Positions 1 through 64,000 of a DNA stretch of 64,000 bases are shown piece by piece (positions within the stretch are counted from its first letter, which is position 1; the number at the start of each line of letters is the position of its first letter). This DNA is from Onthophagus taurus. Taxonomy: Eukaryota > Arthropoda > Insecta > Coleoptera > Scarabaeidae. The notes below the pieces were generated by a model, which worked only from the letters and a program-made list of their open reading frames with translations, was not told the origin of the DNA and did no database searches. The translations under genes were made by a program, and so were the position numbers. Location: positions 24,599,001-24,663,000 of the forward strand of contig NC_091968.1 in the NCBI RefSeq assembly GCF_036711975.1, in the 5' to 3' direction.

Positions 1-2390
1 ACCTAAATATTTGTGTGTAAAACGAACACAAAATGAACTGGGTCATGTAAAGGTGCCCTAGTTTTTGGGTAAACTGTACTACTTCGCGTTCAAAGCACAT
101 TATCATTAGTTGACTCTGAAAATAGAATCATAAAAAGATATAATACAAAAATTGATTTATTTATTTAAAGAAAAATTATGAAATTTTTTTGTTTGTATTC
201 CAAATTACCATGACAACCTCAAAAAACTGTCAAATCTGTCAAATATCTGTCATATCTATCTAAATTTCTTCTGATTAAAGTTATTGAGTAATTGGACCGC
301 GTTATGCATCACTTGACTAAGCGACAAATGATAAATGTTGAGAAAAACGGGATTTTCATCTTTCTAAAAATATAAGACTTCTCAGAATAGACAAAATTGT
401 TGGTGCCTGTCCATTTTTATCACAGAACACTGATGGAACACTTGGTCACTCGTTACGTTTTGCGATTATACAGGTGTTTCTGTAAGTTGTGGCATAAATT
501 TAATCACTAAAGCTAGAGACAAAATGATGACGATTCGTGTAAAAATCTTTTTTCAAAAGATATATTAAGAAACTTGGGAAAAATTCAAGAATCATCATGT
601 GGCTTAAAAATCGACGATTTTTTTTAATCAATGTGAAATGACCTAAAAAACACAACTAAAAAACACGTTAAAAATGAAAAGAACCACTAATTAATTAAAT
701 TTTGATAACTAACTTCAGGTTTAAAATGTCAACCTCAATTTTAACATATTTGTAATCTTCATTAAAAATCCTTTAAAATGAGTACAAACACGACATATTT
801 ATCTTCAATATTAATGAAGTTATGGTCAACTTCCGGTTAAGAATGTCAACGTCAATTTTGACATATTCTTAATTTTTATAAAATGTGATAATATTTGTCA
901 CAAAAACAAAAATATAATAAAAGAAAATAAAAAATTAAGGTTGGTATTAACATTTAAAAATTAAATTGCTATCTTCATTGTTGCTAACTTCGGGTTTGAT
1001 GTTTTTTATTCTATCTTTTTTGTTTTTTGAGATAAGTGCGTTGTCTTTGGACTCATTTTAAAAGTTTTTTAATGAAGATGACAAATATGTCAAAATTGAC
1101 GTTGACGTTTCATTCCGGAAGTGATTGTATCTCCATTAATATTAAAGTTAAATATGTCGAGTTTGGACTCATTTTAAAGGTTTTTTTATGAAGTTGACAA
1201 ATATGTCACAATTAAAAGTTGAAAGTTCTAGTTTTTTGGTTTTTTGAGATAAATGCGTCAAGTTTGGACTCATTGGAAAGGTTGTTTTATGAAGATTACG
1301 AATATAATAATAAAATTAAAGTTGACGATTTTTTGTAATCAATGAAATGACCCAAAAAACATGTTAAAAATAAAAAGAAAGTACGGAAAAGTGACAAACG
1401 CTAGATTAACTTCAGTTATAAAACTTCTATTATATGATACTAACTTCAGGTTTAAAATGTCAACCTCAATTTTGACATTTTTGTAATCTTCATTAAAAAT
1501 CCTTTAAAATGAGTACAAACACCACATATTTATCATCAATATTAATGAAGTTATGGTCAACTTCCGGTTAGAATGTCAACGTCAATTTTGACATATTTGT
1601 AATCGTCGTGAAAAATCCTTTAAAATGAGTCCAAACATGATACGTTTAATTCCAATATTACTCGAGATGTATGCAACTTCCGGTTTGAAATGTCAATGTC
1701 ATTTTGACATATTCTTAATTTTTATAAAATGTCTTAATATTTGTTACAAAAACAAAAATATAATAAAAAAAAATCAAAAATTAAGGTTTTTATTAATATT
1801 TAAAAATTAAATTGCTATCTTCATTGTAGCTAACTTCGGGTTTAATGTTTTTTATTCTAACTTTTTTGTTTTTTGAGGTAAGTGCGTCATGTTTGAACTC
1901 ATTTTAAAGGGTATTTTATAAAGATTACAAATATAACAATAAAATTAAAGTTGTTTAATTCCAATATTACTCGAGATGTAAGCAACTTCCGGTTTGAAAT
2001 GTCAATGTCATTTTGACATATTCTTAATTTTTATGTCTTAATATTTGTCAAAAAAACAAAAATATAATAAAAAAAATTAAAAATTAAAGTTAATTAATAT
2101 TTAAAAATTAAATTGCTAACTTCGGCTTTAATGTTTTTTATTCTAACTTTTTTGTTTTTTGAGATAAGTGTGTCATCTTTGGACTCATTTTAAAGGTATT
2201 TTAATGAAGATGACAAATATGTCAAAATTGACGTTGACGTTTTAAACCGGAAGTGATTGTATTTCCATTAATATTAAAGTTAAATATGTCGAGTTTGGAC
2301 TCATTTTAAAGGATTTTTAATGAAGATTACAAATATGTCAAAATTAAAGGTAGAAGTAGTAGTCACTTTTCCACTCTTTCTGTTAATTTT
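1..2390 (-). repeat. Satellite-bearing repeat element (534-bp family), inverted relative to the other copies
   Basis: Degenerate repeats carry the modules AACTTCCGGTTAGAAATGTC, TTTAAAATGAGTCCAAACAT and GATAAGTGCGTCAT, recurring about every 500-600 bp. The same family lies in the opposite orientation at 15065-17282, 27080-27515 and 30775-33870, and in the same orientation at 47555-48355. Bases 296-480 (from GGACCGCGTTATGCATCAC) are the inverted counterpart of 17190-17282, so this is an inverted copy of the element in the MCC intron. Bases 583-640 match the inverted ends of the copy in the serendipity-like intron. No coding sequence of its own is visible. Confidence 0.75.
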
Positions 2391-2743
2391 AATCCGGCAT
2401 CCGGATACCTTTTAATTGAGTTTTTTTGTATTTCCTTTTCTATTATTACACACGTGTTTAACTACATCAATAATTGTGGCTGTACAAGTTGGAAGTTAGT
2501 TGTTCTTCTCTTTTATTATTGTGGAAAGATCGAGGGCTCTCTCTCCGACTAAAATTTGTACACTAGATTTCCCCTTTTAGAAAAAATTCAAAGAACTCAT
2601 TCCCTAGCAAGTGTACACTAAATTTCCCCAGCGAGAGACCACCGGGAACAATTTAGGAGAAAAGATTAGGAGTCAGTATAAGAAAAGTATAGATGACAAT
2701 ATATTGTTTAACACATCAATGATATATTCTATCCTCTTTTCTT
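2391..2743. other. Non-coding spacer downstream of the Copia relic
   Basis: No gene is seen. A short repeated phrase (GTACACTA followed by GATTTCCCC or AATTTCCCC) occurs twice at about 2558 and 2613, near CTCTCTCTCC. It could be a remnant of the downstream part of the Copia element, but no clear long terminal repeat can be matched. Confidence 0.4.
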
Positions 2744-3239
2744 TTAACAATTTTGTTTAATATGTCCAAATTTTCCGCATTGAAAGCATTTTATTATTTT
2801 CCTTTCTTCTATTCTTCCTGACAAAAAAGCAGTTTCTGTTTGTTCATTTGTTTTTATTCTTTGCCCCTTAATCAATAACCGCGATGTTAATTCACATATT
2901 GATCGATTGTTCGATGGAACTGACTCCCATGCAGATACAAAATGTTTGTACGGTTCTGGCAACGACATGATTACTTTTGTCGTTAACATTTATTTGGTCG
3001 GAAATTAGTTCTCCTATCTGTTTTAATTGGCTAGCAATTTCCCCCAACTTCGCTAGAAAAACTGACATGCTTTCTCTTCCATATTTAGCGTTAAAACATT
3101 TCTGTCTTATTAAATGTAAACTCACTTCAGATTTATATTCGTAAACTGAGAGTATAAGATGTGTGTCATTGGAGCTTCTTCCGTTCTTTCCACTAGTATT
3201 CCTTGTGCTTTTATGTCTCTGATTCTCACTTGGTAGCAA
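2744..3239 (-). pseudogene. Copia-type LTR retrotransposon gag fragment
   Basis: Two overlapping minus-strand frames together resemble a Copia gag (UBN2-type) region. The upstream part (3239 to about 2960) contains the helical stretch around VYEYKSEVSLHLIRQKCFNA. The downstream part (2989-2744) contains MSLPEPYKHFVSAWESVP and ends in a CCHC zinc knuckle, CFQCGKFGHIKQNC. A frameshift near 2960 separates the two halves and no protease, integrase or reverse transcriptase follows, so this is a dead fragment. The Copia assignment rests on the helical gag followed by one zinc knuckle. Confidence 0.75.
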
Positions 3240-3399
3240 GATCTGATAAGAACTAATATTTATTTACTATTATTTTGTTCCATGTACACACATGTTGTTA
3301 CCATGTCTTTTTTTAATAACTTTTTGTTTCATTAGGCTACTATACTTGTTTACCACTTATATTTACAATAAAATCGGACTTGAAATCGTATGAGTAACT

Positions 3400-3878
3400 T
3401 TCCTTTACCTACCAGACAGTATGAAAATCTCTAAAAACGATAAAATGTCCAATTAATAATAAATAAATGAATAAATGGGGCGCCGCCCTCATCAAGGGGG
3501 GATCATTAAGAAAAGCATCGCGAGAAAAATCGATTTTGCAACGTTGCACTGAGAAGAGGAGTTTAAGAGGAACTTGAAGGCGAAGCAAGCAGCAAAACGT
3601 CCACACTTTGCGAGAAGCCTTCTCCACCGCCGAAGGCTTTTGTGACCACTCTGTGTAGAATACACTGCGATCGCTACTCGCGACGCGTCGTTCTATTACG
3701 TAATCCAACACGACCCGCAGAACCGATCCCGTTTTCCGTCGTCATTTGGCGTCGAGACGTCCTACAAGAAGCAACGAAAAAGTTTTAAAACTTAAAAATG
3801 TGAATCTATTTATTTATAAACTAAAATTTTGGAAGTGTTAAATTAAAATAGATCGATTTTTGTTGTTGATTTAAAAAG
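3400..3878. promoter_or_regulatory. GC-richer island upstream of the unassigned exon
   Basis: Within otherwise very AT-rich DNA, 3480-3775 is clearly richer in G+C and CpG (for example TCGCTACTCGCGACGCGTCG at 3671-3690). Such islands in insect genomes often mark promoters or 5' exons. A 100-codon minus-strand frame (3711-3409) crosses it but resembles no family I recognise, and its hydrophobic tail reads like non-coding DNA. I infer a promoter or 5' UTR for the exon that follows. Confidence 0.35.
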
Positions 3879-4465
3879 AAAATAAAATCCTGGCGGGTGT
3901 TGAAACGTTAAACGATATCGTTGGTGGTTTGAACGTTGTCGGTGGTGGTAAAAGAACGTTTTTGGGTGGAACAACTTACGTATTTAATCCGGTTGAAACG
4001 TGCACGCGAACTCCGACGCCGGAAAAATCATTGATACAACAACAAAAACCCAACGAAGATGTTACCGAAACAACGCTTGTTTCACCCCAAAGCGTTGTCG
4101 CGTTGGATCGCAGATCACTCGGTCATAGCAATTATATGGCTGAATACGATTTAAGTTTTCGCGTTTGCGACTTCGACGCCGCCGACAGACATGATAGGTG
4201 TTGCGTCGGAGGAAAATACGGAAATTTGTACACGATTACAACGGCAGGCGTTAATAATGGAACCCTTGAAGAGCGAACATACGATGAACCGTACGCGGGT
4301 GATCTTCCGAGAAGGTCGTGGTTATGTTGCCCCGGGTCGCAAACGAATCCGGAAGGGGATCAACCGGCTTTATTATCGGGAGGCGGAGAATTGGGGGGAA
4401 GTTTTGGTCAAGAGAAAATTATTAAAACACCACCCCAACAACACTCGGAATGTATCGGAACTTGT
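3879..4465 (+). CDS. Probable internal exon of an unidentified protein (possibly a 5' exon of MCC)
   Basis: An open frame runs from a possible acceptor (AAAAAG at 3873-3878, after a T-rich tract) to a good donor, TGT|GTATGT, at 4465/4466. Codon use is protein-like, with frequent GAC, TAC, ACG and CCG, unlike the flanks. The product is rich in Gly, Thr, Pro and Gln; recognisable phrases are GGGKRTFLGGTTYVFNP and TRTPTPEKSL, and no domain is identified. The only in-frame ATG is at 4137, so either the exon is internal or translation starts there (MAEYDLSF). It would end in phase 0, and the first recognised MCC exon at 14314 also begins in phase 0, so splicing to MCC is possible but unproven. A second open frame (4191-4505, one base offset) overlaps it and cannot be excluded. 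Confidence 0.4.
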
Positions 4466-5554
4466 GTATGTATTAGATCGAAAAATAAATACATATTTAC
4501 CATAATGCACTTAATTAAATTCGGTTGAGTTTATAACCTATAATTATAACCTAAAAAAACGTCAAATTGTTGAAAGTCGAAGAAAGAAAATGGATGATTT
4601 TAAGGGCTACCAACTTCAAAATCGATTAATAAATCGATACGAAATTAATAATTTTAATTGAAATTTTTTGAATTGAAATACGATCTAAATAAATAATTGA
4701 TTTTGTGTTGAATTAAAGCGTTTTGAAAATAGTTTAAAAAAATAATAAGAATTTAAGCTTAGTTTATATCAAAAATGACGGTTGGTATTGAAAATTTAAG
4801 TCAATGTGACAGCAAAAAAGTTGTGATTTTTTATTGTTAAAGTCGATATATTTAAATAAAATTGGATTTGTGGTCAAAATCGAACGAGATTTTCATAAAA
4901 AGGTACCTAACGTGATTAAACTATCAGAAAAGCAAAATTAAAAAACATTTTTTTAGGTTAGTTTAAAGATTTATGATTAATATTCGTAATTAAATTGGGG
5001 AAGGTTGGTTTTAATGAAATCTATGTGTAAATGTAATAAGAAAATCGTTACCTATTAATTTGTCGTTGCTTGCACAAAATAAAACCGCACAATAATAAAA
5101 TTGAAAGTAAAACTGTTGAAGTGAAAATCATAACCTAAGAAACGTCAAATATAAGTAAAATGGACGATTTCATTGTTACCAACTTAAAATTAATTTTCAA
5201 TAATTTCCAATAATTTTTAGTAAATTATCACAAATTTCAGTTAAAAATCTTCTTAAATTGTTCTTCTTCTTTCTCCACTCAGACTTAAAGCTTGTTCTTC
5301 GTCAATAGTCGAAGGTCGTCCTAGACTTTGTTTACCTAACTGCGATTTATCCCTGGTACTTTTCACTAATTTATATTGTCCCATTCTTTCTTCCATGTAT
5401 GTGTCCAATTGTTGATACTCCATATAATATTCTTATGACTTCGCTTCTTTCTCTATCGTATAGTATAGAGTTTTACCGGTGATTCTGCGAAGTATCTTTC
5501 ATTTCTGCTGTTACCAATATTCGTTTTGTTTTAAACGTGTCATGTCTAGTCTCA
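4466..5554. repeat. AT-rich spacer with a dispersed short repeat
   Basis: No gene is seen. A phrase of the type ATAACCTAAGAAACGTCAAAT followed by an AAAATGGA..GATTT stretch and ACCAACTTAAAATTAATT occurs near 4540-4660 and 5125-5210, and again in the MCC intron at 14785-14870. This looks like a short dispersed repeat. Bases 5260-5400 read on the minus strand give a short open stretch (GQYKLVKSTRDKSQ) that may be transposon debris. Confidence 0.5.
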
Positions 5555-6752
5555 ACCGTATAGGTTGACTTAACTTGGGGATTTATTCCTCATGACAAAT
5601 AATGACTAATATGTGAAAAAAGTAAAAGCAAAAGTTTTTTAGTTTCCTAGATATTTATTTTAAAATCAAGAATACGTAGAACGCTTTAAAATAACGTCAC
5701 AGCAAGTGTTCGAAGTTATTTCCCGTAGTTTCTATACACAATTAGGTTCGCCGAATCCATGATCTTCCACTATAGCTCGATCTAAATCAGGGTGTCGACG
5801 AATTGGCTCGGTAGCAGCATATATCCGATTTCGGAATTCTAAAGCTAAGTTTCCACATGCATGGATTACTGGCGCCAGTAAGAAGCCAGTTTAGTGAAGA
5901 CAATTAGCTGGCGCCAGAAGTTGTTTCCACATAAATGCGATAAGTGTGTACAGTACAGTAATAAAAATGATGTCAAGTGATGTACTTCGTGCTGGCATCA
6001 ATATGATAATGCAAATGTGCTCCTTGGAACTCCACATGTTATTAATAAAAAAGAACCAAAAGCTGTTGTGTTCGTCACGTAGAAATTACCTAGGTGCATC
6101 AAGTACTTTAATTAGACAACTGTCATGAACATACATAATTATACACATTATTATGTCATAATTATACACTTCGTCAGCTGATGCTCCACTTCTGCACGAA
6201 TTTAAAACCTTATGATATTCACTTCTATACGCATTGCGTATACTTCGTATTTTTGCCTCTGCCGAGTTTCCGTCAAAATTGGTTAAAACTAGTTACATTA
6301 TAATACGTCATTTCGATGACTCACAATTAAAAAAATCATACCAGATGCGTATTAGCTGCACTTCCGCACAGACCAATGACTTAACCACGACTAGACCTAT
6401 ATGAAAAATGAGCACAAAACAAGCCAGAACAAGAATTCTTTCCAACAAGTTATAAATATGTGTCGTTGATTCGACGAAACGAATTCCAGGGTTAATGCTT
6501 CATTTCTTGCAGTACGGCCCTTATGTTCTGGAATTTTATGATTCCAGTAACACGGGTATTCTTCATATGTTTCAAAAAACTATATTATTTGTTGTGATGT
6601 CCTTTTTTTGGACGGTTTATTCCAACAGTTTCGCAATTTTGGTACAAAACACTACTTATCTAGATGTCGCCGCATATATCAGATATCTAGCATTAGTCAT
6701 TATTTGTCATGGGGAAGAAATCCCCAAGTTGTCGTGTATAAGTTGAGAATCA
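5555..6752 (-). mobile_element. Decayed mariner-like element with terminal inverted repeats
   Basis: The left end (5555-5612, containing AACTTGGGGATTTATTCCTC and ATGACAAATAATGACTAAT) is repeated in inverted form at about 6695-6750 (CATTAGTCATTATTTGTCAT). Between them, the minus strand at 5850-5740 reads EFRNRIYAATEPIRRHPDLD, which resembles the C-terminal tail of mariner-like transposases. The rest is degraded. Two copies of the palindrome CTGGCGCCAG at about 5870 and 5912 suggest a further small insertion within it. The inverted ends are seen directly; the superfamily is inferred. Confidence 0.5.
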
Positions 6753-6779
6753 CCTGTATATTTTCGATTTTGTGTTAGT

Positions 6780-8540
6780 TCCTCCATAATGTGTCGTTTA
6801 AGCGTCTGCGATTTTACTGGCTTTCCTGACTTGTTCAAATACTTCCTCCTCAATATTCAGCCTGAGAATCACCGAATTAACTTTTTCGTTGTTCTGATGC
6901 ATTTAGTTTTTTGAGCAGCAATGGAGATGTTGAATTGTTTCGTTATCTATTTTCGTCATTGATCACTCATTTTGTAGCCTTTTTGTAGACATTTTTTTAT
7001 GATTTCATCCATTACAAGATTGAATGGTAGTGGACTAAATGAATACCCTTGTCGAATGCCAGCATTTACAAATATTTCCTTAGTGAGTTTACCCTTTATC
7101 AGTGCTTGTATCCTGTTTTCCGAATAGATGGTTTTAACTATATTTGTCGGTATTCTGCGGTTGTATAGCAGATTTATGACATCCTTTAATCTGATCTTAT
7201 CAAAGGCCTTGTGTAAATCAATGAAACATAGTAATGGGAGTTTATTATATTCTGTTGACTTTTCTACGACTTGTCTCATCACGAATACAGCATCTGTACA
7301 GGACCTCCCTAACCTAAAGCATTGTTGTTCTTCGGCCAGTGTTGTAATGGAATTAATTTTGGTTGTGATAATCTTGGTTACTAGTTTGAGCGTGGTACTA
7401 AGTAAGAGTGCTTGTTATCCACGTTTGGTATTTATTGCTCACTTAAAATTTTGTTTATCAACGATGTTATTTCCATTATAAACTGTCTCCTCCATATTTT
7501 AGTAGATCTCATTTGGGATCTTGTCTTGACCTGGTGATTTTCGGTTTTCTTAGCCTTTCTCTGACATTTTCTCTTAACTTTCTTTGTCTTCCTGTATGTT
7601 ATTGGCTTTAAACACTTCTGTTAGATACTTTACCCAAGTGTTTTTCTCTATTTTATTCGTTTCTACCAGTTCGTTTATCTTTTTTCTCTGTTGTTTCACC
7701 AATCTCCACATTTGCTTCTGTAGACTGTAAAAATCTGATGTAATTCTTCTCAAACTAATTCTTGCGTCTTAAGAGTTTTATATTCTAGTTGCACTTCACA
7801 TTTCACTTTAATTTCTATTCTAAACCACGGAGTTTTATTTGGTGTATGGTTTAGTATTATTTTTCTGGTTCCTAGTGTCTCAGCAGTCTTCTATGTCGTT
7901 TTCCCATCCTATTGGTTCGTGCAGATTTTCTCGGTTATCCCTTGTTGGTATAGAAATTTTGTGGACTCATTCCATAGAGCTTTAGTGTTGATCTTTTTCT
8001 CTTTCAGTAAGTAAGCTTATCATCATTTCCGATATTAGCCGAGGTTAGAGTTCTGACATGTATTATTTGGGACTGCTCATCATTGATTTCTGCTCTCTGC
8101 TATATTCGAAAGTGTACTTGTATGTGTCTTTGTGGTTATAGAGCGTATTATTAATCCTAAGGTTATTGAGTGACCATAGTAATTCCCCGTTATCATTGAT
8201 GTGGTCTTCGTGAAACCTCTGCTTGATTTCCAGTATTACATTACTACTTCATCTGGTGTTATTAGGTTTATTCTTTTCTCTCTTCTTTGGGTTTACAAGT
8301 CTTCTGGGCTGTATAGGGCTATAATATAAATGTTTTGTTGTTCTCTCCTTAGTTTTATTTCCAAAATTCTTTCGTATTTAGTTTAGATAAGATTGCCCAC
8401 TCCAGCGGCTGCTCGCTTTTTCTTATCAACCTTGCTATATACCAGTACATAGTCTTCATAGTCCTTCTGGTCTTTCCTCACAGTTCGCGATTTTCCCGTT
8501 TTGGAGCGAGTTCGAGAACTCAACGCTAGATTATATTCTG
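6780..8540 (-). mobile_element. Decayed non-LTR retrotransposon (LINE), reverse transcriptase and endonuclease remnants
   Basis: On the minus strand, 7282-6956 encodes reverse-transcriptase blocks: FIDLHKAFDKIRLKDVINLL, then a GIRQGYSFSPLPFNLVMDEI segment matching the conserved GxxQGxxxSPxLFNL motif. Farther upstream on the same strand, 8460-8380 reads DYVLVYSKVDKKKRAAAGVG, as in the apurinic endonuclease region of such elements. Stops and frameshifts lie throughout, so the element is inactive. Order and orientation agree with one 5'-to-3' LINE on the minus strand. Confidence 0.75.
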
Positions 8541-10249
8541 AAGTGCCGTTTTACTTCCTCCTTCTTCGTCTTTGTATGTGTGTGCTATTTTTATAGTACA
8601 ATAGTGGAATTTAATGGAATATTTCAAATTCAAAAGATTTCTTTCGTTTTAGTTTTCTTAATAGTTAATTTAACAACAGTATTTTGAATAGCTACATAAT
8701 ATATTCATCACCAAATATTTATGGAGATCATAAATGGTCACCATCATCAAAGCCATACAGGCAATAAACGACTCAAACTGCAATTAGCTGGAAGCTTAAC
8801 ATATCAGATGCAAAATCACACTTTTAAAGATTTCTCAAAAATGTTCTGATAGATTTCTAATTTGAATATATATTATATATATCATCTTAATATCTTAATT
8901 TCTTTGTTTGTATAAACAATATCTGTATAACACTTTAAAAGTCACATTTTTCCAGTTTTCTCAAAAATCTTCTCAATTTTCAAATTTGAAAACATGACCT
9001 TAAAGCTCAAAAGCTCTAATTTAGTAAAATTTAGTACTAAATATATAAAATTTTTGATTGTAACTTAAAATCACTAAATAGTAAGATTTTATTTTAATAT
9101 TATAAAAGGGGAAAAAAGAAAAGCACTGTGTTGAGTGTTCACATAGAAACACAAAAAAGAAAATAATGACCCCGTGTCATTACATGGCTCGTTATTCAAA
9201 AAGAGCTTATTGTTAATTTATGAAAAGCTTTGCAAACATTTCCAGATGGCACCGAATCGTTTTTTTAAACCCCTTTTTAGTACAAAGGCACATTAAAAGT
9301 TCAAAAAAAAAACACATAAACATTTCGCAATTTCCAATTTTAAAACGTAAACAAGTTTTTCGCGAAAATCTTTTAATAGATTCGTTGAATTGTTTATTTA
9401 ACAAACAAAATTCTGCACAACGCTAAATTTCAACCCATACCGTTGAATTACTTTTCGTAATTACATTCTTTTTTTAATTTTGGAAATCTTGCACGTGTTC
9501 AGTTTAGGATAGAACTTTTAAATCTCTTAATACCCACTTCATAAAAACGTTTTTATCTCCCCCCTTTTTTTAGAACACCGAGTGTCTTGCATTTAAAACG
9601 TCTATTTAAAACGTTTTAAAATTTTAACAACGCACAAAATACGAAGGAAAACTTTAGAAAGGATATTTGATGAAATTTGATAACAAAAGGTTTGAAACTC
9701 ATAAAATGGGACTCCTCCCAAATCGATACGTTCGAAATGTAGTAGAGTTTGACCTCTAGAAAATTAAGGACGCGCGCTGAACCTCAACTATTGTTCTCTT
9801 CTTATGGTGAACACATTGTCGTAGAGTCAACCGATTCGGAAAAAGGATGGTATTGTCACGAATACGGTCGCGTAGTCCATTAGGGAAATTAAACGGCTCT
9901 ACCTATTTTGCTTGTTTATTTTTTTGATGATGATGGAATTGAATAAATTAGATACGTTTTGGAACAATGTTACAAAATGCACGAGGTCAAATTTGTCGCG
10001 AGAAATTTGTTTCAGCTCGCAGTGTTGTGTAATTTCTATATATAGAAAATAGAAGATTCGTTGGAATTTAGATCAGGGGTAATCGAAAATGTAGAATGTA
10101 ATAGTTTTCTTTTTATTTTCCTTTTATTACTGCAATCTAACTGTCAATGCCGGCGCTAGCAAATGAAGCATCAGGGTTGCAATAGTTATAAACTAGACTT
10201 CAGCAAAAAACAGGAATTACATTGTTCAAAGTTCACATGAAGTCTGAAA
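8541..10249. other. AT-rich non-coding spacer
   Basis: No convincing gene is seen. Both strands are open across 9213-9426, but the products are Lys/Phe-rich low-complexity sequences with no recognisable domain. A slightly less AT-biased stretch at 9700-10080 has no open frame of note. If the 3879-4465 exon belongs to MCC, this is intron. Confidence 0.5.
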
Positions 10250-10545
10250 TTACTGTTCAGAGAAAACAAAAAATTGATTATAAACCAAACATGATTTTTC
10301 ATGGCAATACTTAAGAATATGAACAAGAAACCAATGGATTTGTCTTGTTATTGCACAGGACAGAAAATCACCAATACGGAAACTTTGCCAATGCAGGATA
10401 AGCACAAAAGCAAAGTAACAGCTGCAGAAATGAGGTACTGGGTGGTACAAGATCCGTATAGATAACAAGAGGCTCCCAAAAAGATGATGGTCTATCCCCC
10501 CAGAAAGAAGTAGCTGTCAGTATCAAGAACAAAACATACATAACG
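10250..10545 (+). mobile_element. Small LINE-like tail remnant
   Basis: The plus strand at 10393-10455 reads approximately KSKVTAAEMRYWVVQDPYR, resembling the conserved tail (TEMRFLR..G type) of insect LINE open reading frames. It is a short isolated fragment, so the call is weak. Confidence 0.3.
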
Positions 10546-10549
10546 TTGG

Positions 10550-13384
10550 CAGAAGACTAGATACTGGTCCTAAAAAACTAAATACTGCTTTTTGAAGACT
10601 AGATACTGCTCTGGAAGATTAAATACTGCTTTCTGAAGACTAGATACTGCCGACAGGTCTAAATACAGCGTCTGGAACACTAAATACTGCTTTCTAAAGA
10701 CTAAAATTGCTTTGTGGAGACTAAATACTGCTTTCGGAAGACTAGATACTACTAACAGGTCTAAATACTGCAAAAGAAAGATAAAATATTTTGGAGAAAA
10801 CATACATAACTTTGGCAGAAGACTAGATACTGCTTCTAGAGGACTAAATACTGCTTTCTGAAGACTAGATACTTCCAACAGGTCTAAATACAGCGTCTGG
10901 AACACTAAATACTGCCTTCTAAAGACTAAAGTTGCTTTGTGGAGACTAAATACTGCTTTCTGAAGACTAGATACTACTAACAGGTCTAAATACTGCAAAA
11001 GAAAGATAAAATATTTTGGAGAAAACATGCATAACTTTGGCAGAAGACTAGATACTGCTTCTAGAAGACTAAATACTGCTTTCTGAAGACTAGATACTTC
11101 CGACAGGTCTAAATACAGCGTCTGGAACACTAAATACTGCCTTCTAAAGACTAAAATTGCTTTGTGGAGACTAAATACTGCGTTCTAAAGACTAGATACT
11201 ACTAACAGGTCTAAATACTGCAAAAGAAAGATAAAATATTTTGGAGATAACATACATAACTTTGGCAGAAGACTAGATACTGCTTCTAGAAGACTAAATA
11301 CTGCTTTCTGAAGACTAGATACTTCCGACAGGTCTAAATACTGCCACGAAAAGTTTTAACACCGATATAAAACAATATTTTATCGAGGATTATTGTAAGA
11401 CAATCGCTGGTATGTAATTAGATAATGCTTTATCAGACGCAAAATCGTCTGAAACACTAAATACTGCCTTCTAAAGACTAAAATTGCTTTGTGCAGACTA
11501 AATACTGCTTTCTGAAGACTAGATACTACTAACAGGTCTAAATACTGCAAAAGAAAGATAAAATATTTTGGAGAAAACATACATAACTTTGTCAGAAGAC
11601 TAGATACTGCTTCTAGAAGACTAAATACTGCCGACAGGTCTAAATACAGCGTCTGGAACACTAAATACTGCCTTCTAAAGACTAAAATTATTTTGTGGAG
11701 ACTAAATACTGCTTTCTGAAGACTAAAATTGCTTTGTGGAGACTAAATACTGCTTTCTGAAGACTAGATACTACTAACAGGTCTAAATACTGCAAAAGAA
11801 AGATAAAATATTTTGGAGATAACACATAACTTTGGCAGAAGACTAGATACTGCTTCTAGAAGACTAAATACTGCTTTCTGAAGACTAGATACTTCCGACA
11901 GGTCTAAATACAGCGTCTGGAACACTAAATACTGCCTTCTAAAGACTAAAATTGCTTTGTGGAGACTAAATACTGCTTTCTGAAGACTAGATACTACTAA
12001 CAGGTCTAAATACTGCAAAAGAAAAATAAAATTTTTTGGAGAAAACATACATAACTTTGGCAGAAGACTAGATACTGCTTCTAGAAGACTAAATATTGCT
12101 TTCTGAAGACTAGATACTGCCGACAGGTCTAAATACAGCGTCTGGAACACTAAATACTGCCTTCTAAAGACTAAAATCGCTTTGTGGAGACTAAATACTG
12201 CTTTCTGAAGACTAGATACTGCCGACAGGTCTAAATACTGCCACGAAAAGTTTTAACACCGATATAAAACAATATTTTATCGAGGATTATTGTAAGACAA
12301 TCGCTGGTATGTAATTAGATAATGCTTTATCAGACACAAAATCGTCTGAAACACTAAATACTGCCTTCTAAAGACTAAAATTGCTTTGTGCAGACTAAAT
12401 ACTGCTTTCTGAAGACTAGATACTACTAACAGGTCTAAATACTGCAAAAGAAAGATAAAATATTTTGGAGAAAACATACATAACTTTGGCAGAAGACTAG
12501 ATACTGCTTCTAGAAGACTAAATACTGCTTTCTGAAGACTAGATACTTCCGACAGGTCTAAATACAGCGTCTGGAACACTAAATACTGCCTTCTAAAGAC
12601 TAAAATTGTTTTGTGGAGACTAAATACTGCTTTCTGAAGACTAAAATTGCTTTGTGGAGACTAAATACTGCTTTCTGAAGACTAGATACTACTAACAGGT
12701 CTAAATACTGCAAAAGAAAGAAAATATTTTGGAGAAAACATACAAAACTTTGGCAGAAGACTAGATACTGCTTCTAGAAGACTAAATACTGCTTTCTGAA
12801 GACTAGATACTTCCGACAGGTCTAAATACAGCGTTTGGAACACTAAATACTGCCTTCTAAAGACTAAAATTGCTTTGTGGAGACTAAATACTGCTTTCTG
12901 ATGACTAGATACTACTAACAGGTCTAAATACTGCAAAAGAAAGATAAAATATTTTGGAGAAAACATACATAACTTTCGCAGAAGACTAGATACTGCTTCT
13001 AGAAGATTAAATACTGCTTTCTGAAGACTAGATACTTCCGACAGGTCTAAATACAGCGTCTGGAGCACTAAATACTGCCTTCTAAAGACTAAAATTGCTT
13101 TGTGGAGACTAAATACTGCTTTCTGAAGACTAGATACTACTAGCAGGTCTAAATACTGCAAAAGAAAGATAAAATATTTTGGAGAAAACATACATAACTT
13201 TGGCAGAAGACTAGATACTGCTTTTTGAAGACTAGATACTTCCTACAGGTCTAAATACAGCGTCTGGAACACTAAATACTGCCTTCTAAAGACTAAAATT
13301 GCTTTGTGGAGACTAAATACTGCTTTCTGAAGACTAGATACTACTAACAGGTCTAAATACTGCAAAAGAAAGATAAAATATTTT
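10550..13384. repeat. Higher-order tandem array: about 20-bp monomers in about 225-bp units
   Basis: The basic monomer is a roughly 20-bp phrase such as GAAGACTAGATACTGCTT or GAGACTAAATACTGCTTT. Monomers are arranged in a higher-order unit marked by CAAAAGAAAGATAAAATATT, which occurs at 10771, 10996, 11221, 11548, 11793, 12016 (variant), 12444, 12711 (variant), 12933, 13159 and 13363. The common spacing is 222-226 bp. A unique insert beginning CCACGAAAAGTTTTAACACC occurs at about 11342 and again at about 12240, showing a further 898-bp segmental duplication. Long minus-strand open frames (up to 186 codons, repeats of the type LYLDLSEVSSLQKAVFSL) are a by-product of the periodicity. Confidence 0.95.
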
Positions 13385-14313
13385 GCCTTTCGCTTTAATC
13401 TTTTAATAGTTGTCCGGCGTAATAGATTTTTACTTCTTTTACAGTAAGCATATTGAGGTCTTGATGTAAGATGTAATTAGGTATGAACCAAAGTGCTTAC
13501 ATATTTCTGAGCTGTGAGTTTTTATTCATAAACCAGTGCATTTTCCTGTATAACAGTCCTAGTTGAAATCGTTTGATCCATATTAGTTTTTTCCAGGTTA
13601 GGTGATAATCCAGGTAATTTGGCTTCATTTTGAATGCTCCTTTACTACCCATTCTAGAAATATACCAATATGAGTATGTAATGTAATAGTGTAACAAAAA
13701 TTAATGCTTCTTTTTTTGGGTAACATATAATATAGGAACGTGTATAACCCCCAAAGGAAATTTACGAATTTTAATGAATAGCAAAAGAGGTCGGGCGTAA
13801 CTTTGCCGAAGCGCTATGTAAATAAGTTCACATTTTCCCTACTAAAAATTCAATCACTCGGGTTAAAAAAGAAGGAAAAATATCCATTCCAAGAATTCAT
13901 ATTTTAACTTTAATTTGCAAGTCAATGTGAGTGATAGAGTGGTTCATATCCTATTCAAAACGATTTTTTTCTCATCTTCTTTCAAAAAGGAAATTACAAG
14001 AAAATTCTATTTAATCCATAACAACTAAACGAAGTTTCCTCTTCAATAAAACATCAATTTCCCTTTAAAACCAAGGGGACTTGAGTCACAAATTCTATTT
14101 TCCCTCAAATTCCGGTCATATCCTCGTCGCACGGGCAAAATCGAAATTGCTGCTACTACTGCACTTTATGCGGGGTGGTGGGGGGCTGCAGAAAATCTGG
14201 GTTGGGGGTGAGACCTGACCGGGCGGGTTAACATCATGTAGGTCACAGCCCCTTTTTAAAAATTTAACACCTACCCCCCCCGTTGAGAATTTAAAAAGAA
14301 TTTTTTTTTTCAG
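13385..14313. other. Non-coding sequence upstream of the first recognised MCC exon
   Basis: No gene is seen. A G-rich patch at 14170-14230 (GGGGTGGTGGGGGG and GGGTTGGGGG) stands out, and a C-run follows at about 14273-14281. The T-tract and CAG at 14301-14313 form the acceptor of the first recognised MCC exon. Confidence 0.6.
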
Positions 14314-17300
14314 GAAAAATTACAAGAACAATTGGATGAGCAATCGCAAAGGTATGAAGAACAGCTGACAGAACTTCATTCGGTAATAGCTGAGCTTACA
14401 AGAAAATTACAACAACAAAAAGCTATGGCTATTGCCGAAGAAGATGAAATATCAGGTAATCAAAATCTTTTTATATTTACATTATTTATAGTAATAATTC
14501 AATATTTTTAATTGAATAGAACCTTGTACAGATTTACATGAAGACTCTTTGACTTGCCCCTTGGAAGTTAGCGAGCTAGAACCGGCCGAAAATGATTTAT
14601 CCGACGTTGACGTCAAACCGGTAAGAAATTCTTAGGGAATTTTTACGATTCACCCCAACAAGGATGAAATACCGAGGGTTAATTGGATTTTTTTGCGAAG
14701 TATTTAGGTCAAAACGGAGCAAAGACCTTTCTTTCCATCTATTTTAAGATTTTTTTTCATGAAAACGTGTTGATGTAGAAATCATAACCTAAGAAACGTC
14801 AAATAATAAATTCAAAATGGAAGGTTTCAATACTGCCAATATAAAATTAATTAAAAAAATATTCAATTTATAATAAATAATTTAGTTTATCAATTATCAA
14901 AAAGTGATGTTTTGTAAATATAATATTTGAGGAAATTTGTTTAAAATGTACAAAAATAATTAAACAAATAAATTTAGGGTTTTAATTAAATGACAGTTTG
15001 ACACAACTGTCATTTCAAAAGAAATTGTTAGGTTAGAAAAACATCGTTATAAATAACTATTAAATTGGACATCACTTGACTAAGAGACATTTTATTAAAA
15101 AATTAAATTATTTATTGTTTATATCTCGAGTAATATTGGAATTAAACAACTTTAATTTTATTGTTATATTCGTAATCTTTATAAAATAACCTTTAAAATG
15201 AGTCCAAACATGACGCATTTATCTCAAAAAACAAAAAAGTTAGAATAAAAAAACATTAAACCCGAAGTTAGCAACAATGAAGATGGCAATTTAATTTTTA
15301 AATATTAATACCAACCTTAATTTTTGATTTTTTTATTATATTTTTATAAAAAATGTTAAGACATTTTATAAAAATTAAGAATATGTCAAAATGACATTGA
15401 CATTTCAAACCGGAAGTTGCTTATATCTCGAGTAATATTGGAATTAAAGTATCATATTTGGACTCATTTTAAAGGATTTTTCACGACGATTACAAATATG
15501 TCAAAGTTGAGGTTGACATTTCTAACCGGAAGTTGACCATAACTTCATTAATATTGAAGATAAATATGTCGTGTTTGTACTCATTTTAAAGGATTTTTAA
15601 TGAAGATTACAAATATGTCAAAATTGAGGTTGACATTTTATATGGCTAAGAAAAAACTTTCAGGTGTTAATGTCAACTTTAATTTTATTATTATATTCGT
15701 AATCTTTATAAAATAACCTTTAAAATGAGTCCAAACATGACGTACTTATCTTAAAAAAGAAAAAAGTTAGAATAAAAAACATTAAACCGGAAGTTAGCAA
15801 CAATGAAGATGGCAATTTAATTTTTAAATATTAATACCAACCTTAATTTTTGATTTTTTGTATTATATTGTGGTTTTTGTGACAAATATTAAGACATTTT
15901 ATAAAAATTAAGAATATGTCAAAATGACATTGACATTTCAAACCGGAAGTTGTTTATATCTCGAGTAATATTGGAATTAAACGTGTCATGTTTGGACTCA
16001 TTTTAAAGGATTTTTCACGACGATTACAAATATGTCAAAATTGAGGTTGACATTCTTAACCGGAAGTTGACCATAACTTCATTAATATTGAAGATAAATA
16101 TGTCGTGTTTGTACTCATTTTAAATGATTTTTAATGAAGATTACAAATATGTCAAAATTGAGGTTGACATTTTACACGGCTAAGAAAAAACTTTCAGGTA
16201 TTAATGTCAACTTTAATTTTATTATTATATTCGTAATCTTTATAAAATAACCTTTAAAATGAGTCCAAACATGACGCACTTATCTCAAAAAACAAAAAAG
16301 TTAGAATAAAAAACATTAAACCCGAAGTTAGCAACAATGAAGATAGTAATTTAATTTTTAAATATTAATACCAACCTTAATTTTTGATTTTTTTTTTATT
16401 ATATTTTGGTTTTTGTGACAAATATTAAGACATTTTATAAAAATTAAGAATATGTCAAAATGACATTGACATTTCAAACCGGAAGTTGCTTATATCTCGA
16501 GTAATATTGGAATTAAACGTATCATGTTTGGACTCATTTTAAAGGATTTTCCACGACGATTACAAATATGTCAAAATTGAGGTTGACATTCTTAACCGGA
16601 AGTTGACCATAACTTCATTAATATTGAAGATAAATATGTCGTGTTTGTACTCATTTTAAAGGATTTTTAATGAAGATTACAAATATGTCAAAATTGAAGT
16701 TGACATTCTAACCGGAAGTCAGTTATCATAAAATAGAAGTTTTATAACTGAAATTAATCTAGTGTAGTAGTTTTTCCGCACTTTCTTTTTATTTTTAACG
16801 TGTTTTTTTGGGTCATTTCACGTTGATTAAATTCTTAAATTCTATATATGTGTCCGGAAATGACGTGTACAACGCAAGACCACAAGTATCTTCAAAAATA
16901 GTGATAAATAAGTGGAAGTCGGTGTTTAAGAACTTTGTCACAATAAATTATGCATCCATATCTTTTTAATTCCTTTTACAAACACTACCATTTTTTTCTG
17001 AATAGTTACTTTAATTTAGAAACTATTTTCTCTCTTACAAGATTTCAGTTTTAGCCACAGAAAAATATTTTCTAAATCCCCAAAAGCGCGAATGAGTGAT
17101 GTAAGGTAACACTAATATGTTTTTTTAATAGTTGGCACTTAAACTTGACAATTTTTATTTGTGATTAAATTTATGCCACGACTTACAGAAACACAGGGTG
17201 TTTAGAGAGATGAAAACGAAAATCCCGCTTTTCTCAACATTGTTCATTTGTCGCTTAGTCAAGTGATGCATAACGCGGTCCATATATTGTCAATATCTAA

Positions 17301-20300
17301 TTATATTACGGATTATATTGCATAATAATGGAGTCAGACAGATATACTTTAATGGACGAAAGTGCTATTACCTCCCTAGATGGTTCATTAACACAAGCAA
17401 ATCAATTAGCTACACAAGCTTTTTCACGGTATGACATCTTTAACTCCCAACACAAAACTAAGTAGATGTTAAGAAATATTGATAGTCTGAGGAAATTACA
17501 GCTTGTCAATATTTATTGGCCATATTGACAAATATATTATATTGATCGTGTGAAGGGCGCTTTATGGGAATTAAAAATATCGTACATATATAAAAACTAT
17601 TAAATCATAAACATTTCATTTTAATCAATTCAATAATAAAGTTTGCAGAAAGTCCTTCAGAACTTCCCGAACCAAAGCTCTCCACCTCAAACCACGAAAA
17701 CAACGAGACAACATCTCCAAACTCGACGTCTCAAGATAGCGTAACGCCCTTAAAACAGGAAATAGCATCCCTCAAAGCCCAACTGTTGGAGGCGCACGCG
17801 AAACTTTCGGCCTACGAAACCACCACTCGAAGCACCACGCCCACAAAAGACGTCGAAGACGCAACCACTAAGACCTTAGAATCGGTAGAATCTCAATTGG
17901 AAACCGATTGCGAGCAACCGCCGAAAAATTTTTACAACAAAAACGAAAATTTAATTAAATACGGAAACATCGTACCAGTTCATAAAAGTCACGGTTTGAC
18001 GAATAGGAATGGAATTGGGATTCCCAGGGCGACCATTACGAAAATGGCGGAGAGGATTAAATTAAAAACGGTTTCGGATGATTTAAAAGATTTTAGTTCG
18101 AACGAGGTAACGATTAATGGCGAGGAATTATCGACGATCGTCGCCGAACATATCGTCGGTGACATTTTGAGACAATGTGATAGTCAAAGTGAAAAGCAAG
18201 CGGTTGAAATTGAATTTAAAAGATTAACGGCGAAATTGGAACATGCAAGGTCGCAAAATTCTGTGTTAGCCTTGACTTTATCAGAAACGAAAGCTCATTG
18301 TGATAGGTTAGCACTATTATGCGGAAAATACGAATCAAACGCGATTGCGTTACGTTTAGCTCTTGGAATGTGTGATAGAGCAATAGAAGCATACGACGTT
18401 TTATTAGCACTCTTAGAAACTGAGTTATCATTAAACGAAAACAACGTTTTCATCCATTCAAAATGCTTAGATAATCGAACGGCCGCTGAAACTGTTGCAA
18501 AACAACTTTTAACACATCTCGATTCATATCAAAGTACCGACGTTTTGTTATCACCCTGGCAAAATCATATTAATAACACCCCAACGATTGAAAAGTAAGT
18601 TCCTATATTTTAATTAATTTTAATCATATTCGTTTATTTTTAAGTGATGAATCTTGGACAACCGATCATGAAAATCGTCTTCGTGAACATGTATCCCGTT
18701 TAAAAGCTGAAAGAAGTAACATTCAAGGAACGTACGTGGTTTTAGAATCAACCCAAGTCGATCACGTCCCAATTCGACCTTCGAGCAGTCAAGAGGCGAG
18801 AAAATTAGATCTTGAAATGGCGGTTTTAATGCAGGAATTGATGGGGTTGAGAGAGGAAAAAGCTGAATTAGTCGCAAAATTATTCGTTATGGAGAAGGAA
18901 AAGTGTACGATTGAATTAAAGTTGAAGTATGTGGAAGGGCAACAAAAAGCTCAAAGTGCGACTTTAAAAAATATACAGGGACAGTTAAAAGATACTGAAG
19001 CATTATTGGCAATTGCTACGCAAAATAAGGTAATTTTATTATCCCCACTCCAAAAATCTGTCTCCAGTCCATCACCTTCTCCCCCTTTCTCTTCATTGCC
19101 ACAGCGAAATCTGGACACCAATCTCTTCTCTTCCTCGTCCCCTTCCATCAATAGATACTTTGGCAATTCCTCTGTCACTATCTCTCCATACCTTAACATT
19201 ATATCTTTCTTCCTGTATCTCTGACCTTCTTTCTTGTCTCTGTATATCCTTGTCCCTATCCTTTAGTTCTCTCCACAATTCGCCTCTCTCCACTCTTCTA
19301 TTGCCTATTCCATTTATTGAATATCCCACTTTCTTACAATATCCTTCCCTATCTCCCTGCCCATATACCAGCCTCCTCTCTTTAATTTCCCTTCTGCACT
19401 CTTCCAGGATCCTGCAATGCGGTCTTCCCTCTATCCTTTCCTCATATTTCACTGCTCTTCTCCCAGCCTCCACCCTCATTATACAGGTTGTTTCAGGTTT
19501 TTGTATCAGAATGTTAACAACCGATATTTTTTTTAAAATTAAAACAAAAACTTCATATAGAGATACAGAGTGTTCAAATTAAATTTTTAAATTAATTTTT
19601 TTTTTTTTAATTAGACGTGTATTTGAATCGATTCTATTCAAATTTGGTATACGGAGGTTTTTTGGCATGAAAAAAACGGTTATGGCGTCCGTTTTACTAT
19701 AGCCGGTAGAGGGCACTCTGTACAGGGTGGGTAAACTTGGATGTTATTATAGGTTATCTCAGAAACTATAAGAGATACGAAAAAAGTAGGTGCCATATCC
19801 CGGTCTCATTTTCCAAGACTAATCCAATCTCGCAAAGATCAAACGTCTATCTTCTTTTGTTTTTAAGTCATAGCCAATCAAAATTTCGAACATTAATGCT
19901 TACTATTTTGGAATTGAAAATTAACACTTATTTTCCGCAAATACACTATACATGGGATACATCATTGAAAAGCTAAAAATATGCTCTTTTCAGTAACATC
20001 ATAATCAACTATAGTTTGTATTTAAAAAATACAACTTTGTGTTATATCTCGAAAATCATCAAGAAGGTTTAAAATTTTTCAACGTAAATCCTACTAAAAA
20101 AAAGTGTCTTAAGAACGTATCAACAACCCCATATTTCTCTAATTTCAAAAATAAACGAAATACGAGCATTTTTTAAAATCACAAAAATTTGACTTTTTGG
20201 CTATAACTTAAAAACAAAAGAAGATAGATGTTTGATATTTGCGGGATTGGATTACTCTCGAAAAAAGAGACCGAGACATGGTGCCTACTTTTTTTGTATC

Positions 20301-23300
20301 TCTTATAGTTTCTGAAATAGCCTATAATAACACCCAAATTTACCCACCCTGTACGTATTAAAATAACCATAACTTTTCTGACAGTATACTTTTTGGCTTT
20401 TTGAATAAAATTTTTTATTCTTTGTACTTTTTTAAACAAAAAGGAGGTGCTTTAAAGTTGATCGTTTTCAAGATAATCCGCTTTTTATTATTCGATATAG
20501 ACCAATTTTTTTAGAGGATAGTTAAATATAGATATAATGTGTAACAAAGTAAGTTCACTAATGTTTTAATTTATTGTATCACGTGTCAAATCACATTGGC
20601 TAAACAACCATTTTCCTGCAAGATGGATTGGTCGTGGTGGACCAGTTGTATGGCCCCCACGATTTGCAGATCTTAATCCTTTAAACTTTTTGTAAAATAG
20701 TTATAAAAAGAAATGATAATGTTATTTGTTAATGACGTATCATGACGTTAATGACTGTTTTTTGCAATAATAGATTTTATGGAGTATATTTTCTCTCAAT
20801 TCCCTCAGTGTTAGTAGAATATCTGCAGATTATTTATTGTCTTCAGCCCAAAGGATATTGAGATTAATTGCGTTTAATGCGTCCTCAGATTTCACAGAGT
20901 TCACTTGAAGTTTTGAGGCAACCTCTTCTATATTATCATTGTCTGATTCCTTACTGATCACTTCATTTATTTATTCATCATCAGTCATCATTGGTGCGTT
21001 GCCCGGTTCTTCTGCAAACCACTCATCTATATCTTCCTCTGTAAAGTTTGACTTTTCTTCTTGATTTTTTTTAGCATACTTTTCAACTCTGCAATTGAGA
21101 GCTCGTCTTCTATATCCCATTCATCTTCTACTTCATTGTTATTTAATGATGGCCACAATTTCTTCCAAGATGATTGTATTATTCTGTCAGATACACTATT
21201 CTAAGCCTCAGTCAGGGTGAATTTTTTAACATTTTAGCGACACATCATCTCGCAAAACAGCATTGATCAGGATTTTTTTTTTTGTAATTAGTCTTTATCA
21301 TTTAGATCACATTTTGGTCCATAGGCTGAAGCAGAGGTGTGAAATTATGAGGTAAAAAAAGTGTTTGTATTAGACCATCTCTTGAAGCTAAATTTTCATT
21401 AGGCCCATGTGCAGTTTAAAATAAGAAGCACTTTTAGAGGAAAATTCTTGCTCTTCAAAAAACGTAATACTTCAGGGACAAAATCATTATGAAACCATTC
21501 TACGAATACTTCTTTGGTTGCCCATGCTTTGTTTTGATTTTTGTATACGAGTGGTAGATCAGCATTTTTAAATGCCCTAGGTGATATCGCTTTTCCCATC
21601 AATAAAAGCTTGAGTTTTGCGTACCATTAGCATTGGCACAAGGCATAATGGTAACTCTATCCTTGGACACTTTCCTGTCTGGTGCTTCTCGCTCTTCTCT
21701 GGAAACGTATGTTTTGTTTGGTAAAACTTTCCAGAGCAATCCACTTTCATCGGCATTGTAGACTTGATCGGGAGTTAAATTAAGATCATGCACCTTTTTC
21801 CTGAACTGTTCGATAAATGGAGCAATAGCCGCCTCATTACAAGACAGCTTTTCTCCCGTTACGGTCAATATTCTAATTCCATATCTTACCTTACATTTTT
21901 GAAACCCGCCCTCACTTACTTTAAATTCCTTATTCTTATAGATTTTCTCGTGAGTCTTCTTACAGCGATGTTCTTGAAGAAACCAAGAATATAAAGCACC
22001 TTCCATAAGTGGGTATATTCTCCTGTTTTCATTGTTTGACGATCACTCATTCCCGAATCACTTTGTTTAACACAACATTCAATTTTTTCCACGATTTTTT
22101 TTATGTCGTAAATTGTCGCACGACCGACATTGTATTCACCAGCCTGAGTAACTTCACCTGAGTTTCACCGGAATCCAACAATTTTCCTAAAATTTTCATT
22201 TTATTAACTAGAGTTAACGTTTCGTGCTTTCGTTTTCGTGTTTTACCTTCCATTTTGATATGGGTGCATAAAAATCATGTAACGCACACGCAATAACAGA
22301 AACTTGTGGGAATCCCCTATTACTGACTATTCTCTAAGGTTGTGACGAAATAATAAACGTGCCGGATTATACATCGTAGAATTTTATGAGTGCCGGATTA
22401 TAGAGTTGATTATAAGAGTTTTAAAATACCGGATTACTGGACGTGTCGGATTAACGAGCTTGTACTGTATTTGAAAGGAAAAGTGTATGAGACACCTGTT
22501 CCCACAAGAGATGAAATTATTTCTATTATAAATTTTTACTCAAAAAGTATACTGTCAGAAATGTTATGGCTATTTTAATCCGTAAAGAATATATTACAGA
22601 GCGCCCTCTACCGGCTAGAGTAAAACGAACTCCATAATCGTCTTTCTCATGCCAAAACACCTCTGTATACCAAATTTGAATAGAATCGGTTGAAATATAC
22701 GTGTAATATTAAAAAGAATTAATTTAATAATTTAATTTGAACACCCTGTATCTTCAAAACAAAGTGTTTGTTGACCTGTGTGTGTATGAAGTTTTTGTGT
22801 TAATTTTAAAAGATCTGTCGACTGTTAGCTACAAAAACCTGAAACACCCTGTATATCCTGGAGTCTCCCTCGTCAACCCTAATACTCATCTCCAATAACT
22901 TGTTTGCACATCCTCCAGCATTCCTTGTTCTCTCCATTCAAACATAACCTTTCTTTTTTCCACATCCCTCCCAAAAGTTCTCTTGCTCCATTCCCAAACC
23001 AGTCTCATCACCCTGTTTGCTCTTTTTGCCATAGCCCTCACGGGTTATGGATTACTTTTGCCAACCTTATTACCATCCAAGAACCTATATTCCAGGTATG
23101 TATACTCTTTGACTTCCTCTATCTCTCTTCCCTCCCGCCTCCATTCCTCCCTCCTTCTTATCCCCCCAGAACTTCATGATCTTTGTCTTCTCGACCTTTA
23201 CCCAACCCAACTCCTTGGCGTATATGCCAGTGTGTGCACCTTCATTCCTCCTATCACTACCACCCTACCAGTCTGCCATCTCCCAAGTCTCTCTTCCAAG

Positions 23301-24439
23301 TCCGCCTTATATATCGCGAATAGTATGGGACTACCTTGTCTCTTCCAGAATATCTCGCTTAACTCTCCCCCCACTTTAACCTCAGCCGTCGTCTCCCTGA
23401 CAATCTCCTTCATTCTCTCTATCAGTTGTTCTGTGACACCTCTCCTTCTCATTTATTCCCACATCTTACATCTATCCACCTTATCAAATGCCGCCTTCAG
23501 GTCTATGAACAATGCATACAACTTTCCTCTCTTCTTGTTCAACTCCCTATCTGCCAGGTGTTTCAATATGTATATATTGTCAATTACCTCTCTTCCCATC
23601 TAGAAACAACTACCCCCTCTCCATTTCCTCTTCCAATCTCCCCAGCAGTAGTACTTTTGCATATATTTTAAATGTAGTGTCCAACAAGGTGATCCTCCCT
23701 CTATAATTGTTCACCACCCTTTTACTCCCCTTTTTATACCGTGGGCATATTATCCCTATCCTCCACCTGTCAGGCACCCCCCCACTCCATACGTCATTTA
23801 TTACTTTCCATAGCATCTTCACTGTCTCCGTCACCTCACTTTGGATATCATCCTTTCCTGGCGCCTTTTCCTCCTTCAGTCCCCTTTAAGGTAATTTTAA
23901 TGTTGTGTTACTTGAATCAATTAGGAAAGGGGCTATTCAGATACCGAACATGCGCAAGGCGTTGAATTGGAATTAATGCAAGCTTTAGGGAGAGAATCAA
24001 GATTAAAAGTTCGTTTACAAGAACTTGTTTCAACATTAGAACAAGTTACTAAAAACGCGGAAGCTCGATTATTAGAAGGACGAGAGTTAGTTCATGATCT
24101 CAATCAAACAAATAGGTAAAAATTATGCATACATAAAAAATAATTTCTACTTTACCGACATAATTTTAACATAATTCTAACCAATTTTTTTTTAGTATAT
24201 TAGCCGAAACCGTAGATAGAAATAATAAGAAATATCAAGCAAAATTTAAACGTATGGAACAACAAATGCTTCAAATGGTAGAGCGACATACATCCCAGGT
24301 AATTAATTAAAGATAATTTTTAAAAACCGAACTGATTTTTTTGTCGAAATAGATTCAAACGTTACAACAACGTATAGCATCTTTAGAAACTCCTCCAACG
24401 AATAGTTCGGAAAATTCAATGAGTTCAGTAGCAGTTTAA
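14314..24439 (+). CDS. MCC: Mutated in colorectal cancers (MCC) homologue, 5' end not assigned
   Basis: MCC is a coiled-coil scaffold tied in other animals to Wnt, NF-kB and cell-polarity control, binding PDZ proteins through its C-terminus. Exons read by eye: 14314-14455, 14520-14620, probably 17334-17428, 17653-18594, 18645-19029, 23925-24115, 24196-24298 and 24353-24439 (stop TAA). Phases agree throughout, giving at least 681 residues; human MCC is 829. Family signatures, in order: EEQLTELHSVIAELTRKL (first exon), ITKMAERIKLK, then the MCC/PDZ-binding domain SQNSVLALTLSETKAHCDRL, GKYESNAIALRLALGMCDRA and LDLEMAVLMQELMGLREEKA. The last exons carry the coiled coil MEQQMLQMVERH. The C-terminus SVAV could be a class II PDZ ligand. 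The N-terminal exon or exons are not identified. The 4.9-kb intron after 19029 is almost wholly nested transposons. Confidence 0.93.
15065..17282 (+). repeat. Satellite-bearing inverted-repeat element in an MCC intron
   Basis: The left edge ACATCACTTGACTAAGAGAC (about 15070) is matched in inverted form by the right edge GTCGCTTAGTCAAGTGATGC (17251-17270). The interior is about three copies of the 534-bp family, with modules AACCGGAAGTTGACCATAAC, ATATCTCGAGTAATATTGGA and TTTAAAATGAGTCCAAACAT. Bases 17190-17282 are the inverted match of 296-480. No transposase is seen, so it appears non-autonomous. Confidence 0.7.
17328..17428 (+). CDS. Candidate MCC exon or alternative first exon
   Basis: An open stretch with coding-like composition (MESDRYTLMDESAITSLDGS, then LTQANQLATQAFSR) ends at a donor, CG|GTATGA. 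Read from an acceptor after ATGGAG (exon 17334-17428), it supplies the phase 0 to phase 2 exon needed to link 14620 with an acceptor at 17651-17652. The acceptor lacks a good pyrimidine tract. Alternatively the ATG at 17328 is an internal alternative start. I do not see a strong match to vertebrate MCC here. Confidence 0.45.
19723..20351. mobile_element. Foldback MITE inside the mariner arm
   Basis: The ends CAGGGTGGGTAAACTTGG and CCAAATTTACCCACCCTG are inverted matches with TA on each side (19721-19722 and 20352-20353). Homology extends about 170 bp inward: 19730-19890 pairs with 20190-20345, including the arms GAAACTATAAGAGATACGAA and ATCTCTTATAGTTTCTGAAA. It has no coding capacity. It sits in the left arm of the mariner-like element, whose inverted arm resumes directly after it. 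Confidence 0.85.
20697..22468 (-). mobile_element. Tigger/pogo-type transposon inserted in the mariner transposase
   Basis: Minus-strand frames 22006-21599 and 21602-21399 carry DDE_1 transposase blocks: the LTPDQVYNADESGLLWKVLP segment with the first catalytic Asp, SKDRVTIMPCANANGTQ, then ISPRAFKNADLPLVYKNQNK and PLKVLLILNCTWA, where the second catalytic Asp expected in the LLLDN motif is changed. The right end (GGATTAACGAGCTTGTACTG followed by TA) looks like a pogo-type terminus. The matching left end is absent, so it is truncated. The N-terminal CENP-B-like DNA-binding part is degraded. Confidence 0.75.
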
Positions 24440-24583
24440 ATTTGTTTCAAATCACACAGATTAATAAGCACTACGTAAAAAAAAATTTAATCGTAATATA
24501 TAAAAAAAAATATAAGTAAATAGGTTTTAATCATTTTTTAAATGTCTATTTGATTTTGAGGCCGAGGTGCGTTGCTGTGATTA

Positions 24584-24589
24584 AATAAA
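24584..24589 (+). terminator. Probable MCC polyadenylation signal
   Basis: AATAAA lies 145 bp downstream of the MCC stop codon, within a region that shows no other gene. Confidence 0.5.
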
Positions 24590-24851
24590 AAGTACCGAAA
24601 CGAAAATAATTGTAATTAATTTTCGAATTAAAAGGAACGAATAGCTTTACGCTTTTTAAATGCAATAATGGAAAAAGGAAAATCGAGGATTTTTCGTTTT
24701 TTTGATATTTTTAATCCTCGATGTTTCAGTACAAAGCGCGATGAGGACTCTTGCCATAGCGAATTGTATAACAATTTGAGCCCCCAATAATTTTAAAAGA
24801 AAAGAGAGTGTAGCGCGTAAGATAGTTATTTTTTAAGTAAAAATATTGACG

Positions 24852-25046
24852 TGTAACTTTTATTATTATAAATAAATATGTTTACATATAATTACATATT
24901 TCATTTATGGTAAACCTTGTAATTTTAATCGAATCGCCCCAAGTTGTTTTTCTTTAGGGACTGTGGTTCTAAGTGTTGGGGATTGCCTGATTTTTCTCCC
25001 AAATCGTCCGGTTTTTCTTTGCGAGGGGTATTCCCAAGTTCTCTAT
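24852..25046 (-). pseudogene. Duplicated 3' end of mRpL2
   Basis: This segment matches 28586-28785, covering the 3' UTR and about the last 50 codons of mRpL2. Shared phrases include TTAATCGAATCGCCCCAA and TTTTTCTCCCAAATCGTCCG. It carries substitutions plus a deletion near 25020 that removes the codons around RPRSGLWQRK, and it lacks the rest of the gene, so it cannot be functional. It lies tail to tail with MCC, in the same orientation as the intact mRpL2 3.7 kb away. Confidence 0.88.
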
Positions 25047-27065
25047 TTTCTAACACTAGACCGAGAACCAGAAACATTCGGATTTAGCCCCAAGTCTTTC
25101 AAGACGGCTAAACCCGAATGATTCTAGTTCTAGGTCTTGTGTCAGTTCTAGTGATAGTGCTAGTGTAAAACTAGAACTAACACTAGAACTAGAAACATTC
25201 GGATTTAGCCCCAAGTCTCTCAAGACGGCTAAACCCGAATGATTCTAATTCTAGGTCTTGTGTTAGTTCTAGTGTTAGTGTAAAACTGGATGATCATTTG
25301 ACTGAAGCCAATTTGAAAACTGTTTCTTTTAGTGATCCTTAAAGGGTTTATTAACTACAACGTCTAAAACCTGCAGTTGTGAAGCCATACCACCAGGAAT
25401 AATGATTGACTAAAAAGTGACCCCGAAAAGCATCCAATATAAACATTGCTCTCTCTCCATCATTCCTTTGTTGATTTGCCCAAATACTTCTTGTCCAATC
25501 TATAACCAGTGCTTAGTCCCTTGGTACGATTTTTCTTTTAAGTACCACATAAGAAGAAAGTTTTGTTCCGTCAGCAAGTACTGCTAACATAACCGCTACC
25601 CTCGATTTTTCATTTCCTGTTGTTTTGATTAGAACAGATTTTTCTCCTTTTTTATTTATGGTATAATTTGAAAATCAAAATATACTGGTGTTTGATCCGC
25701 ATTACATAATCAAGTTTAAAGCATATTTGTGCTGTTTTCTTAAGTTTATTACATAACGTTGATATTTTCAATTAGTTTTTCCTCAAAATCTTTAGGAAGT
25801 TTTTGGACTAACGTTGTACGACGTCGCAAACATAATCCTAACCACCATTCTTCTGCGCCATCCATAACTTGCCATCCATAACTTATTGTAGTTTGAGGGA
25901 TATTTTTGCTTTTAGCTATTTCTTGAGTTTTTAATTGAATTGTTTCTCTTGTATGTGGAAATCCTTGTCCACGCATTTCATTTGCAAAATTACAAAACAA
26001 CAATTTCATCAATTTCTGGAAATCTACCCTTTTTGGGTCCTCGAAAGAATTCTTGTGTTGAATGAGCATTCAAAAGATTTTCTTTTTGCAATCGCCAACG
26101 TCTAATATTGCTTTCTGTTGTACCATACTTTTTAGCGGCTGCACAATTGTTTGTTTTTTCTGCTTCACGAATAGCCATAATTTTAAAATTGGCATCATAG
26201 CGTGTTCGGATATTTTTACCTATTTGACCTTTCGCCTTACCCCGTTTTTCAACTCGATCACACATAACTGATGCGGCACTCTCAACAAGTCTAATCCAGG
26301 AGTGCTGTATTACCCTTTTTTTTAGAAATGGTGTGTCAAACTTAATACAACTTAATAGACATAAGTTTTTCAACCTCAATCAAACTAATATGTTTTTCTC
26401 GCAAAACTACCGACTTTTGTTATTTCATTTGTGACTACTATATAGTATGGTTAATAAGGATTACATTATTTGACCGTAGTACATAAAGATTTAACGATTT
26501 TTAGCATTTTTAGAAATAGACATTACTAAGAGACATGGAATTTTTTTCTTATTTTTGCCAGTTGGCCTCTCGCGCGATACCCGCTTGGTATTGAGATTCG
26601 GGACACCTGTATATGGTCACAAACGGAATATTATAAAATTTGAACACAGAATCAGAATGAACAATAGACATGAATATACAAGATATTATACGCCAATATA
26701 ACAATATTTTTCTCATTGGTTATGTTAAAACAGTGTGGTTCCCCATATACTGATTGAATAGCATTTTACGCCACCTGTTACGACGCCATCTAACGCCATC
26801 CTGAGTACAGTACGTATTTTTAAATTAAATTACAGATTTCTAAATTACCGTACATTTTTGTACGGTATTCAACTTTGGACGTACGTGTACGGTAATTACC
26901 GTACGTATGGCAACACTGACTCTCGGTCTAGTGTTAGTTCTAGTGGCAGTGGTAGGTAGCGCTAGTTAGCATAAGATATTACTATGTTGTATATTTTTAT
27001 TGCACAAAAACTAACACTAGACCTAGAAATATTCGTATTTAGCCGTGCGTCTAATAATTTTTATA
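25047..27065. mobile_element. Palindromic 'CTAG' element, split by a pogo-type insertion
   Basis: Repeated phrases built from CTAGTGTTAGTTCTAG and its complement surround palindromic cores of the form CATTCGG(G/A)TTTAGCC ... GGCTAAACCCGAATG. Two tandem hairpin cores lie at 25073-25122 and 25195-25242. The other flank at 26920-27052 has the same phrases and ends in TTCGTATTTAGCCG. A related compact copy with both ends lies at 48359-48627. I do not recognise the family. The region between holds the pogo transposase remnant. Confidence 0.6.
25300..26379 (-). pseudogene. Dead pogo-superfamily transposase
   Basis: From 26379 downward the minus strand encodes a helix-turn-helix of the Brinker/CENP-B kind (YDANFKIMAIREAEKTNNCA, then AAKKYGTTESNIRRWRLQKE). 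A second HTH part follows: FPHTRETIQLKTQEIAKSKN and RRRTTLVQKLPKDFEEKL. The DDE part follows at about 25675-25500 (EKSVLIKTTGNEKSRVAVML, AVLADGTKLSSYVVLKRK). Several frameshifts and stops separate these blocks, so the gene is inactive. The DNA-binding domain is of the same general type as the host gene brinker in this window, but it belongs to a transposase. Confidence 0.8.
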
Positions 27066-27079
27066 TTTTTTGAAAGAGT

Positions 27080-27515
27080 TTTCATGCACTGCTAAGAAAA
27101 ATCTTTCAGGTGTCAACGTCAACTTTAATTTTATTATTATATTCGTAATCTTTATAAAATAACCTTTAAAACGAGTCCAAACATGACGCACTTATCTCAA
27201 AAAACAAAAAAGTTAGAATAAAAAACATTAAACCCGAAGTTAGCAACAATTTAATTTTTAAATATTAATACCTTAATTTTTGATTTTTTTTTATAATATT
27301 TTTGTTTTTGTGATCAATTTTGAGACATTTTATAAAAATTAAGAATATGTCAAAATGACGTTGACATTTCAAACCGGAAGTTGCTTATATCTCGAGTAAT
27401 ATTGGAATTAAACGTATCATGTTTGGGCTCATTTTAAACGATTTTTAATGAAGATTACAAATATGTCAAAATTGAGGTTGACATTTTACACCCGAAGTTA
27501 GTTATCATATAACAG
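27080..27515 (+). repeat. Single copy of the 534-bp repeat family
   Basis: It contains GTCAACTTTAATTTTATTAT, AACCGGAAGTTGCTTATATC, ATCTCGAGTAATATTGGAAT and TATGTCAAAATTGAGGTTG in the same order and orientation as the array at 30775-33870. A deletion removes part of the central module. Confidence 0.85.
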
Positions 27516-28585
27516 ACAACTTCATGGTGTTCTTTCATGATACAATTTCTTTGGTATATGTTTTAAATAAGGTTAGGTTAACGCAACCTATTGATCAAAG
27601 AATTTGTATTTAGTGGTAAAATAAACAATGTAAAACTAAAAAAAAAAAACGAGTATTATATCAAATATTAAATTAGGGTGAAATATTAATCGTTATCACT
27701 TATCTGGTTTTAATTTCGACTGGAACAAACAATTTGGACTGGAACACTGGAAGCTTGGTAGTCTGGATCAGGGTCCTCGTCTTTTGAACAGGATAGGATA
27801 TTATTCAGGATCTTCTTCTTGATAACAGGAACAAATATTATTCAGGATCTCTCATTTATTTAACTTTATATTTTAATTCTCGATCTGGTATTCTTCTATG
27901 TCGGTAAGATTTCTTCCATAAATTTAGAGGTTATGTAAAAAATTCGATAACTAAGGTTATAAAACCAAATTTTTAACAAAACGACGTGTACGCTAAGACG
28001 CTTTTAAATCGACTGTTCCTCCTCCAAAAATTTCACCCCTTATATACCATTTTCTTGAAACAAATGAAATCGCTTCTTTCTGATTGGTTGAATTTTTCCA
28101 TGGGTCATCCATTTTTTATAATTACTCTTCTTTTGAGGTTATAAAATCAATTTTATTAAATTCTACCTTATTCTTTTGAATTTCCTCATATAAAGATTTA
28201 TTATTCTTCCCTTTCAGAATTGAACAAAAGGATTTGACGAAAATTTCACCCTACGTTATGAATTTTCATGTCAAAACTTTGTAAAGTTCGAAAGGAATTT
28301 TCATCAACAAATAAGCGTTATCAAGCTCCAAATTATCACTAAACTAATTAATGAGTATCTTAATTACAATATTTAAGTGATTCAAAGTCTTTTAATAATA
28401 AATTAAATTATAATTAATGTCAAATTTAAAAAGTGAGGTTAGAATTTCAATTCTAAACCTTATTTATCTCTCAATCTCTATTTAAACGTGATTATGGATT
28501 ATAAACTATAAAGTTACAACTAATTACAATAAGTAATATCATCCTCAATTGGATTATTAACAATTTATACAAATTTTATTGACTT
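27516..28585. other. Non-coding spacer downstream of mRpL2
   Basis: No gene is seen. Bases 27715-27860 contain short internal repeats (ACTGGAACA; TTATTCAGGATCT twice, at about 27793 and 27839). Confidence 0.5.
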
Positions 28586-28623
28586 GTAACTTTTATTATT
28601 ATAAATATGTGTACATATTTAAT

Positions 28624-29511
28624 TTATGGCAAACCCGGTAATGTTAATCGAATCGCCCCAACTTGTTTTTCTTTAGACACCACAGTTCTAAGTGCTGGAG
28701 GTTGCCTAATTTTTCTCCCAAATCGTCCGGTTTTTCTTTGCCACAATCCCGATCGAGGTCTATTCCCAAGTTCCCTATTTTTTTGTGCAGTACCAATCGG
28801 TGTAATATTATGCGTTATATTACTTAACCTCCCAACTGTACACATACAATTTTCTGGTAAAGAAAATTCCCTTTTGCTTGGTAATTGTATAACAACTCGA
28901 TTATTACTATCTTTTCTTGTTATCGTGGCGGCTGAACCAGCTGCATGAACCAAAAATCCACCAAGACCTGGATATTTTTCAACACAATGTACTTGTATTC
29001 CAATGGGAAGAGCACCCAAAGGAAAAGCATCACCGATATTAGCACGAACTGGAATTCTTGGGATATAACTTGAAGTGCGAATTAAATCACCCTCTTTTAA
29101 ACCATGAGGGGCTAAAATGTATCTCATTTCATCGTCGCGAGCAACTAAAGCCACCAAAGATGTACGACACCCATCTTTTAAAATTTTTATTACTTTTTCA
29201 ACAATAGGCTCACTTTCATCTTTTGGACCATATCTTTGCCATTGTATCCAATGGTATTTGTGTTTTATTCCACCCCCGATTCCTCTTACAACCATCCGCC
29301 CCGTTTCGGGGTCTCTCCCCCCTAAATTAGTCACTTCTAAGGGCTTAACCGTGTATTCTTTGGGATAATGAATTTTTCTTCGAAAAGCCACCCCTTTACC
29401 AATTTCCGGTTTAATTATCCATTTCATACATCTCACCGATGGTAAAATTCTTGGATTTAATGGTAATTCAATTAAAGATAACTTTTGAAGTGCGTTTATT
29501 AAAATTGCCAT
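28624..29511 (-). CDS. mRpL2: Mitochondrial large ribosomal subunit protein uL2m
   Basis: This is an intronless 295-codon frame with ATG at 29511 and TAA at 28624. uL2 organises the peptidyl-transferase region of the large ribosomal subunit; this copy is the nuclear-encoded mitochondrial version. Visible features are a short N-terminal presequence-like stretch, then TNLGGRDPETGRMVVRGIGG and IKHKYHWIQW (RNA-binding OB-like half), and IRTSSYIPRIPVRANIGDAF, GALPIGIQVHCVEKYPGLGG and HAAGSAATITRKDSNNRVVI (SH3-like half). The C-terminus RELGNRPRSGLWQRKTGRFG follows the animal mitochondrial pattern and lacks the bacterial HPHGGGEG loop. Length matches animal uL2m. A minus-strand AATAAA lies just downstream at about 28590. 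Its 3' end is duplicated at 24852-25046. Confidence 0.96.
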   Translation of the reverse strand: MAILINALQKLSLIELPLNPRILPSVRCMKWIIKPEIGKGVAFRRKIHYPKEYTVKPLEVTNLGGRDPETGRMVVRGIGGGIKHKYHWIQWQRYGPKDESEPIVEKVIKILKDGCRTSLVALVARDDEMRYILAPHGLKEGDLIRTSSYIPRIPVRANIGDAFPLGALPIGIQVHCVEKYPGLGGFLVHAAGSAATITRKDSNNRVVIQLPSKREFSLPENCMCTVGRLSNITHNITPIGTAQKNRELGNRPRSGLWQRKTGRFGRKIRQPPALRTVVSKEKQVGAIRLTLPGLP

Positions 29512-29635
29512 TTTTAGGTTAACTTTTTAGTGAGTTTATTTTATTTGAAGTTGGATAACCTGTTTTTTGACATTTATTCAAGTTGTATACAAAATAACGG
29601 TTTGATTTGGCTTAAATTATTTTTAAAAGTTAATA
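29512..29635. promoter_or_regulatory. Divergent promoter interval, mRpL2 and serendipity-like gene
   Basis: Only 124 bp separate the two opposing start codons (mRpL2 ATG at 29511 on the minus strand, the other at 29636 on the plus strand), so both promoters must share this AT-rich interval or overlap the transcribed ends. No TATA box at a sensible distance was identified. Confidence 0.6.
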
Positions 29636-32600
29636 ATGAGTGATGTAAGTGAGAAAATCGGTGTTTGTTTAGAAAAATTTAATTCGATTAATACAGCGTA
29701 TTCGTATAAATCAAAAGTTGATTGGTTCAATGTAAAAGTGAACAAAAATGTTTAAATTTGAGGTTATGTTGAAATTTTTTTTTAGGAATTCTGTGTTATT
29801 TTGTCGGATTTATTGATGACCGTAGCAAATTTAATTAAAAAATCGAGTTTGGATTATGTGAAAGATGTTAAACGATCCCTATTACTTTACTTGCAACAAT
29901 TAACAACTTTATTATCGTTGTTAATTAAAATATTTTTGCACGAAAATGATATAAAGGAAATGATTCATGTAAGGAGGAAAAATTCAAGAATCATCATGTG
30001 GCTTAACTGAAAAAGTAGTAAAATAAAAGAAAATTAACCTATAAAATATAAATAAATGAAGAAATGCTTTAAGGCAAAGGTTTTTGATATAATTGTTGAT
30101 GTCACTACTATCATTTAAGCTATATTTAATCATTTTTTTAACTTCTGTCTGTATGATGTCGATGTTTTAACGTCGCCTATATTGCTTTGGATCTTTATTT
30201 CGCGATTCTTGTACCTCTTCGGGCATTTGTCGGATAGGTAAAACCGATTCTTTTGATTAGATCAGCCCCATGAAGTAATATTTTATGTAAATTTTGTGGC
30301 ATATAATACCAAGGATACAAATTAACATAAATCCTTGCAATATCTATACAATAAGATTTGAATTGTACGCTATTTTATAAAATTTTCATTCACTCCTGTG
30401 ATTTAAGAAGCTAATTCAGGACTTCTGAAAAAACGTCTGGCTGTATTGCTGTCATTGGTTGTCTCAAAACCTGGCTAAGCATATCAACCAGAATTTTCTG
30501 GTATTTCTATTACATATCTCTAATCTGTATGCAATATGTAAAATGTATTCAAACGCTTTTATTCACGCATGGAGGCTTGAAATTCCATATTCCAACTTAT
30601 CTTCTTTTATAACTCCTTTTAATACGACATCTGTGTCATTCTTTTGATTTAATTTTACCATCGATGGTTAAAGAAAATAAGGAATAATTCCGTAGTTATT
30701 GGAGGCAGTTCATCTATTTCTTTTTAATGTTTTTAATTTCATTTTTGACAAATTCCTTTGTTTCTTTATGAAAAATTATTTTCAACGTTAATTTTATTAT
30801 TGTATTCGTAATCTTTATAAAATAACCTTTAAAACGAGTCCAAACATGACGCACTTATCTCAAAAGACAAAAAAGTTAGAATAAAAAACGTTAAACCCGA
30901 AGTTAGCAACAATGAAGATAGCAACTTAATTTTTAAATATTAATACCAACCTTAATTTATGAATTTTTTTAATTATATTTTTGTTTTTGTGACAAATTTT
31001 GAGACATTTTATAAAATTAAGAACATATCAAAATGACATTGACATTTCAAACCGGAAGTTGACGATTACAAATATGTCAAAATTGAGGTTGACATTTATA
31101 ACCGGAAGTTGACCATAACTTCGTTAATATTGAAGATAAATATGTCGTGTTTATATTCATTTTAATGGAAATTACAAATATGTCAAAATTGAGGTTGACA
31201 TTTTACACGAGTAAGAAAAAACTTTCAGGTGTTAATGTCAACTTTAATTTTATTATCACATTCGTAATCTTTATAAAATAACCTTTAAAATGAGTCCAAA
31301 CATGACGCACTTATCTCAAAAAACAAAAAAGTTAGTATAAAAAACGTTAAACCCGAAGTTAGCAACAATGAAAATAGCAATTTAATTTTTAAATATTAAT
31401 ACCAACCTTAATTAATGAATTTTTTTTATTATATTTTTGTTTTTGTGACAAATTTTAAGAGATTTTATAAAATTAAGAATATATCAAAATGATATTGACA
31501 TTTCAAACCGGAAGTTGCTTATATCTCGGGTAATATTGGAATTAAACGTATCATGTTTGGGCTCATTTTAAAGGATTTTTCATGACGATTACAAATATGT
31601 CAAAATTGAGGTTGACATTTCTAACCGGAAGTTGACCATAACTTCGTTAATATTGAAGATAAATATGTCCTGTTTATATTCATTTTAAAGGAATTTTAAT
31701 GAAGATTACAAATATGTCAAAATTGAGGTTGACATTTTACACGGGTAAGAAAAAACTTTCAGGTGTTAATGTCAACTTTAATTTTATTATCATATTCGTA
31801 ATCTTTATAAAATAACCCTTAAAATGAGTCCAAACATGACGCACTTATCTCAAAAAACAAAAAAGTTAGTATAAAAAACGTTAAACCCGAAGTTAGCAAC
31901 AATGAAAATAGCAATTTAATTTTTAAATATTAATACCAACCTTAATTAATGAATTTTTTTTATTATATTTTTGTTTTTGTGACAAATTTTAAGAGATTTT
32001 ATAAAATTAAGAATATATCAAAATGATATTGACATTTCAAACCGGAAGTTGCTTATATCTCGGGTAATATTGGAATTAAACGTATCATGTTTGGGCTCAT
32101 TTTAAAGGATTTTTCATGACGATTACAAATATGTCAAAATTGAGGTTGACATTTCTAACCGGAAGTTGACCATAACTTCGTTAATATTGAAGATAAATAT
32201 GTCCTGTTTATATTCATTTTAAAGGAATTTTAATGAAGATTACAAATATGTCAAAATTGAGGTTGACATTTTACACGGGTAAGAAAAAACTTTCAGGTGT
32301 TAATGTCAACTTTAATTTTATTATCATATTCGTAATCTTTATAAAATAACCCTTAAAATGAGTCCAAACATGACGCACTTATCTCAAAAAACAAAAAAGT
32401 TAGTATAAAAAACGTTAAACCCGAAGTTAGCAACAATGAAAATAGCAATTTAATTTTTAAATATTAATACCAACCTTAATTAATGAATTTTTTTTATTAT
32501 ATTTTTGTTTTTGTGACAAATTTTAAGAGATTTTATAAAATTAAGAATATATCAAAATGATATTGACATTTCAAACCGGAAGTTGCTTATATCTCGGGTA

Positions 32601-35600
32601 ATATTGGAATTAAACGTATCATGTTTGGGCTCATTTTAAAGGATTTTTCATGACGATTACAAATATGTCAAAATTGAGGTTGACATTTCTAACCGGAAGT
32701 TGACCATAACTTCGTTAATATTGAAGATAAATATGTCCTGTTTATATTCATTTTAAAGGAATTTTAATGAAGATTACAAATATGTCAAAATTGAGGTTGA
32801 CATTTTACACGGGTAAGAAAAAACTTTCAGGTGTTAATGTCAACTTTAATTTTATTATCATATTCGTAATCTTTATAAAATAACCCTTAAAATGAGTCCA
32901 AACATGACGCACTTATCTCAAAAAACAAAAAAGTTAGAATAAAAAACATTACACCCGAAGTTAGCAACAATGAAGATAGCAATTTAATTTTTAAATATTA
33001 AAACCAACCTTAATTTTTGATTTTTTTAATTATATTTTTGTTTTTGTGACAAATTTTAAGACATTTTATAAAATTAAAAATATATCAAAATGACATTGAC
33101 ATTTCAAACCGGAAGTTGCTTATATCTCGAGTAATATTGGAATTAAACGTATCATGTTTTGACTCATTTTAAAGGATTTTTCACGACGATTACAAATATG
33201 TCAAAATTGAGGTTGACATTTCTAACCGAAAGTTCACCATAACTTCGTTAATATTGAAGATAAATATATCGTGTTTGTACTCATTTTAAAGGATTTTTAA
33301 TGAAGATTACAAATATGTCAAAATTGAGGTTGCTATTTTACACTAGTAAGAAACAATTTTCAGGTGTTAATGTCAACTTTAATTTTATTATCACATTCGT
33401 AATCTTTATAAAATAACCTTTAAAATGAGTCCAAACATGACGCACTTATCTCAAAAAACAAAAAAGTTAGAATAAAAAACATTACACCCGAAGTTAGCAA
33501 CAATGAAGATAGCAATTTAATTTTTAAATATTAAAACCAACCTTAATTTTTGATTTTTTTAATTATATTTTTGTTTTTGTGACAAATTTTAAGACATTTT
33601 ATAAAATTAAAAATATATCAAAATGACATTGACATTTCAAACCGGAAGTTGCTTATATCTCGGGTAATATTGGAATTAAACGTATCATGTTTGGGCTCAA
33701 TTTAAAGGATTTTTCACGACGATTACAAATATGTCAAAATTGAGATTGACATTTCTAACCGGAAGTTCACCATAACTTCGTTAATATTGAAGATAAATAT
33801 ATCGTGTTTGTACTCATTTTAAAGGATTTTTAATGAAGATTACAAATATGTCGAAATTGAGGTTGACCTGATGTATGTTTCGTGATTTTTCGGTAAATTT
33901 TACACTTTTCCGCATTTTTTTTTATTTGTAACGGCTTACTTGAGCGATTTCCCGTCGATTAAAAAGAAATTTTCGATTTTTAAGCGACATGGTGTTTCTT
34001 GAATACTTTATTTTTTTATAATAACAATAATTATTAATCATAATTGATTTAGGAAGCGAGATATTTTGTGATTAAACAGCTACAAACATGTTTCGAAGGA
34101 ATCTCTCTAATTCTCATAAACGATCGTTTAAATAAACCGAACGGTTCTTTTTTAAAATACATGGATCTCTCGCTGGATAAGCTCTCACAAATTAACGCCG
34201 AGATTAATAATAAAAACGATCTGATTAAAAATTATCACGCCGCTAAAGATTGCATCGAAGAAGTTCTTTGTTACGCAATGTCGATCGCTCAAGTTTCATC
34301 GATAGACGATTCGAAAGTAATTAAGGGAAATAGCAAAGCGGTTTTGGAGGAACTTGAAAGTTTACTTGTCGAATTAAATAAAGACGAAATTAAAATTAAT
34401 TTTTGTAACCTTTTTATCGATTGTTGTTACGATAAGTTGTGTGTATTAGAAAAAAAGGTTAATTTTGCCGTGTTAAAATTAAGTTTAAAAGTTTTTTGTG
34501 ATTACACAAAACCGGTACTCGATTTAAACAATTTTTGTTTAAATAAAGAAAAAGACGAGGAACAATTTGACGAATTAATAATTAATTTGGATAATCACGT
34601 CGATCGAATCATGCAAGTTGGGTTATTTGCTATTGCGGCATCGCCTCAAATCAAAAGTAATTTATCTTTAGTTTAAAATTTTTTATGATTTATTATTAAT
34701 TTTAGTTGGGATACAAATGGAAAGTTGTTTGGCGAGTTTAGAAGCTTTGGAAGGTGAATTAGTACCAAGTTTTAATCGTTTATTACTCAATCCTAATTTA
34801 CAATCAAAAAATTATTCGTACCTTCTCGAACAATTTTGGATCCAACAAGCAAATAATCTTAAAGAATTAATTTATAACATTATCGATCCGTTCGCTTTTT
34901 GCCAGGTCGTTTACGAAGAATTAAAATTACACATAATCGAGATCAATGATTATTTAAAAAATGAGAGTACAAAAATAAGTTATTCAGATAAATTTAAAGT
35001 TATCATAAAAGAAAATTGGATTTTAGTCGATTTAATCGGAATTTCGATTAAAGAAATGGATTTAGATAATAAAAAGGATATTGAAAAAAATTTAAATGAA
35101 GTTAAATTAAGTAAATTGAAATTTTTTGAGGTCTATAAAAGATTATTTTATTTTCTTTCTAGTTTTAAACGAAATAAAAAGTGCGAATATTTTATTATTA
35201 GTCAATAAATCGGAAATAGAAGCGAATAACATTCAACGTGTTTTTAAGAGGGTTAAAATTTTAAAAGGAACCGTCCGAAAGTTATTATTTAGTTTATCAA
35301 ATACGGATTTAAAAAACGGTATAATTTTAATTTTTTTTTAATTTATTTTTTATTTATTTTACGTTTTTTTAGATTTAAATTCTCCTGGGGGTCTAAACGA
35401 TAAAACCGACTCGTTTTTTGATGATGATAATAAGAAATTAAACCAATTTGTCGATAGAGGGAAAGAAATTTTAACTGAAAGGAGTATTTTGTATAAAACA
35501 CCATCTAAAAAATTATCGACAAGAAATTGTCAGACATCTTTGGTAAAATGCACTAAAAAATTAGATCTTAACCGACCCATGCCGCTTCTTAAAACAATCC

Positions 35601-35731
35601 ATTTAAGAAATTTACATTTTTCTTATTCAAAAGTTGAGAGTGATTTGGACTCGAAACAAAGCGATTTGCAAATTACAGATATTCTTAATGAGTTAGATAA
35701 TATTTCGAGTTCGTTTAGTAATACGTTTTAA
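29636..35731 (+). CDS. Serendipity locus protein alpha-like (vinculin/alpha-catenin superfamily)
   Basis: Exon model: 29636-29644 (ATGAGTGAT, nine bases, perfect GTAAGT donor), 29786-29968, 34053-34656, 34706-35110, 35163-35318 and 35373-35731 (TAA). All phases agree and give 571 residues; Drosophila Sry-alpha is about 530. Drosophila Sry-alpha works with cortical actin at cellularisation, and the superfamily links actin to membranes. The sequence is almost all helical and Leu/Lys/Glu-rich. The strongest family-like stretch is DNHVDRIMQVGLFAIAASPQ followed, after a splice, by ESCLASLEALEGELVPSF. The C-terminal part has a low-complexity linker, then LLKTIHLRNLHFSYSK. The 4.1-kb intron 2 is mostly 534-bp satellite. 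The family call is by recognition; another vinculin-like protein is the main alternative. Confidence 0.75.
29975..34007 (+). repeat. Intron-filling 534-bp tandem array bounded by inverted repeats
   Basis: The left edge ATTCAAGAATCATCATGTGG (29984-30003) has an inverted partner at about 33980-34005 (reverse strand ATTCAAGAAACACCATGTCG). The same end sequence recurs at 586-605. Between 30775 and 33870 lies a tandem array whose marker GTTAATGTCAACTTTAATTT occurs at 31231, 31765, 32299, 32833 and 33366, a period of 533-534 bp. The units from 31765 to 32832 are nearly identical, indicating recent amplification or conversion. Bases 30007-30770 are unrelated transposon debris. No transposase belonging to this family is visible. 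Confidence 0.88.
30450..30660 (-). mobile_element. Degraded transposon-derived coding fragment
   Basis: The minus strand reads NDTDVVLKGVIKEDKLEYGI, SSLHA, a stop, then KAFEYILHIAYRLEI. This resembles the SPLHAWIRFFE..LHISYRL block that I have seen repeatedly in insect transposon-derived proteins; the superfamily is not certain. It lies inside intron 2 of the serendipity-like gene. Confidence 0.4.
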
Positions 35732-35939
35732 TTATTAATATAAAAAAGTTTAAATAAATCATAAAATTGAGTATACAGGGGAATGGAAGATAGATAAATT
35801 AATAATGATACGAAATTCACGCCATAAAATTAAGTATACAGTTAAGCAAAAGTGATTAAGATAACATAAGTCTGGAGAAGGCTGTAAGAGAATTGAGTAG
35901 GTATAGCAAATAGATACAATTGCAAAAACAAAAAGGGAC

Positions 35940-36225
35940 CTCATAGAGGCCTTCAAAGCATTGGAGACAAGATCTAAATACGCCCAATACAAAATACATG
36001 AAGGTTCCTAATAACGCTCAGCTAACACCACTTGAAGATCTGATTAATGAACCATACATGTTCAAAGGTGTAACGGAATTTGTATACTTTGGAACCCAGA
36101 CTGAGAAAAGTATAAATGTCAGGCGTAGTAACCAACAAAACTGATGACAAAAAATGACGAAAACCTGTTGGACTGCTTTGAAAGAAAGATACTCCGCCAT
36201 ATATACAGGGGTGTTCAGGAAAACG
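35940..36225 (+). mobile_element. LINE C-terminal fragment
   Basis: The plus strand reads LEDLINEPYMFKGVTEFVYF GTQTEK, then after a frameshift LLDCFERKILRHIYRGVQEN. This corresponds to the FxYLGSxxT and LxxFERKILRRIYGPV blocks at the end of many insect LINE proteins. It is a short fragment with frameshifts. Confidence 0.7.
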
Positions 36226-36895
36226 GAATATGTCCCTTATGAACCTAAAGACACATTCCGTAAGCAATTGTAACACATTGATCAATTATACCAACTTTAT
36301 TTGATTAGAAAGTAAATGTTTTTGAAATTGACGTTTTTTGCATAAAAATCGGATAAAAGTCTGAGAATGAAAAGAGATGGAAGAAAATGTTTCGGACAAA
36401 AAATGTTTCTTATCAACCTAAAGACATATTCCATAAATAATTGTAACACATTGATCAGTTATACCAACCCTATTTGGTTAGAAAGTAAATGTTTCTGAAA
36501 TTGACGCTTTTTGCATAAAAATCGGATAAAAGTATGAGAATGAAAAGAGATGGAAGAAAATGTTTAGGACAAAAAATGTTCCTTATCAACCTAAAGACAT
36601 ATTCCATAAATTATTGTAACACATTGATCAGTTACACTAACAGTATTTGGTTAGAAATTAAATTTTTTTGAAATTGGCGTTTTTGGCATAAAAATCGAAT
36701 AAAATTCCGAGAATGATAATAGATGAAAGGAAATGTTTCTGACAAAAAATTTTTGTTATTAATCTCAAAGTCATATTCCATAAACAATTGTAACACATTT
36801 ATCAGTTATACCAACCTTATTTGGTTAGAAAGTAAATGTTTCTGAAATTGGCGTTTTTTGACATAAAAATCGAATAAAATTGCTGACTTTGCACT
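36225..36895. repeat. Four tandem copies of a 173-bp repeat
   Basis: The phrase TTGTAACACATTGATCAGTT recurs with starts (at TAACACA) at 36271, 36443, 36616 and 36791, spacing 172-175 bp. Each copy also contains GAAAGTAAATGTTTCTGAAA (or a variant) and GCATAAAAATCGGATAAAA. The array lies inside the Tc1-like element remains and has no coding capacity. Confidence 0.9.
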
Positions 36896-37379
36896 GTGTC
36901 AATCGCTATTATCATATTCTCTGTTGGCCTGGAGGAACTGCTCGGGTTGGTCTAGGGTTTTTCGGCTGCAGCGACGTGCCATATGTGATCAGAAGTAACG
37001 AGACGAGTGCCATGAATTCTTTATAGATCAAAAAATACTAACATTTCCCTAGCTATTTATATTGGAGTGTCTGTTGCACTTGCACAACAATGTAGATAAA
37101 TATACTGTCCACAGAGATATTACAGCTATAGAACCTGTAACAATCATAAGCTAAAACTTAAATTTTGTAGACTCTTTAAGTCACAGAAAGGTGTAGATTT
37201 TACTGTGTTCAAGTTTTACAATAAGGGACTAAATGACAATGAGACTAAAATTAATCTTTGGGGTTTATTGAGAGAAATATGACAAAATTTAGTTACTTGG
37301 ATACTTTAAAACGTAATTTATGTCAAAGCTTTCAAAAAGTCAACCTTCCTACTGTGTTCTGGTTCCAACAATGACATTC

Positions 37380-37970
37380 CAAATTATTAAAATTGTTTAA
37401 TTAAATAGATTAAACAATATTAAAAGAATTAAATAAATTTTTCCAATAATCTACATTTTATTATGTCAATGTAAATGTCATTTTGACGTTTAACGTTAAG
37501 TAACGTATCCTAACTGAATTTTATTTATTTTTAAGATAATTTTTTGATTATTTAACGTTTAGATAATCCAATATGGTTTTAACGAAGAAATTGTAAGATT
37601 TATTTAAAAAAAAATTTGATAAAAAATTATAATTTAATTTAGTGTCAAAATAATGACATTTTAAACGTCAATTAAATGTTTTTGATCTATTTTAATCTTA
37701 AATGTCGTAAGTAGTGTTTAGATCTTGAGTATCGATGATTTCGTCTTTTGGTAGAACAAAATCCAATCAAATTTATTTTTATTAAAATTGTTTAATTAAA
37801 TAATTAAACAATATTAAAAGAATTAAATCAATTTCTCAAATAATCTACATTTTATTATGTCAATGTAAATGTCATTTTGACGTTTAACGTTAAGTAACGT
37901 ATCCTAACTGAATTTTATTTATTTTTAAGATAATTTTTCGATTATTTAACGTTTAGATAATCAAATATGG
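37380..37970. repeat. Outlying copies of the 359-bp satellite
   Basis: About one and a half units contain TTATGTCAATGTAAATGTCA, GACGTTTAACGTTAAGTAAC and TTATTTAACGTTTAGATAAT. They sit between two fragments of a Tc1-like transposase, far from the main array at 41050-44860. Confidence 0.88.
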
Positions 37971-38440
37971 TTGTAACACTTTTGGGAAAGTGTAATGTTC
38001 ACTGATGAGACTAAAATTAACCTTTGAGGTTCAGATAGAAGGCAAATAGTTTGGAAAAAACCAAATTGTGAGCTCAAAATCAAGAATTTGGTGGGAACAG
38101 TTAAACATAGTGATATTTTAAAACGTAATTTATATCAAAACTCTCAAAAACCCAACCTTCCCACTGTGTTCTGGTTCCAACAAGATAATGATCTTAAAAG
38201 GTATGATGTATACCTTGTGAAGGAATGGTTATTATACAGTACTTTAAAACAACTAAAACTACAGCGTATTAAAACATAATACCAACCTAAATTTAATCAC
38301 TACTTAACTGTATACTCAATTTTATGGAGTGAATTTCGTATCATTTGTTATTACTTATTATTGTTAATATTGTGATTATATTATTTGGAAAATTGAATTA
38401 TTTTCATCAATTTAGTTAACAAAATTGTTGTTAATACATA

Positions 38441-39046
38441 CAGTGGTAGACAAATGTCTGCATACAGTAATAAGTTATGAGGTTGCAGTATCTAATCTTC
38501 TATTAACACTATCTAGCCTTCTGACAGCAGAACCCATTCTTTTGTTAGTTGGAGTTCAGAATATAGTTATTGTAAGCAATATTAAGCCTTCTATTAGAAG
38601 TTTCTTCTGTAAACAGAATCTAGCATTCTATTAGCATCTTCTGCCAGCAATATATAGTGTTCCACGGGAAGTAATTGGTCTTCTGGAAGCAGACCAGTAA
38701 TATCTTCCATATTTGGGTGAGTTCATCATTCTCTCTGTTGGTGTTACTCTTTACTCCTGACCCTCTTGTTACTCCTTTCCTCCAAATTTTTGCCCGACCA
38801 TCATTTCCAAAAATATTGTATTTCGACTAGTCAGTAAACAAAACCCTACACTAGAAATCCAATCTCTTGTCGACATGAGATTGAGCAAATTCTAGTCTAA
38901 GACGACGATTTGTTTCTAAAATCAGCAGAAAACCCCATTATCGAGTAGAATTCTTTGTACAGTCAGTTATCTTATTATGTTTTACAAAAACCTCATAATT
39001 CAATACTGTTTGACCTGTATGTAGTGTAGACTTTTGTCCGTCACTG
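38441..39046 (-). mobile_element. Internally deleted Tc1-like element with TA target site
   Basis: Left end CAGTGGTAGACAAATGTCTG at 38441; the right end, read on the reverse strand from 39046, is CAGTGACGGACAAAAGTCTA. TA flanks both (38439-38440, 39047-39048). A minus-strand transposase fragment at about 38915-38750 reads NRRLRLEFAQSHVDKRLDF, a stop, then VLFTDWSKYNIFGNDGRAKI, matching Tc1 blocks with the first catalytic Asp retained (FTD). Only about 600 bp remain, so it is non-autonomous. Confidence 0.85.
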
Positions 39047-39048
39047 TA

Positions 39049-39558
39049 TATGTCACAAACTTCAAAATAAATTAATAACCATTTAAAATATTCACCCAAT
39101 ATACTTAATTTTGTGAGCAACTATAATTTAATATCAAAAAATTGAAGAAATTTCCTATTTTACGAATGAATTATCATTAATTTATTAATTAAAATGATTT
39201 TTAGGTTAGATTTAAAACATTTTTAAATAAAATCGTGTTCATGGTTGCCAACTTAAAGTTGTTTTATGTTTTTATGAGTTCTAACCTCACTTTTTTTTAT
39301 TATAATTGTGTAAAATACGAAATTAATATAATTGCATTGATTTTTGAAAGTATTCTTTAGCAAATAATATAAAAAATGTTTTAAAATAAACATAAAGTTG
39401 AATACAAAAATATTTATGAATAAATCTTAAAAAATACGTTTTTCGTTACATTAAATTTAAATAAACTAATTTAACAGCCACATTTCTTATGCAAAAAATA
39501 ATTATAGAGAAACAAAGTCTTTAATTTTTAATAAAAAAGATTTAAAAAGAAATCTTTT
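39049..39558. other. AT-rich spacer downstream of Atg5
   Basis: No gene is seen. It probably includes the Atg5 3' UTR on the minus strand; TTTATT (AATAAA on the minus strand) occurs at several places, including about 39415-39425. Confidence 0.5.
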
Positions 39559-40513
<955 letters not shown>

Positions 40514-41050
40514 AATCGGTTAACTTTAAAGATTTTTAAACTATTACAATTTTTTTAGGTTATGTCTTTTAAGGGTGATGATTTAAATTATTATCTACAT
40601 TACCGACGTTGATTAATGAAATATTTTGGATGTCGATTTATAGATGGCGCGATAAACACGTTTTAAAAATTTAATAATAATTATAAATAAAAGTTAATTT
40701 AAAAATTTAATTAAAAATAAAACGTTTAATTTAAATTAGATTTTTTTAACTTATTATTACATATTGAGTTATTTGCGATAACAAAATTGATAAGGCATCA
40801 TCCAAGTTATAAATAGAAATGACGACCTCGTGATTCGTGATGTGTACTTTACTTTTTACATCCGATTTTTAGGCACGTAGTAACTAATAAATCTTCTTGA
40901 TATGATAATCTTTTAGTCAATTTCGAACGGTTTTATCACTACCAAGAATTTTTTTTATGTAAATAGGTACTTTGTGATACAACAAAATTCCACCAAATTT
41001 ACTCTTTTATTAAATCTGGATTAAAATTACAACATATTAAATAAATTAAT
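40514..41050. other. Intergenic spacer upstream of Atg5
   Basis: No gene is seen. The first 100-200 bases presumably hold the Atg5 promoter. The phrase TTTTTTTAGGTTATGTC at about 40550 resembles the AACCTAA-type dispersed repeat seen elsewhere in the window. Confidence 0.4.
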
Positions 41051-44000
41051 CAATATTAAAAGGATTAAATAAATTTTTTCATTAATCACATGATGCGATC
41101 AATAATTAACACACAAACAAATCTATATTTTATTATGTCAATGTAAACGTCAATTTTGACGTTTAATGTTTATGTATCATAATTGAATTTTATTTATTTT
41201 TAAGATGATTTTTTTATTATTTAATGCCTAGATAATCGAATTTGATTTAAACGAAGATATGCTTCCGAGTGAAGGAAGCATAATAGACTTATATAACTTA
41301 CTCTAGATCCATGAGATAGGCAGCACAAGATGTGAAGGTAATAAGAGGAGCAGAACTGGATAACTGATACCAACCTGAAATCAAATCTCAATCATGCTTA
41401 TCCGAATTTATGGAAAATTCTTCTTGATATTTATGAACGTGTTTAACACAAGCAGGTATAAGACACGATAGTAAAGTCATAATCTTTAATTCCTTGAATC
41501 GCGTTCTGCAATTGTATCATTGGAACATTCTCAATAGTATTCGTATCACCTTCCTTTCTAGTTGTTTCAAAGTACACATTTCTTGCTTCTTTCAAAGGTA
41601 AGCTTTTAATTATAACTTTTAAATAGTACAAATCAAATTTTTCTAATAATCTATAGTTTTTTATGTCAATGTAACTGTCATTTTGACGTTTAACGTTAAG
41701 TAACGTATCCTAATTGAATTTTATTTATTTTTAAAATAATTTTTTTATTATTTAATGTCTAGATAATCGAATTTGGTTTAAACAAAGGTTTATTTAAAAA
41801 AATTTTATAAAAAATTATGAATTAATTAATTGTTAAAATAATGTCAATGTAAATGTCATTTTGACGTTTAACATTAAGTAACGTATCCTGATTGAATTTT
41901 ATTCATTTTTAAGATAATTTTTTGATTATTTAACGTTTAGATAATCGAATACGGTTTTAACGAAAATATTTTAAGGTTTATTTAAAAATTTTTGATAAAA
42001 AATAATTTAATTTAGTGTCAAAATAATGAAATTTCAAACGTCAATTAAGTGTTTTTGATCTATTTTAATCTTAAAAGTCGTAAGTTGTGTTTAAATTTTA
42101 AATATCGATGATTTCGTTCTTTGGTACGACAAAATCCCATCAAATTTACTTTTATTAAAATTGTTTAATTAAATAAATTCAATATTAAATACATTTTTCT
42201 AATAATCCATAGTTTATTATGTCAATGTAAATGTCATTTTGACGTTTAACTTTAAGTAACGTATCCTGATTGAATTTTATTTATTTTAAAGATAATTTTT
42301 TGATTATTTAACGTTTAGATAATCGAATATGGTTTTAACCAAGATATTTTAAGGTTAATTAAAAAAAATTTTGATAAAAATCGTAATTTAATTTTGACTT
42401 TTTTAAGTGTCTAAATAATGACATTTCAAACGCCAATTAAGTGTTTTTGATTTATTTTAATATTTTTGAGTAAATAGGTACAACGAAATCCCATCAAATT
42501 TACTTTTATTAAAATTGTTTAATTAAATAAATTAAACAGTATTAAAAGAATTAAATACATTTTTCTAATAATCCATATTTTATTATGTCAATGTAAATGT
42601 CATTTGGACGTTAAGTAACGTATCCTGATTGAATTTTATTCATTTTTAAGATAATTTTTTTATTATTTAACGTTTAGATAATCGAATATGGTTTTAACCA
42701 AGATATTTTAAGGTTAATTAAAAAAATTTTTGATAAAAATCGTAATTTAATTTTGACTTTTTTAAGTGTCTAAATAATGACATTTCAAACGCCAATTAAG
42801 TGTTTTTGATTTATTTTAATATTTTTGAGTAAATAGGTACAACGAAATCCCATCAAATTTACTTTTATTAAAATTGTTTAATTAAATAAATTAAACAGTA
42901 TTAAAAGAATTAAATACATTTTTCTAATAATCCATATTTTATTATGTCAATGTAAATGTCATTTGGACGTTAAGTAACGTATCCTGATTGAATTTTATTC
43001 ATTTTTAAGATAATTTTTTTATTATTTAACGTTTAGATAATCGAATATGGTTTTAACCAAGATATTTTAAGGTTAATTAAAAAAATTTTTGATAAAAATC
43101 GTAATTTAATTTTGACTTTTTTAAGTGTCTAAATAATGACATTTCAAACGCCAATTAAGTGTTTTTGATTTATTTTAATATTTTTGAGTAAATAGGTACA
43201 ACGAAATCCCATCAAATTTACTTTTATTAAAATTGTTTAATTAAATAAATTAAACAGTATTAAAAGAATTAAATACATTTTTCTAATAATCCATATTTTA
43301 TTATGTCAATGTAAATGTCATTTGGACGTTAAGTAACGTATCCTGATTGAATTTTATTCATTTTTAAGATAATTTTTTTATTATTTAACGTTTAGATAAT
43401 CGAATATGGTTTTAACCAAGATATTTTAAGGTTAATTAAAAAAATTTTTGATAAAAATCGTAATTTAATTTTGACTTTTTTAAGTGTCTAAATAATGACA
43501 TTTCAAACGCCAATTAAGTGTTTTTGATTTATTTTAATATTTTTGAGTAAATAGGTACAACGAAATCCCATCAAATTTACTTTTATTAAAATTGTTTAAT
43601 TAAATAAATTAAACAGTATTAAAAGAATTAAATACATTTTTCTAATAATCCATATTTTATTATGTCAATGTAAATGTCATTTGGACGTTAAGTAACGTAT
43701 CCTGATTGAATTTTATTCATTTTTAAGATAATTTTTTTATTATTTAACGTTTAGATAATCGAATATGGTTTTAACGAAGATATTTTAAGGTTTATTTAAA
43801 AAATTTTTGATAAAAAATTATAATTTAATTTTGTCTAAATAATGACATTTCAAACACCAATTAAGTGTTTTTGATTTATTTTAATTTTTTTTAATTTTTG
43901 AGTAAATAGGTACAACGAAATCCCATCAAATTTACTTTTATTAAAATTGTTTAATTAAAATTAAACAATATTAAAAGAATTAAATAAATTTTTCTAATAA

Positions 44001-44860
44001 TCCATATTTTATTATGTCAATGTAAATGTCATTTTGACGTTTAACGTTAAGTAACGTATCCTAACTGAATTTTATTTATTTTTAAAATAATTTTTTGATT
44101 ATTTAACGTTTAGGTAATCGGATTTGGTTTTAACGAAGATTTTTTAGGATTTATTTAAAAATTTTTGATAAAAAATTATAATTTAATTCAGTGTCAAAAT
44201 AATGACATTTCAAGCGTCAATTAAGTGTTTTTGATCTATTTTAATCTTAAAGGTCGTAAGTAGTGTTTTAATCTTAAATATCGATGATTTCGTCCTTTGG
44301 TACAACAAAATCCCATCAAATTTACTTTTATTAAATTGTTTAATTAAATAAAATAAACAATATTAAAGAAAATATTTCAATAATCCATAGTTTATTATGT
44401 CAATGTAAATGTCATTTTGACGTTTAACGTTAAGTAACGTATCCTAATTAAATTTAATTTTTTTTTAAGATAATTTTTTGATTATTTAACGTTTAGATAA
44501 TCGGATATGGTTTTAACGAAGATATTTTAAGGTTTATTTAAAAATTTTTGATAAAAAATCATAATTTAATTTTGACTTTTTTAAGTATGAAAATAACAAC
44601 ATTTCAAACGTTTAAGTGTTTTTGATCTATTTTAATATTTTTGAGTAAATAGGTACAACAAAATCCCATCAAATTTACTTTTATTAAAATTGAATTAAAA
44701 TTACAACATATTAAATAAATTAACAAATTCGAATAATCTATATTTTATTATGTCAATGTAAAGTCATTTTGACGTTTAACGTTAAGTAACGTATCCTAAT
44801 TAATTTAGTGTTAAAATAATGACATTTCAAACGTCAATTAAGTGTTTTTGATCTATTTTG
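41050..44860. repeat. 359-bp satellite array
   Basis: The marker CAACGAAATCCCATCAAATT occurs at 42481, 42840, 43199, 43558 and 43913, a period of 359 bp (355 for the last interval), with almost no differences among the units between 42480 and 43790. Flanking units (41100-42480, 43913-44860) are more diverged. Each unit contains TTATGTCAATGTAAATGTCA, TTAAGTAACGTATCCTGATT and TTATTTAACGTTTAGATAAT. Bases 41240-41640 are a non-satellite interruption; a 62-codon minus-strand frame at 41631-41443 there has no recognisable domain. Confidence 0.93.
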
Positions 44861-44929
44861 GAGTTAAAGCTGGTAATTATAGATTTTGTTATAGGAAAAA
44901 AAAAGATAATTCTTTATGTTGAGATTCCG

Positions 44930-45709
44930 TTACGTAATTGTAACATTTTGAAGCGCCACACGTTCTGGGAGAGCTGAAAAAACAGAGACCCCCGGTTCAC
45001 AGGTAGCGGTGGCGCAAAAAGACTCGACTATATCGCCCCCTTTAACCCGCACACCCACGTGGGGCCCCTCTTACCAGTCCCGTCGACCCTCGTGCCCCCT
45101 CTCTCTCCACCCCCCCTCTCCATACACCGACCTCAATGGGCCGGGGGCCTGCCTGCGACGGACCCGCGTCGCTATGTCTGGGTAGACCAAGCCTGGCGAC
45201 ACTGTGTCTGGCGTGACCGGTCGCCACGTTGCCAAGCGTTCATCAAAAAACAATCAAAATCGCCCAAATCGAGATAAAATCGCGGATTTTTTTCGACTTT
45301 TCGCGCGATTTTAAGTGAAACTCAAAGAGTGTTGCGAGTTAAATAGTGCGATTTTTATGTAAAAGTGTCGGTTTTTGTTCGAAACGAAAATCGACAACGT
45401 CGCGTTTAAACTTGTTTCATAAACGCCGCTCGAGTTCGGCCATTCGTAAACGACCTACGTTTCAAGAAGGATGTTTATTTGAGGTTACGTTGAAAGGAGA
45501 TAAAGAGTGTTGTTTAAAATCGCGTTTTATAAAGTTTAGTCAGCCGATCGTGGAGGGGTTTTACTTTTTCGTTCCGTGAATCGAAAAATGGTAGATCTAC
45601 GTAGTCGACGTCGTCGGGAGTGATTTTCGTTTGTCTCTTCATCGAGTGTTTTAAAAAAAAAATTGATTAAAACAAAATAAAACAAAAAAATTGTTTTTTT
45701 TTTGGGGTT
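44930..45709 (+). promoter_or_regulatory. GC-rich promoter and 5' leader region of brinker
   Basis: Composition changes sharply from satellite to GC-rich DNA at about 44950 and stays so to about 45260, followed by a CpG-rich leader up to the brinker ATG at 45710. Short open frames on both strands within 45040-45280 are proline/arginine-rich and overlap one another, as expected from GC-rich non-coding DNA. Two matches to the Dpp silencer consensus lie at 45165-45210. Confidence 0.65.
45165..45210 (+). promoter_or_regulatory. Two Mad/Medea/Schnurri silencer-element matches
   Basis: In Drosophila, brinker is repressed by Dpp through GRCGNC(N5)GTCTG elements, bound by Mad (first half) and Medea (second half), with Schnurri recruited. 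Bases 45195-45210 read GGCGAC-ACTGT-GTCTG, a perfect match including the 5-bp spacer. Bases 45165-45180 read CGCGTC-GCTAT-GTCTG, differing only at the first base. The two are in the same orientation and exactly 30 bp apart, about three helical turns. The GTCT at 45176 also pairs with AGAC at 45184 as an inverted Smad-type motif. Function is inferred. Confidence 0.7.
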
Positions 45710-46813
45710 ATGGCGCATGGTGTAAACGCAATGTTAAAGAAATTGGAGAGTAATAAAACGGGCGTCGGCTCAAGACGTATATTCCCGCCTCATTTTAAAC
45801 TTCAAGTGTTGGATTCGTATCGAAATGATGTTGATTGTAAAGGGAATCAAAGAGCGACTGCGAGGAAGTATGGGATACATCGGAGGCAGATACAAAAATG
45901 GTTACAAGTCGAGGGGAATTTAAGAAATAGTGTTTCGACGAATAATGTTAATGTTAATATTAATAAGGGTAAGGAAGAGATTAAAAAATGCGACGTGGCC
46001 TTGAAATGCGAAACTGAGACTACTACTACAACGGTGTTCCCGTTGGATTTTACGACGCGCAACGATCGCGTCCATGGTAGCCCGAGTGTCGCCAATCCAA
46101 ACCCATCCTCTTTCCCCGCCTCACCCATCGACCTATCGCTCAAACGACCGACGCCGTGTACACCTGTGTGCTTCCCCCTTTCCCCGCCGCATTCCTCACC
46201 GCCGCCACACCTATCGCCATCTCGCGTCCATATTAACATCGCAAACGTACCGGAACCAAACGTCTGGGATTTATCAACAAAAAGAAAATCATCGAATCAC
46301 GACGAAGATGATTTGCGACAAACAAAACCGATTAAATTATTTAAACCATATCTCCTCGACGATTTAAATTTAAACCAACACGATGAAAACGAAAATAGTC
46401 GAGATACGCCATCTACAAATAGTTACGATTACTACACCAACAACAACAATAATAATAATAATAATACAATAACAACCAATAATAACATTTACGAAACATA
46501 TACAATTCAAGAATTACACCCAAAAAATAATTCGATTATTTATTATTATCATCCATATCCGTTATATCCAAGTCCGGAACCGTTCGTGACGTCATCGTAC
46601 GATAATAACGAAAATAAGAGGCAAAGTTATAGTTTGGATTTTAAATTGAGCGCGATCGATTCGTATTATCGCGATGATTTGTGTCGTGGTAATCAAAGAG
46701 CGGTTGCGAGTAAATACAACGTTCACCGGAGACAAGTGCAGAAATGGTTGCAACAAGAAGATGAGCTGCGACAAAGAAATGATAAACACCATCATATCCA
46801 CGTGGCGAGTTGA
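45710..46813 (+). CDS. brk: Brinker, transcriptional repressor of Dpp/BMP targets, with two Brinker-type DNA-binding domains
   Basis: A single-exon frame of 367 codons from ATG at 45710 to TGA at 46813. Brinker binds GGCGYY-type sites and represses Dpp target genes. Residues 22-71 form the Brinker DNA-binding domain (RRIFPPHFKLQVLDSYRND, then KGNQRATARKYGIHRRQIQK and WLQ). A second copy lies at 303-352 (KRQSYSLDFKLSAIDSYYRD, then CRGNQRAVASKYNVHRRQVQ and KWLQ). Repression motifs are visible between them: PIDLSLK at 139-145 is a CtBP-binding PxDLS site, and FKPY at 211-214 matches the Groucho-interaction motif of fly Brinker. The rest is low-complexity Pro/Ser/Asn sequence, including an Asn run at 244-252. 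Fly Brinker is about 700 residues with one such domain, so this protein is short and carries an extra copy. Confidence 0.93.
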   Translation: MAHGVNAMLKKLESNKTGVGSRRIFPPHFKLQVLDSYRNDVDCKGNQRATARKYGIHRRQIQKWLQVEGNLRNSVSTNNVNVNINKGKEEIKKCDVALKCETETTTTTVFPLDFTTRNDRVHGSPSVANPNPSSFPASPIDLSLKRPTPCTPVCFPLSPPHSSPPPHLSPSRVHINIANVPEPNVWDLSTKRKSSNHDEDDLRQTKPIKLFKPYLLDDLNLNQHDENENSRDTPSTNSYDYYTNNNNNNNNNTITTNNNIYETYTIQELHPKNNSIIYYYHPYPLYPSPEPFVTSSYDNNENKRQSYSLDFKLSAIDSYYRDDLCRGNQRAVASKYNVHRRQVQKWLQQEDELRQRNDKHHHIHVAS

Positions 46814-47545
46814 GTCTCGTTTATAAATAAATAAATAATGCCTTATAGTGACTTGCTCATTGATTATATTATTGTTTTTGAAATGATAATGTTGTAAATG
46901 TAAAAAAAAAATAATTTTTGATGATATTCATTTTTCTGTGCCTTGTATGATGAAGATTATAAATGTAAAGAGACTTAGTTAATGAGATAAAAACACGATG
47001 TGCCAAATCGAGATTTTTTATTAGTTGTTAGGGGAAAAAATTGAGGAGGCAGCTGCCGTGAATACCGAGTCTTCCAGCGGACCTAACCTCGTTCGCAATT
47101 TTTTTTTGTCTGTAAATAGTTTATTATAAATATAATGATTTATTAGAGAAAGAGAGAAAGAGATTTACAATAATAAAGAAAGAAAAATGATTATAACAAT
47201 ACGAGATATATTTTGTGATTGTTAAAACGCTTTTTTGGCGCCCCGCATCCGGATACGACTATAATAAAATTATAATTCATTATTATAAGATTATACAAAA
47301 TGAATTTTATAGATGCTGTATTTTATATTTCGGATGATGTTTTATAAAATCAAGAATAAAGAGAATCTTTTAATTATAATTGGAAATTATTTTTTATTTT
47401 ATTTTAATCTTTTCTATTTTCTTATTTAGGTAATATAAATAATTTTAAAAAAATATTCATTTTTATTGAATGAATTTGTTTTAACTTAAATTATTTTTTT
47501 AAAAACAACAAAAAATATTTTATTCTTACGTTTATATACGTCAAA
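46814..47545 (+). other. Probable brinker 3' UTR and downstream spacer
   Basis: There are overlapping AATAAA signals at about 46827-46837 immediately after the stop, and another at 47355-47360, so alternative 3' ends are likely. A short CpG-bearing block at 47040-47100 (GGAGGCAGCTGCCGTGAATA) stands out from the AT-rich surroundings and may be a conserved 3' UTR element. No further gene is seen. Confidence 0.5.
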
Positions 47546-47554
47546 ATGATTATA

Positions 47555-48355
47555 TTCAGCGCGGAAAAGTGACTAACACTAGATTAACTTCAGTTATAAA
47601 ACTTCTATTACATGATAACTAACTTCAAGTTTAAAATGTCAACCCCAATTTTGACATATGTAATCTTCATTAAAAATCCTTTAAAATGAGTACAAACACG
47701 ACATATTTATCTTCAATATTAATGAAGTTATGATCAACTTCCGGTTAGAAATGTCAACCTCAATTTTGACATATTTGTAATCGTTGTGAAAAATCCTTTA
47801 AAATGAGTCCAAACATGATACGTTTATTTCCAATATTACTCGAGATATAAGCAACTTCCGGTTTGGAATGTCAATGTCATTTTGACATATTCTTAATTTT
47901 ATAAAATGTGTTAATATTTGTAACAAAAACAAAAATATAATAAAAAAAAATAAAAATTAAGGTTGGTATTAATATTTAAACTTCAATGTTGCTAACTTCG
48001 GGTATAATTTTTTTTATTCTAATTTTTTTGTTTTTTGAGATAAGTGCGTCATCTTTGGACTCATTTTAAAAGTTTTTTAATGAAAATGACAAATATGTCA
48101 AAATTGACGTTGACGTTTCAAACCGGAAGTGATTGTATTTCCATTAATATTAAAGTTAAATATGTCGAGTTTGGACTCATTTTAAAGGATTTTTTATGAA
48201 GTTGACAAATATGTCAAAATTAAAAATTGAAAGTTCGAACTTTTTGGTTTTGTGAGATAAATGCGTCAACTTTAGACTCACTTTAAAGGTTATTTTATGA
48301 AGATTTCGAATATTATAATAAAATTAAAGTTGACATTGACTACTGAAAGTTTTTT
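47555..48355 (-). repeat. 534-bp family repeat, inverted orientation
   Basis: It begins with AAGTGACTAACACTAGATTA and contains ATCAACTTCCGGTTAGAAAT, TTTAAAATGAGTCCAAACAT and GAGATAAGTGCGTCATCTTT, in the order and orientation of the copy at the start of the window. About one and a half units are present. Confidence 0.88.
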
Positions 48356-48358
48356 TTC

Positions 48359-48627
48359 ATGGCTAAACCCGAATATTTCTGGTTCTCGTTCTAGTTTTAG
48401 TTCTATAAAAATATACAACATAGTAATATCTTATGTTAACTAGCGCCACCTACAACTGCCACTAGAACTAACACTTGACCGAGAACTAGAAACATTCGGG
48501 TCTCTCAAGACGGCTAAACCCGAATGTTTCTAGTTCTAGGCCAAGTGTTAGTTTTAGTGATAGTGCTAGTGTAAAACTAGAACTAACACTAGACCTAGGA
48601 AATATCGAGTTTAGCCGCACATCTGAA
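48359..48627. mobile_element. Compact palindromic 'CTAG' element
   Basis: The outer ends are inverted (GGCTAAACCCGAATATTTCT at the left; reverse strand CGGCTAAACTCGATATTTCC at the right). Inside are an inner hairpin around TCTCAAGACGGCTAAACCCG and many interspersed CTAGTGTTAGTTCTAG-type repeats. It appears to be a roughly 270-bp non-coding element of the same family as 25047-27065. Confidence 0.7.
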
Positions 48628-48659
48628 GACGCAAATCGGGCATTTCTCGTTTTTTACTA

Positions 48660-49335
48660 TTTTTAATCGAGTTCAAACATTTCAAACGTCAAATAAGTGT
48701 TTTTGATCTATTTTAATCTTAAAGGTCATAAATAGTGCTTAGATCTTGAAAATCGATGATTTTGTCCCGTGGTACAACAAAATCCCATCAAATTTACTTT
48801 TATTAAAATTATTTAATTAAATAAATTAAACAATATTAAAAGAATTAAATAAATTTTTCTAATAATCTATATTTTATTATGTCAATGTAACTGTCATTTT
48901 GACGTTTAACGTTAAGTAACGTATCCTAACTAAATTTTTATTATTTTTATTTATTTTTAAGATAATTTTTTGATTATTTAACGTTTAGATAATCGAATAT
49001 GGTTTTCACGAAGATGTTTTAAGGTTTATTCAAAAATTATTGTTAAAAAAATCATAATTTAATTTTGACCTTTTTAAATGTTAAAATAATGACGTTTGAA
49101 ACATCAATTAAGTGTTTTTGATCTAAAAAGTCGTAAGTAGTATTTAGATTTTGAATATTGATGATTTCGTCCCGTGGTACAACAAGCTCCCATCAAATTT
49201 ACTTTTATTAAAATTGTTTAATTAAATAAATTAAACAATATTAAAAGAATTAAATAAATTTTTTCAATAATCTATATTTTATTATGTCAATGTAACTGTC
49301 ATTTTGACGTTTATTGTTAAGTAACGTATCCTAAT
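48660..49335. repeat. Two diverged copies of the 359-bp satellite
   Basis: It contains TTATGTCAATGTAACTGTCA twice (about 48878 and 49284), GACGTTTAACGTTAAGTAAC and GGTACAACAAAATCCCATCA. The units are more diverged than those of the main array at 41050-44860 and end abruptly at a LINE fragment. Confidence 0.88.
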
Positions 49336-49339
49336 TTCT

Positions 49340-50290
49340 GGTCCTTATCATTCCAATCATCTTCACCCAGTCCTCTGCTCTTCATCTCCACATTGATATC
49401 CTGGATCCATTTTTTCCTAAGCCAAGTTCCAAACCTTAAGAAAGATTCTCTCTTTACTCATTCGTCGTAGATGTCCATTTTAGTATTTTTCATTCATAGA
49501 AAAAAAAAATATTGAGCTTTGTGCCGTCATTCTTCTTCTTATTTCCTTATTTTCAACTTGGTCCAGCATGGCTATGTCGCAACATCTTCTCCAAGGCATC
49601 ACTCTGGTACTAGCAATCTTCCAGTTGTGTTCTGACCTATACGTTATTAATGGTTCTATTATGGCCATAAAAATATTTTAAAACACTTTATCGCTTTTTT
49701 TCCTCTGCCAACCTTCCTCATTACATCTTTATTGCCCTTTCAGATCTTCTTTTATAAAAAAAATGTATTTGTACCGGTCTACATGTTTTATTATGTCGGT
49801 CTCCAATTGTATGTTCTTTCTCGTTCCTCCAATTACCATATTGGGTCTAATCTTTGTTCATTTCCAAGCCCCATTTCTTGTATTCTTATTCTAGTTTATT
49901 TAACATATATCTTATATCCGGTTGGTCGTCTGCAAAAACTATTTGGTCATCTGCGGACAGCATGGTGTGTTTGTGGCTGTCTCCTACCCATATTCCCATC
50001 AGATTACATTTCCTTTTCTAATGTTTTAAGGTTGAGTGGATATAAATCTTGAATATTGTGGAAGAGAGGCAACATCCCTGTTTGATACCTTTTGTAGGAG
50101 AGAAAACATCGTTGTGAGTTTTCGTACCTGAACCTCTATCGCATTATCCCTGTAAAACGCTTTCACAGCATGGATGTAAGTTTTGTTGATGCCTGCATCT
50201 GTCAGGGTAACCCATAATTTCTTAAGCGGGACCATATCGAACGGTTTTCTCAGATCTATATAATATATGCAATATGTATTTCCCTTCCTT
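49340..50290 (-). mobile_element. LINE reverse-transcriptase fragment
   Basis: Descending on the minus strand: FDMVPLKKLWVTLTDAGINK, TYIHAVKAFYRDNAIEVQV (fingers/palm), an IKQGCCLS-like motif, then DDQMVFADDQ at about 49955-49925, corresponding to the YxDD catalytic box. It ends with DQVENKEIRRRM and KKWIQDINVE-like tails near 49560-49400. Many stops and frameshifts are present. Confidence 0.75.
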
Positions 50291-50299
50291 TTGACAGCT

Positions 50300-50930
50300 T
50301 TTTCTCAACTAGGTGAGAACTCGTTTTCGTTTCCAGTTTTGTCTTTTCTTTTTCTTCCTGTTTTCTGTATTTTATCTCCATGTGCGATTTTTATCCAGAG
50401 AGTTACTTTACTTCTACTTTCTTTGAGATTACAGCACGGGGTGCACCTTAGCCTGCTCACGACTTCGCACCATCCATCTCGATCTGCAGTTCTGCCCTTC
50501 CAATTTTGCACCTCCAGACTTCAAAGATCCCTCTCCAGTTCATCCTTGTAGCGATATCGAGGTCGACCTTCATATCGTGTCTCTGTCATGTTAGACTCGA
50601 ACATTCTTCTTGGTATATAGCTGGTGATTTGCCATTCTTATGACATGTCCAATCCACCTCAGACGTTGGGCCTTTATGAAGCGTACAATGTTTTCTCACT
50701 TCTCATCTTCAATCTCTGGTCCGAATATTCGTCTGATTATTTTTCTTTCAAAAACAAGAAGTTTCTTTGTATCGCTAGCTGTCAGGCTCCATGTTTCTGA
50801 TCCATATGTGGCTATCACCTGACCATTTTGGACTTCCCTTCCATTCCGTTTAGATCCCCTGCTGGATCTCTCGTCCATTTCTTGTTTTATTTATTTTGTC
50901 AGAGAGCATATCGAAAAACCTGTCCTTGGT
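50300..50930 (-). mobile_element. LINE C-terminal fragment, second piece
   Basis: The minus strand at 50815-50700 reads ATYGSETWSLTASDTKKLLV and FERKIIRRIFGPEIEDEK, continuing with AQRLRWIGHVIRMANHQLYT at about 50680-50630. These are the conserved tail blocks of insect LINE proteins. It lies upstream, on the minus strand, of the reverse-transcriptase piece at 49340-50290, which has its own tail, so the two are separate insertions or a rearranged pair. Confidence 0.75.
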
Positions 50931-50937
50931 GTCTATA

Positions 50938-51475
50938 TAAACGTCAATTGAAACATAACCTAAAATTTTTTTTAATCTTTTTATGTTATTTTCGATTTGG
51001 GTTGGTAACAAAAATTGGGTTTAGTTGATACGTCAAAATAATTATTTTAATTAACTTATAAAAAGTTATTTCTATTTAAAAAAAGAATATTCTAAATTAA
51101 AATTGATTTAGAACAAAAAAATTAAATTGTTAAGGTAAGAATTTATTTTAATTTAAATGAATTATTTCTCTATAAATTCATAAACGTCAATTTAAACATA
51201 ACCTAAAAAAATTTTTTTTCGTTTTTTATTTGGGTTGGTAATAAAAATTGCATTTAGTTGACACATCAAAATAATTATTTTAATTAACTTATAAAAAGTT
51301 ATTTCTATTAAAAAAAAGATTATTCTAAATTAAGATTGATTTAGAACAAAAAAACGAAATTGTTAAGGTAAGAATTTATTTGAAATTAACTTAATTATTT
51401 CTTTGTAAATTAATAAACGTCATTTAAACATAACCTAAAAAAAAAAAATATTTTTTACATTTTAATTAATAAATT
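50938..51475. repeat. Tandem duplication of a roughly 240-bp AT-rich unit
   Basis: Units starting TAAACGTCAATT or TAAACGTCATTT followed by AAACATAACC begin at 50938, 51181 and 51414. The first two units also share GTTATTTCTATT, GATTTAGAACAAAAAAA and GTTAAGGTAAGAATTTATTT. The AAACATAACCTAAA phrase is related to the dispersed repeat at 4540, 5125 and 14785. Confidence 0.85.
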
Positions 51476-52319
51476 AAGTTTAAAATCTTTAGACGCCCTC
51501 AAACCGTTCCAAGTTTATTTGTAGCCCAAGCATTTTTACATGGTCGTCGCGAGAGCGCACCCGGTTTAAGAATAAACAGGCTGACTTCGAACATCAGTCT
51601 GGCAAAGAGTCATTTTAACGCCCATCTACATTCATTTTTATCGCTTTATTTAATAACGAAGCGAACAGAACAAAAGATAATTGCTGAAATCGTCCACCAA
51701 CTACATTCTACATTCATTTCATTATCTTTTATACGTCGCAATTAATTAATCGTTTACTAATCACACAAACATTTCCTTGATAACAACAGACAGCGATGCG
51801 TCTGACATTATCTTATTTGTTGTATGATTTGTACCAAACTCAGAGAAAAATCGTTTTGTAGGATATTGTGTAAGCCTGTTCCCCTCTCTCTCTTTTAATC
51901 AGTTTCAAATTGGCTTGAATAGTTGGAAAAAATAACGTAAATGGTTTAGTTAGAAGCGCAACTCGATGATAATAACGACCTTGCAGGCCGCAAATAATCA
52001 TTACAGCACGTTCGGCATCCTTTTTCCTTTTATCGTTGCCGACGAAATGTTCGCTCGACGGAGCCAAATTGTCTGCTGCCGTCGCTGTTGCTGTTGCCTT
52101 CGCTTTATGTAATTCTCAGAAATTTATTTTCGTACACTCGACAAATGTCACGTCATTTTTTTTTAACGTGACAGTGACAGATAGATAAGTTGGTAAAATA
52201 GATAACGCTTATTCAAGTTTTGTTTAACTTACATTATTATTATTATAAATAATACATTTAATTAACTTTGTATTAAAAATTAATTATTTATTAGTTTTTA
52301 GCGCCACCTTTGAGTAATA
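51476..52319. other. Non-repetitive spacer of mixed composition
   Basis: No gene is supported. Bases 51480-51610 and 51990-52100 are GC-richer than the flanks (for example GTCGTCGCGAGAGCGCACCC). A 75-codon minus-strand frame at 52067-51840 (MAPSSEHFVGNDKRKKDAER) has no recognised family. Bases 52140-52320 have counterparts at 57245-57420 and, more degenerate, 61125-61250 (GATAGATAAGTTGGTAAAAT), so they belong to the unit that was duplicated with the serine protease homologue genes. Confidence 0.4.
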
Positions 52320-53335
52320 ATTCATTGTATATTGAAAATTAATATTGTTATTCAACAAGAGATGTCGCTAGGTATTATTAATACGTGATGTTTCCTGCAA
52401 ATTCTTTAATTAATCCTATTGGAAATGAACAAATCATAGAGGTAAGATAATACTTAAATAAAAAAATTATTTGATTATACTATTTTTTTTTAAATAAAAG
52501 ATGTCGCTAATAAATACTTCAAATAAATTTTACTTCAAATTATTTAATGTTTTAATTTTTACTGTTTTTTTTTATGTAAATATTCGAAGATAAAATGTAT
52601 ATATCGAAGATAAATTGATTAGAATCAAAATTAATTCCATGAAATAACATTTTTTATTTACTTAACGTTCTATTTTCTTAAATGAATTGTGTTTTAAAAT
52701 AAGAGATGTCGCTAATTAATACATCAAATTTTTTAGTGTTTTAATTTTTACAATAATTACTAAGAATATTGTAATAATTCGAACATAAATTAATTAGAAT
52801 CAAAATTAATTACGTAAATTTTTGTTTATTTAATTATCGCTTTATTTGTTGAAATTAGTTGCGTTTTGAAATAAGAGATGTCGCTAATAAATACTTCAAA
52901 TTATTTAGAGTTCTAATTTTTACTATTTTTATTTAATTGTTACAATAATTACTAATAATATCGCAGTAATTCGAAGATAAATTAACTAGAATCAAAATTA
53001 ATTACATAAAATTCTTTTTTATTTAGTTAACGTTTTATTCGTTAAAATTATTTGCGTTTTGAAATAAGAGATGTCGCTAATAAATACTTCAAATTATTTA
53101 TAATTTTAATTTTTACTATTTTTATTTAATTATTACAATAATTACTAATAATATCGTAGTAATTCGAAGATAAATAAATTAGAATCAAAATTAATCACAT
53201 AAAACTCTTTTTTGTTTAGTTAATGTTTTATTCGTTAAAATTAGTTGCGTTTTGAAATAAGAGATGTCGCTAATAAATACTTCAAATTATCTTCAGTAGA
53301 AATCCTACAGAAAAAATGAAATTAATTTACGTCAA
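52320..53335. repeat. 195-bp satellite, block 1
   Basis: The core AAATAAGAGATGTCGCTAAT recurs at about 192-196 bp spacing (near 52700, 52871, 53066 and 53260), each time followed by AAATACTTCAAATTATTTA or similar and AATTCGAAGATAAATTAA. An outlying variant, CAAGAGATGTCGCTAGGTAT, occurs at 52359. Confidence 0.92.
52411..52490 (+). pseudogene. Relic of a fourth serine protease homologue copy
   Basis: Bases 52411-52442 (TTAATCCTATTGGAAATGAA, then CAAATCATAGAG) match the 3' end of exon 4 of the intact copies (INPFGNKQIRE). They are followed by the same intron start and body, GTAAGATAATACTTAAAT to the T-tract at about 52490, as at 55234-55287 and 62695-62743. The upstream side joins GTGATGTTTCCTGCAAATTC and the downstream side joins satellite, so only this fragment survives. 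The intron sequence shows that it is a genomic duplicate and not a retrocopy. Confidence 0.85.
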
Positions 53336-54425
53336 AAAATTCTTTACAAAAGGTAAACAAACGTTTATAACAAAACTGTAATGAACTAGAGTCACAATTA
53401 AAATAAGATAAAGTCGTCGACTGAATGGTTACAAATTAAAACCGCGCTTTATACGCAAGGTTACCTAACCTCAAAGGTTACATTACTGTCAAAGTAAAGT
53501 GGGTATTTCAATGAAAAAACGTCGCAAAATTAAAATCACCAGAAAATGGTTTGAAAGTGGAACGGAATTCAAAATCTCTAAACTGGAAAAATATCGGTTA
53601 ATATCCAAAATTACAAAACAAATCCAATGAGGACACCACAATAAGAAAATCAAGGGATACAAACAAAATTGTGAAATTAGCACACCTAAAAACATGGGCA
53701 TGGGGCAAGGTTTGGATATTATAAAAAATGTTATACGTTGGCAACTCTGAATTATGAAATTAAAACTTCTATTGTGTTTGTTTATGTCATTCTGCATATT
53801 TTTTAAGTGATTAAGTTAAAATTTGATGTGTTTTTTGTTGTTTAACATTTCGTTATTTAAATTTCTTGTGTATTAATTAAATCTGTTCTTATTATAAATC
53901 GCGACGCTTTCCAACAACACCTAAAAAACTTTATTAATTCAATTTTATTTCTAGAATGGTACAATAATAGATGCAAGTTGGATGAATTCTTTGAATTTTG
54001 GTGTTTATAAATATGTATATACAAAAAAAAACCATTATGGTAGACTCGATTTAAGTAAGTTAAGGATATTTGGAGAGAAAGTTTGGGTTTTGAGATAACA
54101 AAAAGAAGAAAAATTGAAATCAAGAGCTTTGGAAATGAATTTGATAGGATATTCTGGACCAAATAGAAGGAGAAGAAACGCAACAACCGAAACCAGGAAG
54201 AATATTGAAGAAGCCAAAATACTTAGATGATTATAAAACACAACAGTGGAACTATTTTGAAAAATTCATCAATAAAGCTCCTAAATATATTTAAATTTTA
54301 TTAAATTTCTTCCTAGAAAAACAATCTCGCCAATTTATGGATTTTATTTATATCAACATATGGTTTAATTAATGCGTGGACTTCCCAAAATGTCACAGAA
54401 TCAAGTTTTTTCTCCTCGGTTTTGA
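53336..54425. other. Upstream part of the duplicated serine protease homologue unit
   Basis: No gene is seen. Segments recur upstream of the other copies: ACGTTGGCAACTCTGAATTA at 53735 and 57640 (variant at 61427), TTAATTAAATCTGTTCTTA near 53876, 57772 and 61562, and GCGTGGACTTCCCAAAATG near 54374 and 61833 (variant near 58194). This shows that the duplication unit included at least 700 bp of 5' flank. Confidence 0.75.
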
Positions 54426-54460
54426 TATAAATGTTGAAAATGTTCATGAAAACATTCAGT
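54426..54460 (+). promoter_or_regulatory. Core promoter of the first serine protease homologue gene
   Basis: TATAAA at 54426-54431 and an arthropod initiator TCAGT at 54456-54460 are spaced so that the initiator A (54458) lies 32 bp after the first T of the TATA box. The start codon follows at 54500, giving a predicted 42-base leader. The other two copies retain TATAAA (58246-58251 and 61885-61890) but have changed the initiator to TTAAT or a similar sequence. Confidence 0.7.
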
Positions 54461-54499
54461 ATTGTGTTAAACTCGAAAGGATCCACCTAAATCCTAAAA

Positions 54500-55863
54500 A
54501 TGAGTAAAACAATTTCAATAATACTTAAATTACGTAAGTTATCGCAAATAATATGTTATTAATTAATTTATATCATTTTTTTAGTTTTATTTTCGTCAAT
54601 TTGTAACTCACAATACCATAGTGGCTGTGATCTTCCTCCACTACCCCAAAATGGATATCGTGTATTAACTGATAATCAAGATATACCTACATACCTACCA
54701 TATGCTAATGTACCATCAAAAACATCAATTTCAACTTTCTGTAATCCGGGGTATATACTAACAAATGGTCAAACAGATGGACTTTCATTCTGTTTCAATG
54801 GAAGATGGATTGGAGATTCAGTCGATAATATTTGCCAAAGTTAGATTATATATCCGAAATGAGAACAAAGTGTAAATTATTTATTTTAGCACAACAACCT
54901 ATGTTATCTTATTCGAAATATGTACAGCCTCAAGAAATAGGTCAATTTGAATTTGAATGTGGTGATGACAACTCTCCAAGACAATCCGATTTATTACCTT
55001 GGGATGTTTTTTTTACACAAGATGGTTTAACACAATGTTTAGGGAGTTTTATTTCTCCGAAACATATTTTAACTGGTAAAAAAGCTTTATTTATTTACTA
55101 CAAATCAATTTATTATAATTTATAATTTTTAGTTGCACATTGTTTTGTTGAAGATGAAACTGATGATATAGGTCTGATTCTGAATATTTTTAGAGTTGTT
55201 ATTAATCCTTTTGAAAATAAAGAAATCAGAGAGGTAAGATAACATTTAAATAAAAAAATTATTTGATTATACTATTATTTTTTTTAGATTGAAGGACTCT
55301 TTATTCACGACAATTATCGTGGAGGAAAACAAAATTACATGTTTGACATTGCCATTGCTACTGTACGAGATTTTGGGAATAATTTACAAATTAAACCTGC
55401 TTGTTTACTTAATGAACAAAATGGTTTCTTTGAAGACGATGTGGGAGTAACCTATGGAGTCCCAAACTATATCACACGGCCAATAGACTTATTTAACAAT
55501 ATTCCTAAATCATTTTCTGCGGTTCTTCATGATGAAACACGTTGTGAAGATGAATCTCCACAGGAAACTTTTCAAAGGTTTTATTCTCCAGATAAATTCT
55601 GTGCAACTTCTTTAGCGAAAAGTATTTCCTTTGTGCTGTGGGTAATAGGATTTTTTTATGAGAAATATTTTCTTGTAGGAATGTGTGGAATTGATGGAAG
55701 TGGCCTTTATAAAAGATTTGGCAATGAGTACTATTTAGGAGGTATTCTAACTGCTGCACAAGAAAGTCCCACTAAACCACAATGTGATGGTACCATACCT
55801 GCGATTTTCATAAATCTATCACGATATGTCAATTGGATACTAGACATTATAAATAACCAATAG
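54500..55863 (+). CDS. Secreted sushi plus trypsin-like serine protease homologue, copy 1
   Basis: Exons: 54500-54533, 54585-54839, 54890-55075, 55133-55233, 55288-55621 and 55679-55863 (TAG). All phases agree, giving 364 residues. Residues 1-20 are a signal peptide (MSKTISIILKLLLFSSICNS). Residues 26-95 form a sushi/CCP domain with four Cys (26, 64, 81, 95). The S1 protease-like domain follows: ISPKHILTVAHCF with His161, FDIAIATV with Asp212, and CGIDGSGLY at 306-314 where CxGDSGGP is expected. Aligned on the Cys and Asp, position 195 is Gly310 and the Ser is one residue late (Ser311), so I expect a non-catalytic homologue. Sushi plus S1 domains recall modular serine proteases of insect Toll and melanisation cascades; this role is inference. 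Confidence 0.85.
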
Positions 55864-55874
55864 AATTCATGAAG

Positions 55875-57250
55875 AATATTTCAAAAAAGTTAGTTTTTTT
55901 TTTGTTAAAATTAGTTGCGTTTTGGAATAAGAGATGTCGCTAATAAATACTTCAAATTATTTAGTGTTTTAATTTTTACTATTTTTCTTTAAATATTACA
56001 ATAATTATTAAGAATATCGTAATAATTCGAACATAAATTAATAAATTAGAATCAAAATTAATAAGAAAATAATATTTTTTTATTTAATTATCGTTTTATT
56101 TGTTAAAATTAGTTGCGTTTTGAAATAAGAGATGTCGCTAATAAATACTTCAAATTATTTAGTGTTTTAATTTTTACAATTTTTCTTTAAATATTACAAT
56201 GAAGATGGACACTTCAGTAGAAACCTTAGAAAAATACTCACATTTCAAAATTGTTCTACAAAAAGAATTAAATTAACTTAAGTAGTAGATAAAAGCCGAT
56301 TCTAGAACCTCCTCTTAGAACGTCAAAAATTCATCACATTTATAAGTAAACTGTAATGAACTAGAGCCACAATTAAAATAAGGTAAAGTCGTCGAATGAA
56401 TGGGATTAACGAATAGATAATTCAATAGTTGTAGATAAAATAATTTTTTTAATTGAATTTACATTTTATTTGTTAAAATTAGTTGCGTTTCGAAATAAGA
56501 GATGTCGCTAATAAATGCTTCAAATTATTTGGTGTTTTAATTTTTACTACTTTTATTTAATTATTAGAATAATTATTAACAATATCGTAATAATTCGAAG
56601 ATAAATTAATTACATACAGATTAATTACATAAAATAACATTTAGTTAAAGTTTTATTTATTATAATTCGTTGCATTTTGAAATAAGAGATGTCGCTTAAA
56701 ATATTTCAAATTATTCAGTGTTTTAATTTTTTAAATTTTTATTTAAATATCACTATAAATATTAACAATATTGTAATAATTCGAGGATAAATTAATTAGA
56801 ATCAAAATTAATTACATAAAATAATTTTTTTATTTAATTAAGGTTTTATTTGTTAAAATTAGTTACGTTTTGAAATAAGAGATGTCGCTAATAAATATTT
56901 CAAATTATTTAGTGTTTTAATTTTTACTATTTTTATTTAAATATTACAATAATTGTTAACAATATCGTAATAATTCGAAGATAAATTAATTAGAATCAAA
57001 ATTAATAACATAAAATAATTTTTTTTATTTAATTAACGTTTTATTTGTTAAAATTAGTTGCGTTTTGAAATAAGAGATGTCGCTAATAAATACTTCAAAT
57101 TTTTAGTATTTTAATTGTTACTATTCCTATTTAAATATTACAATAATTAATAACAATATTGTAATAATTCAAAGATAAACTAATTAGAATCAAATTTAAT
57201 TACACAAAATAAAATTTATTTGATTGACGTTTTAATCGTTAAATGTCACG
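55875..57250. repeat. 195-bp satellite, block 2
   Basis: The core AAATAAGAGATGTCGCTAAT or a close variant occurs near 55925, 56123, 56496, 56680, 56872 and 57065. A non-satellite insert at 56205-56440 (AACTGTAATGAACTAGAG, GTAAAGTCGTCGAATGAAT) is shared with 53365-53440 and 60105-60300, so these blocks were copied together. Confidence 0.92.
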
Positions 57251-58319
57251 TCGTTTATTTTTATTTGAACGTGACAACCGTGACAGATAGATAAGTTGGT
57301 AAAATAGATAATGTTTATTTTACGTTTATTTTATTTTATATTAATATAAACTTTAATTTAATTTATATAATTATTATTATAAACAATATATTTAATTAAC
57401 TTTGTATTATAAATTATATCTAATTAATTCATTGTATATTGAAAATTAATATTACTATTCAGCAAGAGATGTCGCTAGGTATTATTAATACGTGATGTTT
57501 CCTGCAAATTCTTTAAAATTTTATTCTAATTGATTTTAATTTATTATTGATTAATGATATTTATTTTATAATACTCTGTTTACCTCTATAATAAATCATT
57601 ACAAAAAAGGAGTTTTTATAATGACATTAAAAATATAATACGTTGGCAACTCTGAATTATGAACTTCTGTTGTGTTTGTTTATGTCATTCTGCATATTAA
57701 AGTGATTAAGTTAAAATTTGATGTGTTTGTCGTTGTTTAACATTTCGTTATTTAAATTTCTTGTGTATTAATTAAATCTGTTCTTATTATAAATCGCGAC
57801 GGTATCCAACAACACCTAAAAAACTTTATTAATTCAATTTTATTTCTAGAATGGTAAAAAAATAGATGCAAGTTGGAAGAATTCTTTGGATTTTGGTGTA
57901 ATTTAAGGACTTATATAAAAAAAACATTATGGTAGACTCGATTTCAGTAAGTTAAAGGTATTTGGAGAAAAACCGTGAGTTTTGAGATTACCAAAAGAAG
58001 AAAAATTGAAACCAAGAGCTATGGAAATGAGTGATAGGATATTTTGGAGCTGGCCACCGACTGTGGAATCCAAGAAATAATGAAATAGTAATATTTATAC
58101 GTATTTAAATTTTATTAAATTTTTCCTAGAAAAACAATCTCGCCATTTATAACAATTTATGGATTTTATTTATACCAACATATCTTAATTAATGCGTGAA
58201 CTTCCCAAAATATCACAGGATCAAGTTTTTTCTCCCCGTTTTTGGTATAAATATCGAAAATTTTCGTTAAAACATTTAATATTGTGTTGAAATCGAAAGG
58301 ATCCACCTAAATCCTGAAA
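57251..58319. other. 5' flank of serine protease homologue copy 2
   Basis: No gene is seen. The region is collinear with 53336-54499 and 61130-61958 and contains GCAAGAGATGTCGCTAGGTA at 57463 and CGTGATGTTTCCTGCAAATT at about 57491. TATAAA at 58246-58251 is the probable promoter for copy 2. Confidence 0.7.
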
Positions 58320-59384
58320 ATGAGTAAAACAATTTCAATAATACTTAAATTACGTAAGTTATCCCAAATAATATATTATTAATTAATTTACTAATATCAT
58401 TTTTTTTAGTTTTATTTTCATCAATTTGTAACTCACAATCGTATTCGAAACATCCACAGCGTCGAGAAATTAACTTAGAATGTGGTGTTGTCGACGAGGA
58501 GAACTCTTCAAAACAATCCGATTTATTACCTTGGGATGTTTTTTTTACAAAAAATGGTTTAACAGAATGTTTAGGGAGTTTAATTTCTCCAAAACATGTT
58601 TTAACTGGTACAAAAGCTCTATTTATTTATTACAAATTAATTTTTTATAATTTCTAATTTTTAGTTGCACATTGTTTTGCTGAAGATGAAACTGACGGTA
58701 TAGATCTGAATATTTTTAAAGTTGTTATTAATCCTTTTGGAAATAAACAAATCAGAGATGTAAGATAATACTTAAATAAAAAAGATTATTTCATTATATT
58801 TTTTTTTAGATTGAAAAAGTCTCTATTCACGAAAATTATCGTCCAGAAAAACAACATTATCTCTCTGACATTGCCATTGCTACTGTACGAAATTTTGGGA
58901 ATAATTTACAAATTAGACCTGCTTGTTTTGTTGATGATAAAAATGGTTTACTGAAAGGCGATGTGGGAGCAACCTATGGGGTCATAGACTATACAAACAT
59001 ATTCCAAATAGATCTATGGAAGAATATTCCTAAATCATTTTTTGTGGTGGTTCATGATGAAAAAAGTTGTGAAGATCAATCTCCACGGGACACTTTTGAA
59101 CTACTTCGTTCTCCAGATAAATTCTGTACAACGTCTCAATCGAAAAGTATTTCGTTTCTGCTGTGGGTAATAGGATGTTTTATGAGAAATATTTTGTTGT
59201 AGGAATGTGTGGAATTGATGGAAGTGGGTTTTATAAAAGAGTTGGCGATAAATACTATTTAGGAGGTGTTCTAGTTACTGCACAAATAAATCCCACTAAA
59301 CCAATATGTGATGGTGGAGTACCTACGTTTTTCACAAATATTTCACCATACTTCAGTTGGATAAAAGGCATTATAAGTAATTAA
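58320..59384 (+). CDS. Serine protease homologue, copy 2, sushi domain lost
   Basis: Exons: 58320-58353, 58410-58607, 58665-58759, 58810-59146 and 59203-59384 (TAA), all in phase, giving 281 residues. The signal peptide is the same (MSKTISIILKLLLFSSICNS), but it is followed at once by QSYSKHPQRREINLECG. A deletion has fused the signal-peptide end of exon 2 to the start of exon 3, removing the whole sushi domain and the intervening intron while keeping the frame. The S1-like domain keeps VAHCF and SDIAIATV and has CGIDGSGFY in place of CxGDSGGP, as in the other copies. The predicted product is a secreted, probably non-catalytic protease domain. Confidence 0.82.
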
Positions 59385-59389
59385 TAGAA

Positions 59390-61130
59390 TTCATGAAAAA
59401 TATTACATAAAAGTTTTATTTGTTAAAATTAGTTGCGTTTTGAAATAAGAGATGTCGCTAATAAATACTTCAAATTTCAAATTAATTTTTACTATTTTTA
59501 TTTAATTATTACAATAATAATAATAAATATCCTAATAATTCGAAGGTAAATTAATTAGAATCAAAATTAATTACATAAAATAAAAATTTTAAAAATATTA
59601 CATAAAAGTTTTATTTGTTAAAATTAGTTGCATTTCGAAATAAGAGATGTCGCTAATAAATACTTCAAATTATTTAGTGTTTTAATTTTTACAATTTTTA
59701 TTTAAATATTGCAGTAATTAATAACAATATCGTAATAATTCGGAGATTAATTAATTAGAATCAAAATTAATTATCTAAAATATCTTTTTTTATTTAGTTA
59801 ACGTTTTATATGTTAAAATTAATTGCGTTTCGAAATAAGAGATGTCGCTAATAAATACTTCAAATTATTTAATGTTTTAATTTTTACAATTTTTATTTAA
59901 ATATTACAATAATTAATAACAATATCGTAATAATTCGAAGATAAATTAATTAGAATCAAAATTAATAACAAAATAATTTTTTTTATTTAAATATCGTTTT
60001 ATTTGTTAAAATTAGTTGCGTTTCGAAATAAGAGATGTCGCTAATAAATACTTCAAATTATTTAGTGTTTTAATTTTTACTATTTTTCTTTAAATATTAC
60101 AATGAAGAGGGGCACTTCAGTAGAAACCTTACAAAAATACTCACGTGCCAAAATTATTCTACAAAAAGAATTAAATTAACTTACGTTAAAAAATTCATCA
60201 CATTTATAAGAAAACTGTAATGAACTAGAGAGACAATTAAAATAAGGTAAAGTCGTCGACTGAATGGGATTAACGAATAGATAATTCAATAGTTGTAGAT
60301 AAAATAATTTTTTTTATTTAATTAACATTTTATTTGTTAAAATTAGTTGCGTTTCGAAATAAGAGATGTCGCTAATAAATGCTTTAAATTTCAAATTATT
60401 TAGTGTTTTTATTTTTACTACTTTTATTTAATTATTACAATAATTATTAACAATATCGTATTAATTCGAAGATAAATTAATTACATATAGATTAATTACA
60501 TAAAATAACATTATTCATTTAGTTAAAGTTTTATTTATTGTAATTAGTTGCATTTTGAAATAAGAGATGTCGCTAATAAATATTTCAAATTATTCAGTGT
60601 TTTAATTTTTAAAATTTTTATTTAAATATCACTATAAATATTAATAATATTGTAATAATTCGAAGATGAATTAATTAGAATCAATATTAATTACATAAAA
60701 TAATTTTTTTATTTAATTAAGGTTTTATTTGTTAAAATTAGTTACATTTTGAAATAAGAGATGTCGCTAATAAATATTTCAAATTATTTAGTGCTTTAAT
60801 TTTTACTATTTTTATTTAAATATTACAATAAATATTAACAAAATTGTAATAATTCGAAGATAAATTAATTAGAATTAAAATTATTTACATAAAATAAAAT
60901 TTTTTATTTTATTAACATTTTAATGTTAAAATTAGTTACGTTTTGAAATAAGAGATGTCGCTAATAAATACTTGAAATTATTTATTGTTTTAATTTTTAC
61001 TATTTTTATTTAAATATTACAATAATTGTTAACAATATCGTAATAATTCGAAGATAAATTAATTAGAATCAAAATTAATTACATAAAATAAAATTTTTTA
61101 TTTGATTGACCTTTTAATCGTTAAATGTCA
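59390..61130. repeat. 195-bp satellite, block 3
   Basis: Cores near 59446, 59639, 59835, 60029, 60356, 60557, 60752 and 60946, mostly 193-201 bp apart. The longer gap between 60029 and 60356 contains the same insert as at 56205-56440 (GTAGAAACCTTACAAAAATA, GTAAAGTCGTCGACTGAATG). Confidence 0.92.
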
Positions 61131-61958
61131 CATCAGATAAGTTGGAAAAATAGATAACGTTTATTTTATTTAATTTATATTATTATTATAAACAACATAT
61201 TTAATTAACTTTATATTAAAAATTAATATAAAATTAATATAATAAAATTAATTCTGTGTATTGAAAATTAATATTATTATTCAGCAAGAGATGTCGCTAG
61301 GTATTATTAATACGTGATGTTTCCTGCAAATTCTTTAAAATTTTATTATAATTGATTTTTATTTAGTATTGATTAATGATATTTATTTACAAAAAAGGAG
61401 TTTTTATAGTGAAATTAAAGATATTATACGTTGGCAACTTTGAATTATGAAATTAAAACTTCTGTTGTGTTTGTTTGTCATTCTGCATATTTAAGTGATT
61501 AAGTTAAAATTTGATGTGTTTTTTGTTGTTTACAGTTCGTTATTTAAATTTCTTGTGTATTAATTAAATCTGTTCTTACCATAAATCGTATTTGGAGAAA
61601 AACTTTGGGTTTTGAGATTATTTTGAGATTTAAGAAAAATTGAAACCAAAAGCTTTGGAAATGAGATTGATAAGATATTTTAGAGCTGGCTACCGACTGT
61701 GGAATCTAAGCAATAATGAAATAGTAATATCTATACATATTTAAATTTGATTAAATTTTTCCTAGAAAAACAATCTCGCCATTTATAACAATTTATGGAT
61801 TTTATTTATAGCAACATATCTTTTAATTAATGCGTGGACTTCCCAAAATGGCACTGAATTAAGTTTTTTTCTCCTCGGTTTTGATATAAATATTGAAAAT
61901 GTTCGTTAAAATATTTAATATAGTGTTAAAATCGAAAGGATCCACCTAAATCCTGAAA
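61131..61958. other. 5' flank of serine protease homologue copy 3
   Basis: No gene is seen. The region is collinear with the flanks of copies 1 and 2, with deletions: about 150 bp present at 57785-57955 is missing here at about 61588. TATAAA lies at 61885-61890, and the initiator position has drifted (ATTTAATATAG). Confidence 0.7.
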
Positions 61959-63306
61959 ATGAGTCAAACAATTGCAATAATACTTAAATTACGTAAGTTA
62001 ACCCAAATAATATGTTATTAATTAATTTACTTATATCATTTTTTTTAGTTTTATTTTCATCAATTTGTAACTCACAACAAGACGGTGACTGTGTTCTTCC
62101 TCCACAACTCGAAAATGGATATCGTTTTTTAACTAATAATCAGGAGTACATACCACATGCTAGTGTTCCATTAGCAACGTCATTTAAAACTAGATGTAAT
62201 TCGGGGTATGTACTACCAAATGGTCAAACAGATGGAATGTCAATCTGTTTCGATGGAATATGGATTGGAAATTCAATCGATAATATTTGCCAAAGTTACA
62301 TTATATATCCAAAATAAGAACAAAGTGTAAATTATTTATTTTAGCACAACAACCTATATTATCTTATTCGAAATATCCACAGCCTCAGGAAATAGATCCG
62401 TTTAACTTAGAATGTGGTGTTGTCGACGATGAGAACTCTTCAAAACAATCCGTTTTATTACCTTGGGATGTTTTTTTAACAAAAAATGATGTAACAAGAT
62501 GTTTAGCGAGTTTTATTTCTCCGAAACACGTATTAACTGGTACAAAAGCTTTATTTATTTATTACAAATTAATTTTTTATAATTTATAATTTTTAGTTGC
62601 ACATTGTTTTTTTCCTCTAGATGAAATTGATGATATAGATCTGAACAGTTTTAAAATTCTTGTTAATCCTTTTGGAAATAAACAATTCAGAGAGGTAAGA
62701 TAATACTTAAATAAAAAAATTATTTGATTATATTTTTTTTTAGATTGAAAAAGTCTCTATTCACGAAAATTATCGTGGAGAAAAACAAAATTACACCTCT
62801 GACATTGCCATTGCTACTCTACGAGATTTTGGGAATAATTTACAAATTAGACCTGTTTGTTTTCTTGATGATCAACATGGTTTACGCAAAGACGATGTGG
62901 GAACAATCTATGGGATTCTAGACTTACCCAAAAGAAACTTATCGAACTTTAAATCATTTTCTGCGAATGTTGATGATGAAAAAAATTGTGAAGAGCAATC
63001 TTCACGGGAGTTTTTTGAAAAATTTTATTCTCCAGATAAATTCTGTACAACTTCTGAAGTGAAAAGTATTTCCTTTGTGCTCTGAGTAATAGGACTTTTT
63101 ATGAGAAATATTTTGTTGCAGCAATGTGTGGAATTGATGGAAGTGGGTTTTATAAAAGATTTGGCGATAAATACTATTTAGGAGGTATTCTAGTTTCTTC
63201 ACAAAAAAATCCCACTAAATCAATATGTGATGGTGGAGTATCTACGTTTTTCACAAATATTTCACCATATTTCAATTGGATACAAGACATTATAAGTAAT
63301 CAATAG
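61959..63306 (+). CDS. Secreted sushi plus trypsin-like serine protease homologue, copy 3
   Basis: Exons: 61959-61992, 62049-62294, 62345-62539, 62597-62694, 62744-63065 and 63122-63306 (TAG), all in phase, giving 359 residues. The domain order is as in copy 1: signal peptide (MSQTIAIILKLLLFSSICNS), sushi domain (DCVLPPQLENGYR to SIDNICQ, four Cys), then the S1-like domain. His is retained in VAHCF, Asp in TSDIAIATLRDF, and the active-site segment is CGIDGSGFYKRFGDKYYLGG. An in-frame stop lies in the predicted last intron (TGA at 63083-63085), which supports that intron being spliced out. The exon 3 to intron donor GTTACA is weak but required, because reading through meets a stop. Confidence 0.83.
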
Positions 63307-63319
63307 AATTCATGAAAAA

Positions 63320-64000
63320 TATTTCAAAAAAGTTAAAGTTCTATTTATTAAAATTAGTTGTATTTTGAAATAAGAGATGTCGCTAATAAATATTTCACAT
63401 TATTCAGTGCTTCAATTTTTACTGCTTTTATTTAAATATTATAACAATTACTAATTATATCTTAATAATTCGACGATAAATTAATTAGAATCAGAATTAA
63501 TTCCATAAAATAAAAATTTTTTATTTAGTTGCTTTATTTGTAAAAATTAGTTGCATTTTGAAATAAGAGATGTCGCTAATAAATATGTCAAATTTTACTT
63601 CAAGTTATTTAATGTTTTAATTTTTACTATTTTTATTTAAATATTACAACAATTATTAACAATATCGTAATAATTCGACGATAAATTGATTAGAATCAAA
63701 ATTAATAACATTAAATAATTTTTTTATTTAATTAACGTTTTAATTGTTAAAATTAATTGCATTTCGAAATAAGAGATGTCGCTAATAAATACTTTAAATC
63801 TCAAATTATTTAGTGTTTTAACTTTTACTATTTTTATTACATTATTACAATAATTATTAACAATATCGTAATAATTCGAAGATAAATTAATTAGAATCAA
63901 AATTAATTCCATAAAATAAAATTTTTTATTTAATAAAACTTTATATTTGTTAAAATTAGTTGTATTTTGAAATAAGAGATGTCGCTAATAAATATTTCAC
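63320..64000. repeat. 195-bp satellite, block 4, running off the window
   Basis: Cores near 63367, 63560, 63765 and 63970, spaced about 193-205 bp, each followed by AAATATTTCA or a variant. The array continues past the window edge. Confidence 0.92.

What the first reader, a model, noticed from the sequence alone, without database searches (positions are those of the whole stretch)
45165..45210. Dpp silencer elements upstream of a beetle-type brinker gene, spaced 30 bp apart
A perfect GGCGAC-N5-GTCTG and a one-mismatch CGCGTC-N5-GTCTG lie in the same orientation 30 bp apart, about 500 bp before the brinker start codon. The GRCGNC(N5)GTCTG element is the known Mad/Medea/Schnurri silencer that represses brinker in Drosophila. 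A perfect 11-position match in a short promoter-proximal interval is unlikely by chance, although the region is GC-rich. The three-turn spacing suggests cooperative assembly.
Basis: partly seen in the sequence, partly recalled or inferred. Interest (0 to 1): 0.75.

Follow-up and report, generated by a model that had tools for sequence, protein, structure and literature searches.

The report
Paired Dpp silencer sites upstream of brinker
Just upstream of the developmental repressor gene brinker in an insect genome sit two neighbouring copies of the DNA switch that flies use to turn this gene off in response to the growth signal Dpp; it is very probably real, but it is a further example of a switch already known.

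Summary
Window 45195-45210 (+) is a perfect GRCGNC-N5-GTCTG; 45165-45180 (+) differs only at position 1, the class (NRCGNC-N5-GTCTG, "SEm1") that binds Mad-Med-Shn weakly and acts in vivo in fly brinker (PMC3738585). They lie 499 bp before a brinker ORF.

Chance is a poor explanation. In shuffles of the GC-rich island the perfect site has P = 0.0025, and 0 of 4000 shuffles gave a same-strand pair. The genome (290.8 Mb) has 439 perfect matches, 223 of them one repeated word, retrotransposon-borne in the 10 copies compared. A close same-strand pair (linker 0-30 bp) occurs once, here. The genome encodes Mad, Medea and a Schnurri-like locus with a C-terminal zinc-finger triplet resembling fly fingers 6-8.

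Most likely this is a genuine Dpp silencer pair, one strong and one weak. "Three-turn cooperativity" is unsupported, "beetle" was not established, and conservation in other insects could not be tested here. From memory, a conserved SE upstream of insect brinker genes is published (Rebeiz et al. 2012, not held). A new member of a known kind.

The parts
45195..45210 (+). Silencer element SE, perfect: GGCGAC (Mad) - ACTGT - GTCTG (Medea), with T at position 15
   Evidence: only perfect match in 64 kb
45165..45180 (+). Silencer element of the weak 'SEm1' class: CGCGTC - GCTAT - GTCTG (mismatch at position 1 only)
   Evidence: class NRCGNC-N5-GTCTG bound and active in fly brk (PMC3738585 passages)
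45166..45188 (+). First 23-nt repeat unit: the element plus a shared 3' extension (GTCTGG-N3-GACC)
   Evidence: the repeat finder family D3, 74% identical, 30 bp apart
45196..45218 (+). Second 23-nt repeat unit with the same 3' extension
   Evidence: RCGNC-N5-GTCTGG-N3-GACC occurs 2 times in 290.8 Mb, these two (pattern built after seeing them)
44940..45260 (.). Single-copy GC-rich, CpG-containing island holding the pair; probable promoter-proximal region (inferred)
   Evidence: 59.5% GC; one match in genome, itself; profile
45710..46813 (+). brinker coding sequence, one uninterrupted ORF of 367 aa
45767..45937 (+). BrkDBD 1, 112 bits
   Evidence: 85% identical to the fly domain of 2glo
46619..46774 (+). 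Second, C-terminal BrkDBD, 63 bits
   Evidence: 49% identical to the first
39715..40059 (-). Atg5 exon on the 5' side of brinker; atg5 is also a neighbour of brk in Drosophila, but on its downstream side
   Evidence: Pfam ATG5_HBR and ATG5_UblB; PMC3738585 passages
52060..52075 (+). Possible weak SE of the position-3 class (GGAGCC-AAATT-GTCTG), 5.2 kb downstream of the ORF; may be chance

Best explanation
The pair is a genuine Dpp/BMP silencer at brinker. When Dpp signalling phosphorylates Mad, two pMad and one Medea bind each element (Mad on the GRCGNC half, Medea on GTCTG). The fixed 5-bp gap and the T at position 15 let the complex recruit Schnurri through its zinc fingers 6-8, and Schnurri shuts brinker off. 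Brinker is then expressed only where Dpp is low and represses Dpp targets there. The perfect element would be the strong one and the position-1 variant a low-affinity one engaged mainly at high Dpp. Shown here: the sequence, its rarity, the gene, and the presence of genes for the three trans factors (Schnurri by position and finger pattern). Inferred from Drosophila: binding, complex assembly and repression.
For: Exact consensus match and one validated-class variant. Among spacers 0-15, GRCGNC and GTCTG (both strands) and NRCGNC and GTCTG (+ strand only) are combined in the window at N5 alone. Close same-strand pair unique in 290.8 Mb and located at the gene where it is expected. Shuffle P = 0.0025 for the perfect site and 0 of 4000 for a same-strand pair. 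brinker identity and Atg5 linkage. Mad: 462-aa stop-to-stop frame, best match fly Mad 3gmj. Medea: two MH1 exon pieces, best match Smad4. Schnurri-like locus on C7: the two best hits of a Schnurri-type finger pair 3 kb apart, then a finger triplet further 3', two fingers found by pattern and one read by eye across an inferred intron. All 13 relaxed SEs of fly brk bind Mad-Med-Shn, SEm1/SEm3 bind weakly and act in vivo, and other insects are said to have fewer SEs at brk (PMC3738585, passages and section 6).
Against: No cross-species conservation could be tested; the two collections scanned are of prokaryotes and viruses and gave no brinker. No binding, expression or start-site data; no TATAWAW, TCAKTY or TCANTY motif was found in 44900-45720, only looser initiator matches, so 'upstream of the promoter' is inferred and the pair could lie in the 5' UTR. 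Single perfect matches occur about once per 1.35 Mb outside the repeated word (216) against 165 for the reversed pattern, so the consensus alone is hardly enriched. One-mismatch matches in the window exceed the shuffle mean (8 against 0.45). [quoted passage not shown] The finger triplet was not compared with fly fingers 6-8 by a tool.
Confidence: 0.86

Rival explanations
1. The two matches are chance products of a GC- and CpG-rich promoter island; a reader looking for known motifs near a known gene found one.
Against: Composition-matched shuffles give a perfect site in 0.25% and a same-strand pair in 0 of 4000; the pair is the only one with a 0-30 bp linker in 290.8 Mb. brinker is the textbook target, so few hypotheses were tried.
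Confidence: 0.08
2. The elements bind Mad-Medea but activate, or act without Schnurri, as related 5-bp composite SMAD motifs do in vertebrates.
For: Vertebrate 5-bp composite motifs mediate activation (PMC11907993 passages), and SE-like sites are said to activate in vertebrates (PMC4161316 passages).
Against: A Schnurri-like locus with a C-terminal finger triplet is present; fingers 6-8 are lacking in vertebrate Schnurri proteins (PMC10853822 passages); brk is derepressed by dpp RNAi in the midge Clogmia (PMC5683363).
Confidence: 0.04
3. Only the perfect element works; the 45165 copy is a decayed or non-functional duplicate, the two 23-nt units being the residue of a local duplication.
For: The two units are 74% identical over 23 nt, extending past the consensus; fly SEm1 sites bind only weakly (PMC3738585).
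Against: In 45165 all consensus positions but the first are kept although the spacer and flank have diverged, and that class is active in fly.
Confidence: 0.25

Closest known systems
Drosophila brinker silencer elements (SE; GRCGNC-N5-GTCTG, Mad-Medea-Schnurri)
   Same: Consensus, 5-bp gap, T at position 15, linkage to brinker, coexistence of perfect and position-1-variant elements (PMC3738585, passages and section 6)
   Different: Fly brk has 13 relaxed-consensus elements over its locus; here one perfect element (4 relaxed matches in 64 kb, one of them inside the brinker ORF) plus one position-1 variant 30 bp away, both within 550 bp of the start codon
Conserved SE plus 'Downstream Element' upstream of insect brinker genes (Rebeiz et al. 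2012, Dev Biol 362:282)
   Same: By recall of its abstract, a particular SE conserved upstream of insect brinker genes; PMC3738585 cites it for fewer SEs at brk in other insects
   Different: The paper is not held; the Downstream Element sequence was not seen, so whether the shared 3' extension GTCTGG-N3-GACC is that element is open
brk promoter-proximal element (PPE) of Drosophila
   Same: Promoter-proximal control region of brinker (PMC3782659 passages)
   Different: Described by enhancer hand-off and Brk autoregulation; the word silencer does not occur in that paper. One TGGCGCT Brk-type site lies at 44952-44958 here, not tested
Vertebrate 5-bp SMAD composite motifs (ID1/2/3 type)
   Same: GC-rich SMAD site and SBE separated by 5 bp (PMC11907993 passages)
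   Different: Activating; vertebrate Schnurri proteins lack fingers 6-8 (PMC10853822 passages)

Membership tests
Dpp silencer element (SE) | GRCGNC-N5-GTCTG sequence | tested here: met
   45195-45210 perfect; 45165-45180 all but position 1
Dpp silencer element (SE) | Exactly 5-bp gap between half sites | tested here: met
   Spacers 0-15 scanned in the window: only N5 occurs (the NRCGNC form on the + strand only)
Dpp silencer element (SE) | More frequent at the target than chance gives | tested here: met
Dpp silencer element (SE) | Linked to a Dpp-repressed gene | tested here: met
   499 bp before brinker; Dpp repression itself not tested in this species
Dpp silencer element (SE) | Mad and Medea encoded in the genome | tested here: met
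Dpp silencer element (SE) | Schnurri with fingers 6-8 encoded in the genome | tested here: met
   assigned by position and finger pattern, finger 6 read by eye across an inferred intron, no comparison with fly fingers by a tool
Dpp silencer element (SE) | Binding of pMad-Medea and recruitment of Schnurri | not testable with these tools
   needs gel-shift or ChIP
Dpp silencer element (SE) | Repression of brinker in response to Dpp | not testable with these tools
   needs reporter or RNAi
Conserved insect brinker SE + Downstream Element | Same element upstream of brinker in other insects | not testable with these tools
   no insect genome other than the window's own was on hand; searches found no brinker
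Conserved insect brinker SE + Downstream Element | Presence of the Downstream Element | not tested
Brinker protein | Brinker DNA-binding domain | tested here: met
   PF09607 two stretches, 2glo 102 bits

The most novel reading that the evidence does not exclude
The functional unit is longer than the fly consensus: SE plus a 3' extension (RCGNC-N5-GTCTGG-N3-GACC), unique in the genome to the two copies at brinker. It would be an ancestral brinker-specific silencer module (perhaps the published SE plus Downstream Element) that was tandemly duplicated here into a strong and a weak copy, so that one compact two-threshold switch does the work of the many dispersed SEs of Drosophila.
Probability: 0.2. 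Interest if true: 0.5.

Novelty: new member of a known kind. Interest (0 to 1): 0.36.

Why it matters
It supports a direct, ancient wiring of Dpp to brinker outside flies and offers a compact two-element version of a switch that in Drosophila is spread over 13 relaxed-consensus elements. That would make it convenient for testing how element number and strength set a morphogen threshold (PMC3738585 remarks that brk loci with fewer elements might be good simpler models). It adds an example rather than a principle.

Tried and rejected
Cross-species test: scans for brinker relatives in genome contigs and viral contigs, which hold prokaryotes and viruses (the hope was contaminating insect contigs), found none. 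Activating elements (GGCGCCA-N4-GNCV): none in the window. Brk self-binding: 19 TGGCGYY matches in 64 kb counted on both strands, one upstream in the island at 44952; too frequent to mean much. Core-promoter motifs in 44900-45720 to place the start site: no TATAWAW, TCAKTY, TCANTY, motif-ten, bridge or DRE match; looser initiator patterns and short DPE words do occur and were not pursued. Beetle identity by telomere repeat: one interstitial TTAGG run on C3 (two overlapping matches), 10 for the reversed control, uninformative. The second same-strand pair, on C7 with a 31-61 bp linker, lies in a dispersed inverted-repeat family (80 matches, 40 of 617 candidates scored). The genome's other SE matches were not examined for Dpp target genes: about 100 of 439 places were listed and 30 fetched, of which 10 were compared. 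Of the seven MH1 places, C3 (L043) and C8:3849184 (L045) were not assigned by a tool; the latter reads like NF-I by eye. In the Schnurri search 150 of 630 candidates were scored and 130 matched; the locus was chosen as the best two hits.

Literature: a conserved insect brinker SE was sought; in the listings and in the passages I opened, only PMC3738585 speaks of it, by citation. Papers were seen as passages from 'find' calls (PMC3738585, also section 6 whole; PMC3782659, PMC4161316, PMC5683363, PMC5956798, PMC8051952, PMC8918798, PMC10853822, PMC11907993); other listed papers were not opened. Rebeiz et al. 2012 was not seen; its abstract is recalled.

They name the retrotransposon frames, show the C7 pair to be repeat-borne, and extend the Pfam scan. 

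Full report
What is there. The window holds one perfect match to the Dpp silencer element, GGCGAC-ACTGT-GTCTG at 45195-45210 (+), and CGCGTC-GCTAT-GTCTG at 45165-45180 (+), which departs from the consensus only at position 1. Both point the same way as the gene and are 30 bp apart. The ATG of a 367-aa ORF (45710-46813) follows after 499 bases. The ORF is brinker: Pfam BrkDBD at 156 bits and fly Brinker 2glo as the only solved structure matched at E up to 0.001. An Atg5 exon lies 5.7 kb before it (39715-40059, - strand). atg5 is also a neighbour of brk in Drosophila, but there on the downstream side, with unc-119 upstream (PMC3738585, passages). Of the 39 stop-to-stop frames of 100 aa or more, the brinker ORF and 30 others were scanned with Pfam; none was unc-119.

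Is it more than chance? I tested this in three ways. First, dinucleotide shuffles of the GC-rich island 44940-45260: a perfect site in 0.25%, any NRCGNC-N5-GTCTG in 0.9%, a same-strand pair in 0 of 4000; in two longer stretches (44710-45709 and 44940-45709) a perfect site in 0.05% and 0.2% and again no pair. Second, the genome: 439 perfect matches in 290.8 Mb against 165 for the reversed pattern. Of the 439, 223 are one exact word, GRCGACCATGGGTCTG. Ten copies of it were compared and all belong to one repeat; in the copy scanned, L001, the frames match reverse transcriptase and RNase H, and the word lies in the reverse-transcriptase frame. The remaining 216 are about 1 per 1.35 Mb, hardly above the reversed control. 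Third, the arrangement: among 1480 single NRCGNC-N5-GTCTG sites, exactly one same-strand pair with 0-30 bp between the cores exists, and it is this one (reversed control 0; about 0.1 expected). With 31-61 bp there is one more, on C7, inside a dispersed inverted-repeat family. One result runs the other way: one-mismatch matches in the window number 8 against a shuffle mean of 0.45, so shuffles understate near-matches in real DNA.

What the second site is. PMC3738585 (passages) found that fly brk keeps residual repression after 13 elements are mutated, and in one fragment traced it to two sites with one mismatch at position 1 (NRCGNC-N5-GTCTG) or 3 (GRNGNC-N5-GTCTG). These bound Mad-Med-Shn weakly and mattered in vivo; two still more degenerate ones did not bind. 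The 45165 site is of the first class. A position-3 match lies at 52060-52075, 5.2 kb downstream of the ORF, and may be chance.

Trans factors. Of seven MH1 places in the genome, one is Mad (L040, a 462-aa stop-to-stop frame; best match the fly Mad structure 3gmj), one is nearest the Smad2/3 kind (L041) and two are exon pieces of Medea (L044, L042; best match Smad4). Further 3' on the same strand lie two more C2H2 fingers and, before them, a third whose halves are separated by an inferred intron; no further finger was found by that pattern down to position 5,580,000. In flies fingers 6-8 bind the Mad-Med-SE complex and are lacking in vertebrate Schnurri proteins (PMC10853822, passages). I did not compare this triplet with the fly fingers by a tool, nor show that all fingers belong to one transcript; the assignment rests on position and finger pattern.

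Mechanism. pMad-pMad-Medea binds each element, the 5-bp gap and the T at position 15 admit Schnurri, and brinker is repressed where Dpp is high. The strong and weak elements could give graded repression. The sequence, its rarity, the gene and the factor genes are shown here; binding and repression are inferred from flies. In the midge Clogmia, dpp RNAi derepresses brk dorsally; in Tribolium brk is reported not to be expressed in the early embryo (PMC5683363, passages), so in this insect the switch may act mainly later, for example in appendages (inference).

What I do not accept. Thirty base pairs is about 2.9 turns at 10.5 bp per turn. I found no evidence for cooperation between elements; in human cells, changing the spacing of a third SMAD motif relative to a 5-bp pair did not alter the response, although distance of the pair from the promoter did (PMC11907993, passages). 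Whether the animal is a beetle could not be tested.

An extra feature. The two sites are parts of a 23-nt direct repeat, 74% identical, that runs past the consensus into GTCTGG-N3-GACC. The extended pattern occurs twice in the genome, at these two places; it was built after seeing them, so the count is descriptive. It is a candidate for a longer brinker-specific unit. By memory, Rebeiz et al. (2012) described a conserved SE plus a 'Downstream Element' upstream of insect brinker genes; the paper is not held, so I could not compare.

Verdict. A real and very probably functional Dpp silencer pair at an insect brinker gene: a new member of a known kind, of moderate interest.

Noticed in passing
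window 46619-46774 (+): The brinker ORF carries a second, C-terminal Brinker DNA-binding domain (63 bits), 49% identical to the first. A paper search listed seven papers, none opened; the phrase 'two Brinker' is in none of the seven. Whether this is common outside flies is not known to me.
   Followed up: partly
L001, L002, L004, L006, L017, L018, L021, L024, L029, L030; 223 genome places of the word: A non-LTR-type retrotransposon family (reverse transcriptase and RNase H frames in L001) carries GRCGACCATGGGTCTG, a perfect silencer-element consensus; the word has 223 exact copies, 10 of them compared. In L001 it lies in the reverse-transcriptase frame, so it is probably a coding coincidence, but the copies could titrate or disperse Smad sites.
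   Followed up: partly
window 42123-44776: A 359-bp tandem array (7.4 copies) ends about 160 bp before the GC-rich brinker island.
   Followed up: no
window 25749-26379 (-), with relatives of its BrkDBD-like part on C7, C1 and C6 (L036-L038): A BrkDBD-like ORF diverged from brinker, next to a frame with a weak Tc5-transposase DNA-binding match (20.2 bits, below the cut-off); probably a transposon's helix-turn-helix.
   Followed up: partly
G000:C1, e.g. 1392686-1392747; G000:C7:33040236-33040500 (L039): Words CAGACAGGACGTCGC and CAGACAGTACGTCGC recur as inverted pairs about 47 bp apart; a query around a similar pair on C7 matched 80 places in both orientations, with only 40 of 617 candidates scored: a dispersed inverted-repeat family.
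   Followed up: partly
window 34053-35208 (+), 28624-29526 (-), 17594-18598 (+), 6956-7414 (-): Other frames: Serendipity-alpha-like, ribosomal L2-type, USHBP1 PDZ-binding-domain, and a reverse transcriptase.
   Followed up: no
L040 (G000:C2:19310525): Mad is encoded in one uninterrupted stop-to-stop frame of 462 aa in this genome.
   Followed up: no
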